64,000 nt of DNA from Xenophilus sp. AP218F (GTDB lineage Bacteria > Pseudomonadota > Gammaproteobacteria > Burkholderiales > Chromobacteriaceae): positions 124,459 to 188,458 of the forward strand of contig NJIE01000006.1 of assembly GCA_002213445.1 (NCBI GenBank), written 5' to 3'. The notes beneath the pieces were generated by a model. It did no database searches. It was not told where the DNA came from and saw nothing but the letters and a program-made list of their open reading frames with translations. Position numbers and translations under genes: made by a program. Numbering within the stretch: position 1 is the first letter of the stretch; each line of letters begins with the position of its first letter. Shown here in pieces: positions 1-64,000 of the stretch.

Positions 1-146
1 AGCTGACCGTCAAGCGCCTGGACAAACAGCATGGCCGCGTCCGGCTGCTGCCGGAAAATCCGGCCTTCTCGCCGATCGAGGTGCCGGAGGATGCCAGCTT
101 TCACATCTGGGGCGTAGTCAGCAGCGTGATTCACAAGGTGGATTAA
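1..146 (+). CDS. UmuD/LexA-family S24 peptidase, C-terminal fragment
   Basis: The first 146 bases encode the end of a protein whose start lies outside the window (reading frame from base 3, stop TAA 144-146). The visible residues include LTVKRL, then LLPENPAFSPIEV, then FHIWGVVSSVIHKVD. This order (the K of the Ser-Lys dyad in TVKRL, the ENP turn, and a final WGVVxxVIH) is typical of the self-cleaving S24 peptidase domain, and the WGVVxxVIH ending is closer to UmuD than to LexA. UmuD is cleaved after RecA activation to give UmuD', the accessory subunit of translesion polymerase V. A umuC gene normally follows umuD, but here only a 49-codon ORF follows. A phage-type or LexA-like S24 repressor cannot be excluded without the N-terminal half. 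Confidence 0.75.
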   Translation, partial: LTVKRLDKQHGRVRLLPENPAFSPIEVPEDASFHIWGVVSSVIHKVD

Positions 147-193
147 ATTCCGGGCCGCAAGCGCCGCGCCCAACGGCACACAGGAGAACGACG

Positions 194-343
194 ATGAGCC
201 AGCAGCAAAACGACAGCATCAAGATGAAATTCATGGACTGGAAGCGCCTGCCGCGCCCGTTTCGCGCCGTGATCCACGGTCAGCCGCAAGTGCTGATCTC
301 TCGCCCGGGCCGCGACTACTATATGCCGGTACAGTTCGTCTGA
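194..343 (+). CDS. Small hypothetical protein (49 aa) after the UmuD-like gene
   Basis: An ATG at 194 preceded by AGGAGA at 182-187 opens a 49-codon frame ending in TGA 341-343. The product is basic and aromatic: MSQQQNDSIKMKFMDW at the start and GRDYYMPVQFV at the end. I see no signal peptide, transmembrane helix or known motif and do not recognise the family. It begins 48 bases after the UmuD-like stop on the same strand, so co-transcription with an SOS gene is likely. The strong ribosome binding site and the non-random composition suggest it is expressed. Its position, where umuC would be expected, makes it a candidate partner or regulator of the S24 protein, but that is only inference. 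Confidence 0.55.
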   Translation: MSQQQNDSIKMKFMDWKRLPRPFRAVIHGQPQVLISRPGRDYYMPVQFV

Positions 344-530
344 ATCGCCACGCCAAGGGCTGCCTGAATCCGCAGCGCCAGCCGCGGCGACTTGTGCTAG
401 GAAACCCTCAAACCGCGCCCCGCATCCATGACACGGCCAGACGGCCGTCCCCGGGCCTGTCACGATCGCCGTCCCAATCAACGACGCCTCGCCCGCTTTC
501 GACGCCGCCGATCCGATGCCGGCCGATAAA

Positions 531-557
531 AAACGCCACGGGGATTCCGTGGCGTTT
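531..557 (-). terminator. Intrinsic terminator of the fadA transcript
   Basis: An 11-bp perfect stem (531-541 with 547-557) closes a 5-nt loop. Read on the minus strand it is followed by a U-rich tract (complement of the A run at 527-533). It lies 24 bases beyond the thiolase stop codon. Confidence 0.85.
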
Positions 558-580
558 GTCATTGCGCGGCGCGCTGGCGC

Positions 581-1783
581 TTACAGCACTTCGATGATGC
601 CCGCCGCGCCCATGCCGGTGCCGATGCACATCGTCACCATGCCGTAGCCCTTCTGGCCGGAATCGCGCATGCCGTGGATCAGCGTGGCGGTACGGATCGC
701 GCCGGTCGCGCCCAACGGGTGGCCCAGAGCGATCGCGCCGCCGTGCGGGTTGACCTTGGACATATCCAGCTCCAGATCGCGCACCACCGCCAGCGCCTGG
801 GCGGCGAAGGCTTCGTTCAACTCGATCCACTTCAGCTCGTCCTGCTTCAAGCCAGCTTGCGCCAACGCGGCCGGGATGGCTTCTTTCGGACCGATGCCCA
901 TGATTTCCGGCGGCACGCCCTTGACGGCGAAGGTCACGTAACGGCCGATCGGGGTCAGGTTGAATTCCTTGAGCACGCGCTCGGAGACCAGGATCACAGC
1001 GCCGGCGCCGTCGGACATCTGCGAAGAGTTGCCGGCGGTGACCGAACCCTTGGCATCGAACACGGTTTTCAGCTTGGCCAGACCTTCCAGCGTGGTTTCG
1101 CGGCGCGGGCCTTCGTCGGTGTCCAGCACGCGCTTCTTGGCCACCACTTCGCCGGTTTCCAGATTCGGCGTGCGATAGGTCACCTCCAGCGGGGTGATTT
1201 CATTCTTGAATTTGCCGCCGTCGATGGCCGCCAGCGCGCGGCGATGCGATTCCACCGCGAACGCGTCCTGGTCTTCGCGCGAGATGCCCCACTGCTGCGC
1301 CACTTTTTCCGCGGTCAGGCCCATGCCGTAAGCGATGCCGTAGTTCTCGTCCTTGGCGAAGATTTCCGGATTCAGCGACACCTTGTTGCCCATCATCGGC
1401 ACCAGCGACATCGATTCCGAACCGGCCGCGATCACCACATCGGCTTCGCCCAGACGGATGCGGTCGGCCGCCATCTGCACGGCGTTGATGCCGGACGAGC
1501 AGTAGCGGTTGATGGTGATGCCGCCCACGGTGTTGGGCAGGCCGGCCAGCAGCACGCCGATGCGCGCCATGTTCAGGCCCTGCTCCGCTTCCGGGAAGGC
1601 GCAACCGACTACGCAGTCGGAAATCAGTTTCGGGTCCAGGTTCGGCACCTGGGCCAGCGCGCCGGTGATCACATGCGCCAGCATGTCATCCGGGCGCACG
1701 TGGCGCATCATGCCGCGCGGCGCTTTGCCCACCGGGGTGCGGGTGGCGGCGACGATGTAAGCTTCTTGTACTTGCTTAACCAT
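581..1783 (-). CDS. fadA: Acetyl-CoA acyltransferase (3-ketoacyl-CoA thiolase)
   Basis: This 400-aa thiolase catalyses the last step of beta-oxidation, cleaving 3-ketoacyl-CoA with CoA to release acetyl-CoA. The acyl-accepting cysteine is C95 in NRYCSSG. The histidine of the GGAIALGHPLGATGA segment and the second catalytic cysteine in CIGTGMG near the C-terminus are both present, so the enzyme looks intact and of normal length. The chosen ATG (1783) begins MVKQVQEAYIVAATRTPVG and has AAGGAG seven bases upstream; the frame stays open further upstream but without thiolase similarity. It lies 152 bases downstream of the fadN-like gene on the same strand and is probably co-transcribed with it. 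An intrinsic terminator follows. Thiolases of the PHA biosynthesis type (PhaA) are similar, but the partner gene here argues for degradation. Confidence 0.93.
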   Translation of the reverse strand: MVKQVQEAYIVAATRTPVGKAPRGMMRHVRPDDMLAHVITGALAQVPNLDPKLISDCVVGCAFPEAEQGLNMARIGVLLAGLPNTVGGITINRYCSSGINAVQMAADRIRLGEADVVIAAGSESMSLVPMMGNKVSLNPEIFAKDENYGIAYGMGLTAEKVAQQWGISREDQDAFAVESHRRALAAIDGGKFKNEITPLEVTYRTPNLETGEVVAKKRVLDTDEGPRRETTLEGLAKLKTVFDAKGSVTAGNSSQMSDGAGAVILVSERVLKEFNLTPIGRYVTFAVKGVPPEIMGIGPKEAIPAALAQAGLKQDELKWIELNEAFAAQALAVVRDLELDMSKVNPHGGAIALGHPLGATGAIRTATLIHGMRDSGQKGYGMVTMCIGTGMGAAGIIEVL

Positions 1784-1935
1784 TCTTTTGCTCCTTCGCG
1801 GCCGGCGGCAAGGTCTTCCTGCCTGCCGCCAGCCTATGCATTCTTGAGTTTTCGAGCGATTCGCAAGCGCCTGGGGCGGGCGTCGACTGCTTGCGGCAGT
1901 CGGCGCGGCATCGGGCGTCTTGCGGGCCGCTCCTA

Positions 1936-4311
1936 TCAGTTGCGCAGCGGTTTGCCGGTAGTCAGCATGTTGGCGATGCGATCCTGGGTCTTGGAGTTCT
2001 TCAGCAAGGTCATGAAGCCCTTGCGCTCCAGGTCCAGAATCCATTGCTCGTTGACCAGAGTGCCGGCTTCCACGTCGCCGCCGGTCATCACGTCGGCGAT
2101 CAGCGAGGCGATGAAGAAGTCATGCTGGCTGATGAAGTTGCCTTCCTTCATGTTCACCAGCTGGCCCTTGATCGAAGCCGCGCCGGCGCGACCGGCTACC
2201 GGGAAGCCCTTCACCTTGAGCGGCGGACGATAGCCGGCCTCGGCCAGCGCGATCGCCTGCTGCTTGGCGACATGCAGCAACTCGTAAGCATTGAAGACCA
2301 CCGGATCGCCCTTCTTGAAGAAGCCGATTTCCTGGGCTTCGAAGCCGCTGGTGGCCACTTTGGCGGTCGCCACGGCCATGAAGTAGTCCTTCAGCGCGGC
2401 CAGCAGGTCACCCTTGGACTCTTGCGCGGCGCGCAGCGCGAATTCCTTGCAGCCGCCGCCGCCCGGCAGCAAGCCGACGCCCACTTCCACCAGACCCACG
2501 TAGGACTCCAGCGCCGCCACGGTCTTGTCGCAGTGCATGGCGAACTCGCAACCGCCGCCGAACACGTAGCCCTGAGTCGCGGCCACGGTCGGGATCTGGC
2601 TGTAGCGCAGGCGCATCGAGGTAGCCTGGAAGCGGCTGATGGTGGCGTCGATCGCGTCCCAGTCTCCCATCATGAAGGCCGGCATCATCGACTGCAGGTC
2701 CGCGCCCACCGAGAACGGCTCTTCGGTTTGCCAGATCACCAGGCCCTTGAAGCGGTCTTCGGCGATGTCGATGGCGGTGTTCAAGCCGTCGATCACGCTC
2801 GGTCCGATGGCGTGGGCCTTGGACTTGAACGACACCACCAGGATCTCGTCGCCGGTGGTGAAGGCGCGCACGCCTTCGTTTTCGAATACGGTTTCGCCCA
2901 GTTGCGCCACCGGCTCGCCCAGCACCTTGGCCGGCGCCAGCTGGCGCTTGTAGACGTCCAGCTGGGAACGACCCACCAGCTTCTTGTCGGCGGCGTTGAA
3001 CGAGCCTTCGGCGAAATGCACGCCGGCGCGGTCGCTCTCCAGCACCCAGGCCGGCAACTCGGCCGAGGCCAGGGCATGGCCAGCCTTGATGTCTTCTTCC
3101 AGCCACTTGGCGACTTGCTGCCAGCCGGCGGCCTGCCAGGTTTCGAACGGGCCGGTGGACCAGCCGAAGCCCCAGCGGATCGCGAAGTCGACGTCGCGGG
3201 CGCAGTTGGCGATGTCGGCCAGATGGAAGCCGATGTAGTGGAACACGTCGCGGAAGCAGGCCCACAGGAACTGCGCCTGCGGGTGCTGGCTTTCGCGCAG
3301 CTTCTGGAATTTCTCGGCCGGGTCGGCGATCTTCAGGATGTCCTTGACCGCGTCGTCGCCCTTCTCGCCGGCGCCCACGTACTCGCCCTTGGCCGGGTCC
3401 AACACCAGCATGCGCTTGCCGTCCTTCTTGTAGATGCCGGCGCGGGTTTTGGCGCCCAGCGCGCCGCCGGCGATCAGTTGCTGCATCCAGTCCGGCGTCA
3501 CGAACAGGCTGTGCCAAGGATCCCCCGGCAGCGTGTCCTGCATGGTCTTCACCACGTGCGCGAAGGTATCCAGGCCCACCACGTCGGCAGTGCGGAAGGT
3601 GGCGGACTTGGGACGGCCCAGGCGCGGGCCGGTCAGGTCGTCCACCACGTCGAAGCGGATGCCGTACTTGGCGGCGTTGGCGATGGTGGCCAGCATCGAG
3701 AACACGCCGATGCGGTTGGCGACGAAATTCGGGGTGTCCTTGGCGCGCACCACGCCCTTGCCCAGAGTGGACACCAGGAAGCGCTCCAGGTTGTCCAGGA
3801 TGTGGGCGTCGGAGGTCAGGCAGGGGATGATCTCAACCAGGTGCATGTAACGCGGCGGGTTGAAGAAGTGCACGCCGCAGAAGCGCGGACGCACCGCGTC
3901 CGGGCAACTTTGCGCCAGCGCGTTGATCGACAGGCCGGAAGTGTTGGTGGCGAAGATGGTGTGCTCGCCCAGGTGCGGGGCCACCTTGTGGTACAGGTCC
4001 GCCTTCCAGTCCATGCGTTCGGCGATGGCTTCGATCACCAGATCGCAATCCTTCAACAGATGCAGGTGATCGTCATAATTGGCCGGCTGGATGTAATTGA
4101 CGGCATCCTTGTTGGCCAGCGGCGCCGGCTTCTGCTTTTTCAGCCCTTCGAGCGCCTTGAGCACGATGCCGTTCTTGTCGCCTTCCTTGGCCGGAAGGTC
4201 GAACAGAATGGTGGGAACTTTGGCATTTACCAGATGGGCGGCGATCTGCGCTCCCATCACGCCAGCGCCGAGGACGGCAACCTTGCGTACGTTGAACTTG
4301 GTTTGAGACAT
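1936..4311 (-). CDS. 3-hydroxyacyl-CoA dehydrogenase / enoyl-CoA hydratase (FadN-type order)
   Basis: A 791-aa bifunctional enzyme for the hydration and NAD-dependent oxidation steps of beta-oxidation. The N-terminal half is the dehydrogenase: a Rossmann motif GAGVMGAQIAAHL near residue 14 and the HFFNPPRYMHLVEIIP signature. The C-terminal half is a crotonase domain with FKGLVIW, GADLQ, the oxyanion-hole segment GYVFGGGCEFAMHCD and GLLPGGGG, retaining two glutamates at the usual catalytic places. This domain order (dehydrogenase first) is that of Bacillus FadN, reversed relative to E. coli FadB. I start at MSQTKFNV (4311), which has GAGGAAACC just upstream; a second ATG lies eight codons earlier. 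The gene probably heads the fadN-fadA transcript. A PsrA-like dyad lies at 4555-4570 in its upstream region. Confidence 0.92.
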   Translation of the reverse strand: MSQTKFNVRKVAVLGAGVMGAQIAAHLVNAKVPTILFDLPAKEGDKNGIVLKALEGLKKQKPAPLANKDAVNYIQPANYDDHLHLLKDCDLVIEAIAERMDWKADLYHKVAPHLGEHTIFATNTSGLSINALAQSCPDAVRPRFCGVHFFNPPRYMHLVEIIPCLTSDAHILDNLERFLVSTLGKGVVRAKDTPNFVANRIGVFSMLATIANAAKYGIRFDVVDDLTGPRLGRPKSATFRTADVVGLDTFAHVVKTMQDTLPGDPWHSLFVTPDWMQQLIAGGALGAKTRAGIYKKDGKRMLVLDPAKGEYVGAGEKGDDAVKDILKIADPAEKFQKLRESQHPQAQFLWACFRDVFHYIGFHLADIANCARDVDFAIRWGFGWSTGPFETWQAAGWQQVAKWLEEDIKAGHALASAELPAWVLESDRAGVHFAEGSFNAADKKLVGRSQLDVYKRQLAPAKVLGEPVAQLGETVFENEGVRAFTTGDEILVVSFKSKAHAIGPSVIDGLNTAIDIAEDRFKGLVIWQTEEPFSVGADLQSMMPAFMMGDWDAIDATISRFQATSMRLRYSQIPTVAATQGYVFGGGCEFAMHCDKTVAALESYVGLVEVGVGLLPGGGGCKEFALRAAQESKGDLLAALKDYFMAVATAKVATSGFEAQEIGFFKKGDPVVFNAYELLHVAKQQAIALAEAGYRPPLKVKGFPVAGRAGAASIKGQLVNMKEGNFISQHDFFIASLIADVMTGGDVEAGTLVNEQWILDLERKGFMTLLKNSKTQDRIANMLTTGKPLRN

Positions 4312-4554
4312 GGTTTCCTCGTTATGTTGAAACACACATGAGACAGGCCCCTCTCGCCTGTCCTGCTTGCTTCAAGGACGGGCGTTGTGCGTCCTTGTCC
4401 TCGCCTCGACGCCGGCAGGGGCTGGCCGGGCATCGGGCAGTACCACTTGATAGCTTGACCGGTTCGCTGTGGCTGTTGTTCCGGTCTGTCATCATCCGGC
4501 AGCCCCGCCCTGCGGGCAAGCGGTCCGGATCGATTGCGCGCGCAGATAAAATAT

Positions 4555-4570
4555 CAAACACTCGCTTTTA
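4555..4570. promoter_or_regulatory. PsrA-like operator upstream of fadN-fadA
   Basis: CAAACACTCGCTTTTA is a near-dyad AAAC-N4-GCTT, one base off the AAAC-N4-GTTT dyad found before fadL and the TetR gene. It lies about 245 bases before the fadN start in an AT-rich patch, with a plausible minus-strand -10 (TATTTT) beside it. The 4312-4736 gap otherwise holds only GC-rich leader sequence and the fadL terminator. The assignment is by analogy to the published PsrA box (C/GAAAC-N2-4-GTTTG/C). Confidence 0.5.
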
Positions 4571-4680
4571 TGCTGAATTAGTCTAACCCATTTTGGGCAA
4601 AATCAAAGCAGGATTTTCAAAAAATCTGCACGCGACGCCAAGCCTGCTGCGACAGAGGCTTTTGCCGCGTCAAAATGACA

Positions 4681-4710
4681 ACAGGGCAGACGCCCTAACG
4701 TCTGCCCTGT
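4681..4710 (-). terminator. Terminator of fadL
   Basis: A 12-bp perfect stem (ACAGGGCAGACG 4681-4692 with 4699-4710) with a 6-nt loop lies 27 bases past the fadL stop. The minus-strand downstream side carries a short U-rich stretch (TGTCATTTTG). The segment CAGGGCAGACGC recurs at 6844-6855. Confidence 0.75.
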
Positions 4711-4736
4711 CGATCTTTTCAAGAACCGCTCACCCG

Positions 4737-6230
4737 TTAGAAGCGGTAGTTGTACTGTACGGCAAGCAGCTGCAGATAAGTCTTGTAGCTGCCGTTGACG
4801 GTGCCGCCGTTGCCGGTGCACGCCGCGCCGGTGGTGGGGCTGACGCCTGCCGGGCTGCAGCCGTCGGTGTAGTTGACGTTGGCGTTCTTGAAGTCGATGA
4901 AGCTGTAGGCCATGTCAACCGAGCTTTGCTTGTTGATCTTGTAATTGGCGCCGAAGGACAGCCAAAGGCGGTCGCTGTCAGGGATGGCCGGATGGCGGTC
5001 CTGATCGTTCTGCACCGGCGACTGCTCCCAAGCCAGGCCGCCGCGCAACAGCCAGGCGTCGTTCAGCTGATAATTGGCGCCGAACGACACGCGCCAGGTG
5101 TCCTTCCAGTTCTGGTGAATCACCATGTCGCCTTGGGCGGTGCCGTTTACCGTCGACTGCTTGATGTCGATGTTTTTCAGCTGCGAGTTGCCCACCCAGG
5201 TCACATCACCCATCACGGCCCAGCGCGGGTCCAGCTGATGGAAGAAGTTGGCGGAGAAGGTTTCCGGCGTGGTGATGTCAACCGAAGCGGACGCGTTGGG
5301 GTGTTTGCCCTTGGCCAATTGCGCCGGGGTGAGCGGCGAGCCTGCGATGGCACCGGACACGTTGTCGAATGTCCAGGTTGAGGAACCTTGCAAGGACTGC
5401 TTGACGCTGGAGCGATAGGCCAGACCGAAGCGGGTATTCTCGTTCAGCTGGAACATGTAGCCGATATTCCAGCCGAAGCCCCAATCGTTGCCTTCCACGT
5501 GCGCCAGACCATCGCCCTTGATGCCGGCGGCGGCAACCGCGTTTTTCGCAACTACGTCGGCGGTGCTAGCCGGCAAGCCCAGAGACAGCGCCTTGCTGTA
5601 AGCCGCGCCATACACGCTGGCATTCAAACCGGAGCTGGCATCCGCCATCTGCTCCAACGTGGCGCTCATGTACTGGGCCGACACGCCAAAGCCGAAGGAG
5701 TGGCGGTCATCCAACTTGAAAGCGATGCTGGGGTTGATGTTCAGCGACTGCAGGTTGACGCTCTTCAAGGCATAGCGGCCAGCCCAGTCGAAACCGTAAT
5801 CCATCTTCGCGCCGTAGGGCACGAAGACGCCTATGCCGGCAGTGATCTTGTCGTTGATCTTGCTGGAGAGATAGAAGGTGGGGGCCGCAACCGCCTTGGG
5901 CGCAAAGGTGCCGCCGTTGCCTCCGCCAGTCGCGTGAGACGGGCTGCCAGGCAGCGATACCGTGCTCGAGCCGCTGTCGGTGTATTCAGAGTGCGGCACC
6001 ACCAAGGTGATGCCGGTGGAGAACTGGGTGCCCTCCAGGCGGGTCAAGCCGGCCGGGTTGGCGAAAATGGTGGAAGGGTCGTTGGCTTCGGCGCCGTTGG
6101 CGTGGGCGGTGCCTTGGCCGGAGACGCTCTGCGAACCAAACTGATAACCCGAGGCAGCAGCCTGGGTGGACGCCAGGCCGAAGGCAGTGCCCATGATCAT
6201 CACGGACAGGCTGAGATGCTTGAGTTTCAT
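4737..6230 (-). CDS. fadL: OmpP1/FadL/TodX-family outer-membrane long-chain fatty acid porin
   Basis: This 497-aa protein is a beta-barrel channel that takes long-chain fatty acids across the outer membrane. The start at 6230 (MKLKHLSLSVMIMG) has GAGGGAAGC directly before it and gives a classical signal peptide, with likely cleavage after AAA near residue 26. The mature N-terminus (SGYQFGSQSVSGQGTAHANG...DPSTIFANPAGLTRLEG) is the conserved FadL hatch-domain signature, and the protein ends in an aromatic residue (YNYRF) as BamA substrates do. It lies between the thioesterase and the fadN-fadA genes, all on the minus strand. A PsrA-like dyad 123-136 bases upstream suggests its own regulated promoter. 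An autotransporter is ruled out by the FadL-type start. Confidence 0.92.
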   Translation of the reverse strand: MKLKHLSLSVMIMGTAFGLASTQAAASGYQFGSQSVSGQGTAHANGAEANDPSTIFANPAGLTRLEGTQFSTGITLVVPHSEYTDSGSSTVSLPGSPSHATGGGNGGTFAPKAVAAPTFYLSSKINDKITAGIGVFVPYGAKMDYGFDWAGRYALKSVNLQSLNINPSIAFKLDDRHSFGFGVSAQYMSATLEQMADASSGLNASVYGAAYSKALSLGLPASTADVVAKNAVAAAGIKGDGLAHVEGNDWGFGWNIGYMFQLNENTRFGLAYRSSVKQSLQGSSTWTFDNVSGAIAGSPLTPAQLAKGKHPNASASVDITTPETFSANFFHQLDPRWAVMGDVTWVGNSQLKNIDIKQSTVNGTAQGDMVIHQNWKDTWRVSFGANYQLNDAWLLRGGLAWEQSPVQNDQDRHPAIPDSDRLWLSFGANYKINKQSSVDMAYSFIDFKNANVNYTDGCSPAGVSPTTGAACTGNGGTVNGSYKTYLQLLAVQYNYRF

Positions 6231-6352
6231 GCTTCCCTCTCTCTGGTACATATAGTTGTTTGTGTCATCCTCATGCCCAACACATAGCGTAAGGCATGAT
6301 CGATGCTACCAGAGAATTAGAGCAATCCAACCAAATTCCAGAGTCTTTGTTC

Positions 6353-6366
6353 CAAACGTTCGTTTA
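6353..6366. promoter_or_regulatory. PsrA-like operator upstream of fadL
   Basis: CAAACGTTCGTTTA is a perfect AAAC-N4-GTTT inverted repeat in the AT-rich gap between the thioesterase and fadL. It matches the published PsrA consensus core and the sites in front of the TetR gene, which supports common control of these units. Confidence 0.6.
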
Positions 6367-6412
6367 ATGCAACATTTCCACAACACTGCTCACACACTGG
6401 CAATATAGACGC

Positions 6413-6790
6413 TCAAAGCTGTTCCAAAAGCCGGGATTTTCCGTCCTGGTCGATCGCGACAAAAGTGGCGATCACCTCGGTGATGCGCACATGGCTGCCA
6501 TCCATGCGCTCGGCCTCCACCGAGATTTTCAGCGTGATCGACTTCTGCCCTATCCGCAGCCTCTCCACATAGATATCCACCACATCGCCCAGCAGAATCG
6601 GCGCGGCGAACTGAAAGGCGTTGACCGCCACCGTGGTGACCGGCCCGCGCGACAGGCGCTCGGCGTCCAGGCTGCCCGCCATGTCGATCTGGCTCATCAG
6701 CCATCCCGCCTGCACCTTGCCGTAGGCGTTGGTGCTGGTGGGCAAGGCGCGCACCCGCAATACCGGTATGCGCTGTTCCGGCTGTTCCAT
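6413..6790 (-). CDS. Acyl-CoA thioesterase, hotdog fold (YciA-like)
   Basis: A 125-aa single hotdog-domain protein predicted to hydrolyse acyl-CoA to free acid and CoA in the cytoplasm. Visible family features are LPTSTNAYGKVQAGWLMSQIDMAG, where an N-G(K)-x-x-G-G/A-W-L pattern with an acidic residue (D near 36) forms the active site, followed by the strand-rich VVDIYVERLRIGQKSITLKISVEAER. I place the start at 6790 (MEQPEQRIPV) with GGAG eight bases upstream; an in-frame start 33 bases earlier lacks one. It lies 107 bases downstream of fadE, separated by a large inverted repeat. Its place in this block suggests it rescues CoA during fatty-acid overload. Substrate chain length cannot be read from sequence. 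Confidence 0.85.
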   Translation of the reverse strand: MEQPEQRIPVLRVRALPTSTNAYGKVQAGWLMSQIDMAGSLDAERLSRGPVTTVAVNAFQFAAPILLGDVVDIYVERLRIGQKSITLKISVEAERMDGSHVRITEVIATFVAIDQDGKSRLLEQL

Positions 6791-6825
6791 GAAGCAAACT
6801 CCAGCAATGCCCTTGCGGGCCAAAA

Positions 6826-6885
6826 CGTTGATCCAAGCGGCCGCAGGGCAGACGCTTGGATCAACGCCGGGCGCAAGCGCCCGGC
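6826..6885. repeat. Large inverted repeat and adjoining hairpin between fadE and the thioesterase gene
   Basis: CGTTGATCCAAGCG (6826-6839) is repeated as its perfect inverse at 6853-6866, giving a 14-bp stem with a 13-nt loop. A second stem, GCCGGGCG (6866-6873) with CGCCCGGC (6878-6885), abuts it. Neither is followed by a U-run, so this is more likely an intercistronic processing or attenuation structure, or a repeat family, than a simple terminator. Confidence 0.6.
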
Positions 6886-6897
6886 CGGATGCGCCGA

Positions 6898-9351
6898 TCA
6901 GAAGATCAGGCGTTGCAGCAGCTTGTCGTCATGCTGCTCCAGTTTCATATCAAAGTCATCCACCATGATCACGTCGCGCTTCAGCTTGCGGGCGCGGGCG
7001 ATGGCCTCGAATTCCGACTGGGCGATCAAACCCAGCTGCAACGCCTCGGCCAGCCGTTCGCGAGCCGTGATGGTCTTGAACTTGCCGTCGCGCGCCAGCT
7101 TGCGCAGCTTCTGCTCCAGCGGTTCGGTGGCCAGGATGGCGTCCAGCGCGTGCGCCAGCACGCCCACCGCGTCGGTTTCGTCCTTGGGCACGTACATGCC
7201 GCGGGTCAGGCGGTCGCGGGTGCCGCCCGGCTCCATCAGGGCGCGCGCCACCTTGGTGCCGATGCGGTCCGAAGCCGGCTTCAGCGTCAGGCCCCACGGG
7301 AAGATGATGCGGCGCAACGCCCAGGCCAGACCGCGGCTGGGAAGGTTGGACAGGAAGCCGTCCATCGCCACCTGCACGTCGTAAAGCGCGTTTTCCACCG
7401 CCCAGCTCATCACCGCGATGTCTTCCTTGGGCGCGCCGTCGCGCTCGAAGCGCTTGAGCGAGGCCGTGGCGATATACAGGCCGGAGAGCATGTCGCCAAG
7501 ACGGGCAGACAGCTTCTCGCGGAACTTCAGCGAACCGCCCAGGCTGAACATGGCCATGTCGGACAGCAAGGCGAAGGCGCTGGAGAGGCGCGTCACCTGC
7601 TTGTAGTAAGGCGCCACCACGCCGCCCTTGGGGCTGCCGGTGAAACGCGCGCCGGTCAGGCCCAGCCAGAAGGCTCGCACCTTGTTGCTGATGACGAAGT
7701 TGATGTGGCCGGTGATGGCCTTGTCGAACTCGGCGCTGTCGTTGGCCATCGCCGCCTTGATTTCGCGCAGCACGAAGGGATGGCAGCGAATCGCGCCCTG
7801 GCCGTAGATGATCATCGAGCGGGTCAGGATGTTGGCGCCTTCGACCGTGATGCCGATGGGGATGGACTGGTAGCCGCGCGCCAGATAGTTGCGCGGCCCC
7901 AGCACCACGGCCTTGCCGCCGTGCACGTCCATCGCGTCGTTCAGCGTTTTGCGCATGCGCTCGGTGTTGTGGTACTTGAGGATGGCGGAGAGCACCGACG
8001 GCTTCTCGCCGCTATCCAGGCCGGTGAGCGCCAGATCCTGCGCCGCTTCCATCTGGTAGGTGTAGCCGCCGATGCGCGCCATCGCTTCGTCCACGCCCTC
8101 GAACTTGCCGATGGGCAGACCGAACTGGTCGCGAATGCGGGCGTAAGCGCCGGTAGTGAACGACGTGAGCTTGCCGCAAGCGACCGACATCGCCGGCAGC
8201 GAGATGCAACGGCCAACCGACAGGCACTCCACCAGCATGCGCCAGCCCTGGCCGGCGTAATCGCGGCCGCCGATGATCCATTCCAGCGGGATGAACACAT
8301 CCGCGCCCCAGGTCGGACCGTTCATGAAGGCCGAGCCGCCCGGGAAATGGCGACGACCGATCTGTACGCCCTCGTGCTCGGTAGGCACCAGCGCGCAGGT
8401 GATGCCGATGTCTTCCTTGTCGCCGAGGAGGCGATCCGGGTCATACATCTTGAAGGCCAGGCCGAGGATGGTGGCCACCGGCGCCAGCGTGATCCAGCGC
8501 TTCTCCCAGCTGACGCGCACGCCGAGCACGTTCTCGAAACGCTCGCCGGTGCGCGGGTGGGTATAGGAGCCGCGGCACACCACGCCGAAGTCCGGGATGG
8601 CGCCGGCGTCGGAACCTGCGTAAGGGCTGGTCAGCGCGAAGCACGGCACTTCCACGCCCTTGGCCAGGCGCGGCAGGTAGTAATCCTTCTGTTCTTCCGT
8701 GCCGTAATGCTGCAGCAGTTCGCCGGGCCCCAGCGAGTTGGGCACCATCACCGACACCGCAGCCGTGCCGCCTCGGGTGGCGATCTTGGTCACGACTTTG
8801 GCGTGGGCGTAGTTGGAGAATTCCAGACCGCCGTACTTCTTCTTGACGATCATGCCCAGAAAGCCGTTGTCCTTGATGAACTGCCACACTTCCGGCGGCA
8901 GGTCCTTCAGCTCGTGGGTGATTTTCCAGTCATCGATCATGCCGCACAGCTGTTCGGTCGGGCCGTCCAGGAAGGCCTGCTCTTCAGCGGTGAGCTTGGG
9001 ATCGGGAAAGGACAACAGGCGCTGGAAATCCGGCTTGCCGGAGAACAGGTCGCGATCCCACCACACGGTGCCGGCGTTGATCGCTTCCTGTTCGGTCTGC
9101 GACATGGCCGGGGTGATTTTCTTGAAAATGCCGAATACCGGGCCGGTGAACACGGCGCGGCGCAGCGGCACGATGTTGAGCACCGCGGCGACAACGGCAA
9201 ACGCCGCCCATGCGGCGACGGGCAGCGGACATTGGAACAGATACTGGAGCGCGGCAAGCCAGGCGGCGATGCCTACGGTCCAAGCCAGCACCGGCGCAGC
9301 AAAGTACGCCAGCACGCCAAGCAGCACGACCAGAAGAACGGCAGCAATCAT
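6898..9351 (-). CDS. fadE: Acyl-CoA dehydrogenase (FadE type)
   Basis: An 817-aa, long-form acyl-CoA dehydrogenase performing the first, FAD-dependent oxidation of beta-oxidation. As in E. coli FadE (about 814 aa), the first 65 residues hold two hydrophobic helices (IAAVLLVVLLGVLAYF; VAAWAAFAVVAAVLNIV) that probably associate it with the inner membrane. The dehydrogenase body follows, with LTSPYAGSDAG (flavin and substrate binding), GGSAFMNGP and the C-terminal domain GGKAVVLGPRNYLARGYQSIP. The ATG at 9351 has GAGGG nine bases upstream. The gene begins 75 bases after the TetR regulator on the same strand, so the two probably form one autoregulated unit with the thioesterase downstream. The length and transmembrane start distinguish it from the 380-aa soluble acyl-CoA dehydrogenases. 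Confidence 0.93.
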   Translation of the reverse strand: MIAAVLLVVLLGVLAYFAAPVLAWTVGIAAWLAALQYLFQCPLPVAAWAAFAVVAAVLNIVPLRRAVFTGPVFGIFKKITPAMSQTEQEAINAGTVWWDRDLFSGKPDFQRLLSFPDPKLTAEEQAFLDGPTEQLCGMIDDWKITHELKDLPPEVWQFIKDNGFLGMIVKKKYGGLEFSNYAHAKVVTKIATRGGTAAVSVMVPNSLGPGELLQHYGTEEQKDYYLPRLAKGVEVPCFALTSPYAGSDAGAIPDFGVVCRGSYTHPRTGERFENVLGVRVSWEKRWITLAPVATILGLAFKMYDPDRLLGDKEDIGITCALVPTEHEGVQIGRRHFPGGSAFMNGPTWGADVFIPLEWIIGGRDYAGQGWRMLVECLSVGRCISLPAMSVACGKLTSFTTGAYARIRDQFGLPIGKFEGVDEAMARIGGYTYQMEAAQDLALTGLDSGEKPSVLSAILKYHNTERMRKTLNDAMDVHGGKAVVLGPRNYLARGYQSIPIGITVEGANILTRSMIIYGQGAIRCHPFVLREIKAAMANDSAEFDKAITGHINFVISNKVRAFWLGLTGARFTGSPKGGVVAPYYKQVTRLSSAFALLSDMAMFSLGGSLKFREKLSARLGDMLSGLYIATASLKRFERDGAPKEDIAVMSWAVENALYDVQVAMDGFLSNLPSRGLAWALRRIIFPWGLTLKPASDRIGTKVARALMEPGGTRDRLTRGMYVPKDETDAVGVLAHALDAILATEPLEQKLRKLARDGKFKTITARERLAEALQLGLIAQSEFEAIARARKLKRDVIMVDDFDMKLEQHDDKLLQRLIF

Positions 9352-9426
9352 TTTGTTTTACCCTCGTGTTGACCCCTCAGCTCCGAAGCCTGCTCCCTTG
9401 TTCTGCTGTCGGCAGCGGCTACGGAA

Positions 9427-10116
9427 TCAGCTTTCGATGGGCGCGACCAAACCGGCAATCACGAAAGGCACGAGGTATTTGACGATCATGTCCGGGTCGC
9501 GCGCGGTAACGATCTGGCTGCGGGTGAAAATCTTCAGCACATCGTTGCCGGCGAACGCGTTGAACATGACGCTGAACGCAAGGTGCATTCTCCAGGCCAG
9601 CTGCTCCGGGCCCAGCTCCGGCAAGGCCTTCTGGAAGGCGCTGCTGTAACGCTGGACGAATACGCTGTATTGCTGGGAGATGGTTTCGCGCAGCAGGCGG
9701 TGGTTTTCCACCAGCGTGCGCGACAGCAGACGGACAAACATCGCCCCTCCGCGCGAAGGATCTTTGGATAGCGCCAGACAGGGCCGTATGAACGACAGCA
9801 CCAGCGCCTCCAACGACAGTTTCTCTTCTCCAGACTCCAGCTTATCGAGCTCGGCCAGGCAGTCGGCGATCAAAGGCGCCAGCCTGCGCAGGAATACCGA
9901 TTCGAACAGCGCATCCTTGGAACCGAAGTGATAATTCACCGCGGCCAGGTTTACCTCGGCTTGCTGGGTGATCATGCGCAGCGAAGTGGCCTCGAATCCG
10001 TGCTCCACAAACAGACGTTCCGCAACGTCGAGAATGCGGGTGGATGTATCGGGACGGCTTGCCTCCATGCTCTCCAGTGCCTTTGTTGTATTTGCTAATG
10101 GTTTTGTCTTGCTCAT
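9427..10116 (-). CDS. TetR-family regulator, PsrA-like
   Basis: A 229-aa repressor with an N-terminal helix-turn-helix: STRILDVAERLFVEHGFEATSLRMITQQAEVNLAAVNYHFGSK is the TetR DNA-binding domain. From memory its TSLRxIT...VNLAAVNYHFGSKxAL core closely matches Pseudomonas PsrA, which senses long-chain fatty acids or acyl-CoA and represses fad genes. The rest is a helical ligand-binding domain with no recognisable fixed motif. It lies directly upstream of fadE. Two AAAC/GAAC-N4-GTTT dyads sit just before the start, implying autorepression. The first ATG (10116) has only a weak Shine-Dalgarno sequence; an internal ATG at 10068 (MEASRPDTSTR) has GGAG four bases away and may be the true start, giving 213 aa. 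Confidence 0.88.
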   Translation of the reverse strand: MSKTKPLANTTKALESMEASRPDTSTRILDVAERLFVEHGFEATSLRMITQQAEVNLAAVNYHFGSKDALFESVFLRRLAPLIADCLAELDKLESGEEKLSLEALVLSFIRPCLALSKDPSRGGAMFVRLLSRTLVENHRLLRETISQQYSVFVQRYSSAFQKALPELGPEQLAWRMHLAFSVMFNAFAGNDVLKIFTRSQIVTARDPDMIVKYLVPFVIAGLVAPIES

Positions 10117-10126
10117 CTCAGCTTTC

Positions 10127-10152
10127 GAACAAGCGTTTCAAACTTACGTTTT
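10127..10152. promoter_or_regulatory. Double PsrA-like operator before the TetR-fadE unit
   Basis: Two dyads lie side by side: GAAC-AAGC-GTTT (10127-10138) and AAAC-TTAC-GTTT (10140-10151). Their centres are 13 bases apart, close enough for two dimers to bind next to each other. They lie 11-35 bases upstream of the first possible TetR start codon, consistent with autoregulation. Confidence 0.6.
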
Positions 10153-10211
10153 AAGTTGATCAATGTCAAGGACTGCATACCCTCCTGACATTCACCGTCC
10201 ATGAATAGCGC

Positions 10212-10240
10212 AACGGCAGTCTGAATTTTAGACTGCCGTT
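10212..10240 (-). terminator. Probable terminator of metZ
   Basis: An 11-bp perfect stem (AACGGCAGTCT 10212-10222 with 10230-10240) and 7-nt loop follows the metZ stop by 25 bases. The U-tract is poor on either strand, so efficiency is uncertain. Confidence 0.6.
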
Positions 10241-10265
10241 TGAATGAAACACGCGTTAAAAGGGC

Positions 10266-11450
10266 TTAGTCAAGGCCGCGCCGCAAATCGGCGGCGAGAT
10301 CGTCGGCGTTTTCCAGTCCGACGCAAAGGCGCAACAGCCCCTCCTCGATGCCCGCCCTGGCGCGGGCTTCCGGCGTAATGCGCGCGTGGGTGGTGCTCGC
10401 CGGGTGGGTGATGGTGGACTTGACGTCGCCCAGATTGGCGGTGCGCGAGATCACCCGCACCGCGTCCACCACGCGCCAGGCCGCCTCCCGGCCGCCCTTG
10501 ACCACGAAGGACACCACCGCCCCGCCGCCTTGCTGCTGGCGCATGGCCAGCGCATGCTGCGGATGGCTCTCCAGGCCCGGGTAGTAGACGCGTTCGACAT
10601 TGGCTTGCGTTTCCAGCCAGCGCGCCAGCCGCAAGGCGTTGGCGCTGTGCTTTTCCATGCGCAGTCCCAGCGTCTCCAAGCCGGACAGCAACACCCAGGC
10701 ATTGAACGGCGCCAGCGACGGGCCCGCAGTGCGCACATGCAGGTAGACCTGCTCGACCAAAGCATCGGAGCCGACCACCGCGCCGCCCATCACCCGGCCG
10801 TGGCCGTCCAGGAACTTGGTGGCGGAGTGCATCACCAGGTCCGCGCCCAACCTCAGCGGCTGCTGCAAAGCCGGGGAACAGAAGCTGTTGTCCACCACCA
10901 GCAGCGCCTGGTGACCGTGGGCGATATCGGCGACGGCGGCGATGTCGGCCACCTCGGTCAGCGGATTGGACGGCGTCTCCAGAAACAGCAAGCGCGTTTG
11001 CGGTCGCAGCGCCCCCCGCCAGGCGTTCAGATCGCGCGCGTCGACAAAGGTGGTTTCCACGCCGAACTTGGCCAGCAGGCCGGCGAATAGATTGGTGGTG
11101 GAGCCAAACAGGCTTTGCGAAGAAACGATATGATCGCCCGCCTTGAGCAAGGTCATCATGATCGCCTGGATCGCCGCCATGCCGGTGGCGGTGGCGATGG
11201 CGCGCTCGCCGCCCTCCATCTGCGCCAGCCGTTGCTGAAAGGCGGCCACGGTGGGATTGGTGAAACGCGAATAGGTATAGCCCTCCACCTCGCCCAGAAA
11301 CATCGCCGCGGCCTGCGCGGCGGACTCATAGGTAAAGCTGGAAGTCAGAAACAAGCCTTGGCTGTGTTCGTTGAACTGGCTGGTTTCGCGGCCGGCGCGA
11401 ATGGCCAGCGTATCGGGATGCAGGGAATGCTCAGGCGTGTCGGATGCCAT
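10266..11450 (-). CDS. metZ: O-succinylhomoserine sulfhydrylase
   Basis: A 394-aa Cys/Met-metabolism PLP enzyme that makes homocysteine directly from O-succinylhomoserine and sulfide in methionine synthesis. The PLP lysine is K212 in the motif [17 protein letters not shown]. Other family blocks are [31 protein letters not shown] and LETPSNPL, and the C-terminal TLGDVKS-like segment reads [19 protein letters not shown]. The start at 11450 ([20 protein letters not shown]) has AGAGAGA upstream. The pattern from DTLAIRAG onward fits MetZ better than cystathionine gamma-synthase (MetB) or beta-lyase (MetC), though these paralogues are hard to separate by eye. It follows the MarR gene by 115 bases on the same strand but likely has its own promoter. 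Confidence 0.85.
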
Positions 11451-11565
11451 GATGAATCTCTCTTTGTTATCGGCCCGCCGGCAACGGGCCCCATCCCGAC
11501 ATCTTGCCTCAAAACACGCGATTTACTAAATGCCGTGCGGCCATATGCGCCGCGCGCGCGGGCTA

Positions 11566-12024
11566 TTAACCGCCGCCGCGCTCTCCGTCGCCTGCCGGCG
11601 GCTGCAACCACTGCTTGGTTTGCAGCAGAAGATCCAGCGACAAATAACCGCCGGCTTCGCGCAGCGCCAGCAACTCGTCGCGATGGGCGCTGGCCAGCCT
11701 CTCCACCAGCTCCTCGCCCTTCGGCAGCAGATGCACCTCCACGCAACGGCGGTCGGCGCGGCCCGGGCGGCGCTCCACCAGCTGCTGGCCCTCGCAACGG
11801 CTGACCAGGCCGACCACGCTATGGTGGTGCGACTGCAAGCGCTCTGCCAGTTCGGCCACCGTGGCCCAACTGCGGCCCGGATAGCCGCGAACTTGCAACA
11901 ACAGCAGATACTGCAGCGGGGTGATGCCGTTATCCTGGGCCAGATCTTCGCTGAAGCGCATGAACTGGCGCAGCCGGTAGCGAAAATCCGCCAGCCGCTC
12001 GAAATCTTCCTTGCTCAGACTCAT
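11566..12024 (-). CDS. MarR-family transcriptional regulator
   Basis: A 152-aa winged-helix protein. The order is N-terminal dimerisation helices (FRYRLRQFMRFSEDLAQDNGITPLQYLLLLQV), recognition helix region (SWATVAELAERLQSHHHSVVGLVSRCEGQQLVERR), then the beta-wing with the conserved D-R-R (GRADRRCVEVHLLPKGEELVERL). This is diagnostic of MarR. MarR proteins usually repress a neighbouring detoxification gene and release DNA on binding phenolic ligands or on oxidation. The single cysteines are in CEGQQ and RRCVE, so an OhrR-type sensor (N-terminal Cys) is not indicated. It lies 76 bases after the DUF488 gene on the same strand. A palindrome inside the likely promoter of that gene is a plausible operator. 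The C-terminus is glycine-rich (GDGERGGG). Confidence 0.88.
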   Translation of the reverse strand: MSLSKEDFERLADFRYRLRQFMRFSEDLAQDNGITPLQYLLLLQVRGYPGRSWATVAELAERLQSHHHSVVGLVSRCEGQQLVERRPGRADRRCVEVHLLPKGEELVERLASAHRDELLALREAGGYLSLDLLLQTKQWLQPPAGDGERGGG

Positions 12025-12100
12025 TCCACACAGTCAAACACGATGATGATTGCCCGAGTCTACCACGCCGTCCCATCCGCGCCGCCGCGTCATTATTGAC

Positions 12101-12484
12101 TCAGGCGGCGACCGGCGCGCCATCCCATTCGCGGTAACGCGCCTGCAGGAACAACACCAAAGCCCGCTCCGGGCTGTGCTCGTCCGCCTCGCCCGCGTGC
12201 AACAGCACCAGAGTGCCTTGCTGCATGGCGCGCAGCAAAGGCTGCCAGCGCAAGGGGTTGCTGCCCATGTCCGACCAGTACACTTCGCAAAACGTCGGCC
12301 AGCGCAGGGGTTGATAGCGCATCCAGGCGACCAGTTCCGGCGTCGGCAACACCCGCGGCAGCCAGTGATCGGCGGCGATCGCCGCCCGCGGCCAGCCCGC
12401 CGGCCATTTGCTGTCGATCAGAAAGGCGCCGACAGGCGGTTTGCGGCAGTCCTCGACTTGCATCAAGCGGATTTCGATACCCAT
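12101..12484 (-). CDS. DUF488-family protein (YeaO-like)
   Basis: A 127-aa cytoplasmic protein. The features I can see are WPAGWPRAAIAADHWLPRVLPTPELVAWM, EVYWSDM, and TLVLLHAGEADEHSPERALVLFLQ; the LLHAG/E-x-x-H-x-x-A-x-x-L-x-x-x-L segment is the common DUF488 C-terminal signature (usually LLY-x-x-K/E-D-x-x-x-N/H-x-A). The biochemical role of DUF488 is not established. ATG 12484 has GAGGTGAGATC just upstream. The gene is followed by a MarR regulator, an arrangement often found for this family, suggesting stress-inducible expression. A sigma-70-like promoter with an internal palindrome lies 72-100 bases upstream. Confidence is moderate because the family is divergent. Confidence 0.7.
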   Translation of the reverse strand: MGIEIRLMQVEDCRKPPVGAFLIDSKWPAGWPRAAIAADHWLPRVLPTPELVAWMRYQPLRWPTFCEVYWSDMGSNPLRWQPLLRAMQQGTLVLLHAGEADEHSPERALVLFLQARYREWDGAPVAA

Positions 12485-12555
12485 GATCTCACCTCATTAT
12501 CCTGTTTCGCCTGGCGCGGTCGAATCGAGCCAGCCACCTAATTAAGCATTTGATT

Positions 12556-12584
12556 AATATATCGCGATACGATATTTGAAACAA
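12556..12584 (-). promoter_or_regulatory. Promoter of the DUF488-MarR unit with an embedded palindromic operator
   Basis: On the minus strand TTGTTT (12584-12579) and TATATT (12561-12556) are separated by exactly 17 bases. The spacer and -10 contain the dyad ATATCG-N5-CGATAT (12559-12575), and the 10-mer TATCGCGATA (12560-12569) is itself a perfect palindrome. Binding here would block RNA polymerase, as expected for a MarR autorepressor. Confidence 0.6.
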
Positions 12585-12602
12585 AAAAATTTTGCCATCC
12601 AT

Positions 12603-12630
12603 GGCTGCGCCGGCTCAAGCCGGCGCAGCC
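12603..12630 (-). terminator. Terminator of the iron alcohol dehydrogenase gene
   Basis: GGCTGCGCCGGCT (12603-12615) and its inverse (12618-12630) form a 13-bp stem around only two bases, so the top pairs probably open. On the minus strand a long U-run (complement of 12583-12589) follows after about 12 bases. Confidence 0.75.
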
Positions 12631-12653
12631 TATCGGTCACTTATTCCCGATCA

Positions 12654-13787
12654 TCACAGCGCGGCGCGGAAGATGCCGCAGATTTCCTCATGCGTAGCCA
12701 CGCGCGGATTGGTCAGGCCGCAAGCGTCTTTCAGCGCGTTGTCGGCCAAGGTCGGAATGTCCGCCTCCTTGACGCCCAGCTCGGCCAGGCCTGCCGGAAT
12801 GCCCACATCGGCGGCCAGACGCTTGATCGCGCGGATGGCGGCTTCGGCAGTTGCCTCCTTCTCTCCCAGCGCCAGCGCCACGTCGGCCAGGCGAGCGCCG
12901 GCCACTTCAGCGTTGTAAGCCTGGACGTGCGGCAGCAGCACCGCGTTGCACACGCCGTGCGGCAGGTCGTAGAAGCCGCCCAGCTGGTGCGCCATGGCAT
13001 GCACATAACCCAGCGAGGCGTTGTTGAAGGCCATGCCGGCCAGGAACTGGGCATAAGCCATCTGTTCGCGGGCTTCCATATCCTGGCCGTTTTCCACGGC
13101 GCGGCGCAGGAAGCCGGCGATCAGCGACACGGCCTTCAGCGCGCAGGCGTCGGTGATCGGGGTGGCGATGGTGGACACATAGGCTTCCACCGCGTGGGTC
13201 AGCGCGTCCATGCCGGTGGCGGCGGTCAGCGACTTGGGCATGCCGGCCATGGTTTCCGGATCGTTCACCGACAGAATCGGGGTGGTGTGCTTGTCGACGA
13301 TGGCCATCTTGATGTGGCGGGATTCGTCGGTGATGATGCAGAAGCGGGTCATTTCCGACGCGGTGCCGGCGGTGGTGTTGATGGCGACCAGCGGCAGCTG
13401 CGGCTTGGCCGACTTGTCGACGCCTTCGTAATCCTGGATCTTGCCGCCATTGACGGCCACCAGCGCGATGCCCTTGGCGCAGTCGTGCGGGGAGCCGCCG
13501 CCAAGCGAAACCACCACGTCGCAGTTGTTTTCCTTCAGCAAGGCCAGCCCGGCGTTGACGTTGGCGCAGCTCGGATTGGGCTGCACGCCGTCAAACACCA
13601 CCGACTGAATGTCCTGCTCCGCCAGCAGCCCGCTCACCTTGGCGGCGAGGCCGGCCTTGACCAGGCCGCCGTCGGTCACGATCAGCGCCTTGCGAAAGCC
13701 GTAGCTGCGCATGGACTCGACCGCCTGCTTGAGACAGCCTGCGCCCATCAGGTTCAGGGAGGGAATGAAAAACGCCGTTGCAGTCAT
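12654..13787 (-). CDS. Iron-containing (group III) alcohol dehydrogenase
   Basis: A 377-aa NAD(P)-dependent dehydrogenase of the Fe-ADH family. The nucleotide-binding loop [15 protein letters not shown], the [12 protein letters not shown] signature and the metal ligands in [14 protein letters not shown]...[28 protein letters not shown] are all present; the HxxxH and DxxxH ligands are intact. Length and the initial [12 protein letters not shown] resemble E. coli YiaY/FucO and 1,3-propanediol dehydrogenase DhaT. ATG 13787 has GGAGATATAAC before it. Substrate is not predictable: short-chain alcohols, lactaldehyde or 1,3-propanediol are all possible. It has its own terminator, and neighbouring genes (MarC, DUF488) give no metabolic clue, so it is probably a single-gene unit. 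Confidence 0.9.
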
Positions 13788-13959
13788 GTTATATCTCCAT
13801 TTGTGAGACTTTCGTCATGGAAACAAGTCTGCTCCGAAGCCGCTCCCCGCACCTTGCTACAAGTCAAGAAAGGCAGGCCGGCCACCCCTGTACCAAGGTT
13901 CAGGTGCGGGTTTTGGCAATAATCCCCGCCAGCCTCATCTGACCTGAATCAGGCCCCGC

Positions 13960-14667
13960 TCAATGCAACAGGCGGGCGTTCTCCTGAAGCCACTGCACCA
14001 GCAACTGTCCGATGCCGTCCCACATGATCTGCACGCCAAGGCACAGCAGGATGAAAGCGGACAAGCGCAAGAACACCACCGAGCCGGTCTGGCCAAGATA
14101 GCGCAGCAGTTTGTCGGCGTGGGCGTAGCAAAGATAAACCAGCACGCTGCTGGCCAGCACCGCCACCGCGCCAGCCAGCGGCCCGATGACGAAACGGGTG
14201 ATGCCGTCGCCCGCGGCCGGGCCGGTCAGCGTCGCGCCGATGGTGATGGCCACCGAAATCGAGCCCGGCCCCACCGTCAGCGGGAAAGTCAATGGATAAA
14301 ACGCGCGCTGCTTCAGTTCGGCGTGATTGTCGGTGTGCGCCGGCTCGCTGGAGGGCTGACTGGATTCCGCCGGCGTGTCGTTGAGCATTCGCCAGGCGGC
14401 GAAGGTGATCAACAAGCCGCCGGACATCTGCACCACCGGCAGCGAAACGCCGAAGAAGGACAACACGAAGCCGCCGACATACATGCTGCCCACCAGCAGC
14501 AACGCGCAATACAGCGCGATCCGCCGCGCCAGGAAGCGCCGCTGCTGCGGCGAATTGCGCGCCGTCATCGAGATGAAGATCGGCACCAGGCCGGGGGGAT
14601 TCATGATGGGCAGCAACGCGGCCATCACGAACAGGAACTTGGTGAAGAAGATCGACGGCAACAGCAT
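13960..14667 (-). CDS. MarC-family integral membrane protein
   Basis: A 235-aa inner-membrane protein with about six hydrophobic segments. The first (FLFVMAALLPIMNPPGLVPIFISM) carries the N-P-x-G-x-x-P-x-F motif of the MarC/UPF0056 family, and the fourth region has FPLTVGPGSISVAITIGA, the second family signature (P-L-T-x-G-P-G-x-I). A polar loop of about 35 residues (near TPAESSQPSSEPAHTDNH) separates the two halves. The start at 14667 (MLLPSIFFTKFLF) has AGGGTG upstream; a longer reading frame exists but adds an unlikely arginine-rich extension. MarC was first linked to multiple antibiotic resistance but that role was later disputed, and its transport substrate is unknown. It lies downstream of bipA, past bipA's terminator. 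Confidence 0.88.
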   Translation of the reverse strand: MLLPSIFFTKFLFVMAALLPIMNPPGLVPIFISMTARNSPQQRRFLARRIALYCALLLVGSMYVGGFVLSFFGVSLPVVQMSGGLLITFAAWRMLNDTPAESSQPSSEPAHTDNHAELKQRAFYPLTFPLTVGPGSISVAITIGATLTGPAAGDGITRFVIGPLAGAVAVLASSVLVYLCYAHADKLLRYLGQTGSVVFLRLSAFILLCLGVQIMWDGIGQLLVQWLQENARLLH

Positions 14668-14760
14668 GATTTCACCCTGAAGGAATCGCGGATATCGGAG
14701 TCGGCGATTGTAGCACCGGCGCGGCCGGAGCATCGTTGCCAAAAAGCGGCGGCCGGATAC

Positions 14761-14789
14761 AAAAAAACCGCTGCCCTTGGGCAGCGGTT
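14761..14789 (-). terminator. Intrinsic terminator of bipA
   Basis: AACCGCTGCC pairs with GGCAGCGGTT around a CTTG tetraloop (stem arms 14766-14775 and 14780-14789), followed on the minus strand by seven U (complement of 14761-14767). It lies 22 bases past the bipA stop. Confidence 0.9.
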
Positions 14790-14811
14790 CCGATCCGGAC
14801 GCGAAATGCGA

Positions 14812-16629
<1,818 letters not shown>

Positions 16630-16828
16630 GTCTCAGGCGGCTATCTGGAAACAGAAAAATCGAAAGATTATAGCATGATAGCCAAACTCCACGAAAATTT
16701 CGGTAACAAGCCGTGACAAGGCGATGACACGCCCGCCTTTTATTCCATTCAAATGCTGCGCCGCGGCAATATCGTCTTGCGCGGCGTTTGCCATTACACT
16801 GCCGCCATCACGCAACAAGGAACGCATC

Positions 16829-17704
16829 ATGTACGACTGGAACGCACTGTGGCACGAACACCAAGGCTACCGCACCGGTTACGACATCCACCACAACGAC
16901 GCCAACCTGCTCTCCGACGAGCTGTCCGCCAAGCTGATCCATCCGGCGCAACAGCCGGACCAGGTGGCCGTCTACGAGAAAGCCGACCGCTTCATCCTCG
17001 CCGGCCACGATGGCGGCCTGCAGCTGCTGGAAGTGTTCAAGCACGGCCTGTTCGACATCACCCTGCGCTTCGTCACCGAGGACGAGGGCCAGAACGTCGC
17101 CCTGCCCTACGTTGAAATCCACGTCGACAATCTGGCCACCGAAGAGCAGGCCGTGTGGCGCGGCGAGGCGAAGCTGGACGAGGAAGGCCGCATCTGGGTG
17201 GGCAAGCGCACGCTAGACGAGGACGTGCTGCCAGCGATGCCCTTCGACGAATTGTCCTTCACCGACCTGGCCAGCTTCCGCGAAGAGCTGGCCCGCGTCT
17301 GGCACGAGGACCTGCCCCAGCTGCGGCCGCTGATCGAGGCCTGGTTCCGCCAGGGCGAACTGGCCGCCGAGGAAGAAGCGCCGGCGCACTACGGCGACGC
17401 GGACCGCGTCCAGCAAATCTGCGACCGTTACGCTGAAATCGTGCGCCGCGAACAGGCCGCGCTGTCCCGGCAATTCAGCGACGATGAACTGCGCCTGATC
17501 GCCGCCGTCATCCGCAGCGTGCACTTCGACAGCGCGGCTTCGTGCCGCGGCGTCTGGCTGGCCGTGGAGGCGCGCATCATCCAGGACGAGCTGGATCAGC
17601 AATTCGAAGTCGCCGCCGACGCGCTGCTCGCCAAGATGAAAGCGCTGAGCTACGCCCAGGAAGTGTCGCTGATCGAGGCGCTCTCGCCGCTGCCCGACAA
17701 CTGA
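16829..17704 (+). CDS. Hypothetical protein, acidic, 291 aa
   Basis: ATG 16829 has AAGGAACG closely upstream and opens a 291-codon frame. The product is soluble and strongly acidic and rich in aromatic residues (MYDWNALWHEHQGYRTGYDIHHND). There is no signal peptide or transmembrane segment. The first half reads like beta strands (DRFILAGHDGG, FDITLRFVTEDEGQN, GRIWVGKRTLDED), the second like alpha helices (ASFREELARVWHEDLPQLRPLIEAWFRQGEL; FSDDELRLIAAVIRSVHFD; DELDQQFEVAADALLAKMKAL). I do not recognise the family. It is transcribed away from bipA and lies 135 bases before the 17840 gene on the same strand. The clean coding composition supports a real, probably lineage-restricted gene. Confidence 0.75.
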   Translation: MYDWNALWHEHQGYRTGYDIHHNDANLLSDELSAKLIHPAQQPDQVAVYEKADRFILAGHDGGLQLLEVFKHGLFDITLRFVTEDEGQNVALPYVEIHVDNLATEEQAVWRGEAKLDEEGRIWVGKRTLDEDVLPAMPFDELSFTDLASFREELARVWHEDLPQLRPLIEAWFRQGELAAEEEAPAHYGDADRVQQICDRYAEIVRREQAALSRQFSDDELRLIAAVIRSVHFDSAASCRGVWLAVEARIIQDELDQQFEVAADALLAKMKALSYAQEVSLIEALSPLPDN

Positions 17705-17839
17705 GCCGCTGCCAAAGCGCCAGATTGCCGGTATCATCACGCCCGAACTAGAGCAATCGCACCAGAATCAAGGCGCCGCGCCCGCCATCACGCGATGGCC
17801 CGCACGGCGCATCACCCCGGATAGAGAAAAGGACTGTTC

Positions 17840-19156
17840 ATGACCCGACTCACCGCGCTGCGGCAGCTGCCGCAAAGCAAGCTGTTCCGCCCCGGCGACG
17901 TGTTCGTGCTGTTTGGAGAACTGTTCGGCCGCGGCTACGCCAACGGCCTCATCAACGAAGCGCGTCAGGCCGGCATGGAAATCATCGGCATGACCGTCGG
18001 CCGCCGCGACGAGAACAACCGCCTGCGCCCGCTAAACGCGGAAGAACTGGCCGCCGCCGAGGCCAATCTGGGCGGCAAGATCATCAATGTGCCGCTGATG
18101 GCCGGCTTCGACCAGGACGCGCCGGAGGGCGAGCCGACGCCCACCGACCTGCTCGCCGCGCTCAGCCTGAAAACCTGGCAGGACGACAAGCTAGACTGGG
18201 CGCATATCGAAAAATGCCGCCAGATCGGCGTCGCCCGCTTCCAGGCCGGCGTAGCCGAGGCGATGGCGCAGCTCGACCAGTTGATCGCCGACGGCCGCAA
18301 TGCATTCTTCGCTCACACCATGGCCGGCGGCATCCCCAAGGCCAAGGTGTTCCTGGCTATCGCCAACCGCGTCTACAAGGGCCAGGGCGAACGCTTCGTC
18401 TCCTCGCAAACCCTGCTGGACAGCGATCTGGGCAAACTGATCCTGCAGAATTTCGACGAAGTCACCGCCAACACCTTCCAGCATCTGATCGACGGCAGCG
18501 CCGCGCTGCGCCGGCGACTGGAAGCCGCCGGCGGCCAGGTGCGCTACACCGCCTACGGCTACCACGGCACCGAGATCCTGATCGACGGCGAATACCAGTG
18601 GCAGACCTACACCAACTACACCCAGGGCTACGCCAAGATGCGGCTGGAAAACGTCGCGCGCGCGGCCTGGGAGCAAGGCGTTAAGGCCACGGTGTTCAAC
18701 TGCCCGGAAATCCGCACCAACTCCTCCGACATCTTCGTCGGCGTCGAGCTGCCGCTGCTGGCCCTGCTGCGCGCGCTCAAGCGCGAAAACGGCGGCGCAT
18801 GGGCGGAGAGCCAGCTGCGAAGCTGCGCCGCCCTGCTGCAGGACGGCCACAGCCTGGACGAGGTGCTGGCCAAGATAGACGCGCTGAACGACAGCGCCGT
18901 GATGCGCGGCTTCCGCGACTTCAACGCCTGGCCGATGCCGAACAGCCCGGAGCTGGCCGACACCATGATAGGCGCGTCCGACGCCATCGTCGCCATGCAC
19001 CAGGACCGCAAGGCGCTGATCACCGACCACCTGAGCGCGCTGGTGATCGAAGCCAGCGGCGCGCTGATGTTCGGCGAAGCCGCCGCGCCGGCCGGCCCGG
19101 TGCTGTGGCTGAGCCACGACATCATCGCCCGCCAGCTGAACGCCGCGCACGGCTGA
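17840..19156 (+). CDS. Uncharacterised 438-aa protein, possibly enoyl-ACP reductase FabMG-like family
   Basis: ATG 17840 is preceded by AAAGGACTGTTC. The protein is cytosolic and without transmembrane segments. Residues 19-60 (GDVFVLFGELFGRGYANGLINEARQAGMEIIGMTVGRRD) look like the first beta-alpha-beta of a Rossmann-type fold, with a G-E-L-F-G-R-G loop. A central segment YTAYGYHGTEILIDGEYQWQTYTNYTQGYAKMRLE contains a Y-x-x-x-K-like pair (TQGYAKMRLE), and NSSDIFVGVELPLLALL follows. I have a weak memory of proteins like this being annotated as the FabMG enoyl-ACP reductase family, but I cannot confirm it. A strong bidirectional terminator follows. The real reaction should be treated as unknown. 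Confidence 0.6.
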   Translation: MTRLTALRQLPQSKLFRPGDVFVLFGELFGRGYANGLINEARQAGMEIIGMTVGRRDENNRLRPLNAEELAAAEANLGGKIINVPLMAGFDQDAPEGEPTPTDLLAALSLKTWQDDKLDWAHIEKCRQIGVARFQAGVAEAMAQLDQLIADGRNAFFAHTMAGGIPKAKVFLAIANRVYKGQGERFVSSQTLLDSDLGKLILQNFDEVTANTFQHLIDGSAALRRRLEAAGGQVRYTAYGYHGTEILIDGEYQWQTYTNYTQGYAKMRLENVARAAWEQGVKATVFNCPEIRTNSSDIFVGVELPLLALLRALKRENGGAWAESQLRSCAALLQDGHSLDEVLAKIDALNDSAVMRGFRDFNAWPMPNSPELADTMIGASDAIVAMHQDRKALITDHLSALVIEASGALMFGEAAAPAGPVLWLSHDIIARQLNAAHG

Positions 19157-19174
19157 CGGCCAAGGCCGCGCCAT

Positions 19175-19201
19175 AAAAAAACGGCCCGCGGGCCGTTTTT
19201 T
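19175..19201. terminator. Bidirectional terminator between convergent genes
   Basis: ACGGCCCGCGGGCCGT (19181-19196) is a perfect palindrome flanked by A6 on the left and T6 on the right, so it works in both directions for the gene ending at 19156 and the quinone oxidoreductase. Confidence 0.9.
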
Positions 19202-20187
19202 CATTCCCCCGCGAGGGTGGGGAACTGGGTCAGCACCACCTTGCCGAGATTCCGGTTTTCCTCCACGTAACGGTGCGCGTCCTCAACCTGGGCGAGCGGG
19301 AAGCTGCAATCCACGCTCAGCCGCAAGCGCCCGTCCAGCAAGGCCGGCAAAATGGTTTCCTCCAGCGCCCGCGCCAGTCGCCCCTTCACCGCCAGCGGCT
19401 GCGGCCGCAGAGTGGAACCCAGGATGGCGATGCGCTTCATCAGCAGCGCGCCCAAGTTGAAATCCGCCCGCGCGCCGCCCAGCAGGCCGATGCACACCAG
19501 ACGCCCGTCCGGCCTCAGCGCCGACACGTTGGCGTCAAGATACGCCGCGCCCACCGGATCGAGGACGACGTCCGCGCCGCCCAGCGCCTTGACCTCGGCG
19601 GCGAAGTCCTGCCGCTTGTAATTGAAGGCCGCCGCCGCGCCCATCTCCCGGCAGTAAGCCAGCTTGTCCTCGCTGCCCGCCGTCGCCAGCGCCCGCGCGC
19701 CCAGCAAGCCGGACAGCTGAATGGCCGCCGCGCCCACGCCGCTGGCGCCGGCATGGATCAGCGCGGTTTCGCCGGCCGCCAGGCCCGCTTTTTCCACCAG
19801 ATTGAACCAGGCCGTCATCCAGGCTTCCGGCAGGCTGGCCGCCTCCACCCAGGACAGCGCGTCCGGCTTGGCGATGGCCAGCGCCTCCTCCAGCAAGGCG
19901 TACTCGGCGTAGCCGCCACCCTCCACCAGGCCGAACACCGCGTCGCCGGGCTGGAAACGAGAGTCGGCGTCGGCCTCCTCCACCCAGCCCGCCACCTCCA
20001 GCCCCAGCAAGGGGCTGGCGCCCGGCGGCGGCGGGTAGCTGCCCGCCCGCTGCGCCAGATCGGCGCGATTGACGCCGGAGGCCATCACTCTCACCAACAG
20101 TTGCCCAGCGCGCCGCGACGGCTGCTCGCATTCGGCCAGCCGCAGCACCTCGGGCCCGCCGTACGACTCCTGCATCACTGCTTGCAT
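19201..20187 (-). CDS. Zinc-independent quinone oxidoreductase (MDR superfamily, PIG3-like)
   Basis: A 328-aa NADPH-dependent medium-chain reductase. Evidence is the N-terminal GroES-like domain (MASGVNRADLAQRAGSYPPPPGASPLLGLEVAGWVEE, where the V-N-R-A-D-L-x-Q-R-x-G-x-Y-P-P-P-x-G pattern is the PIG3 signature) and the cofactor domain with LIHAGASGVGAAAIQLSGLLGA, a typical A-x-x-G-V-G-x-A-A-x-Q-L Rossmann motif. It lacks the cysteines and histidine that bind catalytic zinc in alcohol dehydrogenases. I start at 20187 (MQAVMQESYGGPEVLRL), which has GGGGA upstream; an upstream in-frame extension of 18 codons is unlikely. It is divergent from yhhQ and shares the promoter region with its riboswitch. 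Confidence 0.88.
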   Translation of the reverse strand: MQAVMQESYGGPEVLRLAECEQPSRRAGQLLVRVMASGVNRADLAQRAGSYPPPPGASPLLGLEVAGWVEEADADSRFQPGDAVFGLVEGGGYAEYALLEEALAIAKPDALSWVEAASLPEAWMTAWFNLVEKAGLAAGETALIHAGASGVGAAAIQLSGLLGARALATAGSEDKLAYCREMGAAAAFNYKRQDFAAEVKALGGADVVLDPVGAAYLDANVSALRPDGRLVCIGLLGGARADFNLGALLMKRIAILGSTLRPQPLAVKGRLARALEETILPALLDGRLRLSVDCSFPLAQVEDAHRYVEENRNLGKVVLTQFPTLAGE

Positions 20188-20268
20188 GCGTATTCCCCAC
20201 ACAAAATTTAGTTTTACATGAAAACATTTGGCCCGCGCCAAAACTCGCGCTATGATTGCCCGCTTCGC

Positions 20269-20330
20269 GCCGGCTCGGCAAGAGCCGGCTGGTTTGATTG
20301 GGTTCCCTCACCCCAAGCTTAAAAAAAGGC
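20269..20330 (+). ncRNA. preQ1-I riboswitch upstream of yhhQ, with a preceding hairpin
   Basis: The aptamer is at 20298-20330. P1 is TTGGG (20298-20302) with CCCAA (20312-20316). The loop TTCCCTCAC (20303-20311) is followed by an A-rich tail GCTTAAAAAAAGG (20317-20329). CCU of the loop (20306-20308) can pair with AGG of the tail (20327-20329), making the H-type pseudoknot P2. The layout matches the Thermoanaerobacter preQ1-I aptamer (CUGGG loop CCCAG, A-rich tail, AAGG). The AAGG is also the ribosome binding site, so ligand binding should block translation of the queuosine-precursor transporter. A separate 8-bp hairpin (20269-20276 with 20282-20289) precedes the aptamer. Confidence 0.82.
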
Positions 20331-20338
20331 TACATCGC

Positions 20339-21004
20339 ATGTTTTCTTTTACCGACCGACAAAAGCTGTCGGCATTGGTTTGGCTTTCGTTGTTTCACAT
20401 CGCCATCATCGCTTCCAGCAACTATCTGGTACAGCTGCCGATCACCGTGTTCGGCTTTCACACCACCTGGGGCGCTTTCACCTTCCCGTTCATCTTTCTG
20501 GCCACCGACCTGACCGTGCGCATTTTCGGCGCGCAGCTGGCCCGTCGCATCATCCTCGCGGCCATGGTGCCGGCGCTGGCGATTTCCTACCTGATCTCGA
20601 CCCTGTTCTATCAGGGCGACTGGCAAGGCCTGGCCGCGCTGGCGAGCTTCAACGGCTTCGTGGCCCGCATCGCGGTGGCCAGCTTCGCCGCTTACGCGCT
20701 GGGCCAGATTCTGGACGTGCACGTCTTCAACCGCCTGCGCCAGCTCAAGGCCTGGTGGGCCGCTCCGGCCTCGGCGATGTTCCTCGGCAATATCAGCGAT
20801 ACGCTGTCGTTCTTCTTCATCGCCTTCTACAAAAGCAGCGACGCCTTCATGGCCGCCAACTGGGTGGAAATCGCGCTGGTGGATTACAGCTTCAAGGTGC
20901 TGATCTGCATGCTCTTCTTCCTGCCCATGTACGGCGTGGTGCTCAATCTCGCGCTCAAGCGCCTGGCGCAATACGGCTTTCAGCCGCAGATGCGAACCGC
21001 CTGA
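20339..21004 (+). CDS. yhhQ: Queuosine precursor transporter (YhhQ/VUT family)
   Basis: A 221-aa inner-membrane protein with about six transmembrane helices (LSALVWLSLFHIAIIASSNYLVQL; TFPFIFLATDLTVRIFG; IILAAMVPALAISYLIS; FVARIAVASFAAYALGQILDVHVFNRLR; VLICMLFFLPMYGVVLNLALK). The segments FPFIFLATDLTVRIFG and MFLGNISDTLSFFFIAFY are the YhhQ/VUT signature with conserved acidic D residues. E. coli YhhQ imports preQ0/preQ1 for queuosine tRNA modification. The ATG at 20339 (MFSFTDRQK) uses AAGG at 20326-20329, which is part of the preQ1 aptamer, so the regulatory RNA and the function agree. The gene ends with a clear terminator. Choosing this start rather than an upstream one is supported by the riboswitch. 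Confidence 0.92.
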   Translation: MFSFTDRQKLSALVWLSLFHIAIIASSNYLVQLPITVFGFHTTWGAFTFPFIFLATDLTVRIFGAQLARRIILAAMVPALAISYLISTLFYQGDWQGLAALASFNGFVARIAVASFAAYALGQILDVHVFNRLRQLKAWWAAPASAMFLGNISDTLSFFFIAFYKSSDAFMAANWVEIALVDYSFKVLICMLFFLPMYGVVLNLALKRLAQYGFQPQMRTA

Positions 21005-21023
21005 CCCCAACCGTCCGCCACCC

Positions 21024-21050
21024 GGCCAGCCTTGCCAGGCTGGCCTTTTT
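21024..21050 (+). terminator. Intrinsic terminator of yhhQ
   Basis: GGCCAGCCT (21024-21032) and its inverse AGGCTGGCC (21037-21045) form a 9-bp stem with a 4-nt loop, followed by T5 (21046-21050). Confidence 0.9.
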
Positions 21051-21083
21051 CTTGCCCGGGCGGGCAAATTGTCCGTCATGAAA

Positions 21084-21124
21084 CTGAGCGGAATCAAGCA
21101 AACCACGCCGTCATTGTTTACAAT
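21084..21124 (+). promoter_or_regulatory. Candidate FNR/ANR box and promoter of ccoIS
   Basis: CTGAG-CGGA-ATCAA (21084-21097) matches TTGAT-N4-ATCAA at 8 of 10 positions. TACAAT (21119-21124) is a good -10. With a start site near 21131 the box centre would lie at about -41, the classical class II FNR position. That would put transcription start two or three bases before the ccoI ATG, suggesting a nearly leaderless transcript. Confidence 0.5.
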
Positions 21125-21133
21125 GGCCGCGCC

Positions 21134-23566
21134 ATGAGTGATTCCTGCTTCCACTGCGGCCTGCCCGTGCCGCCAGACGCCCATTTCCCGATCCGCTACC
21201 GCGACCGGGAGGAGCCTGCCTGCTGCGCCGGCTGCCAAGCCGTCGCCACCACCATCATCGATTCCGGCCTGTCCGAGTACTACCAGCACCGCACCGAGGG
21301 CGCGCAGCGCGCCGAGGCGCTGCCCGCCAGCATTCTGGAACAGATACGGCTGTACGATTCGGACGAGCTGCAGCGTAGCTTCGTGCTGATCGCAGAAGAA
21401 AACGTCCGCGAAGCCTCGCTGATGCTGGAAGGCATCACCTGCGCCGCCTGCATCTGGCTCAACGAACAACACATCCGCCAGTTGCCCGGCGTGCTGGCGG
21501 TGGACATCAATTACAGCACCCAGCGCGCCCGCGTGCGCTGGGACAATAGCCGCCTCAAGCTGTCGGCCATCCTGGAAGCCATCGCCGCCATCGGCTACCG
21601 CGCCCATCCTTACGACGCCGAGCGCCAGGAAGCGCTGCAACAGAAGGAACGCAAGCAGGCTCTGACCCGGCTGTGGGTGGCGGGCCTGTCGATGATGCAG
21701 GTGATGATGTACGCGGTGCCGGTGTATCTGGCGCCCGACGGCGACATCGCCCCCGACTTCCTGTGGCTGCTGCACTGGGCCAGCTTCATCCTGACGCTGC
21801 CGGTGCTGCTGTATTCGGCGCTGCCGTTTTACCGCGCCACCTGGCGCGATCTGAAGACCCGGCGCGTCGGCATGGACACCCCGGTCACCATCGGCATTCT
21901 CACCGCCTTCATCGCCAGCTTCTGGGCGCTGATCCACAAGTTCGAGCACGGCATTTATTTCGACTCGGTATCGATGTTCGTGTTTCTGCTGCTGGGCGGC
22001 CGCTATCTGGAAGGCATCGCCCGGCGCAAGGCCGGCGAGGCCAGCGAGAGCCTGGTCAAGCTGGTGCCGGCCTTCGCCCACCGCATCGCCGGCTGGCCGG
22101 CAGCGCGCGACAGCCACGAAGCCACCGTCGCCAGCCTGCGAAGCGGCGACGTGATCCTGGTGAAGCCGGGCGAAACCATCCCGGTGGACGGCGTAGTGCT
22201 GGACGGCCGCAGCGCCAGCAATGAATCGCTGCTCACCGGCGAGAGCCGCCCGGTGGCCAAGAGCGAGGGCGACAGCGTGATCGCCGGCAGCGTCAACGCC
22301 GAAAGCCCGCTGGTGATCGAAGTCGGCCAGACCGGGCAGGCCACCCGTCTCGCCGGCATCGTCCGCCTGCTGGACCAGGCGCTGGCCGAGAAGCCGCGGC
22401 TGGCGGTGGCGGCCGACCGTTTCGCCAGCTGGTTCGTCGCCCTGCTGCTGCTGGCCGCCGCCGCCAGCTACCTCGCCTGGCACTTCATCGAACCGGCCCG
22501 CGCGCTGTGGATCATGGTGGCGGTGCTGGTGATCTCCTGCCCCTGCGCGCTGTCGCTGGCCACTCCGGCGGCGCTTACCGCCGCCACCGGCCACCTCGCC
22601 AGCCTGGGCATTCTCACCACCCGCGGCCACGCGCTGGAGACGCTGGCCAAGGTCAGCGACGTAGTGTTCGACAAGACCGGCACCCTGACCCACGGCGAGA
22701 TGCGCTTGTTGGAGCAGCGCGCCGCCGCGGGGATCGCCCCGGCCGACGCGCTGGCCATCGCCGCCGCGCTGGAGCAAGGCTCCGAACACCCGCTGGCGCG
22801 CGCCATCCTGGCCGCCGCCGGCGACACGCCGCTGCCGGCCGCCGCCGAGGCCCGCAACCAGCCGGGCGGCGGCGTCGCCGGGCGCATAGACGGCGTCGAA
22901 TGGCGGCTGGGCTCGCCGGAATTCATCTCCGCCTGGCTTGGGCGACCGCTGGATCTGGGCGACTGGCATGGCGACAAAACCCGCATCGTGCTGGCCAATG
23001 CCGACGGCGCGGCCGCCAGCTTCGCCATCGGCGACGCCGCCCGCCCGGACGCGGCGCAACTGGTGGCCAGCCTGCGGCGACGCGGCATCCGCGTCCACCT
23101 GCTCAGCGGCGACGGCGAAGGCCCGGTGGCCAGCCTGGCCGCCAAGCTCGGCATCGACAGCTGGACCGCCCGCGCCGCGCCGGAAGACAAGCTCGCCTTC
23201 GTCGGCAAGCTGCAGCAGGACGGCTGCCGGGTGCTGATGGTGGGCGACGGCATCAACGACGCGCCGGTGCTGGCCCGCGCCGACGTCTCGGTCGCCATGG
23301 GCGGCGGCACCGACGTGGCCCGCGCCAGCGGCGACATGATCCTGATCGGCGATCAACTCGGGCTGATCGACCGCGCCATCGTCATCAGCCACAAAACGCT
23401 TAACATCATTCACCAGAATCTGTTCTGGGCGGCCGGATATAATGTGGTGGCGCTGCCGCTGGCGATGGCCGGCCACGTCACGCCCTGGATAGCCAGCCTG
23501 GGCATGGCCGCCAGCTCCCTGATCGTGGTGGGCAACGCTCTGCGTCTTGTCAAACGGAAAGCCTAG
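21134..23566 (+). CDS. ccoI: Copper-translocating P-type ATPase for cytochrome cbb3 oxidase assembly
   Basis: An 810-aa P1B-type ATPase (FixI/CcoI) that delivers copper for the cbb3 terminal oxidase. The N-terminus has a cysteine-rich element (CFHCGLPVP and PACCAGCQAVA, residues 5-34), then an HMA domain with CAAC at 103-106. The membrane part holds the CPC copper motif (residues 469-471). The phosphorylated aspartate is D513 in DKTGT, and the hinge motif is VGDGINDAP. The Cys-rich start and the immediate ccoS partner separate it from CopA-type detoxifying pumps. The ATG at 21134 has no Shine-Dalgarno sequence. ccoNOP and ccoG are not in this window. Confidence 0.93.
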   Translation: MSDSCFHCGLPVPPDAHFPIRYRDREEPACCAGCQAVATTIIDSGLSEYYQHRTEGAQRAEALPASILEQIRLYDSDELQRSFVLIAEENVREASLMLEGITCAACIWLNEQHIRQLPGVLAVDINYSTQRARVRWDNSRLKLSAILEAIAAIGYRAHPYDAERQEALQQKERKQALTRLWVAGLSMMQVMMYAVPVYLAPDGDIAPDFLWLLHWASFILTLPVLLYSALPFYRATWRDLKTRRVGMDTPVTIGILTAFIASFWALIHKFEHGIYFDSVSMFVFLLLGGRYLEGIARRKAGEASESLVKLVPAFAHRIAGWPAARDSHEATVASLRSGDVILVKPGETIPVDGVVLDGRSASNESLLTGESRPVAKSEGDSVIAGSVNAESPLVIEVGQTGQATRLAGIVRLLDQALAEKPRLAVAADRFASWFVALLLLAAAASYLAWHFIEPARALWIMVAVLVISCPCALSLATPAALTAATGHLASLGILTTRGHALETLAKVSDVVFDKTGTLTHGEMRLLEQRAAAGIAPADALAIAAALEQGSEHPLARAILAAAGDTPLPAAAEARNQPGGGVAGRIDGVEWRLGSPEFISAWLGRPLDLGDWHGDKTRIVLANADGAAASFAIGDAARPDAAQLVASLRRRGIRVHLLSGDGEGPVASLAAKLGIDSWTARAAPEDKLAFVGKLQQDGCRVLMVGDGINDAPVLARADVSVAMGGGTDVARASGDMILIGDQLGLIDRAIVISHKTLNIIHQNLFWAAGYNVVALPLAMAGHVTPWIASLGMAASSLIVVGNALRLVKRKA

Positions 23567-23746
23567 ATGGAAAGTCTCTACCTGCTCATCCCGCTCAGCC
23601 TGGTGCTGGCCTTCGCCATCGGCGCGATCTTCTGGTGGGCCACCCGCTCCGGCCAGTTCGACGACATGGAAGGCCCGGCGCATCGCATCCTGATGGACGA
23701 CGACAAGCCGGACGCGGCACGCAAGGAAGACGACGCCCGCGAATAG
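23567..23746 (+). CDS. ccoS: Cytochrome oxidase maturation protein, cbb3-type
   Basis: A 59-aa protein starting on the base after the ccoI stop codon (TAG then ATG). It begins MESLYLLIPLSLVLAFAIGAIFWWATRSGQFDDMEGPAHRI: one transmembrane helix, then the (S/A)-G-Q-F-D-D-x-E-G-P-x-x-R-I-L-x-D-D sequence that defines CcoS. CcoS is needed to insert heme and copper in the CcoN subunit. The zero-base spacing shows translational coupling with ccoI. The remaining tail (about 15 residues) is charged (DDDKPDAARKEDDARE). It is intact and of normal length. The oxidase structural genes must be elsewhere on the chromosome. Confidence 0.95.
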   Translation: MESLYLLIPLSLVLAFAIGAIFWWATRSGQFDDMEGPAHRILMDDDKPDAARKEDDARE

Positions 23747-23824
23747 CGCCCGCTTCGGCGGCGATACGGGTTCAATATCCAGCCGGATCAAATACTTGCG
23801 CATGGCATGAAGAAGGTTCCGGAA

Positions 23825-23852
23825 TTGACAATTCATTTTCTGCTTATATAAT
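23825..23852 (+). promoter_or_regulatory. Consensus sigma-70 promoter of nupC
   Basis: TTGACA (23825-23830) and TATAAT (23847-23852), both perfect consensus hexamers, are separated by 16 bases. The expected start near 23859 leaves a leader of about 136 bases before the nupC start. Confidence 0.85.
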
Positions 23853-23878
23853 CGCCAGCTTCTTGCAACAGCGCACCC

Positions 23879-23934
23879 GCAGTCCGGCTCAGGCCGGACT
23901 GCGCACATTCAGGGGCGGATGTTCGATTCGCCCC
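23879..23934 (+). other. Two stem-loops in the nupC leader
   Basis: GCAGTCCGG (23879-23887) pairs with CCGGACTGC (23894-23902). GGGGCG plus GAT (23912-23920) pairs with ATT plus CGCCCC (23926-23934) around GTTCG. No U-run follows either. They could be a regulatory leader, or simply protect the 5' end. I see no match to the purine riboswitch core. Confidence 0.5.
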
Positions 23935-23994
23935 GCCGCAGCCGACGCCGTCCTTGCATCCGCGCTTTCCGTCATCGCAAAGCAAAGGGCGTCC

Positions 23995-25302
23995 GTGAAC
24001 ACCATTCAAGCTCTGGCAGGCATGCTGCTCCTCGTGGCCGTGGCCTACGCCTTCTCCACCAATCGCAAAGCCATCAGCTGGCGCACCGTAGGCATCGGCC
24101 TGATCCTGCAAAGCGCCTTGTTCCTGATGATCAACTACCTGCCGGCCGTGCGCGCCGGCTTCGACGCCTTCGGCGCCGGCTTCGCCAAGGTGCTGAGCTT
24201 CGCCAGCTACGGCGCGGGCTTCATCTTCGGCGATCTGGCGCATCCGGCCGGCAAGATCGGCTTTCTGTTCGCCTTCGTGGTGCTGCCGGTCATCATCTTC
24301 TTCTCCTCGCTGTCCGCCCTGCTCTATCACTTCGGCATCCTGCAGCGCGTGGTGGCGGTGCTGGCCTGGGCGATGAAGCGCTCGCTCGGCACCTCCGGCC
24401 CGGAAAGCGTGGTGGCTTCGGCCAACATCTTCCTCGGCCAGACCGAAGCGCCGCTGCTGGCCCGCCCCTACATCCAGCACATGACCCGCTCCGAGCTGGC
24501 CTGCGTGATGATCGCAGGCATGTCCACGCTGTCCGGCAGCGTGCTGGCCGCCTACATTACCTTCCTCGGCGGCGACAATCTCGCCGAGCAGACCCGGTTC
24601 GCCACCTTCCTGCTTACCGCCTCGTGCATGAACGCCGCCGGCGCGGTGGTGTTCAGCAAGATGATGTTCCCGGAAACCCAGCCGGATCAGGTGTCCAGCA
24701 CCAAGCTGGCGGAAGACAAGGGCCAGAAGAGCGGCGACACCTTCGTCGGCGCGCTGGTGACCGGCGCGCTGGACGGCATGAAGATGGCCGCCGCCGTCGC
24801 CACCATCCTGCTGGCCATGGTGTCGCTGATCGAGCTGGCCAACTTCGTGGTGAAAGACGGCCTGGGCGCGGCGCTCGGCGTCAACGACATGATCAAGGCC
24901 AGCACCGGCGGCATGTTCGACGGCCTGACCCTGCAGTACCTCACCGGCCAGGTATTCCGCGTTTTCGCCTTCCTGATGGGCATCGGCTGGCATGAAACCC
25001 TGGGCGTGGGCAGCCTGCTCGGCCAGAAGATCGTGCTGAACGAATTCATCGCCTACATGGATCTGGCCAAGATGAAGGTGGCCGGCACGCTGTCCGCCAA
25101 CGCGGTGATGATTTCCACCTTCGCGCTGGCCAGCTTCTCCAACTTCTCGTCGGTGGGCATCTGCGTGGCCGGCATCGGCGCGCTGGCGCCGTCGCGCCAG
25201 AAGGAACTGGCCGAGATCGGCATGCGCGCGCTGCTGGCCTCCATCATGGCCGGCTTCATGACCGCTTCCACCGCCGGCCTGTGGGTTTCGGTATTCCATT
25301 GA
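23995..25302 (+). CDS. nupC: Concentrative nucleoside transporter (NupC family)
   Basis: A 435-aa inner-membrane proton- or sodium-coupled nucleoside importer (CNT family). Family blocks are the first helix GMLLLVAVAYAFSTNRKAISWRTV, then LPVIIFFSSLSALLYHFGILQ, the GTSGPESVVASANIFLGQTEAPLLARPYI signature, and the late NEFIAYMDL and NFSSVGICVAGIGAL segments, which carry the conserved Q-T-E and S-N-F residues of substrate and ion binding. I start at GTG 23995 (V/M-NTIQALAGMLLL) with AAAGGG just upstream; longer frames add unrelated sequence. It is driven by a consensus promoter through a structured leader and ends with an intrinsic terminator, so it is a single-gene unit. Confidence 0.92.
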   Translation: MNTIQALAGMLLLVAVAYAFSTNRKAISWRTVGIGLILQSALFLMINYLPAVRAGFDAFGAGFAKVLSFASYGAGFIFGDLAHPAGKIGFLFAFVVLPVIIFFSSLSALLYHFGILQRVVAVLAWAMKRSLGTSGPESVVASANIFLGQTEAPLLARPYIQHMTRSELACVMIAGMSTLSGSVLAAYITFLGGDNLAEQTRFATFLLTASCMNAAGAVVFSKMMFPETQPDQVSSTKLAEDKGQKSGDTFVGALVTGALDGMKMAAAVATILLAMVSLIELANFVVKDGLGAALGVNDMIKASTGGMFDGLTLQYLTGQVFRVFAFLMGIGWHETLGVGSLLGQKIVLNEFIAYMDLAKMKVAGTLSANAVMISTFALASFSNFSSVGICVAGIGALAPSRQKELAEIGMRALLASIMAGFMTASTAGLWVSVFH

Positions 25303-25334
25303 TGGCGTGACGCGCCCAGGCGCGGCTGACAGTC

Positions 25335-25371
25335 AAGCGGGAATCGGCTAGCATGCCATTCCCGCTTTTTT
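25335..25371 (+). terminator. Intrinsic terminator of nupC
   Basis: AAGCGGGAAT (25335-25344) pairs with ATTCCCGCTT (25358-25367) around a 13-nt loop; a T-run runs to 25371. Confidence 0.85.
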
Positions 25372-25386
25372 CATGATTGGGCCCAC

Positions 25387-26703
25387 GTGAAAGCCGGTTT
25401 CACCTTCTTCGCCTCCCGGCGCTTCCTGCCGCTGTTCAGCACCCAGTTTCTGGGCGCGTTCAACGACAACCTGCTCAAAACCGCCATCGTGGTGCTGATC
25501 AGCTTCCAGGGCCTGAGCTTCGCCGGCCTGCCGGCGGAGCAGCTGGTCAACCTGGCCGCCGGCGTCTTCATCCTGCCGTTCTTCCTGTTTTCCGCCACCG
25601 CCGGCAAGCTGTCCGAGCGCTACGACAAGGCGCGGATCGCCCGCTGGATCAAGCTGGCGGAAATCGCCATCATGCTGCTGGCCGCCTGCGGCTTTTACTG
25701 GTCGTCGGCCGGCATCCTGATGGCCTCGCTGTTCCTGATGGGTTGCCACTCGGCCTTTTTCGGCCCGCTGAAATACTCGGCGCTGCCGCAATACCTGCGC
25801 GAAGACGAGCTGGTGGGCGGCACCGGCCTGATCGAAATGGGCACCTTCCTCGCCATCCTGATCGGCCAGCTGGGCGGCAGCCTGCTCACCCACGCCAGCC
25901 CGCTGCTCCTGATCGCAGCGCTGCTGCTCACCTCGCTGCTGGGCTACGGCAGCAGCCGCGCCATGACGCCCGTCGCGCCCGGCGCGCCGGATCTCAAGCT
26001 GTCGTGGAATTTCCTCGCCGACTCGGTACAGCTTGTGCGGGAGGCCTGGCGCATCCACGACGTGCGCTGCTCGATACTGGGCATTTCCTGGTTCTGGCTG
26101 ATGGGCGCGATCTACACCACCCAGCTGCCCACCTTCACCCGCCTGCATCTGGGCGGCGACGCCGACGTCTACACCCTGCTGCTGGCGCTATTTTCCATCG
26201 GCATCGGCGTCGGTTCCGTGGCCTGCGCCAAGCTGTCGCAAGGCAAGCTGCAACTGGGCATGGTGCTGCTGGGCAGCGCCGGCATGACGCTGTTCGGCGG
26301 CGACCTCGCGCTGTCGGCGATGGCGCATTACCACGGCCCGCTGGCCACGCTGCCGCAGTTTCTGGGCCTGCCTGGCAGCTGGCGCAATATGCTGGACGTC
26401 GCCCTGCTCGGTTTCTTCGGCGGCTTCTTCACCGTGCCGCTCTACACCTGGCTGCAAACCGGCAGTCCGGACGCGTTCCGCTCCCAGGCGGTGGCCGCCA
26501 ACAACATCATCAACGGCTTTTACATGGTGGCAGCCGCCGCCGCCAGCGCGCTGATGCTGCAGTGGTTCGACAATATCGCCGCGCTGCTGCTCATCGCCGC
26601 CGGGGCCAACATCCTGGCCACGCTGCATCTGGCGCGCGCCGCGCCGGTGATCTGGCGCACCCGGCTGGATTGGGTGCGCGAACTGGCTGCCGCCCGCGCA
26701 TGA
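25387..26703 (+). CDS. MFS transporter, lysophospholipid transporter LplT-like
   Basis: A 438-aa major-facilitator protein with twelve predicted helices. FLPLFSTQFLGAFNDNLLKTAIVVLISF at residues 13-40 contains the Q-F-x-x-A-x-N-D-N-x-x-K motif of LplT, the flippase that returns lysophosphatidylethanolamine to the cytoplasm. The segment GCHSAFFGPLKYSALPQYLREDELVGGTGLIEMGTFLAILIGQ is also diagnostic of this family. In many bacteria the domain is fused to, or next to, the Aas acyltransferase that re-acylates the lipid; no acyltransferase is here. The start is GTG 25387 with a weak Shine-Dalgarno sequence; an ATG at 25374 runs into a stop after five codons and cannot be used. Substrate is inferred from homology only. 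Confidence 0.82.
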   Translation: MKAGFTFFASRRFLPLFSTQFLGAFNDNLLKTAIVVLISFQGLSFAGLPAEQLVNLAAGVFILPFFLFSATAGKLSERYDKARIARWIKLAEIAIMLLAACGFYWSSAGILMASLFLMGCHSAFFGPLKYSALPQYLREDELVGGTGLIEMGTFLAILIGQLGGSLLTHASPLLLIAALLLTSLLGYGSSRAMTPVAPGAPDLKLSWNFLADSVQLVREAWRIHDVRCSILGISWFWLMGAIYTTQLPTFTRLHLGGDADVYTLLLALFSIGIGVGSVACAKLSQGKLQLGMVLLGSAGMTLFGGDLALSAMAHYHGPLATLPQFLGLPGSWRNMLDVALLGFFGGFFTVPLYTWLQTGSPDAFRSQAVAANNIINGFYMVAAAAASALMLQWFDNIAALLLIAAGANILATLHLARAAPVIWRTRLDWVRELAAARA

Positions 26704-26704
26704 C

Positions 26705-26738
26705 AAAAGCCGCCACGGAACCCTCCGTGGCGGCTTTT
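26705..26738. terminator. Bidirectional terminator
   Basis: A 15-bp perfect stem, AAAAGCCGCCACGGA (26705-26719) with its inverse (26724-26738), around ACCC. A4 and T4 ends make it work for both the LplT gene and the convergent reductase gene. Confidence 0.9.
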
Positions 26739-26766
26739 CATTGCGGATACGGTCTGGCCGCGCCGA

Positions 26767-28158
26767 TCAGCCCTGCAGCCTGGCGGCGGCGTCGCGCAGC
26801 GCGGTGCGCAAGCCCTCCTCGATCACCGGATGGTAGAACGGCATCTCCAGCATCTGGGCGATGGTCAGTCCCTGCTGATGGCTCCAGGCCAACAGATGCG
26901 CCAGGTTTTCGGCGCGCGGGCCTATCATCTCCGCGCCCAGGAAGCGGCCGGTGGCGGCGTCGGCGTAGACATGCAGCAGCCCCTTGTTGATGCCCATCAC
27001 CCGGCTGCGGCCCTGGTCTTCGAAGCTCACCTCGCCGGTGACGAAGCCGCCAGGCGGCAAGTCGGCGAAACGGCGGCCCACCATCATCATCTGCGGGTCG
27101 GAGAACACCACGGCGATGCTGGAGCGGCGCAGGCCGGGCTGAACGTCCGGGTAGCGCGCGGCATTGTCGCCGGCGGTCTTGCCCTCGTCGGCCGCTTCAT
27201 GCAGCAGCGGCAGGATGTTGTTGGCGTCCCCGGCGATGAACACCGGCGCGCCGACGCAGAGCAGCGTTTCCGGATCGAACACCGGCACGCCGCGGGCATC
27301 GAGCTGCAGGCTGGTGTTTTCCAGGCCCAGACCCTTGACGTTGGGCGCGCGGCCGGTGGCGGCCAGCACGTAATCGAAACGCTCTTCCACTTCCTCGCCG
27401 TCCAGGTTCAGATAGCGGATCCGCGCCTGCTCTCCGTCCTTGTCCATTTCCAGGATCTTGGCGTCCGGGTCCAGGTAAAAGTCGGCGGACAGCGCCTGGC
27501 GGGCGTAGTCGCGGATCGCCGGGTCGCTCAGCGGGCCGACCGCGCCGCCCACGCCGAACACGCGCACCTTGACGCCCAGCCGGGACAGCGCCTGGCCCAG
27601 CTCCAGGCCGATGACGCCCGGGCCGAACACCGCCACGCTTTGCGGCAGGGTTTCCCAGCTGAACACGTCGTCGTTAACGATCAGGCGATCGCCGAAAGCG
27701 CGGAACGGCGCCGGAATCGCCGGCGAGGAACCGGTGGCGATCACCACGCGCTGCGCCTGGATCAGCGTGTGCTCGTCCACCTGCAGCGTGGTGTTGTCGA
27801 TGAAGCGGGCGTAGCCGCGCAGCCTGTCCTGCGGCGGGATGGATTCCACGCCGCGCAGCACGAAGCCGACGAAGCGGTCGCGCTCGCCGCGCACGCGGGC
27901 CATCACCTCGCGGCCGTCGATGCGAACCGGCCCATCCACATGCACGCCGAACATCGCGGCGTGGCCGGCGTGATGCGCGGCCTCGGCGGCAGCGATCAGC
28001 AACTTGGACGGCATGCAGCCGACGCGAGCGCAAGTGGTGCCGTAAGGGCCGCCTTCGATCAGCACGGCGCTCTTGCCGTGAGCCTTGGCGGCGCGGTAGG
28101 CGGCGAGGCCGGCGGTGCCTGCGCCGATGATGGCGACGTCGATGTTCAGGGTGTGCAT
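26767..28158 (-). CDS. Dihydrolipoyl dehydrogenase-like flavin disulfide reductase
   Basis: A 463-aa class I pyridine nucleotide-disulfide reductase. FAD motif IIGAGTAGLAAYRAAKAHG (residues 10-28), redox-active pair CARVGC (C43, C48) followed by MPSKLLI, NAD motif FGPGVIGLELGQALSRLG, ATGRAPNV, FIAGDANN, and the C-terminal FYHPVIEEGL with H443-P and E447/E448 acting as the catalytic base dyad are all visible. The CARVGC loop differs from the CLNVGC of E2-bound lipoamide dehydrogenases, and no pyruvate- or oxoglutarate-dehydrogenase genes are nearby, so the natural partner may be different. The start at 28158 (MHTLNIDVAIIGAG) has AAAGGAAACC upstream. It is next to the Prx5-Grx gene but separated by a terminator. 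Confidence 0.87.
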   Translation of the reverse strand: MHTLNIDVAIIGAGTAGLAAYRAAKAHGKSAVLIEGGPYGTTCARVGCMPSKLLIAAAEAAHHAGHAAMFGVHVDGPVRIDGREVMARVRGERDRFVGFVLRGVESIPPQDRLRGYARFIDNTTLQVDEHTLIQAQRVVIATGSSPAIPAPFRAFGDRLIVNDDVFSWETLPQSVAVFGPGVIGLELGQALSRLGVKVRVFGVGGAVGPLSDPAIRDYARQALSADFYLDPDAKILEMDKDGEQARIRYLNLDGEEVEERFDYVLAATGRAPNVKGLGLENTSLQLDARGVPVFDPETLLCVGAPVFIAGDANNILPLLHEAADEGKTAGDNAARYPDVQPGLRRSSIAVVFSDPQMMMVGRRFADLPPGGFVTGEVSFEDQGRSRVMGINKGLLHVYADAATGRFLGAEMIGPRAENLAHLLAWSHQQGLTIAQMLEMPFYHPVIEEGLRTALRDAAARLQG

Positions 28159-28231
28159 GATGGTTTCCTTTCCTTGGATTCGGCAGGGATGCGGCACGGC
28201 ACTGGCGACAATGGCGTGGCGTATCCCGGCG

Positions 28232-28258
28232 AAAAAACGGCCGGCAGGAGTACCGGCC
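28232..28258 (-). terminator. Intrinsic terminator of the Prx5-Grx gene
   Basis: GGCCGG (28239-28244) pairs with CCGGCC (28253-28258). On the minus strand U6 follows (complement of 28232-28237). Confidence 0.8.
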
Positions 28259-28310
28259 CCAAATGTTCCGGCGGCGTCAGGGCCCGAGCCGCCGGGGTCG
28301 AACGCGAGAA

Positions 28311-29042
28311 TTACTTGGCGAAACGCTTTTCCACGTCGTCGGCGGAGCCGATCAGTTCGCCGTTGATGAATACCTGCGGGGCGGTCATCTTGCCGGCCAC
28401 GGCGCCCAGCACCTTGCCGCGCACCTTGTTGTCCAGCGGCACTTCCACGAATTCGTAGCCGTTTTCAGCCAGAACCGCCTTGGCGCGGGCGCAGTGCGGG
28501 CAGCCAACCTTGGTGAACACCACCACCTGATCCGGCTTCTTGGCGGTCGGGTTGATGTAGTTCAGCAGGGTGTCGGCGTCGGAAACCTTGAACGGATCGC
28601 CCGGCTCTTGCGGTTCGATGAACATCTTGTCCACCACGCCGTCCTTGACCAGCATCGAGTAGCGCCAGCTGCGCTTGCCGAAGCCGAGGTCGGCCTTGTC
28701 CACCAGCATGCCCATGCCTTCGGTGAAATCGCCGTTGCCGTCCGGGATCATCACCAGATTGCCGGCTTCCTGATCCTTGGCCCATTCGTTCATCACGAAG
28801 GTGTCGTTGACCGACACGCACAGGATGGCGTCCACGCCGTTGGCGAAGAAGGCCGGCGCCAGCTCGTTGAAGCGCGGCAGGTGGGTGGAGGAACACGTCG
28901 GGGTAAACGCGCCCGGCAGCGAGAACACGGCTACGGTTTTGCCGTCGAACAGTTCTGCGGTGGTAACGTCCTTCCACTCGTTGTTTTCACGGGTGCGGAA
29001 AGTGACGTTCGGTACGCGTTGGCCTTCACGATTTTGCAGCAT
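28311..29042 (-). CDS. Hybrid peroxiredoxin 5-glutaredoxin
   Basis: A 243-aa fusion that reduces hydrogen peroxide and alkyl peroxides with glutathione. Residues 1-160 are a Prx5 domain with the peroxidatic cysteine C50 in [16 protein letters not shown] and the substrate arginine in [12 protein letters not shown]. Residues 170-243 are glutaredoxin with CPHC at 181-184 and [20 protein letters not shown] (cis-proline and glutathione-binding GS-D). The same fusion is known from Neisseria, Haemophilus and Chromatium. The Grx module serves as built-in reductant, so no separate AhpF is required. The flavin disulfide reductase gene next door could support thiol recycling, but this is inference. The start at 29042 has AAGGAGATC upstream. 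Confidence 0.95.
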
Positions 29043-29111
29043 GGTGCGATCTCCTTGACGGGGTGAAACAGTGTTGAATCAATCGATGAGCGGATTATGA
29101 TAGCCAAAGAA

Positions 29112-29125
29112 AATTAGGTCTAATT
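29112..29125. promoter_or_regulatory. Palindrome in the Prx5-Grx / YaeR-like divergent region
   Basis: AATTAGGTCTAATT is a perfect 6-bp inverted repeat around GT, in the AT-rich part of the 269-base divergent region. It overlaps a plausible minus-strand -35 (TTAGAC) 18 bases from CATAAT. A regulator of the peroxiredoxin could bind here. It does not fit the OxyR spacing. Confidence 0.4.
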
Positions 29126-29311
29126 GATTGTTTAAAGACTATCCATTTGCAATTCCTATCAGCTCGCAAGCGACGGCGCCAGGCGACGCGCTTATGCTAC
29201 AAAGCTGCCACATCAAGGCAGGTGCAGACCACCGGCCTAACCGTTAAAATCGACCCAAGCCCCCGCCGGCCGACGGCGGGCAATTCCCACCTCGCGGATA
29301 CCTACGCCTCC

Positions 29312-29704
29312 ATGCGCATTACCGGACTGCACCACCTGGCCATCATCACCGCCGACTACCCTCGCGCTCGCGATTTCTACCATCGCCTGCTCGGCCTCCC
29401 CATCCTGGCCGAAAACTGGCGCGAAGAGCGGCAATCGTGGAAGCTGGACCTGGCCTTGCCCGGCGGCAGCCAGCTGGAGCTGTTCAGTTTCCCCTCACCG
29501 CCGCCGCGCCCGACCCGCCCGGAAGCCTGCGGCCTGCGCCATCTGGCTCTGGCCACCGACGCGCTGGACGACGTCCGCGACCGCTTGCGGCGAGAGAACG
29601 TGCAAGTGGAGGCGATCCGCATCGACGAATACACCGGAGCGCGCTTCTTTTTCTGCCGCGACCCGGACCAGCTGCCGGTGGAGTTTTACGAAACCGCGCC
29701 GTGA
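29312..29704 (+). CDS. VOC-superfamily metalloprotein, YaeR/GloA2-like
   Basis: A 130-aa glyoxalase-fold protein. The sequence runs ITGLHHLAIITADYPRARDFYHRLLGLPIL, then LDLALPGGSQLELFSF, RPTRPEACGLRHLAL and IDEYTGARFFFCRDPDQLPVEFYE. The H-E-H-E metal ligands (H7 or H8, E of LELFSF, H of LRHLAL, E of VEFYE) are present. From memory it is close to E. coli YaeR over its entire length, including P-x-R-P-(S/T)-R-P-E-A-C-G-L-R-H-L-A. The reaction of YaeR-type proteins is unclear; a link with lactoylglutathione-like chemistry is only family inference. There is no good ribosome binding site before ATG 29312. It is divergent from the peroxiredoxin gene. Confidence 0.85.
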   Translation: MRITGLHHLAIITADYPRARDFYHRLLGLPILAENWREERQSWKLDLALPGGSQLELFSFPSPPPRPTRPEACGLRHLALATDALDDVRDRLRRENVQVEAIRIDEYTGARFFFCRDPDQLPVEFYETAP

Positions 29705-29839
29705 ACCCAGGCGCGCCGCGCCGCGGAATCCGGCTTTGCCTTTCCGCGCGCGCCGCGCATAGTGATATTGAGCGAACCGCCGCCCCGGCCGCGCCAGCAG
29801 GCGCCGGCCCGCGGCGACAACAAAATGATGGAATAAAAA

Positions 29840-31732
29840 ATGAAAGCCCCCCACGCCATCCCGTCCCTGTTCGGCCTGCTGCTGGCAGCCGGTTTCACCG
29901 CGCCCGCCTGCGCCAGTCCCGACGCCACCCTGCTGGCGGCCCGCGACGCCTACCGCGCCAACGACATGACCAAGCTCGCCGATCTGGGCGCCAGCCTGCC
30001 GTCCGATTACGCGCTCAAGGATTACCCGGAGTTCTGGCTTACTCTCAAGGCGCTGGACCGCGACGACGACGCCCAGGTGCAACGCTTCCTCGCCCGCGTG
30101 CAGGAAGGCCTGCTGCCGGAGCGCATTCGCAACGAGTGGGTAAAGAAGCTGGGGTCGCGCGAAAGCTGGTCCGCCTTCGCCGCCGAATGGAAAAAACTGC
30201 CCGCGGAAGGGCGCGATGAAGAGTCCGGCTGCTACGGCCAGCTGATGCAGCTGCGCCAGGGCCAGGCCCCCGCCGACCTCGACCGCTTCCTGGAAGGCAA
30301 GCCCGCGCCGGAAGGCTGCAATCGCCTGATCGCCGCCGCCGCGGGCAAAGGCCTGCTCAAGGAAGACTGGCTGTGGCTGCGCACCCGCCTGCTCCTGGCC
30401 GGCAATTACGTCACCCAGGCGCGCCAGACCGCGGCCGCCGGCCAGCTGCCGCTGGACAACGCCGCGCTCAACAAGCCTGCCGCCGCCAATCTGGCCACGC
30501 CGGGCGGCCAGGAAGCCGCCCTGTTCGACATCGTGCGCAAGGCCAAGAACGACCTGAACGCCTCCGCTGCGCAACTGCTCAAGACGCAGGAGCAACTGTC
30601 GCCGGAGCGCAGCCGTTTCGGTTGGGGCCAGCTGGCCTTGCTGTCCGCGCGCAAGCTGCAGTCGGAGCAGGCGCTGCAATGGTTCGACCGCGCCGATCCC
30701 AAACAGCTGACCAGCGAACAGTGGGACTGGTGGGCGCGCTCCGCCTTGCGCCTTGAGCAATGGGCGCAGCTGGACAAGATCATCCGCGACATGCCGGCCG
30801 ACATCGCCGGCAAGCCGGTCTGGACCTACTGGCGCGCCCGCACCCTGCAGCAACAGGGCAAGAACGCCGAAGCGCGCGCCCTGTTCAGCAAGGCCAGCGG
30901 CGGCCACAGCTATTACGCGCTGCTGTCGCTGGAGGAGATCGGCAACAGCCTGTCCACCCCCAGCAACAAGACCACGCCGGGCAAGGACGACATCGCCCGG
31001 ATGAAGGCCGACCCTGCCGTCCAGCGCTCGCTGGCGCTCCTGGGCGTGGCCGAGGTCTACACCAAGCCGGAATTCCGCACCGACGCGCAGCGCGAATGGC
31101 GCTGGGCGATGCGCGGCCGCAACGACATGGAGCTGCTGGCCGCCGCCGAAATCGCTCGCAAGGAAGGCTTCTACGACATGGCCATCTACAGCGCCGAGCG
31201 CACCAGGGAAGAGCACGACTTCTCGCTGCGCTATCTGACGCCTTACCGCGAAGTCACTCAAAAGTACGCGCGCCAGCTGGACATCGACGACGCCTGGGTG
31301 TACGGCCTGATCCGCCAGGAAAGCCGCTTCATCACCATGGCCCGCTCCGGCGTCGGCGCTTCCGGCCTGATGCAGCTGATGCCGGCCACCGCCAAGTGGG
31401 CGGCCAAGAAGATCGGCCTGACCCACTTCGCCGTCAACGACATCGACACCAACGTCCAGCTCGGCACCTGGTATCTGCGCTACGTGCTGGACAATCTGTC
31501 CGGCAACGAGGTGATGGCCACCGCCGCCTACAACGCCGGACCCGGCCGCGCCCGCAACTGGCAAACCGGCAAGGAGCTGGACGGCACCATCTACGCCGAA
31601 ACCATCCCGTTCAGCGAAACCCGCGATTACGTGCAGAAAGTGATGGCCAATGCCGCCTATTATTCGAGCACCTTCGGCCATGCCAACATTTCGCTGAAGA
31701 ACCGCATGGGCGTCATCCCCGCCCGTTACTAA
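29840..31732 (+). CDS. Soluble lytic murein transglycosylase (Slt70-type)
   Basis: A 630-aa periplasmic enzyme that cleaves peptidoglycan between N-acetylmuramic acid and N-acetylglucosamine with anhydro-product formation. It has a signal peptide (MKAPHAIPSLFGLLLAAGFTAPACAS), a long alpha-superhelical U/L domain (residues 30-450, many W-A-R and alanine-rich helices), and a C-terminal SLT domain. The catalytic glutamate is E494 in YGLIRQESRF; GASGLMQLMPATAK and TAAYNAGPGRARNW follow as in the family. Length matches E. coli Slt (645 aa). It begins a same-strand set with the NDUFA9-like gene and cca (28 and 2 bases apart). Confidence 0.93.
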   Translation: MKAPHAIPSLFGLLLAAGFTAPACASPDATLLAARDAYRANDMTKLADLGASLPSDYALKDYPEFWLTLKALDRDDDAQVQRFLARVQEGLLPERIRNEWVKKLGSRESWSAFAAEWKKLPAEGRDEESGCYGQLMQLRQGQAPADLDRFLEGKPAPEGCNRLIAAAAGKGLLKEDWLWLRTRLLLAGNYVTQARQTAAAGQLPLDNAALNKPAAANLATPGGQEAALFDIVRKAKNDLNASAAQLLKTQEQLSPERSRFGWGQLALLSARKLQSEQALQWFDRADPKQLTSEQWDWWARSALRLEQWAQLDKIIRDMPADIAGKPVWTYWRARTLQQQGKNAEARALFSKASGGHSYYALLSLEEIGNSLSTPSNKTTPGKDDIARMKADPAVQRSLALLGVAEVYTKPEFRTDAQREWRWAMRGRNDMELLAAAEIARKEGFYDMAIYSAERTREEHDFSLRYLTPYREVTQKYARQLDIDDAWVYGLIRQESRFITMARSGVGASGLMQLMPATAKWAAKKIGLTHFAVNDIDTNVQLGTWYLRYVLDNLSGNEVMATAAYNAGPGRARNWQTGKELDGTIYAETIPFSETRDYVQKVMANAAYYSSTFGHANISLKNRMGVIPARY

Positions 31733-31760
31733 GCGGCGGCGCGCGGAACAAGGAAACATC

Positions 31761-32708
31761 ATGACTTCCAGAAACATCTGTCTGATCGGCGGCAGCGGCT
31801 TCGTCGGCGGCTATCTGGCGGAACGGCTCACCCGCGCCGGCTGCCGGCTGCGCATCGCCACCCGCCGGCCGGAACGGCAAAAATCCCGGCTGGCCACTTT
31901 GCCGGGCGCGGAGATGATCCAGGCCGACGTGTTCCAGCCCGCGCATCTTGACCGCCTGCTGGCCGGCCAGGACGCGGTGGTCAGCATGGTGGGCATCCTG
32001 CACGGCTCCCGCCGACAGTTCGAGCGCGCCCATGTCGAATTGACCGACGCCATCCTGCAAGCCTGCGCCCGGCAAGGCGTGCGGCGGCTGGTGCACATCA
32101 GCGCGCTGGGCGCGGCCCAGGACGCGCCCAGCGACTATCTGCAAACCAAGGCGCTGGCCGAGCTGGCGATACGCGCCAGCGGGCTAGACTGGACGATATT
32201 GCGGCCGTCGGTGATCTTCGGCCGCGGCGACAGCTTCCTGACCCTGTTCGCCCAGCTGCTGGCCGCGCTGCCCGCGCTGCCGCTGGCCGGCGCCGACAGC
32301 CGCTTCGCGCCGATCTGGGTGGAGGATGTGGCGTCGGCCGTCGCCGCCTGCCTGGACAACTCCGCCTGCATCGGCCAAAGCCTGGATCTGGCCGGCCCGG
32401 AAGTCTACACGCTGGCCGAGCTGGTGCGGCTGACCGGCCGGCTCACCGGCCGTCCGCGCCCCATCATCCCGCTGCCGGCCGGACTGGCCATGTTGCAGGC
32501 CGCGCTGATGGAATGTCTGCCCGGACCGACGCTGATGAGTCGCGACAACGTGCGCTCGCTGAGCCTCGACAACGTCAGCGACCAGCCTTTCCCCGGCCAG
32601 TTGCTGGGCTTCGCCCCCGCCTCGCTTGCCGCCATCGCCCCGTCCTATCTCGCGGGCGAAGAGTTCAATACCATCGTATCCCGCTACCGGAGCAAGGCCG
32701 CGCGTTGA
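31761..32708 (+). CDS. NAD(P)-binding protein, complex I NDUFA9-subunit-like
   Basis: A 315-aa atypical short-chain dehydrogenase. The N-terminal NICLIGGSGFVGGYLAERLTRAGCRLRIATRR gives the G-x-x-G-x-x-G nucleotide-binding loop, followed by VVSMVGILHGSRRQFERAHVELTDAIL, LVHISALGA, SDYLQTKALAELAIRASGLDWTILRPSVIFG (Y-x-x-x-K-like pair) and FAPIWVEDVASAV. This pattern is the bacterial NDUFA9-like branch, whose role is unclear since bacterial complex I has no such subunit. ATG 31761 has AAGGAAACATC upstream. It is in the slt-cca series, the cca start lying two bases beyond its stop, which indicates coupling. Confidence 0.85.
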   Translation: MTSRNICLIGGSGFVGGYLAERLTRAGCRLRIATRRPERQKSRLATLPGAEMIQADVFQPAHLDRLLAGQDAVVSMVGILHGSRRQFERAHVELTDAILQACARQGVRRLVHISALGAAQDAPSDYLQTKALAELAIRASGLDWTILRPSVIFGRGDSFLTLFAQLLAALPALPLAGADSRFAPIWVEDVASAVAACLDNSACIGQSLDLAGPEVYTLAELVRLTGRLTGRPRPIIPLPAGLAMLQAALMECLPGPTLMSRDNVRSLSLDNVSDQPFPGQLLGFAPASLAAIAPSYLAGEEFNTIVSRYRSKAAR

Positions 32709-32710
32709 AT

Positions 32711-33937
32711 ATGAAGATCTATATCGTCGGCGGCGCGGTGCGCGACCGCCTGCTGAATCTGCCGGTCAAAGACAGAGACTGGGTTGTCGTCGGCGCGACG
32801 CCCGAAGACATGCTGGCCCGGGGCTACCGCCCGGTAGGCAAGGATTTTCCGGTTTTCCTGCACCCGGAAACCCAGGAGGAATACGCGCTGGCGCGCACCG
32901 AGCGCAAAATCGCCAAGGGCTATCACGGCTTCAGCTTCCACACCTCGCCCGACGTCACCCTGGAAGAAGACCTGGCCCGCCGCGATCTGACCATCAACGC
33001 CATCGCCGAGGCCGACGACGGCGCCCTGATCGACCCCTACGACGGGCAAGCCGACCTGAAGGCGCGCATCCTGCGCCACGTCAGCCCCGCCTTCGCCGAG
33101 GACCCGGTGCGCATTCTGCGCCTGGCGCGCTTCGCCGCCCGCTTCGGCTTTGACGTCGCCCCGGAAACCATGCGGTTGATGCGGCAAATGGTAGTCGACG
33201 GCGAGGCGGACGCGCTGGTGGCGGAGCGGGTATGGCAGGAACTGGCTAAGGGCCTGATGGAGGATCGCCCGTCGCGGATGTTCCTGATCCTGCGCGAATG
33301 CGGCGCGCTGGCGCGCATTCTGCCGGAGGTGGACGACCTGTTCGGCGTGCCGCAACGCGCCGACTATCACCCGGAAGTGGATACCGGCGATCACGTCATG
33401 CGGGTCATCGATTACGCCGCCGCCCAGCGCTACGCGCTGCCGGTGCGCTTCGCGGCGCTGGTTCACGATCTTGGCAAGGCGCTCACCCCGCCCGAAATGC
33501 TGCCGCGCCACATCGGCCACGAAACCCGCGCCACCCACGCGCTGGGCGAGCTGTGCCAGCGGCTGCGCGTCCCGTCCGACTGCCGCGATCTGGCCCACAT
33601 CACCATGATCCACCATACCAAGGTGCATCAGGCGACGTCGCTGAAACCGGCCACCATCCTCAAGTTGTTCAAGGACTGCGATGGCTTGCGTCGCCCGGCG
33701 CGTTTCCTGCAGATGCTGGAAGCCTGCCTCGCCGACAGCCGCGGCCGGCTGGGCTTCGAACACGCGCCCTATCCGCAGCAAGGCTATCTGCAAGCGCTGC
33801 TGGAAGCGGCTCAAGCTGTCGACGCCGGCGCCATCGCGGCGGCCTGCGCCGACAAATCCGGCATCCCGGCTGCGATTGACCGCGCCCGCCAGCAGGCTAT
33901 CGCCGAAGCCATGCGCCAAATCGCGTTCAGCGCGTAA
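32711..33937 (+). CDS. cca: Multifunctional CCA-adding enzyme
   Basis: A 408-aa enzyme that adds or repairs the 3' CCA end of tRNAs. The head is the class II nucleotidyltransferase: IYIVGGAVRDRLL, the D-x-D metal pair (D21, D23 in KDRDWVVVG), RRDLTINAIA, and GQADLKARILRHVSPAFAEDPVRILRLARFAARF. The C-terminal half has an HD phosphohydrolase domain (RFAALVHDLGKAL), found in the gamma/betaproteobacterial enzyme, which shows 2'-phosphatase and cyclic phosphodiesterase activity. Length fits E. coli Cca (412 aa). ATG 32711 is two bases past the previous stop; a TTG at 32705 is an alternative. Its last 11 bases overlap the convergent methyltransferase gene. Confidence 0.95.
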   Translation: MKIYIVGGAVRDRLLNLPVKDRDWVVVGATPEDMLARGYRPVGKDFPVFLHPETQEEYALARTERKIAKGYHGFSFHTSPDVTLEEDLARRDLTINAIAEADDGALIDPYDGQADLKARILRHVSPAFAEDPVRILRLARFAARFGFDVAPETMRLMRQMVVDGEADALVAERVWQELAKGLMEDRPSRMFLILRECGALARILPEVDDLFGVPQRADYHPEVDTGDHVMRVIDYAAAQRYALPVRFAALVHDLGKALTPPEMLPRHIGHETRATHALGELCQRLRVPSDCRDLAHITMIHHTKVHQATSLKPATILKLFKDCDGLRRPARFLQMLEACLADSRGRLGFEHAPYPQQGYLQALLEAAQAVDAGAIAAACADKSGIPAAIDRARQQAIAEAMRQIAFSA

Positions 33938-34730
33938 GCGGCGCCTCCAGCTGGCGGACGCGCTCGAACAGGCATATCGTGGCCGCCATCGCCACGTTCA
34001 GCGACTCCGCCCGTCCCGGCATCGGGATGCGGACGCGGGCGTCGGCCAGAGCCAGCAAGGCCGGACTGACGCCCGCGCCTTCGTTGCCGAATACGAAGGC
34101 GAGCGGGCCGCTCAGGTCCTGGCTGTAAAGCGAGGCGGAGCCTTCCAGATACGTGACCAGCTTCCGGCCCTCGAAACCCTTGAGTTCAGCTTGCAGATCC
34201 GCCTGCTCGTGCAAGTTGAGCGCGAAATGCGCCCCCATGCCGGCGCGCAGCACCTTGGGCGAAAACACGTCGACGCAGCCCTTGGACAGATACACCTCGC
34301 GCAGCCCGGACGCCGCGGCGCCGCGCAAAATGGTGCCCAGGTTGCCCGGGTCCTGAATATCCTCCAGCAGCAGCCGCGACGCGTCCCGCGGAGCCGGCCG
34401 CGCCGTCGGGCGTTCGCAGATCGCCAGCAGCTCGCCGGCCGTGGCCATCGCGCTGGCCTTGGCCATCACCGCGTCCGGCAAGCTCGCCACGACGCTGCCG
34501 GCCGGCAGGGCGCGCAGCAGGTCCTGCACTTCCGGGTGCTGCAAGGCGCGTTCGTTGACATACAGCCGTCGCAAACGCCCGCCCGTTTCCAGGCAGGCTT
34601 GGGTCAGGTGTATGCCCTCCAGCGCCATGACGCCTTCCTTGCGACGCTCGCGACCGTTCTGCACCAGTCGGGCCAGTTGCTTGATTTCGTCGTTGTGAGG
34701 GGAGGTAATGCTTTTGATCGTGTAAGGCAT
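33927..34730 (-). CDS. TrmH/SpoU-family RNA 2'-O-ribose methyltransferase
   Basis: A 267-aa knotted (SPOUT) methyltransferase. The three motifs are present: motif 1 EDIQDPGNLGTILRGAAASG, motif 2 LAFVFGNEGAGVSP, motif 3 RIPMPGRAESLNVAMAATICLFE. The N-terminal domain (KSITSPHNDEIKQLARLVQNGRERRKEGVMALEG) is a substrate-binding module as in RlmB and TsnR. The exact RNA target (23S rRNA or tRNA) is not clear from sequence; RlmB and TrmH proper usually have different N-termini. ATG 34730 has AAGAG upstream. It overlaps cca in tail-to-tail manner and may be the last gene of the motA-to-HDOD series. Confidence 0.88.
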   Translation of the reverse strand: MPYTIKSITSPHNDEIKQLARLVQNGRERRKEGVMALEGIHLTQACLETGGRLRRLYVNERALQHPEVQDLLRALPAGSVVASLPDAVMAKASAMATAGELLAICERPTARPAPRDASRLLLEDIQDPGNLGTILRGAAASGLREVYLSKGCVDVFSPKVLRAGMGAHFALNLHEQADLQAELKGFEGRKLVTYLEGSASLYSQDLSGPLAFVFGNEGAGVSPALLALADARVRIPMPGRAESLNVAMAATICLFERVRQLEAPLTR

Positions 34731-34793
34731 GACTACTCTTGAAATGAAAGACGCCGGCCCGAATCGACAGGCCGGCGCGACAAGTTAACCCGC

Positions 34794-36110
34794 TCAGTGC
34801 GTCAGGCGGGTGATCAGGTCCTTGAAACGATGATAGGTGGGTTCGTCTATCGCCCGGCCGCTGCGCGGGTTGTCCACGTAGAATACCCCGCTCAAATGGT
34901 GGCCGCTGAACAGCGTCATCAGCGCGAATTCGCCGTCGCCGATGTGCTGGAAGAACGCGTCCTCGTAACGCTGCGCCAGTTGCGCGCGCACGCTGGCCGG
35001 GGCATGAAAACTTTGCGGCTTGCTGGCGAATACGGCGAAAAAGCTGCCGGGCTCCAGCTCCACCAGCAACTTGCGCAGCGGGTTGTCGGCATCGAGGCCC
35101 ACCTGATAGCGCAGCTTGAGTTTGTGCAGCTCCGGCTCGTAATGATAATACAGGATGCGCTCGAATTTGAGGTCGTTGGCGAGGAAGCGGATCGACTCCT
35201 TGATGGCGTCCTCCAGCCGCGCGCCGGCATCCAGCGCCTTGTTCTGCTTCATGCTGGCTTTCTTGTACTCGCCCTCCAGCAACAGCAGCGAGCGCACCGG
35301 ATAGCTGTAGCCGTCGGCGCGCGGGTGATGCGCCACATTGAGCGCGGCGTGCACCACCGCCTGGTAAGCGTTGTCCGGCGAAGTGGCGATCAACTTGGCG
35401 GCGGTGTCGACGCCCACTTGCCAGGTGCTGCGCCAGCAGCCGTTCTCCAGCGAGTTGGCGGTGGCCATGGCCAGGCGCAGCAATTGGCGGCGCTTGCTTG
35501 GCGCGCCGGGGCCCAGCAGCCCGTTCAGGCCGGCAGGCAAAGGCAAATCGCGGATGAACTGGGCCAGAATCTGGGAGTAGTCCGCGCCGAAGGCGTCCGA
35601 CACCTCTTGCAGCAAAGGCTTGTCGGGCAGCTGGTTGCGCTGCAGCATGTACAGGCAGGCCGGCACGTTGTAGAGCAAGGCGGCGACGAAACAATCTTCC
35701 ACCTTGTGGTCGCCCTGTATCGACAGCCACTCCTTGACGATCAGCGCGGCCACGCGGCTGCGGCCCAGCCAGTCGCCGATCGCTTCGTACACTTCCGGGT
35801 CCAGCTGATTCGGCGCCGGCGCCAGGGCCTCCACCTTGCCGAAGCGATTCACCACCGCCTCCAGCCCCATCAGCATCAGGGTCTGCTCCACCGAAGGAAT
35901 GGTTTCGTTGCGCTGCAAGGCGCGCGAGTTGCCCACCACCCGGTACAGGTCCAGCAGCAGGAAAGGGTCCGACAGGCAAAGATTGGCCAGGTCGGTGAAA
36001 CTGATCATGTCGCTGTGGCGGGCGCAGATGTCCTTCAGCTCGCTCAGCGTATCGGGCAAAATCGGCCAGCGCTTCTCAGCGATGGACTTGATCCATTTAG
36101 TGAGGTCCAT
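34794..36110 (-). CDS. HDOD-domain protein with C-terminal GAF-like region
   Basis: A 438-aa cytoplasmic protein. Residues 15-215 form an HDOD domain: RWPILPDTLSELKDICARHSDMISFTDLANLCLSDPFLLLDLYRVVGNS...IPSVEQTLMLMGLEAVVNRF, as in HDOD regulators. The HD catalytic residues are absent, so it is not a nuclease or phosphodiesterase. Residues 290-430 (LEDAIKESIRFLANDLKFERILYYHYE...GVFYVDNPRSGRAIDEPTYHRFKDLITRL) look like a GAF sensor. HDOD proteins act in c-di-GMP or stress signalling and motility. It overlaps the preceding methyltransferase gene by 14 bases, in a series that begins with motA-motB; a role in flagellar behaviour is plausible but unproved. The ATG has no clear Shine-Dalgarno sequence, suggesting translational coupling. 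Confidence 0.82.
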   Translation of the reverse strand: MDLTKWIKSIAEKRWPILPDTLSELKDICARHSDMISFTDLANLCLSDPFLLLDLYRVVGNSRALQRNETIPSVEQTLMLMGLEAVVNRFGKVEALAPAPNQLDPEVYEAIGDWLGRSRVAALIVKEWLSIQGDHKVEDCFVAALLYNVPACLYMLQRNQLPDKPLLQEVSDAFGADYSQILAQFIRDLPLPAGLNGLLGPGAPSKRRQLLRLAMATANSLENGCWRSTWQVGVDTAAKLIATSPDNAYQAVVHAALNVAHHPRADGYSYPVRSLLLLEGEYKKASMKQNKALDAGARLEDAIKESIRFLANDLKFERILYYHYEPELHKLKLRYQVGLDADNPLRKLLVELEPGSFFAVFASKPQSFHAPASVRAQLAQRYEDAFFQHIGDGEFALMTLFSGHHLSGVFYVDNPRSGRAIDEPTYHRFKDLITRLTH

Positions 36111-36837
36111 GTGGGTGATGCCAGATCAGGAGTTCTTTTTGGAGCGCGCCATCCAGCGGCACGCGCTCATCGGGTTTCACATCGGGTACCACGAAAGTGT
36201 TGCTGATCAGCTTGCTGCCCGGCCGCCCCTCCGCGACGAACTTCCGCCACACCCGCGGCATCGGCTCCGGCGATAAAAAAACATACACCACATCGTAATT
36301 CGCCCAGCTCTGCCCCCAGAAGCTGCGGCATCTCACCTGCAAACGCAGGGGCCGACCGGCCCGCGCCCAACGCAGTCTGGCCAACAGCCAGCTGCCCCAG
36401 GCATTCTCCAACGCGTCGATCTTCACGTCCGGCCTCTGCGCCGCCAGCTGCACGGTCAGACGACCGTCGCCGCAGCCCGCTTCCAGCAGGCTGGCGTCCT
36501 CCGGCAGCAGCTGCGCCAGACGCCGGCTCGCCTCCCCCGATGAACGGTACAAGGGCACCCGTTCGGACAATGCGTTGCGCCCGACGGCGACAGTGAGCAA
36601 CAGGGCCAGCAGGTAAATCCAGCCGGGCAGCGCCAGTTGCTGCATCAATACCACGGCAGGCACGAACAGGCCGTGCGTCAGCCGCTGCCAGGGAGGCAAA
36701 CGATGCGCGATGGCCAGCGCGGCGGCGATCATGCCTTGCAGGATCGCCCACGCGGCCGGCATCAGCGCCGGCGCCACGAACAGCCAAGCCGCGACGCAAG
36801 CCAGCGCCTGCAACAACAGCGGGCGCAGCCATTTCAC
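36097..36837 (-). CDS. Membrane-anchored class I SAM methyltransferase
   Basis: A 246-aa protein with two parts. Residues 1-88 have three or so hydrophobic segments (LLLQALACVAAWLFVAPALM; WAILQGMIAAALAIAH; GWIYLLALLLTVAVG), an inner-membrane anchor. Residues 95-246 form a Rossmann methyltransferase with motif I LLEAGCGDGRLTVQLA (EAGCGDG at 119-125), acidic post-I (DALENAW) and motif IV-like NYDVVYVFLSPEPMPRVW. From position, 10 bases after motB and overlapping the HDOD gene, it is co-transcribed with the flagellar stator genes. Similar proteins are annotated only as class I methyltransferases; the substrate (protein, lipid or small molecule) is unknown. Confidence 0.75.
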   Translation of the reverse strand: MKWLRPLLLQALACVAAWLFVAPALMPAAWAILQGMIAAALAIAHRLPPWQRLTHGLFVPAVVLMQQLALPGWIYLLALLLTVAVGRNALSERVPLYRSSGEASRRLAQLLPEDASLLEAGCGDGRLTVQLAAQRPDVKIDALENAWGSWLLARLRWARAGRPLRLQVRCRSFWGQSWANYDVVYVFLSPEPMPRVWRKFVAEGRPGSKLISNTFVVPDVKPDERVPLDGALQKELLIWHHPHGPH

Positions 36838-36847
36838 TCGCCGCGCC

Positions 36848-37768
36848 TCACTTCCCGCCCTCCGCCGGCGGAGAGGCCTGCACTTCGGTCGGCGGGCCGC
36901 CTATCGTTTCCTGATTCAACTGCGGCTTGTTGCCATCGTTCAGAATCGAGGTCTCTGTATCGCGGTTCAGCACCAGGATGGTGATGCGGCGATTTTCCGG
37001 ACTGAATACATTGGTCTTGATCAGGGGGTTGGCCGAGGCCAGGCCCACCACGCGCAGCACCTTGCTTTCCAGCAAACCGCCGGCGATCAGTTCGCGCCTG
37101 GCGGTATTGGCGCGGTCGGCGGACAGTTCCCAGTTGCTGTAACCGTTTTGGCCATTGCCGAACGGTTTGGCGTCGGTGTGCCCGGAAATGCTGATCTTGT
37201 TGGGCAGCTGATTCAGCTCCGGCGCCAATTGCTGCAGCAGTTCGCGCGTGTGCGGCAACATGCGCGAACTTCCCGAATCGAACATCGGGCGATTCTGCTC
37301 GTCGACAATCTGAATCTTCAGCCCTTCGGGCGTCATTTCCAGCTTGAGTTGGCTCTTGTATTCCTTGAGCAGTTCGCTCTGGTCTATGCTGCTTTCGATT
37401 TTTTGCTGCAGTTGCGACAAGGACGCCTTCTCCTTGGCCTTGCGCAGCACTTCGTCCTTTTCCGCGCCGGCCTTGTTGACCTGCCCGGCCTGCTTGGTGA
37501 GATCGTTGCCGCCGCCCTTGATCACCGAAGTGGCGTCGCCGGCACCGGCGCCGCCGGCCAAGGCGACCTTGAGCGGGGTCTTGAAATATTCCGCGATGCC
37601 GTTAAGCGTGCCCTGCGAGGCCGAGCCCAACAGCCACATCAGCAGGAAGAAGGCCATCATCGCCGTCACGAAGTCGGCGTAGGCGATCTTCCAGGCCCCG
37701 CCATGATGGCCGTGCCCGCCCTTCTTGATGCGCTTGACGATGATGGGCCGTTGCGATTCGTCTGCCAT
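36848..37768 (-). CDS. motB: Flagellar stator protein MotB
   Basis: A 306-aa inner-membrane protein that pairs with MotA to make the proton-driven stator. One transmembrane helix follows a basic start (IVKRIKKGGHGHHGGAWKIAYADFVTAMMAFFLLMWLLG); the proton-binding aspartate is D32, the same number as in E. coli. After the plug and a low-complexity linker comes an OmpA-like peptidoglycan-binding domain: FDSGSSRMLPHTRELLQQLAPEL, ISISGHTDAKPF, NWELSADRANTARRELIAGGL and ENRRITILVL. ATG 37768 has GGAGCGGAGC upstream. It lies 18 bases after motA. The proton (not sodium) type is indicated by the MotB-like rather than PomB-like helix. Confidence 0.95.
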   Translation of the reverse strand: MADESQRPIIVKRIKKGGHGHHGGAWKIAYADFVTAMMAFFLLMWLLGSASQGTLNGIAEYFKTPLKVALAGGAGAGDATSVIKGGGNDLTKQAGQVNKAGAEKDEVLRKAKEKASLSQLQQKIESSIDQSELLKEYKSQLKLEMTPEGLKIQIVDEQNRPMFDSGSSRMLPHTRELLQQLAPELNQLPNKISISGHTDAKPFGNGQNGYSNWELSADRANTARRELIAGGLLESKVLRVVGLASANPLIKTNVFSPENRRITILVLNRDTETSILNDGNKPQLNQETIGGPPTEVQASPPAEGGK

Positions 37769-37786
37769 GCTCCGCTCCTGGCTGCT

Positions 37787-38641
37787 TTATTTCTTCTGCT
37801 TGACGTGGTCTTCCAGTTCCTTGAAGGACGGACGATCCATCGACGACAGCGCCTTGCGGCCGAACTCCACCGCCACCTGCGGCGCGTAGCCGTTGAGGCT
37901 GGCGAGAATGGTGACCTTGATGGTCTGGTAGACGCGGGTGCCCTCGCCCAGCTTGTGCTCCAGAATGGTGCCGAGCGGGCCTACGAAGCCGTAGGCGAGC
38001 AAAATCCCGAGGAAGGTGCCCACCAGCGCGTGCGCGATCAGCATGCCCAGTTCGGAAGGCGGCGCGCCTACCGATTCCATGGTGTGCACCACGCCCATCA
38101 CCGCCGCCACGATACCGAAAGCCGGCAAGCCGTCGGCCAGCCCCTTGACCGCGCTGACCGGCACCTCCCCTTCGTGATGGTGGGTTTCGATTTCCACGTC
38201 CATCAGGTTCTCGATTTCGAAGGCGTTGAGGTTGCCGCCCACCATCAGCCGCAGGTAGTCGCAGATGAATTCCACAACGTGATGGTCATGCATGACTGTC
38301 GGGTACTTGGAAAACACCGGGCTGGCTTCCGGATTTTCGACATCGGCCTCGATCGACATCAGGCCTTCCTTGCGCACCTTGGTCAGGATCTCGAACAGCA
38401 AGGAGAACAGATCCATATAAAAAGCCTTGCCGTAAGGGCTGCCCTTGAAAACGGTGGGCAAGGCCTTCATGGTGGCTTTCAGCGGCGCGCCGCCGTTGGC
38501 TACCACGAAGGCGCCGATGGCGGCGCCTGCAATCATCACCACTTCCAGGGGCTGCATCAGCGCGGCGACGTGGCCCCCTGCCGCAACAAAGCCCCCCAGC
38601 ACCGAGCCAAGGATGATGATGTACCCGATCGCGACGAACAT
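37787..38641 (-). CDS. motA: Flagellar stator protein MotA
   Basis: A 284-aa four-helix membrane protein. It opens MFVAIGYIIILGSVLGGFVAAGGHVAALMQPLEVVMIAGAAIGAFVVAN, the first two helices and the L-x-Q-P-x-E motif of MotA. The large cytoplasmic loop (residues 60-170) has charged residues for contact with FliG (KVRKEGLMSIEADVENP). Helices three and four contain GLADGLPAFGIVAAVMGVVHTM and LVGTFLGILLAYGFVGPLG with the conserved prolines. Family length is 280-295. It is the first gene of the motA-motB-methyltransferase-HDOD series; I see no clear sigma-28 promoter in the 161-base upstream gap, only a perfect TTCTATTA inverted repeat. Confidence 0.95.
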   Translation of the reverse strand: MFVAIGYIIILGSVLGGFVAAGGHVAALMQPLEVVMIAGAAIGAFVVANGGAPLKATMKALPTVFKGSPYGKAFYMDLFSLLFEILTKVRKEGLMSIEADVENPEASPVFSKYPTVMHDHHVVEFICDYLRLMVGGNLNAFEIENLMDVEIETHHHEGEVPVSAVKGLADGLPAFGIVAAVMGVVHTMESVGAPPSELGMLIAHALVGTFLGILLAYGFVGPLGTILEHKLGEGTRVYQTIKVTILASLNGYAPQVAVEFGRKALSSMDRPSFKELEDHVKQKK

Positions 38642-38694
38642 GCGTAGTCCTGTTCTGAGTATTTTGGGATGCCGTGTCTGTATTAGAGCACGTC

Positions 38695-38742
38695 TTCTAT
38701 TACTTCATAATAGAAAAAGCGGATTGAATTGTATCAACCCGC
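38695..38742 (-). terminator. Transaminase terminator next to an inverted repeat before motA
   Basis: On the minus strand GCGGGTTGA (38742-38734) pairs with TCAATCCGC (38727-38719) around TACAAT with one G-U pair, followed by U5; this ends the transaminase transcript. Beside it TTCTATTA (38695-38702) and TAATAGAA (38708-38715) form a perfect 8-bp inverted repeat with a 5-nt loop that could be an operator for motA. Confidence 0.75.
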
Positions 38743-38802
38743 CTTCATCCCCGCAAAACCAATAAGGACGCGGGTTGTCATATCGTTCGAAGCAGTTTTA
38801 TC

Positions 38803-40182
38803 TCAAGAAAGATTTTCCGATTCGACTTTCTGTTCGAACTCGCGCATGCAACGCGCGGCCACCGCCAGCATCTCGTCGATGTCGTCCTTGCTGATGACCA
38901 GCGGCGGAGCCGCGACGATATGATCGCCGCAGGCGCGCATGATCAGATTGTTGCGGAAGAAGATATCGCGGCACACCAGGCCGACCTCGCCGAAATTCGG
39001 GAACAGCTCGCGGGTCTCCTTGTTCTTCACCAGCGTGAAAGCCTGGATCAGGCCGACGCCGCGCACGTCGTCCACATGCTTGAACTGGCTGAAGGTTTCG
39101 CGCCAGCGCTGCTGCATGTAGGGGCCGATGTCGCGCTTGACCTGCTCCACGATGCCCTCGTCGCGCAAGGCCAGCACATTGGCGCGCGCCACTGCGGCGC
39201 ACACCGGGTGGCCGGAGTAGGTAAAACCGTGGTTGAAGTCGCCGGCGGCGATCAGCCCCTTGGCCACGCGCTCGCCGACAAAGACCGCGCCCATCGGCAG
39301 ATAACCGGAAGACAGCCCCTTGGCGGTGGTGAACATGTCAGGCTTGAAGCCGAAGTGCTGATGGCCGAACCATTCGCCGGTGCGCCCGAAGCCGCAAATC
39401 ACTTCGTCCGCCACCAGCAGCACATCGTATTTGCGGCAGATGCGCTCCACTTCCGGCCAGTAAGTGGCCGGCGGAATGATGACGCCGCCGGCGCCCTGAA
39501 TCGGCTCGCCGACGAACGCCGCCACCTTGTCCGCGCCGATCTCCAGGATTTTCTCTTCCAGCCAGCGCGCCGCGGCCAAACCGAACTCGTCGCGGCTCAT
39601 GTCCTTGCCGTGCTTATACCACCACGGCTGCTCCACGTGCGCCATGCCCGGAATCGGCAAATCGCCTTGCTCGTGCATGTACTTCATGCCGCCCAGGCTC
39701 GCGCCGCCTATGGTGGAGCCGTGATAGCCGTTCCAGCGTCCGATCAGCGTCTTTTTCTCCGGCTTGCCCTGGGCGTCCCAGTAACGGCGCACCATGCGGA
39801 TCATGGTATCCACGGACTCCGAGCCGGAGTTGGTGTAGAACACGTGCTCAAAACCGGCCGGGGTGACTTCGGCCAGCAAGGCGGACAGTTCCACCACCGC
39901 GGGGTGGGTGGTTTTGAAAAAGGTGTTGTAGAACGGCAGCTCCTCCATCTGGCGGCGCGCCACTTCGGCGAAATCCTTGCGACCGTATCCGACATTGACG
40001 CACCACAGGCCGGCCATGCCGTCGATGATCTTGTTGCCTTCGGAGTCCCACAGGTACATCCCCTCGCCGCGCGTCATGATCCGCGCGCCCTGGTGGTTCA
40101 GCGACGCGGTGTCGGTAAACGGATGCAGGTGATGCGCGGCATCCAGTTCGCGCCATTCGCTGGTGGTACGTTGCTTCTGCAT
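38803..40182 (-). CDS. Pyruvate-dependent omega-transaminase (class III; CV2025/SpuC-like)
   Basis: A 459-aa PLP enzyme of the class III aminotransferases. The PLP lysine is K288 (TTAKGLSSGYLP), the substrate-site W60 and Y153 (RWNGYHGST) are present, and the metal-free DEVICGFGRTG signature lies at 259-269. Sequence and length match C. violaceum CV2025, an enzyme famous in biocatalysis for chiral amines, which uses pyruvate as amino acceptor. Its natural role is suggested by the locus: it is the last gene after ald, puuD and a PuuA-like ligase, so putrescine or gamma-glutamylputrescine is the likely donor, as with Pseudomonas SpuC. The ATG at 40182 has GGAGG eight bases upstream. An earlier in-frame start adds 11 residues but has no ribosome site. 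Confidence 0.93.
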   Translation of the reverse strand: MQKQRTTSEWRELDAAHHLHPFTDTASLNHQGARIMTRGEGMYLWDSEGNKIIDGMAGLWCVNVGYGRKDFAEVARRQMEELPFYNTFFKTTHPAVVELSALLAEVTPAGFEHVFYTNSGSESVDTMIRMVRRYWDAQGKPEKKTLIGRWNGYHGSTIGGASLGGMKYMHEQGDLPIPGMAHVEQPWWYKHGKDMSRDEFGLAAARWLEEKILEIGADKVAAFVGEPIQGAGGVIIPPATYWPEVERICRKYDVLLVADEVICGFGRTGEWFGHQHFGFKPDMFTTAKGLSSGYLPMGAVFVGERVAKGLIAAGDFNHGFTYSGHPVCAAVARANVLALRDEGIVEQVKRDIGPYMQQRWRETFSQFKHVDDVRGVGLIQAFTLVKNKETRELFPNFGEVGLVCRDIFFRNNLIMRACGDHIVAAPPLVISKDDIDEMLAVAARCMREFEQKVESENLS

Positions 40183-40297
40183 ATGACTTCCTCCCGGTTG
40201 TTCGATAGCGGGCAAACCGCCCGGCTTCGCGCTTGGCGTGTTGTTCTATTGCTGGGTCCTGTCCATCCGGCCGCCGGGCATGCCCGGCGGCGCGCCA

Positions 40298-41632
40298 TCA
40301 CACGTGCAGCAGCAGGAACTTGCGCTCCCAGGGACTGATGACGCGGAAATACTCGGAAAATTCCTTCTCCTTCATGCCGACGTACATGCGCACGAAACGC
40401 TCGCCCAGCACTTCGGCCATTTCGGAACACTCCGCCAGCCTGACCAGCGACTCCTCGGAGCTGTTGGGGAACTGGTAAGGCAGCTCGTAAGCGTCGGTCT
40501 GGCGCGGCTCGGACGGCCTGAGCTTGTTGATGATGCCCAGATAGCCGCAAGCCAGCGTGGCCGCCATGGCGATATAGGGGTTGACGTCCACCCCCGGCAC
40601 CCGGTTCTCCACTCGCCTCGCCGGCGGCGAAGAATGCGGCACGCGCAGGCCGACGGTGCGGTTGTCGTAACCCCATTCGACATTGGTCGGCGCGGCGGTG
40701 TAGCGCGACAAACGACGGAATGAGTTCACGTAGGGCGCGAACAGCGGCATGGTTTGCGGAATGTACTTCTGCAAACCGGCGATGAAGTGGAAGAACAGAT
40801 CGGAGGGGCTGCCGTCGTCATTGGTGAACACATTGCGGCCGGTATTTCGGTCCACCAGGCTCTGGTGCATGTGCATGGCGCTGCCCGGCTCGTTTTCCAT
40901 CGGCTTGGCCATGAAGGTGGCGTACATGCTGTGGCGGAACGCCGCTTCGCGCACGGTGCGCTTGAACAGGAAGACCTGATCGGCGAGGTCCAGCGGGTTG
41001 CCGTGCAGGAAGTTGATCTCCATCTGCGCGGTGCCCACTTCGTGAATCAGCGTGTCCACTTCCAGATTCTGCGCATGGCAGTAATCGTAGATGTCTTCGA
41101 ACAGCGGGTCGAACTCGTTGACGGCGTCGATGGAGTAGGAGCGGCGGCCGAATTCGGCGCGGCCGGTGCGGCCGACCGGCGCGGCCAGCGGGATGTCCGG
41201 ATCGGGATTGGGCGACAGCAGGTAGAACTCCATCTCCGGCGCCAGCACCGGCTCGATGCCCATCTCGTCGTACAGTTTCAGGACGCGCTTGAGCACATTG
41301 CGCGGGGCCACATCCACCGGCGTGCCGTCGGCGCGATGGCAGTCGTAGATCAGCTGCGCGGTCGGGTCCACCGCCCAGGGCACGAAGCGCAAGGTGTTGG
41401 GGTCCGGCGCCAGCACCATGTCCGGATCGGTCAGGTCCAGCATGCTGTCGTCGGGGTAGTCGCCGGTGACGGTTTGCATCAGCACGGCTTCCGGCAACCG
41501 CATTTCCGGGTCGGAAACAAACTTGTCCTTGGGCACGATCTTGCCGCGCGCCACCCCCGTCATATCCGGAACGATGCACTCCACTTCGGTGATGCGATGT
41601 TCTCGCAACCATTCGTTGATTTGGTGATTCAT
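40298..41632 (-). CDS. puuA: Glutamine synthetase family protein, gamma-glutamylpolyamine synthetase (PuuA/SpuI-like)
   Basis: A 444-aa type of glutamine synthetase fold that activates glutamate with ATP and couples it to an amine. Family blocks are VECIVPDMTGVARGKIVPKDKF near the start, LAPEMEFYLL (metal ligand E), HEVGTAQMEINFLHGNPLDLADQVFLFKR, ATFMAKPMENEPGSAMHMHQSL (H-x-H, ATP and glutamate site), and SRYTAAPTNVEWGYDNRTVGLRVP. These are the PuuA/SpuI branch, not housekeeping GlnA (no adenylylation tyrosine loop). ATG 41632 has GAGGAAAGC upstream. Downstream is the transaminase and upstream puuD, giving the pathway context. Substrate could be putrescine, cadaverine or another diamine. Confidence 0.88.
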   Translation of the reverse strand: MNHQINEWLREHRITEVECIVPDMTGVARGKIVPKDKFVSDPEMRLPEAVLMQTVTGDYPDDSMLDLTDPDMVLAPDPNTLRFVPWAVDPTAQLIYDCHRADGTPVDVAPRNVLKRVLKLYDEMGIEPVLAPEMEFYLLSPNPDPDIPLAAPVGRTGRAEFGRRSYSIDAVNEFDPLFEDIYDYCHAQNLEVDTLIHEVGTAQMEINFLHGNPLDLADQVFLFKRTVREAAFRHSMYATFMAKPMENEPGSAMHMHQSLVDRNTGRNVFTNDDGSPSDLFFHFIAGLQKYIPQTMPLFAPYVNSFRRLSRYTAAPTNVEWGYDNRTVGLRVPHSSPPARRVENRVPGVDVNPYIAMAATLACGYLGIINKLRPSEPRQTDAYELPYQFPNSSEESLVRLAECSEMAEVLGERFVRMYVGMKEKEFSEYFRVISPWERKFLLLHV

Positions 41633-41767
41633 AAAGCTTTCCTCTGTTAGCTCCCCGGCCGTGATACCGGCTCTGAAACCGGGAGGTGCTGCTTTACCGC
41701 CACTGCAACGTCGCCCCGTCGCGCGCGAAGATTGAAGATACGGCGCGCCGGAACGGAAACCGCCAAG

Positions 41768-42520
41768 TTATCCCCGCGCGCGCCTCCTTGCGCGACAAGC
41801 GTCGCCAAAAGCGTTGAAGATGGCCTGCGAAACCGGATTTTCCCAATAGCGCCACTCCGGATGCCATTGCACGGCAAAGGCGAAGCTCTTGGCGTCGCGC
41901 ACCCGGTAAGCCTCGATCAACCCGTCCTCGGCCGTCGCCTCGCGCTCCAGACAGTCGGCCAGGCGACGTATGCCCTGCTGGTGCAGCGAATTCACCTTGG
42001 CGCGGGTCTCGCCGGTCCAGGACGCCAGCAGGCCGCCTGGCGCGAAGTCCACGTGGTGCGACAGCTGATACATCTCGTCCATGCTCTCGCTCTTGACCTC
42101 GCGGTGATCGCGCAGCCCCGGCTGCTCCTGCACGTGCTGATGCAGCTCGCCGCCGAGGGCCACGTTGATTTCCTGGAACCCCCTGCAAATGCCGAGCAAG
42201 GGGATGCCCGCGTCCACCAGCATGCGGATCAGCGGCAAGGTGGTGGCGTCGCGCTGCGGGTCGTGCAGGGTGCCGGGCCGGCTGGGCTCGCCGTTGTAGT
42301 GGTGAGGCTCGACGTTGGACGGCGAGCCGGGCAGCAGGATGCCGTCCACCATGTTCAGCACCTCGAGAAGGTGGGCGTGATTCCCCATCGCCGGAATCAG
42401 CAGCGGCAGGCCGCCGGCGCCGCCGGCGGCGGCCGTGATGTATTTCTCGCCCACCACGTGAAACGGTTGCGGGCCGATCGGCTTGATGTCGCAGGGAATG
42501 CCGATGATCGGGGGCTGCAT
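41768..42520 (-). CDS. puuD: Gamma-glutamyl-gamma-aminobutyrate hydrolase (PuuD), class I amidotransferase fold
   Basis: A 250-aa peptidase C26 protein that splits gamma-Glu-GABA to glutamate and GABA, the last step of the Puu pathway. The nucleophile is C112 in PLLGICRGFQEINVALGG, and the catalytic pair H220-x-E222 is in FAVQWHPEW. Other family blocks are IGIPCDI, GEKYITAA, DGILLPGSPSNVEPHHY and EVKSESMDEMYQLSHHV. The start at 42520 (MQPPIIGIPCD) has CGGAGAACC upstream; the frame is open further but overlaps ald. It lies 17 bases after ald. The next gene (PuuA-like) starts 135 bases later, so a second promoter or processing is possible. Confidence 0.92.
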   Translation of the reverse strand: MQPPIIGIPCDIKPIGPQPFHVVGEKYITAAAGGAGGLPLLIPAMGNHAHLLEVLNMVDGILLPGSPSNVEPHHYNGEPSRPGTLHDPQRDATTLPLIRMLVDAGIPLLGICRGFQEINVALGGELHQHVQEQPGLRDHREVKSESMDEMYQLSHHVDFAPGGLLASWTGETRAKVNSLHQQGIRRLADCLEREATAEDGLIEAYRVRDAKSFAFAVQWHPEWRYWENPVSQAIFNAFGDACRARRRARG

Positions 42521-42537
42521 AGGGTTCTCCGGAAGAG

Positions 42538-43665
<1,128 letters not shown>

Positions 43666-43750
43666 GATTGTCTCCCTCTGGTTATTTTGAACAGCCGCAT
43701 GGACAGCATCCGTTTAAGAAAATTCACAAGACACTTGCTCCATGCCACTG

Positions 43751-43797
43751 ATTCTGGCTATAAACCCTCATCCTTGCAAAGATATTTGATTTTGCAA
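43751..43797 (-). promoter_or_regulatory. Candidate ald promoter and operator
   Basis: TTGCAA (43779-43774) and CAGAAT (43756-43751) on the minus strand are 17 bases apart. The -35 is one arm of the perfect inverted repeat TTGCAAA-N10-TTTGCAA (43774-43797). A PuuR-like repressor gene starts 82 bases away, on the other side, so it is the natural candidate to bind. Confidence 0.5.
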
Positions 43798-43878
43798 CGC
43801 AGCAAGCACCGATCGAAACTGCCGCCGCGCAGTACTCAGGTTGTCTAAAATTATTAACATATTGATGGAGCAGGACAA

Positions 43879-44424
43879 ATGGACGTTGGGGCAAGATTGA
43901 GAATGGTGAGGACCCGCTTCGGGCTGTCGCAAAGAGAGCTGGCCAAACGCGCCGGCGTCACCAACGGCACCATTTCGCTGATCGAGCAGAACCGGGTCAG
44001 CCCCTCGGTCAGTTCGCTGAAAAAAGTGCTGGAGGGCCTGCCCATCACGCTGGCCGAATTTTTCACCTTCGACGCCGACCCCGAACAGCCGCGCGTGTTC
44101 TACAAGGCCGAAGAGCTTCCCAATCTCGGCAACGCCCAGATCAACCTGCTGCTGGTGGGCACGGCGCACGACAAGCGCGACATCGCCATCTTGCGCGAGC
44201 TGTACCAGCCGGGCGCCGACACCGGCCCGGACATGCTGGAACACGAGGGGCAGGAAGGCGGCGTCGTCATCCGCGGCCAGATCGAGATCACCGTCAACAA
44301 CGAAAGCAGAATCCTGGGGCCGGGCGACGCCTATTACTTTGAAAGCCGGCTGCCGCATCGCTTCCGCAACGTGGGCGAGGAGGTGTGCGAGATGGTCAGC
44401 GCCAGCTCGCCTCCTACATTCTGA
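43879..44424 (+). CDS. puuR: XRE-cupin regulator, PuuR-like
   Basis: A 181-aa repressor with an N-terminal lambda-type HTH (MDVGARLRMVRTRFGLSQRELAKRAGVTNGTISLIEQNRVSPSVSSLKKVLEGL, residues 1-54) and a C-terminal cupin (residues 105-178: YQPGADTGPDMLEHEGQEGGVVIRGQIEITVNNESRILGPGDAYYFESRLPHRFRNVGEE). This is the architecture and length of E. coli PuuR (185 aa), which represses puu genes and is released by putrescine. It is divergent from ald. GGAGCAGGACAA precedes the ATG. Orientation suggests the repressor controls both arms and itself. Other MmsR/AlkR-type cupin regulators have similar build, but the gene neighbours support PuuR. Confidence 0.88.
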   Translation: MDVGARLRMVRTRFGLSQRELAKRAGVTNGTISLIEQNRVSPSVSSLKKVLEGLPITLAEFFTFDADPEQPRVFYKAEELPNLGNAQINLLLVGTAHDKRDIAILRELYQPGADTGPDMLEHEGQEGGVVIRGQIEITVNNESRILGPGDAYYFESRLPHRFRNVGEEVCEMVSASSPPTF

Positions 44425-44452
44425 CACCGGCATCCTTAAGGGGGAAATCGGC

Positions 44453-44845
44453 ATGAAACTGGGTTACACCATTGTTTACGTTCCGGACGTCGCCGCCTCG
44501 CTGCGCTTTTTCGGCGAAGCCTTCGGCCTGGCGCAACGATTCATCGATGAATCGGGCCAGTATGGCGAGCTGGAAACCGGCGATACCACGCTGTCCTTCG
44601 CCTGCCACGCCCTGGCCGAGAGCAACCTGCCTGCCGGCTATGTGCGCGCCAGCGACGCGAAGCAGCCGCTGGGCATGGAAATCGGCCTGGTTTGCGACGA
44701 CGTGCCCGCCGCCCACGCCCGCGCGCTGGGTTGCGGCGCCCGCGAGCTGGCCGCGCCGAAGCGCAAGCCCTGGGGCCAGACCGTGTCCTACCTGCAAAGC
44801 CCGGACGGAACCCTGATCGAACTGTGCAGCCCGCACGCCGTCTGA
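44453..44845 (+). CDS. VOC-family protein in the polyamine locus
   Basis: A 130-aa glyoxalase/bleomycin-resistance fold protein. It begins MKLGYTIVYVPDVAASLRFFGEAFGLAQRFIDESGQYGELETGDTTLSFACH and ends SYLQSPDGTLIELCSP. Two beta-alpha-beta-beta-beta modules are visible. The usual first metal histidine is replaced (Y5-T6 in GYTIVYV), while E39 or H51 and the terminal E of LIELCS remain, so whether it binds metal is uncertain. A strong site AAGGGGGAAATC precedes the ATG. It lies between puuR and puuC (28 and 58 base gaps), so it is probably in the same transcript. I know no described role for a VOC protein in putrescine catabolism. Confidence 0.85.
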   Translation: MKLGYTIVYVPDVAASLRFFGEAFGLAQRFIDESGQYGELETGDTTLSFACHALAESNLPAGYVRASDAKQPLGMEIGLVCDDVPAAHARALGCGARELAAPKRKPWGQTVSYLQSPDGTLIELCSPHAV

Positions 44846-44903
44846 CAGACAACCAGCCTTCACCACTCGCAGCGCCACTTTGAAAAACAATGAGGAGAAC
44901 GCC

Positions 44904-46391
44904 ATGCCACGCAGCCACGCCGAATGGAAACAGCTTGCGACCCGGTTGAACATCGAGGGCCGCGCCTTCATCGCCGGACGCTACCGCGCCGCAGACAGCG
45001 GCAAGACCTTCCCCTGCGTCAATCCCGCCGACGGGGCCAAGCTGGCCGACGTGAGCTGGTGCGGCGAGGCCGAGGTGGATGAAGCGGTCAAGGCCGCCCG
45101 CGCCGCTTTCGAATCCGGCGTCTGGTCCGGGCTCGCGCCGCTGGCGCGCGGCCGCATTCTCAAGCGCTTCGCCGCGCTGATGCGCGAACACGCCGACGAG
45201 CTGGCCCTGCTGGAAACGCTGGACGCCGGCAAACCGATAGGCGACACCGCCAGCGTGGACGTCCCCGGCGCGGCGTATTGCGTGGAATGGTTCGCCGAAG
45301 CGATAGACAAGGTGGGCGGCGAAGTCGCGCCGGCGGACCCGAAAGTCGTCGGCCTCGTCACCCGCGAGGCCATCGGCGTGGTGGCCGCCGTGGTGCCGTG
45401 GAACTTCCCCATCCTGATGGCGAGCTGGAAGTTCGGCCCGGCGCTTGCCGCCGGCAACGCCGTCATCGTCAAGCCGTCGGAAAAATCGCCGCTCACCGCC
45501 ATCCGCGTCGCCCAGCTCGCCAAAGAGGCCGGCATTCCCGACGGCATCTTCCAGGTGCTGCCCGGCGCGGGCGACGTCGGCAAGCTGCTGGCGCTGCACA
45601 TGGACATCGACTGCATCGCCTTCACCGGCTCCACCGCGGTCGGCAAGCTGATCGCCGGCTACGCGGCCGAATCCAACCTCAAGCGCGTCTGGCTGGAGCT
45701 GGGCGGCAAGTCGCCCAACATCATCCTGCCGGACTGCCCGGACCTGGCCCGCGCCGCGCGCGCCGCCGCCGGGGCCATCTTCTACAACATGGGCGAAATG
45801 TGCACCGCCGGCTCGCGCGTGCTGGTGCACCGCGACATCAAGGCGCGCTTCCTCGCCGAGCTGCGCCAGGCGGCCGAGGCCTACTACCCCAACGACCCGC
45901 TGGACCCGAATACCAGCATGGGCGCCATCGTCGACGGCATCCAGCACCAGAAGGTGATGTCCTATATCGACAAGGGGCTGAGCGAAGGCGCCGAGTTGCT
46001 GATCGGCGGCAAGGCCGCCCATCCCGGGCAAGGCCTGTTCATCGAACCGACGATCTTCGACTGCCCGCGCCACGATCTCGCCATCTGCCGCGAGGAGATC
46101 TTCGGCCCGGTGTTGTCGGTCATCACCTTCGACGACGTCGAGGAAGCCGTCCGCATCGCCAACGATAGCGAATACGGCCTGGCCGCCGCGGTCTGGACCG
46201 GCAACGTCTCCACCGCGCACCAGGTGGCTCGCCGCCTGCGCGCCGGCACGGTATGGGTGAATTGCTACGACGAAGGCGGCGACATGAACTTCCCCTTCGG
46301 CGGTTTCAAGCAATCCGGCAACGGCCGCGACAAATCGCTGCACGCGCTGGAAAAATACACGGAACTGAAAAGCACCCTGATCAAGCTGTAA
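44904..46391 (+). CDS. puuC: Gamma-glutamyl-gamma-aminobutyraldehyde dehydrogenase (PuuC)
   Basis: A 495-aa NAD(P)-dependent aldehyde dehydrogenase, the same length as E. coli PuuC. The catalytic cysteine is C300 (YNMGEMCTAGSRVLV), the general base E265 (LELGGKSPN), and VVPWNFPILM and FTGSTAVGK define the cofactor site. The late motif EEIFGPVLSVITFD and the ending GNGRDKSLHALEKYTELKSTLIKL are typical of PuuC. The start at 44904 (MPRSHAEWKQLAT) has GAGGAGAACGCC; a TTG eight codons before it is unlikely. It oxidises the aldehyde made by the transaminase to a gamma-glutamyl-GABA, the PuuD substrate. Betaine aldehyde dehydrogenases are similar but the context decides. Confidence 0.92.
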   Translation: MPRSHAEWKQLATRLNIEGRAFIAGRYRAADSGKTFPCVNPADGAKLADVSWCGEAEVDEAVKAARAAFESGVWSGLAPLARGRILKRFAALMREHADELALLETLDAGKPIGDTASVDVPGAAYCVEWFAEAIDKVGGEVAPADPKVVGLVTREAIGVVAAVVPWNFPILMASWKFGPALAAGNAVIVKPSEKSPLTAIRVAQLAKEAGIPDGIFQVLPGAGDVGKLLALHMDIDCIAFTGSTAVGKLIAGYAAESNLKRVWLELGGKSPNIILPDCPDLARAARAAAGAIFYNMGEMCTAGSRVLVHRDIKARFLAELRQAAEAYYPNDPLDPNTSMGAIVDGIQHQKVMSYIDKGLSEGAELLIGGKAAHPGQGLFIEPTIFDCPRHDLAICREEIFGPVLSVITFDDVEEAVRIANDSEYGLAAAVWTGNVSTAHQVARRLRAGTVWVNCYDEGGDMNFPFGGFKQSGNGRDKSLHALEKYTELKSTLIKL

Positions 46392-46486
46392 ACCCGACGA
46401 TGCCGGCCGCGCCCCGCGGCCGGCGCTCCCGCTGCCCGCCAAGCTTGCCTATAGTGAAGCGAACCTTGGCCAATTCGGGATACACC

Positions 46487-47290
46487 ATGAAACACGCCTT
46501 CTTGTCCGGCCTTTGCCTGCTGCTCGCCATGACGCAGACTAGCGTCGCCGCCCCCAATCCCGCCTGCCCCAACGGACCGCTCAAGATCGGCTACTACGAA
46601 TTCGGCGTCGCCTACCGCGACGGCAAGGGCTATGACGTGGATCTGGCCCATGAGCTCGCCCGCCGCCTGGGTTGCCCCATCGCCAGCGAAGCGCTGTTCC
46701 CGCGCATCCGCGTGCTCAAGCTGCTGGAATCTGGCGGCGTGGATATCGGCACCTCCACCATCCCCTCGCCGGAACGCAAGGCCTACGCCTGGATTTATCC
46801 TTACAACTACAGCAAGAACATGGTGCTGCTCTACAGCACGGTGAAAGCCCGCACCCTGGCGGATTTGCCCAAGGACCCGGCGCTGCGCTGGGGCGTCATC
46901 CGCGGCTATCGCCATAGCCCGGAACAGGACACGTTCCTTGCGCGGCTGGCGCGCGACAATCGCACCGTCGTCGCCGACGACGAGGACGATCTGTACCGGA
47001 TGCTGCGCAGCGGCGTCATCACCGCCGCGTTCGCCCACCCGCTGAGCTACGATCGCTGGATGAACACGCCGGCCTTCCAGCGTCACGTGATCCAGCTTGA
47101 CCTGTTTCCGGATTCGGAGGCTGTAGCCGGCGGCTTCGTGCTCAGCAAGAAGCGCTTCAGCGAGCAAAGCGCCGAACTGTGGCATGCCGAACTGCTGAAA
47201 ATGTACCAGGACGGCACGCTGCGCAGCCTGTTCCGGCGCTACCTGAGCGAGGACGCCACCCGCCGCATCATGCAAATCCCGATACAATAG
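46487..47290 (+). CDS. Periplasmic solute-binding protein, family 3 (amino-acid type)
   Basis: A 267-aa exported protein with signal peptide MKHAFLSGLCLLLAMTQTSVAAP. The mature part shows the SBP_bac_3 fold: LKIGYYEFGVAYRDGKGYDVDLAHELARRLGCPI, ILKLLESGGVDIGTSTIPSPERKAYAWIYPYNYSKNMVLLYS, and WGVIRGYRHSPEQDTFLARLA. No ABC permease or ATPase is beside it, so it may serve a transporter elsewhere, or be an orphan sensor. The position after puuC raises the possibility of polyamine or GABA binding, but PotF-type proteins are of a different family and the 95-base gap does not prove co-transcription. Confidence 0.82.
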   Translation: MKHAFLSGLCLLLAMTQTSVAAPNPACPNGPLKIGYYEFGVAYRDGKGYDVDLAHELARRLGCPIASEALFPRIRVLKLLESGGVDIGTSTIPSPERKAYAWIYPYNYSKNMVLLYSTVKARTLADLPKDPALRWGVIRGYRHSPEQDTFLARLARDNRTVVADDEDDLYRMLRSGVITAAFAHPLSYDRWMNTPAFQRHVIQLDLFPDSEAVAGGFVLSKKRFSEQSAELWHAELLKMYQDGTLRSLFRRYLSEDATRRIMQIPIQ

Positions 47291-47319
47291 CGCCTCCAAC
47301 GCCACTCCCGAGGAAACGC

Positions 47320-47922
47320 ATGCCCCGCCTGCCCGCTCTGCTTCTGTCTTGCGCGCTCGCCTCAGCCAGCCTCGCCGGCCAGGCGGAAACCCTGGTCCTG
47401 CTTCGTCACGGGGAAAAGCCGGCCGGCGGTTACGGCCAGCTGAACTGCCAGGGATTGAACCGCGCGCTGGCGCTCAGCGCCGTATTGCCGAAGAAGTTCG
47501 GCAAACCCGACTTCCTGTTCGCGCCCCTGCCCGGCCTCAAGCGCGACCCCGCCGGCGATTTCAACTACATCCGCCCGCTGGCCACCATCGAGCCCACCGC
47601 CATCGCGCTGGGCATGCCGGTGGATACGCGCTACGCGTTCGCCGACATCCAGGGCCTGCAACAGGAGTTATTGCAGGCGCGCTACCGCGACAAGCTCATC
47701 TTCATCGCCTGGGAGCACAAGGAAGCGGAAAAGCTGGCGCGCGCGCTGATGCGCGAATACGGCGACAACGGCGAAGTGCCCAAGTGGAGCGGCAAGGATT
47801 TCGACAGCCTCTACGTCATTCGGCTGGATTTCGACGGCAAGCGGCCGCGGGCCGCCTTCCGGCTGGAGCGCCAGGGGCTGGACGGCCAATCGGCGCAGTG
47901 CCCGCAACCGGCCAGGCCCTGA
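47320..47922 (+). CDS. Secreted histidine phosphatase family protein
   Basis: A 200-aa protein with a signal peptide (MPRLPALLLSCALASASLAGQAE). Directly after it comes TLVLLRHGEKP, the R-H-G phosphatase motif (R29, H30, G31) with the E-K-P variant of the periplasmic branch. A later FIAWEHKEAEKLARAL supplies the second catalytic histidine. Broad-specificity phosphatases, phosphoprotein phosphatase SixA-like enzymes and inactive relatives all share this fold, so substrate is unknown. ATG 47320 has GAGGAAACGC upstream; the gene starts 29 bases past the binding-protein gene, so the two could be co-transcribed. A bidirectional terminator follows. Confidence 0.83.
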   Translation: MPRLPALLLSCALASASLAGQAETLVLLRHGEKPAGGYGQLNCQGLNRALALSAVLPKKFGKPDFLFAPLPGLKRDPAGDFNYIRPLATIEPTAIALGMPVDTRYAFADIQGLQQELLQARYRDKLIFIAWEHKEAEKLARALMREYGDNGEVPKWSGKDFDSLYVIRLDFDGKRPRAAFRLERQGLDGQSAQCPQPARP

Positions 47923-47927
47923 CATGG

Positions 47928-47952
47928 AAAAACCGGCCCAAGGCCGGTTTTT
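47928..47952. terminator. Bidirectional terminator
   Basis: AAAAACCGGCC (47928-47938) and GGCCGGTTTTT (47942-47952) form an 11-bp stem around CAA between the convergent phosphatase and azoR genes. Confidence 0.9.
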
Positions 47953-48000
47953 CATTGCGCGTCGCATCTCGCCGGCGCCAAGCGCGCGGCCGGGCGACGA

Positions 48001-48609
48001 TCAGATCGCCAGCTTGGCGATGGCGGCCTTGGCGGCGGCCATCGCCGCGGCGCGATTGTCCTCGCCCATGTTCACGCCCTCGGCGCGAATGATTTCCACC
48101 TCGGTGATGCCAAGAAAACCGAGCACCGATTTCAGGTAGTCTTCCTGGAAATCCATCAGCTTGCCTTGCTCGCTGCTGTGCACCCCGCCGCGCGAGGATA
48201 CGATCACCGCCTTCTTGCCGGTCACCAATCCCACCGCGCCCTTGTCGGTGTACTTGAAGGTGCGGCCGGCCACCGATACCCGGTCGATCCAGCTTTTCAG
48301 CTGCGAGGGGATGGAGAAGTTGTACATCGGCGCGCCGATGATCAACACGTCCGCGTTCAGGAATTCTTCCAGCGCCGCCGCGCTATTGGCCGCCTCGCTG
48401 CGCTGGGTGGCGCTCCAGTCCGCTTCCGGAATGAAGTTGGCGCCGATGATCTCGCCGGACAGGTGCGACAGCGGCTGGCTGGCCAGATCGCGGTAGCTGG
48501 TTTCCACCTGGGCGTGGCGCTCGCGCACCGCGCCGGCGACGGCGGCGGTCAACTCGCGGCTCACGGAATTGGCGCCGAGGATGCTGGAATCGATGTGCAA
48601 CAGTTTCAT
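48001..48609 (-). CDS. azoR: FMN-dependent NADH:quinone oxidoreductase / azoreductase
   Basis: A 202-aa flavodoxin-fold enzyme that reduces quinones and azo dyes by two-electron transfer. Motifs are MKLLHIDSSILGANSVSRELTAAV (FMN phosphate loop S-x-x-G-x-x-S-x-S-R), IIGAPMYNFSIPSQLKSWIDRV (FMN ring contact M-Y-N-F) and VVSSRGGVHS. The length equals E. coli AzoR (201 aa). It is divergent from a LysR-type regulator (164 bases apart), the usual arrangement for azoR/LysR pairs, which respond to quinones or electrophiles. ATG 48609 is preceded by AAGGACATTCATC. No missing residues were noticed. Confidence 0.93.
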   Translation of the reverse strand: MKLLHIDSSILGANSVSRELTAAVAGAVRERHAQVETSYRDLASQPLSHLSGEIIGANFIPEADWSATQRSEAANSAAALEEFLNADVLIIGAPMYNFSIPSQLKSWIDRVSVAGRTFKYTDKGAVGLVTGKKAVIVSSRGGVHSSEQGKLMDFQEDYLKSVLGFLGITEVEIIRAEGVNMGEDNRAAAMAAAKAAIAKLAI

Positions 48610-48773
48610 GATGAATGTCCTTGATCTGGGTTCGGGGCAGAGCCGCCAGCAAACCCGCTTTCCGACAAGCGGCTTTACTGGTGGCTCTCAACGCCTTGCA
48701 TGGTAATTAGCTGCGCCTGCTGCGACTAGACTGCTAAAATCGGAAACATTGTTCCACTGACAGGACAATCAGA

Positions 48774-49736
48774 ATGCAAGACCTGAACGACCTGCTGTAT
48801 TTCGCCAAGGTGGTCGAGCACGGCGGCTTCATGGCCGCCGGCCGCGTGCTGGGCATTCCCAAATCCAGGCTGTCGCGACGGGTGGCGGAACTGGAGCGGC
48901 GGTTGGGCGTCCGGCTGTTGCAGCGCACCACCCGCCGGCTGTCGCTCACCGATATCGGCAACCAGTATTACCAGCATTGCCGATCGATGCTGGCCGAAGC
49001 CGAGGCGGCCGAGGAAGCCATCGCGCATAGCAGCGCCGAGCCGCGCGGGCTGATTCGCGTCAGCTGCCCGGAGCTGCTGGCCAAAACCATGCTCGGTCCG
49101 GCCCTGCCGCGCTTCATGGCCCGCCACCCGCAGGTGCGCGTCTGGCTGGAAGCCACCAATCGCCGGGTAGACCTGATCGAAGAAGGCATCGACGTGGCGC
49201 TGCGGGTGCGCAACGTGATCGAAGACAGCGCCAATCTGGTGGTGCGGCGGCTGGGCATCAGCCGGGTGATCCTGGTGGCCAGCCCCGCCTTGCTGCAACG
49301 CCATCCGCCGCCGACCATGCCGAGCGAACTGGGTGCCTTGCCGGCGCTGACCATGAGCCGCGCCGACGGCCGCGCCAGCTGGGTGCTGCTGGACGACGCC
49401 GGGCATAGCTACGCCATCCAGATCGACGCCCCGCGGCTGATGACCGACGACATGGTGGTGCTGCGCGATGCCGCGGTAGCCGGCCTCGGCGTCGCCGCCC
49501 TGCCGGCGCATTATTGCCATCAGGAATTGGCCGACGGCAGGCTCTCGCGCCTGCTGCCGGCCTTCGACTTTCCCTGGGGCATCCTGCACGCGGCCTTTCC
49601 CACCCGGCGCGGCATGTCGCCGGCGGTGCGCGCCTTCATCGACTTTCTGGATCAGGAATTGATCAGCGCCGAAGAGGCCGCCGACTGGGGCTACCCGCGC
49701 GGCAAGGAACACGGCATGGACGCCATCTGGCGCTGA
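48774..49736 (+). CDS. LysR-family transcriptional regulator
   Basis: A 320-aa LTTR. The N-terminal HTH is MQDLNDLLYFAKVVEHGGFMAAGRVLGIPKSRLSRRVAELERRLGVRLLQRTTRRLSLTDIG (residues 1-62). The effector-binding domain begins around residue 90 (PRGLIRVSCPELLAKTMLGPALPRFMARHPQVRVWLEATNRRVDLIEEGIDVALRV). The R-L-S-R-R-V and L-L-Q-R-T-T-R pattern places it in the large group of quinone or electrophile-responsive regulators (QhpR, DhcR-type names vary). It probably controls the divergent azoR. An intrinsic terminator follows 100 bases past its stop. The start has a modest site (ACAGGACAATCAGA). Confidence 0.9.
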   Translation: MQDLNDLLYFAKVVEHGGFMAAGRVLGIPKSRLSRRVAELERRLGVRLLQRTTRRLSLTDIGNQYYQHCRSMLAEAEAAEEAIAHSSAEPRGLIRVSCPELLAKTMLGPALPRFMARHPQVRVWLEATNRRVDLIEEGIDVALRVRNVIEDSANLVVRRLGISRVILVASPALLQRHPPPTMPSELGALPALTMSRADGRASWVLLDDAGHSYAIQIDAPRLMTDDMVVLRDAAVAGLGVAALPAHYCHQELADGRLSRLLPAFDFPWGILHAAFPTRRGMSPAVRAFIDFLDQELISAEEAADWGYPRGKEHGMDAIWR

Positions 49737-49836
49737 TCGCTCCGCTCTTGCCGGGGCAAACTGTGTAGATGTGTAAAACCCCGGAACCAAACATGCCAAC
49801 GTCACCTCGAACCTGAGAGCCGACTGTCTCGTCCAC

Positions 49837-49866
49837 GCCAGCATGTTGCCCATGGCTGGCTTTTTT
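49837..49866 (+). terminator. Terminator of the LysR gene
   Basis: GCCAGC-ATG (49837-49845) pairs with CAT-GGCTGGC (49851-49860, one bulged base) and is followed by T6 (49861-49866). Confidence 0.8.
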
Positions 49867-49944
49867 GCTCCCGGCTTTTATTGCGCCGCAGCAAAATGCG
49901 GGTACAGTTATCCCTTCCGTCATAATCAGACTCCGAGGTCGCTT

Positions 49945-52278
49945 ATGTGGTCACAAGCTGCAAGTTGGTCCGGTGGCATTCCTTTCGCCCAGCCGGTTTT
50001 CGATTACTGGCTGGACGCCTGCCAGCGCTCCGTCCTGTACTGGGACGCGCTCTATGACCGGGGCGAGGCCTATCTGGAACACTGCGCCAGCGGCAAACCG
50101 CCGGTGCTGGTGTTCGAACACCGCGTCATCATGGACGGCAGAACGCTGCCCGAACCCTGCAATTACGCGCTGGCCGCCATCGTCCCGCCCGAGAACTGCC
50201 CGCCCACCAACCCGGCGTTGCGCCCCTTCGTGGTCATCGACCCGCGCGCAGGCCACGGCCCGGGCATCGGCGGCTTCAAGATGGACAGCGAAATCGGCAT
50301 CGCCTTGCAGCAGGGCCATCCCTGCTATTTCGTGATGTTCTTCCCCCTGCCAGAGCCCGGCCAGACCATAGAAAGCGTCGCCAAGGCCGAAGCCGCCTTC
50401 ATACAGCATGTCAACGCGCTGCATCCCGACGCCGACGGCAAGCCCTTCGTCATCGGCAACTGCCAGGGCGGCTGGGCGCTGGCCATGCTGGCGTCGGCCG
50501 CGCCGGATCTGGTCGGCCCGATCCTGCTGGCCGGCTCGCCGTTGTCCTACTGGGCCGGCGTGCGCGGCAAGAACCCGATGCGCTACTCCGGCGGCCTGCT
50601 GGGCGGCACCTGGAGCGCCTCGCTGGCCGGCGACATCGGCAACGGCCATTTCGACGGCGCGCACCTGGTGGAGAACTTCGAAAAGCTGGACCCGGCCAAT
50701 ACCTGGTGGAAAAAGCCTTACAACCTGTACGCCAAGGTCGACACCGAACGCCAGCGCTTCCTCGATTTCGAACGCTGGTGGGGCGGCCATTACCTGCTCA
50801 ACAAACAGGAGATGGAGTGGATCTCCCAGCACCTGTTCGTCGGCAACGACCTGAGCCACGGCAAGATCGTCAGCCATGACAGCAAGCTGCGGGTGGACAT
50901 GCGCGCCATCCGCTCGCCCATCGTGGTGTTCGCCTCCTGGGGCGACAACATCACGCCGCCGCAGCAGGCGCTGAACTGGATTCCCGACCTGTACGACAGC
51001 GTCGAGGACATCCGCGACAACGAACAAACCATCATCTACTGCCTGCACAACAAGGTCGGCCACCTCGGCATCTTCGTTTCCGCCGGCGTCGCCAACAAGG
51101 AGCACAGCGAATTCGCCAACGCGCTGGACCTGATCGACGTGCTGGCGCCGGGGCTTTACGAAGCGGTGATCGAAGACATCGCCCCGGACGCGCCCGGCCA
51201 GGAATACATCGAAGGGCGTTACATCATCCGCTTCGAAGCGCGCGACGTGTCCGACATCCTGGCGCTGGACGACGGCCGCGATGACGAGCACGCGTTCGAG
51301 GTGGTCAAGCGCGTCTCGGAAATCAACCAAGGGCTCTACAACCGCTTCGTTTCGCCGACGGTGCAGGCATTCAGCAACGAAGCCAGCGCGCAGATCATGC
51401 GCGAACTGCACCCCGCCCGGCTGGAGCGCACCCTGATGTCGCCGCGCAACCCCGCCCTGTGGTGGCTCAAGCCGCTGGCCGATCAGGTGCGCGCCCAACG
51501 CCGGCCGGTGGCGGCAAGCAACCCGCTCTGGCAATGGCAGGAGCGCGTGTCCGAAGCCGTCGTCCAGGCGCTGAACCAGTACCGCGACCTGCGCGACGCC
51601 AGTCAGGAGCAGCTGTTCCAGATGATCTACGAATCGCCGCTGCTGGCCACCATGGTCGGCGTGCAGCCGCCGCGCGAAAAGCGCAGCCACGCCGTCACCT
51701 GGGAAACCCGCGAACTGGCCAAGCTCAAACGGGAGGCGCTGGAACCCAAGTTCGAGCAAGGCACGCTGGCCGACGGCTTCATCCGGCTGCTGGTCTACGT
51801 CGGCATCGGCATGGGCGTCATCGACGAGCGGCCGTTCAACGCCATTCGCCGCACCATGCGCCGCGTGCGCAACGAATATCCGCTGACGCTGATGCAGCTG
51901 AAAGACACCATCCGCCGCCAGGTGTCGCTGGTGCGCCTGGATCCGCAACGGGCGCTGGCCGGCTTGCGCTCGCTGCTGCCGGAGCAACGCCTGCGCCACC
52001 AGGCCTGGATGCTGTCGCGCGATTTGCTGCTGATCGACCGCCGCGACATTCCGCAAGCGCAACAAGAGCGGCTGGACGCCGTGGCGGCGATGCTGGAGCT
52101 GTCGGAGCAGGACAAACGCGCGGCGCTGGAAACCTCGGCAATCGGCGACGCCAAGGCGACGGCCGCGCCGGAGATCGTGGTGCCGGCGCAAGCGGCCCAG
52201 CCCGCGTCCAAACCGGCTCCGGCCGGCGCGGCGAAAAAGGCCGCCGCCAAACCGGCAAGCCGGCCAGCCAAGTCCTGA
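49945..52278 (+). CDS. DUF3141 protein, PhaC-like alpha/beta hydrolase
   Basis: A 777-aa cytoplasmic protein. Residues 90-390 are an alpha/beta-hydrolase core similar in layout to PHA synthase: VVIDPRAGHGPGIGGFKMDSEIG, GHPCYFVMFFPLPEPGQT, then VIGNCQGGWALAMLA in which C173 occupies the nucleophile elbow (G-N-C-Q-G), D334 in SWGDNITPPQQA and H373 in KVGHLGIFVSAG. So a complete Cys-Asp-His triad is present as in PhaC. Residues 420-740 are helical and unlike PhaC. The tail is rich in Ala, Lys and Pro, as in phasins and histone-like proteins. ATG 49945 has CCGAGG upstream. DUF3141 is common in PHA-accumulating proteobacteria, but its reaction is not known to me. Confidence 0.82.
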   Translation: MWSQAASWSGGIPFAQPVFDYWLDACQRSVLYWDALYDRGEAYLEHCASGKPPVLVFEHRVIMDGRTLPEPCNYALAAIVPPENCPPTNPALRPFVVIDPRAGHGPGIGGFKMDSEIGIALQQGHPCYFVMFFPLPEPGQTIESVAKAEAAFIQHVNALHPDADGKPFVIGNCQGGWALAMLASAAPDLVGPILLAGSPLSYWAGVRGKNPMRYSGGLLGGTWSASLAGDIGNGHFDGAHLVENFEKLDPANTWWKKPYNLYAKVDTERQRFLDFERWWGGHYLLNKQEMEWISQHLFVGNDLSHGKIVSHDSKLRVDMRAIRSPIVVFASWGDNITPPQQALNWIPDLYDSVEDIRDNEQTIIYCLHNKVGHLGIFVSAGVANKEHSEFANALDLIDVLAPGLYEAVIEDIAPDAPGQEYIEGRYIIRFEARDVSDILALDDGRDDEHAFEVVKRVSEINQGLYNRFVSPTVQAFSNEASAQIMRELHPARLERTLMSPRNPALWWLKPLADQVRAQRRPVAASNPLWQWQERVSEAVVQALNQYRDLRDASQEQLFQMIYESPLLATMVGVQPPREKRSHAVTWETRELAKLKREALEPKFEQGTLADGFIRLLVYVGIGMGVIDERPFNAIRRTMRRVRNEYPLTLMQLKDTIRRQVSLVRLDPQRALAGLRSLLPEQRLRHQAWMLSRDLLLIDRRDIPQAQQERLDAVAAMLELSEQDKRAALETSAIGDAKATAAPEIVVPAQAAQPASKPAPAGAAKKAAAKPASRPAKS

Positions 52279-52282
52279 CCCG

Positions 52283-52312
52283 CTCGATCCGGAGATTTTC
52301 CTCCGGATCGAG
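52283..52312 (+). terminator. Probable terminator of the DUF3141 gene
   Basis: CTCGATCCGGAG (52283-52294) and its perfect inverse (52301-52312) form a 12-bp stem around ATTTTC, five bases after the stop codon. There is no T-run after it. Confidence 0.65.
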
Positions 52313-52353
52313 ATATCCGCACACGGTTTCTACGCTGGCGGATAGTCGGTGAA

Positions 52354-52382
52354 TTGACCACGCTGCAAGCAAACGCTAATAT
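52354..52382 (+). promoter_or_regulatory. Promoter of the glycine riboswitch-transporter transcript
   Basis: TTGACC (52354-52359) and TAATAT (52377-52382) are separated by 17 bases. A start site near 52389 would place the RNA 5' end just before the first aptamer. Confidence 0.7.
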
Positions 52383-52387
52383 GCCCC

Positions 52388-52575
52388 TCTCTGCGGGAGA
52401 GAGGGGCCACGCCCCCGCCGAAGACGCAAGCTCCCATAATCGCTCAGGCAAGCCGTACCGCAGTGTTTCATTGATTCAAGCCGATTGGAGAGAGGCTGCC
52501 TGGCGCAGCCCACCGAAGGGGCAAGTGGCCGCCGGCCGCGCAACTCTCAGGTAAAAGGACAAGGGGAGAGGCTGT
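52388..52575 (+). ncRNA. Tandem glycine riboswitch
   Basis: Two glycine aptamers in series. Aptamer I spans about 52391-52463: P1 is CTGCGG (52391-52396) with CCGCAG (52458-52463), and inside lie GGGAGAG, CGCCGAAGACGCAAG and CGCTCAGGCAA. Aptamer II spans about 52483-52572 and has the textbook blocks GGAGAG, CACCGAAGGGGCAA, AACTCTCAGGTAAAAGGAC. The two are joined by a short linker as in Vibrio VCI-II. The 145 bases after aptamer II are GC-rich and include T6 at 52672-52677, a possible termination point, but I cannot define an anti-terminator pair. The switched gene is the UPF0126 transporter at 52720. Confidence 0.93.
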
Positions 52576-52719
52576 TCCGTCGCCCGGAATCCAACCAGGA
52601 GTCTGTCTTGTCTCGCCTGCCGTCTCGCGCGCGCGCCTTGCGCCGCGCATCGTCCCGCTTCGCCCTGCCCGTTTTTTCGTCGTTCACGCGCCATCGCGCC
52701 GCCGCAATCGTGTAATCCC

Positions 52720-53334
52720 ATGCTGACATTGATCTACCTGATCGCCATCACCGCGGAAGCGATGACCGGCGCGCTGGCGGCGGGCCGCCGCAATATGGAC
52801 ATCTTCGGCGTTTCCGTGATCGCCTTTCTCACCGCCCTGGGCGGCGGCACCGTGCGCGACATCGTGCTTGGCCGCTACCCGATAGGCTGGACCCAGCACC
52901 CGGAATACGTCGGTCTGGTGATTGCCGGCGGCATCGCCGCTGTCTTCGCCGCCCGCTTCATGAAGCGGCTCAACCGCCTGTTCCTGATCCTGGACGCGCT
53001 GGGCCTGATCGCCTTCACCATCATCGGCTGCGACGTGGCGCTGGCCATGGATTACCACCCGGTCATCGTGACCATGGCCGGCATGATCACCGGCATCGCC
53101 GGCGGCATTCTGCGCGACGTGCTGTGCAACCGCGTGCCCATCGTCTTTCGCCGCGAGCTGTACGCCAGCGTCTCGCTGCTGGTGGCCGTGCTGTATCTGG
53201 GCCTCAACCAGCTGGCCGTGCCGCACGACTACAACATCGCCGCCAGCTTCGCCTTCGGTCTGGCCCTGCGCCTGACCGCGCTGTGGCGGGAGTGGCAGCT
53301 GCCCACCTTCAGCTACCGCCACGAAAACCATTAA
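52720..53334 (+). CDS. UPF0126/TRIC-family membrane protein (YadS/YicG type), predicted glycine transporter
   Basis: A 204-aa inner-membrane protein with seven predicted helices and two copies of the UPF0126 domain, each with the G-G-G/I-x-x-R-D motif: LGGGTVRDIVLGRYPIGW (about residues 40-57) and AGGILRDVLCNRVPIVF. The family (E. coli YadS, YicG; recently linked to glycine transport) shares its fold with eukaryotic TRIC channels. The tandem glycine riboswitch directly upstream gives strong independent evidence that glycine is the substrate or stimulus. The start ATG lacks a clear Shine-Dalgarno sequence (TGTAATCCC). A 16-bp bidirectional terminator follows. Whether it imports or exports glycine is unresolved from sequence. 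Confidence 0.9.
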   Translation: MLTLIYLIAITAEAMTGALAAGRRNMDIFGVSVIAFLTALGGGTVRDIVLGRYPIGWTQHPEYVGLVIAGGIAAVFAARFMKRLNRLFLILDALGLIAFTIIGCDVALAMDYHPVIVTMAGMITGIAGGILRDVLCNRVPIVFRRELYASVSLLVAVLYLGLNQLAVPHDYNIAASFAFGLALRLTALWREWQLPTFSYRHENH

Positions 53335-53347
53335 GGCCTCGCCATGC

Positions 53348-53387
53348 AAGACAAAGCCGCCAGGGCGAACGCTGGCGGCTTTGTCTT
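53348..53387. terminator. Bidirectional terminator
   Basis: AAGACAAAGCCGCCAG (53348-53363) pairs with its inverse (53372-53387), a 16-bp perfect stem with an 8-nt loop and T-run, between the convergent UPF0126 and chaA genes. Confidence 0.9.
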
Positions 53388-53405
53388 TTTCGCGATGCTC
53401 CCGGC

Positions 53406-54485
53406 TCAGGGGCTGATCGCGAAGAACACGAAGGAGGCGAAGATCACCAGGTGCACGATGCCCTGCAGAATGGTGGTGCGCCCCACCGACAGCGACAGCG
53501 AACACGCCACCAGCGTCAGCAGCAGAAAGATGGTTTCCTTGATCTCCAGGCCCAGGATCAGCGGCTCGCCCATGAAGACGAAGATCATCGCCACCGTGGG
53601 AATGGTCAGGCCGATGGACGCCAGCGCCGAGCCCAGCGCCAGGTTCAGGCTAGTCTGCACCCGGTCCGCCCTGGCGGCGTTGGCGGCGGCCAATCCTTCC
53701 GGCAGCAGCACCAGCGAGGCGATGATGATGCCCACCACGGCCGCCGGCGCGCCGGCGTCCACCACAAAGCTTTCTATCGACGGCGACAGCAGCTTGGCCA
53801 GCGTCACCACCCCCACCAGGCAAATCAGCAGCAGCCCCACGCTCAGCGCGGTCACCCCGGCCGACGGCGGCGGCGCGTGCTCGTTCTCGTCGTGGCTGCC
53901 TTCCAGCAGAAAGTAGTCGCGGTGGCGGATGGTTTGCACGAACACGAAAGCGCCGTACAGCACCAGCGACACCACGCCGGTGAAGGCCAACTGCGAGGAC
54001 GACAACAACGGCCCGGGCTCGCTGGTGCCGTAATTGGGCAGCACCAGCGCCAATACCGAAATCGCCGCCAGCACGGTCAACGCCGCCTTGGCGCCGCTGA
54101 GCTGGAAGTTCTGCTCGCGATGGCGCAGGCCGCCCAACAGCAGGCAAATGCCGAGGATGCCGTTGCAGGTGATCATGATGGCGGAAAAAATGGTGTCACG
54201 CGCCAACGCCAGCTTCTCCTCGCCGCCGCCGAGCATGAAGGAAATGATCAGCGCCACCTCGATCACCGTCACCGCCAGCGCCAGGATCAGGGTGCCGAAG
54301 GGCTCGCCCACCTTGTGCGCCACCACCTCGGCGTGATGCACGGCGGCGAACACCGTCCCGGCCAGCAGCACGCTCAGCAGGATCAGATAAAACGCCAGGC
54401 CGCCGGCCACCGGAGAGGCGACGATGGCGGCCCAGGCCAGAACAGGGGTTACGATGGTCCAGCGCGGAATCGTGTTGTGCGTCAA
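53406..54485 (-). CDS. chaA: Calcium/sodium:proton antiporter ChaA
   Basis: A 359-aa CaCA-superfamily antiporter with eleven or so helices (E. coli ChaA is 366 aa). The two alpha repeats are visible: GEPFGTLILALAVTVIEVALIISFM with the acidic residue E in IEV, and AAVVGIIIASLVLLPEGLAAANAARADRVQTSLNLALGSALASIGLTIPTV with P-E-G. A proton-coupled cation efflux role in alkaline or salt stress is expected. There is no ATG close to the conserved start; I choose TTG 54485 (L/M-THNTIPRWTIVTPVLAW), with AAGGAAAATCC directly upstream. The frame is open for 30 codons more but that part is not ChaA-like. Confidence 0.9.
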   Translation of the reverse strand: MTHNTIPRWTIVTPVLAWAAIVASPVAGGLAFYLILLSVLLAGTVFAAVHHAEVVAHKVGEPFGTLILALAVTVIEVALIISFMLGGGEEKLALARDTIFSAIMITCNGILGICLLLGGLRHREQNFQLSGAKAALTVLAAISVLALVLPNYGTSEPGPLLSSSQLAFTGVVSLVLYGAFVFVQTIRHRDYFLLEGSHDENEHAPPPSAGVTALSVGLLLICLVGVVTLAKLLSPSIESFVVDAGAPAAVVGIIIASLVLLPEGLAAANAARADRVQTSLNLALGSALASIGLTIPTVAMIFVFMGEPLILGLEIKETIFLLLTLVACSLSLSVGRTTILQGIVHLVIFASFVFFAISP

Positions 54486-54767
54486 TGGATTTTCCTTGTT
54501 GTTGATGAACGGCCGCGCGCCTCGCGCCGGCGCAACCAGGCCGGGGCAGGCATCATGACCGCTCGGGGGTGTCATTCAAGAGACCAGCACGGAAGCTGCC
54601 GCAGCTACAGCATAGCAGCAATAGAGGAATAGACCGCGGCAGGGCCCGCGGGTTCAGGCCGGCCATGCCGCTTTGGCGCACAAGCGCAGGCGCGGCAAGC
54701 CAGCAAAGCTGCCAGCTTGCCTGCCGAACCGGATGGTTTTGTACGATTGATTGACTGCTCGCAGGGC

Positions 54768-55184
54768 TTAGCCGTCGCGCAGCTCGAAATCATGGGTGAT
54801 GTCGGCGGTCTTGCCCAGCATGATAGAGGCGGAGCAGTATTTCTCCGCCGACAGGCTGATCGCCCGCCCCACCGCCTCCGGCTTCAAATTCTTGCCGGTC
54901 ACCACGAAATGGAAATGGATCCTGGTGAACACCTTGGGCTCCGCCTCGGCGCGCTCCGCCTCCATTTCCACCCAGCAATCGCTGACCGCCTGGCGCGACT
55001 TTTTCAGAATGGTGATCACGTCGTAACTGGTGCAGCCGGCGGTGCCGAGCAACAGCAATTCCATCGGTCGCGGCCCCAGATTGCGGCCGCCGCCCTCCGG
55101 CGCGCCGTCCATCACCACCGCGTGGCCGCTGCCGCTCTCGCCCAGAAAACAGACGCCGTCCACCCACTTCAGTCTCGCCTTCAT
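54768..55184 (-). CDS. OsmC/Ohr-family protein (YhfA-like)
   Basis: A 138-aa cytoplasmic peroxide-protective fold. The two catalytic cysteines are C51 in [21 protein letters not shown] and C117 in [18 protein letters not shown]. The order and spacing are that of OsmC/Ohr thiol peroxidases, and the start [44 protein letters not shown] most resembles the E. coli YhfA subgroup, whose role is less defined than OsmC or Ohr. CAGGAGGCGGT precedes the ATG. It stands alone, divergent from tsaD, with 283 bases of non-coding DNA on its downstream side. Confidence 0.87.
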
Positions 55185-55288
55185 ACCGCCTCCTGATTGA
55201 ATCGTTCCATCAGCGTACCATCGCGGATTTGGGCGGACAAAGATTCACCGGTAGAATAGAAAGATTGTTCCGTTATTTGAGCTGCACC

Positions 55289-56314
55289 ATGCTGGTACTT
55301 GGTATTGAATCTTCCTGCGACGAAACCGGCGTCGCCCTGTACGACACCGAACGCGGCCTGCTAGCGCACCAGCTGCACACCCAGATGGCGATGCACGCCG
55401 AGTACGGCGGCGTGGTGCCCGAGCTGGCCAGCCGCGACCACATCCGGCGCGCCATTCCGCTGACCGAGGCCTGCCTCGCCGACGCCGGCAAGACGCTGGC
55501 CGACCTCGACGCCGTCGCCTACACCCAGGGCCCCGGCCTCGGCGGCGCCTTGCTGGTGGGCGCCAGCATGGCCAACGCGCTGGCCTTCGGCCTCGACATC
55601 CCAGTTATCGCCGTCCATCACCTAGAAGGCCACCTGCTCTCGCCGTTGCTGGCCGAACCCAAACCGGCCTTCCCCTTCCTGGCGCTGCTGGTCTCCGGCG
55701 GCCACACCCAGCTGATGGCGGTGCGCGGCGTGGGCAACTACGAAATCCTGGGCGAAACGGTGGACGACGCCGCCGGCGAAGCCTTCGACAAAACCGCCAA
55801 GCTGCTGGGCCTGCCCTACCCCGGCGGCCCGCTGCTCTCCCGGCTGGCCGAATCCGGCGACCCGGCGCGCTTCGTCCTGCCGCGCCCGATGCTGCACTCC
55901 GGCAATCTGGACATGAGCTTTTCGGGCCTGAAAACCGCGGTGCTGACGCTGACCAAGCAAGTGGAGGCCGAGCACGGCGCCATCGACGAGCAGACGCGGA
56001 TGGACATCTGCCGCGCCTTCCAGGAAGCCATCGTCGACGTGCTGGTGAAAAAATCGCTTGCGGCGATGAAGCAGGCCGGCATGAAGCGGCTGGTGGTGGC
56101 CGGCGGCGTCGGCGCCAACAAGCAGCTGCGCACCGCGCTCGACGACGCCGCCGCGCGCAAACGCTTCGAAGTGTTCTACCCGCCGCTATCGCTGTGCACC
56201 GACAACGGCGCGATGATCGCCTTCGCCGGCGCGATGCGCCTCAAATACGCCGAGCCCGCCGGCGGCTTCAGCATCAAGCCGCGCTGGGATCTCTCCAGCC
56301 TGCCGGCGGTATAA
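55289..56314 (+). CDS. tsaD: tRNA threonylcarbamoyladenosine transferase TsaD
   Basis: A 341-aa ASKHA-fold protein that transfers threonylcarbamoyl to A37 of ANN-decoding tRNAs with TsaB and Tsa[20 protein letters not shown] is the universal Kae1/TsaD start; the iron or zinc ligands are H111 and H115 ([10 protein letters not shown]), and D305-type residue lies in [38 protein letters not shown] and [11 protein letters not shown] follow in the right order. Family length is 337-345. The gene is essential in most bacteria. It is divergent from the OsmC-like gene (104 bases). rpsU, a common neighbour, is not here; the next gene is an ABC-F ATPase. Confidence 0.96.
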
Positions 56315-56486
56315 CCGATATGTGCCACGGAAGCGCTCGGAGCGCAGGGAAAATGCCAAACAATCTGTTCCTGTTCCAACGCGCTTTCGCGCATTGAACC
56401 ATGCCGAAACCATCTTGCCCTGACGACAAGCACGCCAGCGGAACCCTTCCGTGTCGCTCCGTGCGCTTTCGCGGCCAAATAAATAC

Positions 56487-58382
56487 ATGATCCAACTCAA
56501 GAACCTCAACCTGCGCCGCGGCCTGAAAGAACTGCTGATCGGCGCCAATCTCACGCTCAACCCCGGCTACAAGGCCGGCCTCACCGGCGCCAACGGCGTC
56601 GGCAAGTCCAGCCTGTTCGCCATGCTGCTGGGCGAATTGCACGCCGACGGCGGCGACATGCTGCTGCCGCCCAACTGGACCGTCGCCCACGTGGCGCAGG
56701 AAACCCCGGCGCTGGAGCGCAGCGCGCTCGATTACGTGCTGGACGGCGACAAGGAGCTGCGCGCGCTGGAGGCCCAACTGACCGACGCCGAAGCCAGGCA
56801 CGACGGCAACGCCATCGGCCACCTGCACGGCGAGCTGGCCAATATCGACGCCTACTCGGCCCCTGCCCGCGCCGGCAAGCTGCTGACCGGCCTCGGCTTC
56901 GACGAAGAGGCGCAACAGCGCCCGGTGGCCAGCTTCTCCGGCGGCTGGCGCATGCGCCTCAACCTGGCGCAAGCGCTGATGTGCCGCTCCGACCTCTTGC
57001 TGCTGGACGAGCCGACCAACCACCTGGACCTGGAAACGGTGCTGTGGCTGGAAGACTGGCTGAAGGCCTACCCCGGCACCCTGCTGATCATCTCGCACGA
57101 CCGCGACTTCCTGGACGCCATCTGCAGCCATATCGTGGAAGTGGCCAACCAGACGCTGACGCTCTACACCGGCAATTACAGCCAGTTCGAAACCATGCGC
57201 GCCGAGAAGCTGGCGCGCCAGCAGGGCGAATTCGAGAAGCAGCAGCGCCAGATCGCGCATCTGGAATCCTTCATCAACCGCTTCAAGGCCAAGGCCAGCA
57301 AGGCGCGCCAGGCGCAAAGCCGTGTCAAGGCGCTGGAGAAGCTGGAACGCATCGCGCCGGCCCACGCCGCCTCGCCCTTCGACTTCCACTTCGACAGCCC
57401 CGACAATCTGCCCAATCCGCTGCTGAAGCTGGAATCGGCCAGCGCCGGCTACGGCGACAAGGTGATCCTGTCCAACATCAGCCTGTCGGTGGAGGCCGGC
57501 GCGCGCATCGGCCTGCTGGGCGTCAACGGCGCGGGCAAATCCACATTGGTGAAGCTGCTATCCAGCGACCTCGCCCCGCTCTCCGGCGAGCGGATCAACG
57601 CCCAGACGCTGAAGATCGGCTATTTCGCCCAGCACACACTGGAGACGCTGCGCCCGGACGAGTCGCCGCTGCAACACATGCAGCGCCTCGCCCCGACCAC
57701 GCGCGAGCTGGAACTGCGCAGTTTCCTCGGCGGCTTCAACTTCCGCGGCGACGCCGCCACCGCCCCCACCGGCCCGATGTCCGGCGGCGAGAAGGCGCGC
57801 CTGGCGCTGGCGATGATCGTCTGGCAAAAGCCCAACCTGCTGCTCCTGGACGAGCCGACCAACCACCTGGACCTGGAAATGCGCCACGCGCTGACGCTGG
57901 CCCTGCAGGACTTCACCGGCGCGCTGATCGTGGTCTCCCACGACCGCAGCCTGCTGGAATCCACCACCGACGTGTTCTGGCTGGTCAGCGGCGGCAAGGT
58001 GCAGCCGTTTGACGGCGACCTGGAAGACTACCGCCAGTGGCGCATCGCCCAACTGGCGGAGGGGGGCAAACCGTCCAGCGGCGACGCGCTGGGCACGAAC
58101 CGCAAGGAGCAGAAGCGCCAGGAGGCGGAAGCGCGCCAGGCGCTGGCCCGCCAGCGCAAGCCGCTGCAGAACCGCCTGAACAAGCTGGAACAGGAACTGA
58201 ACAAGCTGAGCGAGGAAAAGGCGCGGCTGGAGGCCTTCCTGTCGTCCAGCCAAGCTTACGACGACGCCAACAAGCAGCAGCTGGCCGACAGCGTCAAGCG
58301 CCAGGGCGAAGTCGCCAGCCGGCTGGACGCGGTTGAGGAAGAGTGGATGGAAGTGCAGGAGCAACTGGAAGCGCTGGAGTAA
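56487..58382 (+). CDS. ABC-F family ATPase, YheS-like
   Basis: A 631-aa soluble protein with two ATP-binding cassettes and no membrane segment. Walker A motifs are LTGANGVGKSSLF and LLGVNGAGKSTLV; the signature motifs are FSGGWRMRL and MSGGEKARL; the Walker B segments are both LLLLDEPTNHLDLE. The linker (residues 240-300) is rich in basic and coiled-coil residues, and the C-terminus (KRQEAEARQALARQRKPLQNRLNKLEQELNKL) is a coiled coil. Length and the start MIQLKNLNLRRG match YheS. ABC-F proteins bind the ribosomal E site and act in translation. ATG 56487 has a weak ribosome site; starts further up are less likely. Confidence 0.93.
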   Translation: MIQLKNLNLRRGLKELLIGANLTLNPGYKAGLTGANGVGKSSLFAMLLGELHADGGDMLLPPNWTVAHVAQETPALERSALDYVLDGDKELRALEAQLTDAEARHDGNAIGHLHGELANIDAYSAPARAGKLLTGLGFDEEAQQRPVASFSGGWRMRLNLAQALMCRSDLLLLDEPTNHLDLETVLWLEDWLKAYPGTLLIISHDRDFLDAICSHIVEVANQTLTLYTGNYSQFETMRAEKLARQQGEFEKQQRQIAHLESFINRFKAKASKARQAQSRVKALEKLERIAPAHAASPFDFHFDSPDNLPNPLLKLESASAGYGDKVILSNISLSVEAGARIGLLGVNGAGKSTLVKLLSSDLAPLSGERINAQTLKIGYFAQHTLETLRPDESPLQHMQRLAPTTRELELRSFLGGFNFRGDAATAPTGPMSGGEKARLALAMIVWQKPNLLLLDEPTNHLDLEMRHALTLALQDFTGALIVVSHDRSLLESTTDVFWLVSGGKVQPFDGDLEDYRQWRIAQLAEGGKPSSGDALGTNRKEQKRQEAEARQALARQRKPLQNRLNKLEQELNKLSEEKARLEAFLSSSQAYDDANKQQLADSVKRQGEVASRLDAVEEEWMEVQEQLEALE

Positions 58383-58402
58383 GCGCAACCCGCTCCGCCC
58401 GG

Positions 58403-58428
58403 ACAACAGCCCCAAGCGGGGCTGTTGT
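58403..58428 (+). terminator. Terminator of the ABC-F gene
   Basis: ACAACAGCCCC (58403-58413) pairs with GGGGCTGTTGT (58418-58428) around AAGC. A weak T-stretch (CATTT) follows. Confidence 0.8.
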
Positions 58429-58439
58429 CATTTCCGACA

Positions 58440-58597
58440 CAATCCACACACAAAAGGGAACAATCCTGTGGACAAGTTTGGGATAGTACGATTTTTCTCT
58501 TTATCTTGAATTGCTTGCCCTGTCTGCTCAAAAAACAGTCAAACTTGAAACTTTCCCACCGTCGGCTGGAACAAGACTGGTGACAAGCTGTGGATAG
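58440..58597. other. AT-rich gap with three DnaA-box-like sequences
   Basis: In an AT-rich intergenic region (58430-58660) lie CAATCCACA (58440-58448), TTGTCCACA on the minus strand (58467-58475) and CTATCCACA on the minus strand (58589-58597). Against TTATCCACA they have two, one and one mismatches. There is no dnaA, dnaN or rpmH beside them, so this is not the usual chromosome origin. The rest of the 359-base gap holds A/T runs and two terminators, and no gene that I can see. Confidence 0.45.
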
Positions 58598-58684
58598 CGC
58601 CGGCAGCGCGCTGATTCGAAAGCGAAAAACCGAAAACGCCCATTTTTTAAGCAAACTCCTTCCCCCGGCCCGCGCGCCATGCAA

Positions 58685-58715
58685 AAAGCCGCCCGCTGCG
58701 ACAGCGGACGGCTTT
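58685..58715 (-). terminator. Intrinsic terminator of accD
   Basis: Stem AAAGCCG-CCGCTG with CAGCGG-CGGCTTT (58685-58698 with 58702-58715) with one mismatch and a 3-nt loop; U5 follows on the minus strand. Confidence 0.85.
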
Positions 58716-58741
58716 GAAAAGAAACGAGCGCCGCGATGCGG

Positions 58742-59611
58742 TCAGGCGATCGCCGGCTCCTTCATCAGCAGCGCGATCAGCTCGGCCACCTTGCGTTTCA
58801 GTTCGCGACGATCGATCACCATGTCGATGGCGCCCTTGTCCAGCAGGAACTCCGCGCGCTGGAAGCCTTCCGGCAAGGTTTCGCGCACGGTCTGCTCGAT
58901 CACCCGCGCGCCGGCGAAACCGATGCGGGCCTTGGGCTCGGCCACCACCACATCGCCGAGGAAGGCGAAGGAGGCGGACACGCCGCCCATGGTCGGGTCG
59001 GTCAGCACCGAAATGAACGGCAACCGGTTCTCGCTGAGCAGCTGCAAGGCGGCGCTGGTCTTGGCCATTTGCATCAGCGAACTCAGGCCTTCCTGCATCC
59101 GCGCGCCGCCCGAGGCCGCCACGCAGATGAACGGCGCCTTGGCTTCCACCGCGGCTTGCACGCCGCGCACGAAGCGCTCGCCCACCACGGAACCCATCGA
59201 ACCGCCGATGAACTTGAATTCAAACGCGGCCACCACCACCGGCAGCGAGTGGATGCTGCCTTGCATCACCACCAGCGCGTCGTCTTCGCCGGTGTCGTTC
59301 TTGGCCGCGGCCAGGCGGTCCGGATACTTCTTGCTGTCCTTGAACTTGAGGATGTCCACCGGCTTGACCTCCTCGCCCACTTCGCGACGCCCTTCGGCGT
59401 CCAGCAGCAGGTCCAGCCGCTGTCTGGCCGACAACGGGTGGTGGTGGTTGCACTTGGGACACACCTGCAGATTGCTCTCCAGGTCGGTGTAATACAGTAC
59501 GGCTTCACATTCCGGGCACTTGCTCCAAAGCCCCTCGGGTACCGCAGAAGGTTTGTCGGCGCGATTGTCGCGCTTGATCTTCGGCGGCAGGAGCTTGTTC
59601 AACCAGCTCAT
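58742..59611 (-). CDS. accD: Acetyl-CoA carboxylase carboxyltransferase subunit beta
   Basis: A 289-aa subunit of the carboxyltransferase that makes malonyl-CoA for fatty-acid synthesis. The N-terminal zinc ribbon has C32, C35, C51 and C54 (KCPECE ... VCPKCNHHH). The crotonase-like body includes [67 protein letters not shown] and [50 protein letters not shown] precedes the ATG. It closes the trpFBA operon; the trpA-accD gap of 75 bases holds a hairpin. folC, which often follows accD in betaproteobacteria, is not there; a terminator follows. Confidence 0.96.
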
Positions 59612-59659
59612 GCTGACTCCTTGAATCTTGCGGCCGGACCGACGGTCCGACCACGTTAT

Positions 59660-59680
59660 AACGGGGGCTGCGCCCCCGTT
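59660..59680. other. Hairpin between trpA and accD
   Basis: AACGGGGGC (59660-59668) pairs with GCCCCCGTT (59672-59680) around TGC. Without a U-run on the minus strand it is likelier to be a processing or partial attenuation element than a full stop for the operon. Confidence 0.55.
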
Positions 59681-59686
59681 GGTGTT

Positions 59687-60475
59687 CTAGCGGATGGCGG
59701 CCTTCAATTCGGCCACCAGACGGGTTAACTGCTCTCTGGCAGTTTCGGGTGTCGCCGCCTCGATTTCCTGCACCAACCGGCTGCCCACCACCACGGCGTC
59801 GGCCGCGGCGGAGATGGCTCGGGCAGTCGCGGCGTCGCGAATGCCGAACCCCACCCCGATGGGCAGCGGCAGTTGCTGTCTAAGGGCAGCAATTTTACGC
59901 GCTACGTCATCAATGTCCAGATGTCCGGCGCCGGTAACGCCCTTCAGCGACACATAATAGACGTAACCGCGCGCCAGCTTGGCGATTTCCGCCACCCGCG
60001 AAGGCGGCGTGGTCGGCGCGATCAGGAACACTGTATCCAGATCCGCCGCGTTCAAGGCGGCGTTCAGCTCGGCCGCTTCTTCCGGCGGACAATCCACGGT
60101 CAGCACGCCGTCCACGCCGGCCGCCTTGGCGCGGGCGGCAAATTCGGTATAGCCCATCGCGCATACCGGGTTGAGGTAGCCCATCAGCACCACGGGGGTC
60201 GTAGCGTTGTCGCGACGAAACTCCGCCACCATTTCCAGCACGTGGCGCAGGCCGACATGGTGCTTGAGCGCGCGCTCCGAGGCGCGCTGGATGACCGGGC
60301 CGTCGGCCATCGGATCGGAAAACGGCACGCCCAGTTCGATGATGTCGGCGCCGCCTTCCACTAGGCCATGCATCAGCGAAACCGTGATTTCGGGATGCGG
60401 ATCGCCGGCGGTGATGAACGGAATCAGCGCCTTCTTGCCCGCGAGTGCGGCAAAACAGTTGGCAATGCGTGACAT
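59687..60475 (-). CDS. trpA: Tryptophan synthase alpha subunit
   Basis: A 262-aa TIM barrel that cleaves indole-3-glycerol phosphate and channels indole to TrpB. Catalytic residues are E47 in [12 protein letters not shown] and D58 in [22 protein letters not shown] at the start, [26 protein letters not shown] and the phosphate loop [13 protein letters not shown] are present. It begins 9 bases after trpB's stop with GGGGGG as ribosome site, and belongs to the fimV-truA-trpFBA-accD transcript. Family length (265-268) agrees. Confidence 0.96.
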
Positions 60476-60484
60476 AAGCCCCCC

Positions 60485-61687
60485 TTACAGCGTGATGCCG
60501 GACAGGCCGGCCACGGTATTGATGTCCTTGTCGCCGCGGCCGGACAGGTTGACCAGAATCACCTGATCCTTGCCCATCGTCGGCGCGACCTTGGCCGCCC
60601 AGGCCAGCGCGTGGCTGGACTCCAGCGCCGGGATGATGCCTTCCAGGTGGCAGCAATCGTGGAAGGCGCGCAGCGCTTCGTCGTCGTTGATGGCGACGTA
60701 CTCGGCGCGGCCGATGTCCTTGAGCAGGCAATGCTCGGGGCCGACGCCCGGGTAATCCAGGCCGGCGGAAACCGAATGGGTTTCCACGATCTGCCCGCTT
60801 TCGTCCTGCATCAGATAGCTCTTGGAGCCGTGCAGCACGCCCACCTTGGCGCCCGCCGACAAGGGCGCGGCGTGCTTGCCGCTGGCGATGCCGTAGCCGC
60901 CGGCTTCCACGCCCACCATGCGCACGCCCTCGACGTCGATATAGGGGTGGAACATGCCGATCGCGTTGGAGCCGCCGCCCACGCACGCCACCACCACGTC
61001 CGGCTGGCGGCCGATGATTTCCGGCATCTGCAGCTTGGATTCCTCGCCGATCACCGACACGAAATCGCGCACCAGCATCGGATACGGATGCGGGCCGGCG
61101 GCGGTGCCCAGAATGTAGAAGGTGGAGTCGACATTGGTCACCCAGTCGCGCATCGCTTCGTTCAGCGCGTCCTTCAGGGTTTTGGAGCCGGACTCCACCG
61201 GCACCACGGTAGCGCCCAGCAGCTTCATGCGGAACACATTGGGCGACTGGCGCTTGACGTCTTCCGAGCCCATGTACACCACGCATTCCATGCCGTAGCG
61301 GGCCGCCACGGTGGCGGTGGCCACGCCGTGCTGACCGGCGCCGGTTTCGGCGATGACCCGCTTCTTGCCCATGCGCCGGGCCAGCAGGGCCTGTCCGATG
61401 GCGTTGTTGATCTTGTGCGCGCCGGTGTGGTTGAGATCTTCGCGCTTCAGGTAAATCTGCGCGCCGCCCAGTTGCTCGGACCAGCGCTTGGCGTGGTAGA
61501 TCGGGCTGGGTCGGCCGACGTAATGCTTGAGCTCGTGATGGAATTCCTGCCAGAACGACGGGTCGGCCTTCACGCGCGCGTATTCCGCTTTCAATTCATC
61601 GAGCGCCACCATCAAGGTTTCTGCGACATACACGCCGCCGAACTGGCCGAAATGGCCCTGGGCGTCCGGAAAGTTATACCGATCCAT
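60485..61687 (-). CDS. trpB: Tryptophan synthase beta subunit
   Basis: A 400-aa PLP enzyme that joins indole with serine. The PLP lysine is K92 in [17 protein letters not shown]; the catalytic E is in [28 protein letters not shown]; the phosphate loop [13 protein letters not shown] and the end [12 protein letters not shown] are also intact. The ATG at 61687 ([21 protein letters not shown]) has AGGAGCAAGGC before it. The first 14 bases overlap trpF, so translation is coupled. The longer in-frame upstream region lies inside trpF and is not used. Confidence 0.97.
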
Positions 61688-62294
61688 GCCTTGCTCCTGA
61701 TATGAACGCCGCCATCCTGGCAGCATCTTTGATTCCCCTGGACGCCTCCACTCCGCTGGAAACATCCACCGCCGCCGGCCTTACCCGGCGCACAGCCTCT
61801 GCAATATTGTTTTCGTCCAGCCCGCCGGACAGTATCAACGGCAGGCTCAAATCATCGGGCAGCAAAGCCCAGTCGAACGTCTGGCCGGTGCCGCCGTGCG
61901 CGCCGTCGACAAAGGCGTCGGCGAGCAGCCCGCGGGCATCGGGATAGCGCGCCGCCCAGTCGGCCAGATTGACTCCGGGCTTGACCCGCGCGGCCTTCAG
62001 GTAGGGCCGCTGGAAACTGCGGCAAAACGCGGCGTCTTCTTCGCCGTGGAATTGCAGCACATCGATGGCGCAGGCGGCCAGCGCCTCTTCCACCTCTTCC
62101 CGCCGCGGGTTGACGAACAAGGCTACCACGCTGACGAAAGGCGGCAAGGCGGCAATCACTTCTTGCGCCTGCGCCAGCCCGACATGGCGCGGGCTTGGCG
62201 GGTAAAACACCAGACCGATGGCGTCAGCGCCCAACCGGGCCGCCTCGCGCGCGTCTTGCGGACGGGTGATGCCGCAAATCTTGATTCGCATCAT
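61674..62294 (-). CDS. trpF: Phosphoribosylanthranilate isomerase
   Basis: A 206-aa TIM-barrel enzyme for the third step of tryptophan synthesis. The catalytic cysteine is C7 ([13 protein letters not shown]) and the general acid an aspartate in [20 protein letters not shown]; also [43 protein letters not shown] and [15 protein letters not shown] are the family blocks. Two ATG codons in succession give either start; GGAAAGC is upstream. It overlaps trpB by 14 bases and begins 21 bases after truA. trpC, trpD and trpE must be elsewhere, as usual in betaproteobacteria with this split. Confidence 0.96.
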
Positions 62295-62315
62295 GCAGCG
62301 CTTTCCATGCGATGA

Positions 62316-63107
62316 CTACCGCCACAATACCAGTCGCGATGGCTCCACGCGCGACGGCAAGTCAAATGTTTCCGGGTAACCCACGCCGGTCAGGAACAAA
62401 CCGTCGGGCATGAAAGTGGGCGGCGCGGCGGTGCGGTCGCGGGCCGCCAACAAGCGGCGCATGTCGTCCGCCGCCAGCGCGCCCTTGCCGACGTAGACCA
62501 GCGCGCCGACGATGTTGCGCACCATGTGGTGCAAGAAGGCGTCGGCGGTGAGATCGAAACGGATCAGGCCGCCGTCGGCGTGGATGTCCAGTCGTTGCAA
62601 ATCCTTGATCGGCGACTTGGCCTGGCACTCAGCGGCCCGGAAGCTGGAAAAATCGTGACGTCCCAGCAGATGCGCCGCCGCGGCGCGCATCGCGTCCGCG
62701 TCCAGCGGCTGATGAAACCAGCCGGTCCGGCCCGCCAGCAAGCAGGGACGCACCGCGCTGGTCAACAGGAAGTAACTGTAGCTGCGCGAAAACGCCGAAA
62801 ACCGGGCGTGAAACTCGTCGCCGACCTCGCGCGCCCAAACCACGGCGATCTCGGCCGGCAGCAAGGCGTTGACGCCGCGCACCCAGGCGTTGAGCGGCCG
62901 CGTCGCGTCGGTATCGAAATGCACCACCTGCATCGCGGCGTGCACGCCGGCATCGGTACGCCCCGCCGCCGCCGTCGTCATGTCGTCCCTGCCGGCAATC
63001 TGCGCGATCGCCCGATTCAGCTTGTCCTGCACCGTATTGCCATGCGGCTGGGTCTGCCAGCCGGCAAACGCCCTGCCGTCGTACTCGACGCCAAGCGCTA
63101 TTCTCAT
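62316..63107 (-). CDS. truA: tRNA pseudouridine synthase A
   Basis: A 263-aa enzyme that makes pseudouridine at positions 38-40 of many tRNAs. The catalytic aspartate is D52 in AAGRTDAGVHAAMQVVHFDT. The start MRIALGVEYDGRAFAGWQTQPHGNTVQDKLN and the late segment FLHHMVRNIVGALVYVGKG are typical. The start at 63107 has AAGGTG upstream and its ATG overlaps the stop of the CbiQ-like gene (ATGA), showing coupling. Family length is 260-270. A longer frame upstream is not supported. Confidence 0.96.
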   Translation of the reverse strand: MRIALGVEYDGRAFAGWQTQPHGNTVQDKLNRAIAQIAGRDDMTTAAAGRTDAGVHAAMQVVHFDTDATRPLNAWVRGVNALLPAEIAVVWAREVGDEFHARFSAFSRSYSYFLLTSAVRPCLLAGRTGWFHQPLDADAMRAAAAHLLGRHDFSSFRAAECQAKSPIKDLQRLDIHADGGLIRFDLTADAFLHHMVRNIVGALVYVGKGALAADDMRRLLAARDRTAAPPTFMPDGLFLTGVGYPETFDLPSRVEPSRLVLWR

Positions 63108-63739
63108 GCCCACACCTTCATCAAGAAACCCGCCAGCGCCGCCAGCAGCAATAAAAACGCCGCATCCGGCCAACCATGGCGATAAAGCTTCAACTCTACC
63201 CTATCCGGCATCGCTTGCGCCACGCCAAACAATTCGCGCCGCCAGTTTTCCCACGAGAGGCCGGGTGGTTCAGCCTGCAGACGCTCGGCATGCGCCAGCG
63301 TCAAGGCCAGGCGCAAGCCTATCTTCTCCACCGGCAGCCCCAGCCAGCGCCCCGGCCGCAGCAAGATGTACAAACCCGCCAGCACCCCCTCCTGGCGATA
63401 GCGCAGCCAGAGCAGGCGAATCAGCCAGACCAGCGTCAGCACTCTCGCCGCCTGCTGCGCGCCTTGCCCCAGACCTTCCCGCGTCGGGGCCCAAACGCCC
63501 GGCCACAGGGCCTGGCCGGGCACGCTCCAGCCCAGCGCCAGCACCATGGCCAGCAACAGCCACTTCATGCGCCGCAAGCTGCCGATCAGCGCCTTCGGCT
63601 CGCAAAGAACCAGCGCCAGGCCGCTGGCCAGCAGCGCCAAAAACAAAGGCGCTGGAGGCAGAAACTGCAGCACCAGCGCCGTCAGCAGCCACCCGGCCAG
63701 ACAGGTGGCCGGGTGCAAAACAGGCATCAATCGTTTCAA
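63104..63739 (-). CDS. Membrane protein resembling CbiQ/EcfT transporter components
   Basis: A 211-aa hydrophobic protein: helices near residues 8-30 (HPATCLAGWLLTALVLQFLPPAP), 32-46, 58-78 (MKWLLLAMVLALGWSVPGQAL), 95-112 (AARVLTLVWLIRLLWLRY) and 192-208. The HPATxLxxWL start, the middle R-x-L-x-L-x-W segment and an L-A-L-T-L-A-H-A-E-R-L cytoplasmic helix recall the T component of ECF transporters, though the two A-R-G coupling motifs are not clear. It overlaps both neighbours by 4 bases (fimV stop and truA start), so it is in the operon. No ECF ATPase or S component is in view, so the function is open. Confidence 0.65.
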   Translation of the reverse strand: MKRLMPVLHPATCLAGWLLTALVLQFLPPAPLFLALLASGLALVLCEPKALIGSLRRMKWLLLAMVLALGWSVPGQALWPGVWAPTREGLGQGAQQAARVLTLVWLIRLLWLRYRQEGVLAGLYILLRPGRWLGLPVEKIGLRLALTLAHAERLQAEPPGLSWENWRRELFGVAQAMPDRVELKLYRHGWPDAAFLLLLAALAGFLMKVWA

Positions 63740-64000
63740 CGTCCCCGGCTCTCCTGCATCAAGGCGTCCGCCGTTTCCTTATCGCCCATTTCCAGATACA
63801 GCTTGGCCAACGCCACCTTGTCGTCCGCTTCCTCGGGCACCACCGCCGCCTGCCCCACCGGCGAAACCGGCGGCGTTTCCGGCTTCAGCTGCGCCGGCGT
63901 TTCGAACCCCAGCCCGGCCAACGTGCCCGCCAGCGGCATCTCCGCCTTGGGCTCCGCGACGGCGGTCTTGGCAAGGGGCGCGGCGGGCGGCTCCGCCTCG
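63736..64000 (-). CDS. fimV: FimV-like pilus assembly protein, C-terminal end (partial)
   Basis: The frame runs in from beyond the right edge and ends at 63736. Visible are an Ala/Pro/Glu-rich linker (EPPAAPLAKTAVAEPKAE) followed by a short helical TPR-like unit, DDKVALAKLYLEMGDKETADALMQE. The K-(V/L)-x-L-A-x-x-Y-x-x-M-G-D motif at the C-terminus is the FimV family signature, and fimV upstream of truA-trpF is common in Neisseriales and Pseudomonas. FimV is an inner-membrane peptidoglycan-binding protein for type IV pili and polar localisation. The LysM and transmembrane parts lie outside the window. Confidence 0.85.
   Translation of the reverse strand, partial: EAEPPAAPLAKTAVAEPKAEMPLAGTLAGLGFETPAQLKPETPPVSPVGQAAVVPEEADDKVALAKLYLEMGDKETADALMQESRGR

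Follow-up and report, generated by a model that had tools for sequence, protein, structure and literature searches.

Does the polyamine locus of Xenophilus sp. AP218F replace the oxidase PuuB with a transaminase and an alanine dehydrogenase, or do these two enzymes work beside it? The locus occupies positions 38803..46391 of the window, by which we mean the whole 64,000-nt stretch analysed (GCA_002213445.1, contig NJIE01000006.1). The E. coli puu operon consists of puuA, puuD, puuR, puuC, puuB and puuE. An earlier note on this DNA had read ald, puuD, a puuA-like gene and a transaminase gene on one strand and puuR, a VOC gene and puuC on the other, with the FAD-dependent PuuB missing, and had proposed that the transaminase and alanine dehydrogenase take its place. 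The gene content and strands are correct (Table 1), and the lack of PuuB holds within the window, where a PF01266 search found no FAD oxidase; the sole match inside it, of 22 genome-wide, is the nucleotide-binding motif of ald. The gap between ald, the leading gene, and the puuD-like gene is 8 bases, and a MotA-like gene follows the transaminase gene. The VOC gene is an inconstant member, matched (E ≤ 1e-15) in 4 of 21 family loci taken from the best 80 of 253 relatives.

Table 1. Features of the locus, in positions of the window
Feature	Position	Strand	Evidence
Class III amine:pyruvate transaminase (TA), CV2025/SpuC type, 459 aa	38803..40182	-	PDB matches, NF005682, key residues
Glutamine-synthetase-like (GS-like) ligase, SpuB/PuuA-like	40298..41632	-	PF00120, 348.7 bits
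PuuD/SpuA-like gamma-glutamyl hydrolase	41768..42529	-	PF07722, 243.3 bits
Alanine dehydrogenase (ald), first gene of minus-strand operon	42538..43665	-	TIGR00518, 531.5 bits
Box O2, TGTGAATTTTCTTAAAC, upstream of ald	43712..43728	-	Recognisable (≤3 differences) in 21/22 aligned loci; L054 is the exception
Box O1, TGTTAATAATTTTAGAC, adjoining puuR start	43843..43859	-	Recognisable (≤2 differences) in 22/22 aligned loci
XRE-cupin regulator, PuuR/PauR-like	43879..44424	+	HTH_3 and Cupin_2; 37% identical to E. coli PuuR
VOC/glyoxalase-like protein	44453..44845	+	PF00903
PuuC-like aldehyde dehydrogenase	44904..46391	+	PF00171, 560 bits; 54% identical to E. coli PuuC

The transaminase, with its start placed at the ATG that gives MQKQRTTS, is one of seven class III aminotransferase matches in the genome. 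Against the PDB, its four top matches reach 981-986 bits and span almost the entire protein, among them 4a6r (982 bits over 458 residues); 4a6r, 4a6t and 4a6u are structures of the Chromobacterium violaceum transaminase (PMC6308316). It also passes the NF005682 model (778.7 bits, cut-off 510), and Trp60, the catalytic Lys288 and Arg416 are all present. By this close match and the catalytic lysine the enzyme is of the CV2025/SpuC type, and a diamine:pyruvate activity is predicted from its relatives. SpuC is reported to use pyruvate as acceptor with formation of alanine, and to act on both putrescine and gamma-glutamylputrescine (PMC10606097). TR2, which is among the matches of the window transaminase, belongs to a type for which putrescine served as amine donor in vitro, while GABA was converted by 0 of the 10 enzymes tested (PMC6328768). 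The native role that the earlier note suggested for CV2025-type enzymes, in polyamine use, has already been published for relatives (PMC6308316, PMC10606097, PMC6328768). What the locus adds is a definite place in a genome for a close relative of the much-used biocatalyst CV2025, within a polyamine operon and beside its own alanine dehydrogenase.

Among its neighbours, Ald exceeds the curated NCBIfam cut-off of its model (391.85 bits) and also matches alanine dehydrogenases in the PDB. The names puuD, puuR and puuC are used at the level of homology only, because the curated cut-offs were missed (185.8 bits against 266, 155.4 against 211 and 630.4 against 850, respectively). The GS-like ligase likewise falls short of both the gamma-glutamylputrescine synthetase model (188.1 against 650) and GlnA (241.2 against 429.15); it is 35% identical to E. 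coli PuuA and 57-59% identical to the GS-like gene of Pseudomonas spu-type loci, and is probably a gamma-glutamylpolyamine synthetase. GS-like paralogues are present at C41 and C16. Two DadA-type dehydrogenases encoded in the genome could also remove alanine; as candidate polyamine oxidases they were rejected, since both pass the D-amino acid dehydrogenase model.

The whole-genome search for puuB that the earlier note had called for found two PuuB-like genes, and an absence of PuuB from the organism is thereby rejected. The protein encoded at C20 is 61% identical to E. coli PuuB over 423 aa (E. coli PuuB has 426), and that at C21 is 47% identical over 422 aa, its gene following a potG-like gene. 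A PuuB-type FAD oxidase, with activity predicted from this similarity, is therefore encoded in the genome, unlinked to the locus. The same holds among relatives: 45 of the 48 family genomes in which ald adjoins the transaminase gene carry a PuuB-like oxidase, which in 34 is of the C20 type (≥67% identity to the C20 protein, a split match in G044 included). A relation between ald-TA adjacency and loss of PuuB was rejected on this count. G033 and L063 even have the transaminase gene and a PuuB-like gene together in a single cluster. The other three genomes, G038, G040 and G046, gave no PuuB-like match with the C20 protein as query (E ≤ 1e-20); G038 and G040 are rated 100% complete and have the locus intact.

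How ald is placed differs between relatives. The order puuC-puuR-ald-puuD-GS-TA occurs in 21 of the best 80 relatives (of 253 found), and the arrangement is therefore not due to chance; puuD-GS-TA without ald occurs in 23 Pseudomonas-type loci among the same 80. Over 61 family genomes, counted by hand from match tables with adjacency taken to mean a shared contig and a distance of no more than about 5 kb, ald adjoins the transaminase gene in 48, and 9 of the 10 genera have one or more such genomes. A single ald match is found in 60 of the 61, and two pieces in G044. The 13 genomes counted as non-adjacent are nine of genus g2, both of g4, G025, where a contig of 4473 bases breaks off within the GS gene and leaves adjacency undecided, and G057, with ald and the transaminase gene on different contigs. 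In genus g2 (10 genomes), ald lies beside the transaminase gene in one, on the same contig but more than 130 kb away in three, and on a different contig in six; the g2 loci that were read, those of G005, show an operon that retains its boxes and an ald placed elsewhere, with no other searched gene beside it. Ald is thus not obligatory in the operon, and what is unusual about the locus is that ald leads the minus-strand genes, with a conserved box in front of it. Relatives that differ in whether ald belongs to the operon, and in whether PuuB-like oxidases are encoded, offer a natural comparison for why two routes of deamination have been kept.

The boxes tie the locus to other polyamine genes. 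Eight matches to the box pattern were found in the genome, two of them by construction, as the pattern was built from O1 and O2. Others lie upstream of a potF-like/potH-like pair and of the potG-PuuB-like operon of C21 (pot-like genes are located at C4 and C21). The potG-PuuB box is kept in 13 of the 14 relatives whose fetched DNA covers the potG start, with a matrix lacking the spurious L054 word and equally with one containing it; L177-L182, which do not contain the potG start, were left out. The one relative with no potG box, L169, has a potG only 69% identical, so that it may represent another operon. The box lies about 340 bases from the likely potG start codon, which is far for a simple operator. 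Three further boxes, at C16, C41 and C42, reach 21.8-23.6 bits, on a par with many of the others, and no polyamine-like neighbours were recognised among the ORF starts listed around them; a reversed control pattern also matches in other genomes, among the matches listed. Upstream of the C20-type gene the box is weak in this genome (18.5 bits). Across 21 C20-type upstream stretches (this genome and 20 relatives chosen from 42), nine reach 15 bits and two have no box at all, while column-shuffled matrices reached that score in 0 to 5 of the same 21, mostly 0; a box before C20-type genes is therefore suggestive. The conserved boxes at O1, O2 and the pot-like and PuuB-like operons are candidate sites for a PuuR/PauR-like repressor. 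PauR, an XRE-cupin regulator, controls spuABCDEFGH in P. aeruginosa (PMC7901475).

Two known systems resemble the locus in gene content. Like the Pseudomonas spuABCDEFGH-spuI cluster, it has a puuD-like gene, a GS-like gene and a class III transaminase gene in that order on one strand, and in the 23 Pseudomonas-type loci the transaminase is 57-61% and the GS-like protein 57-59% identical. In Pseudomonas, spuC is followed by transporter genes and a PuuA-like gene is divergent, whereas here a MotA-like gene follows, puuR and puuC are divergent and adjacent, and ald stands in front. With the E. coli puu operon the locus shares homologues of PuuA, PuuD (40% identical), PuuR and PuuC; unlike that operon, it holds TA and ald while its PuuB-like genes are unlinked, and it misses all four curated cut-offs, for PuuC, PuuD, PuuR and gamma-glutamylputrescine synthetase. 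The locus is a relative of a known polyamine-catabolic gene set with an added alanine-recycling enzyme, a modest new variant and no replaced pathway; the order of its puuD-GS-TA core is that of Pseudomonas spuABC, for which a pyruvate-using putrescine transaminase is published.

The pairing itself also has precedents. Bilophila wadsworthia has a taurine-pyruvate aminotransferase and a pyruvate-regenerating Ald in one inducible cluster, similarly joining a pyruvate-using transaminase to alanine dehydrogenase; its substrate is taurine, and gamma-glutamylation genes are not mentioned in the passages cited (PMC8667426). In engineered P. putida, Cv-ATA (CV2025) was coupled to the alanine dehydrogenase of Bacillus subtilis (PMC8601178), an artificial pair of the same kind that works in the aminating direction with an Ald from another species. 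The natural pairing is the same one that engineers assemble by hand.

On gene content, order and conservation, the boxes and the PuuB-like genes, all directly observed, we build a reading of substrates, Ald direction, repressor binding and flux: the locus is probably the family version of the Pseudomonas spuABC operon with recycling by Ald added, parallel to a PuuB-like route. A polyamine would relieve repression at the two conserved boxes; with putrescine or a similar diamine, and perhaps gamma-glutamylputrescine too, as amino donor and pyruvate as acceptor, the transaminase would produce alanine and an aminoaldehyde, which the PuuC-like enzyme would oxidise; and Ald would regenerate pyruvate from the alanine, liberating ammonium and NADH. 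The PuuB-like route would run alongside, with at least one of its operons under the same kind of box. The proposed pyruvate recycling thus survives, as an inference from the order in 21 of the best 80 loci, the box before ald and the grouping of a transaminase, an aldehyde dehydrogenase and ald in Henriciella; its use as a substitute for PuuB is not supported. The case for such a substitute, acting on gamma-glutamylputrescine or putrescine, draws on the oxidase-free window, on G038 and G040, and on P. putida, in which the combined disruption of four transaminases left no growth on hexamethylenediamine even though puuB was induced (PMC11879879), so that a SpuC-type enzyme can be an essential step even beside PuuB. 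Against the C20 and C21 proteins, the latter behind a matching box, the 45 of 48 adjacent genomes and the shared clusters of G033 and L063, we consider it very improbable.

A narrower form of our own reading, which we think somewhat less than an even prospect, is that the transaminase uses free putrescine only, while ligase and hydrolase serve a separate PuuB branch and the two branches share just a regulator. The in vitro results on TR2-type relatives and the similar box before a PuuB-like gene agree with this; the ligase and hydrolase genes directly before the transaminase gene in 21 plus 23 of the best 80 loci suggest common substrates instead, as does the dual specificity of SpuC. It is also conceivable, if unlikely, that Ald mainly aminates or serves general alanine nutrition and that its position has nothing to do with the transaminase. 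The single ald match in 60 of 61 genomes and its separation in nine of ten g2 genomes fit that idea, as does G033, where ald clusters with puuD and GS and the transaminase gene sits in another cluster, so that the partner of ald may not be the transaminase alone. Adjacency in 9 of 10 genera, the conserved box in aligned loci and the Henriciella group argue for a link between them.

A bolder extension of the recycling model, which we regard as speculative, is that TA and Ald together form an oxygen-independent, H2O2-free 'polyamine dehydrogenase equivalent' with NADH and ammonium as products, boxed like the PuuB branch for use with or without oxygen, and that they are the sole deamination route in G038 and G040. 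Replacement of PuuB could hold in those two genomes because the locus is kept, both are rated complete and no PuuB-like match was found in them.

Finally, we note that promoter and terminator scans gave match numbers at chance level, and that a 13-pair terminator-like stem lies 3′ of the transaminase gene.

Gene calls and profile matches bear out the gene set and strands that an earlier note had assigned to the polyamine locus of the window (see table).

Genes of the polyamine locus (positions in the window)
Gene	Position	Strand	Remark
ald (alanine dehydrogenase)	42538-43665	minus	first in transcription order; above curated cut-off
puuD-like	41768-42529	minus	second in transcription order; Puu name at homology level
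GS-like (glutamine-synthetase-like) ligase	40298-41632	minus	third in transcription order
Transaminase (TA)	38803-40182	minus	fourth in transcription order
PuuR-like XRE-cupin regulator	43879-44424	plus	Puu name at homology level
VOC protein	44453-44845	plus	between puuR and puuC
PuuC-like aldehyde dehydrogenase	44904-46391	plus	Puu name at homology level

The transaminase has Lys288, and its best four PDB sequences are 6s4g, 7q9x, 4a6r and 6snu (981-986 bits). The 4a6r sequence is identical to 4a6t and 4a6u, and we take this Chromobacterium violaceum enzyme to be CV2025. Both 4a6t and 4a6u are the C. violaceum transaminase (excerpt of PMC6308316). The VOC gene is an optional insertion, because it was matched in just 4 of 21 family loci (L043, L044, L046, L050) besides the window. 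After puuC lies a family-3 solute-binding-like protein (46475-47290); Chromobacterium loci L043-L050, L061 and L084 have two or three tandem relatives of it there (e.g., L043 1069-2813).

A TA-based scan of named genomes gave 253 relatives, and the loci of the best 80 were compared. The order puuC-puuR-ald-puuD-GS-TA is found in 21 of these 80, from Chromobacterium, Vogesella, Pseudogulbenkiania, Paludibacterium, Craterilacuibacter and one "Neisseriaceae bacterium"; the family of these ald-carrying genera is presumably Chromobacteriaceae. A further 23, under the labels Pseudomonas or Gammaproteobacteria, combine puuD-GS-TA with a divergent PuuA-like gene and lack ald; 22 of them have a transporter ATPase match downstream. 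Among the genes searched, the 29 Rhizobium-type loci have a divergent PuuA-like gene and TA, and four also a potG-like match. The remaining seven (L063, L064, L082, L083, L087, L104, L118) are arranged otherwise; in L118 (Henriciella), TA, an aldehyde dehydrogenase, one further ORF and ald share a strand. We take Pseudomonas spuA to be the puuD-like and spuB the GS-like gene. The puuD-GS-TA core, common to Pseudomonas and the window locus, is the arrangement published as spuABC (excerpt of PMC10606097). No description of ald within a spu-type operon was found among the paper titles, opening lines of abstracts and excerpts covered (for one search, 12 of 230 matches), which is weak evidence since most subscription journals lay outside the search; C. 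violaceum with polyamines and alanine dehydrogenase matched only a Haloferax paper.

The earlier note had seen no FAD-dependent PuuB and proposed that TA and Ald replace this oxidase. The absence holds at the locus, where no FAD oxidase was found in the window and the sole PF01266 match is the nucleotide-binding motif of ald; it does not hold genome-wide. A whole-genome search turned up two PuuB-like proteins, encoded on contigs C20 and C21, with 61% identity over 423 residues and 47% over 422, respectively, to E. coli PuuB (426 residues; from NC_000913). PuuB is thus not missing, and both proteins are putative gamma-glutamylputrescine oxidases. On C21, the gene comes right after that of a potG-like ATPase. 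Two more FAD enzymes pass the curated cut-off for D-amino acid dehydrogenase, and one of their genes adjoins an ORF whose start, by eye, resembles alanine racemase.

Nor is replacement supported by 61 family genomes, of which 60 have one Ald match, 60 a strong TA match and 58 a PuuB-like oxidase (E <= 1e-20). Where ald is adjacent to TA (one contig, within about 5 kb; 48 genomes), 45 keep a PuuB-like oxidase, with 34 having the C20 type (at least 67% identity to the C20 protein); no match to the C20 protein at E <= 1e-20 was found in G038 and G040, each with a rated completeness of 100%, or in G046 (84%). One genome (G033:C1; L190, L193) has two puuD-GS copies, the first in one cluster with TA, potG-like, PuuB-like and PuuE-like genes, the second with ald and a MotA-like gene and without TA. 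TA neighbourhoods with an oxidase resembling gamma-glutamylputrescine oxidoreductase have also been reported (excerpt of PMC6328768). TA and oxidase are therefore companions in most of these family genomes. In G044 (80% complete), the ald match consists of two overlapping pieces (C3:2805832-2806952), probably through a frameshift or assembly error.

Two boxes lie in the ald-puuR gap about 130 bases apart: O1, near the puuR start, can be recognised in all 22 aligned loci, and O2, upstream of ald, in 21 of them. A pattern made from both (at most 2 mismatches) has 8 matches in this genome, O1 and O2 included, vs 0 for the reversed pattern; the others comprise two ahead of a potF-like gene paired with a potH-like one, a single box ahead of the potG-PuuB-like pair, and three with no recognised polyamine-like neighbours. 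A weight matrix was built from 13 distinct words. Of the 14 relatives whose fetched stretch includes the potG start, 13 carry the box before potG-PuuB-like at 21.2-26.3 bits, and every other word in those stretches stays below 12 bits. Nine words of at least 18 bits occur in 310 kb of this genome, a non-random sample with four stretches fetched because they bear boxes, vs 1 for five column-shuffled matrices in all. The ninth and weakest (18.5 bits; L037 8947-8964) immediately precedes the PuuB-like gene of C20. In many relatives (L194-L213), the C20-type gene has a related palindromic word ahead of it, with only 9 of 21 stretches reaching 15 bits, and the same or a related regulator possibly acts there. 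The conserved box before potG-PuuB-like and the weaker C20 word suggest that the predicted regulon of the TA operon probably includes one PuuB-like oxidase and perhaps both. In P. aeruginosa, spuABCDEFGH is under the control of the homologous regulator PauR (excerpt of PMC7901475). In G005 (genus g2), the boxes remain before puuD-GS-TA and ald is located elsewhere; a second TA (57%; C1, L189) sits beside a PuuC-like gene, with a PuuB-like gene (67%) some 11 kb away.

The locus most likely works as follows. A polyamine would relieve repression by the PuuR-like regulator; TA would convert the amine and pyruvate to aminoaldehyde and alanine; the PuuC-like enzyme would oxidise the aminoaldehyde; and Ald would return alanine to pyruvate, releasing ammonium and NADH. 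Because PuuB uses oxygen, the TA-Ald route would suit low oxygen. The amine may be free putrescine or its gamma-glutamyl form, between which sequence cannot discriminate; SpuC accepts both (excerpt of PMC10606097). P. putida with four transaminases disrupted could no longer grow on hexamethylenediamine, though puuB was induced (excerpt of PMC11879879), which speaks for a large share of flow through the TA route. A TA-Ald pair is also known from taurine breakdown in Bilophila (excerpt of PMC8667426), and Cv-ATA has been paired with a foreign Ald in an engineered strain (excerpt of PMC8601178).

Finally, a GS-like paralogue with 64% identity to the window ligase (contig C41; L032 7237-9864) has as its neighbour, on the other strand, an agmatine-deiminase-like gene that falls short of the curated aguA cut-off; the paralogue may mark a second polyamine ligase locus.
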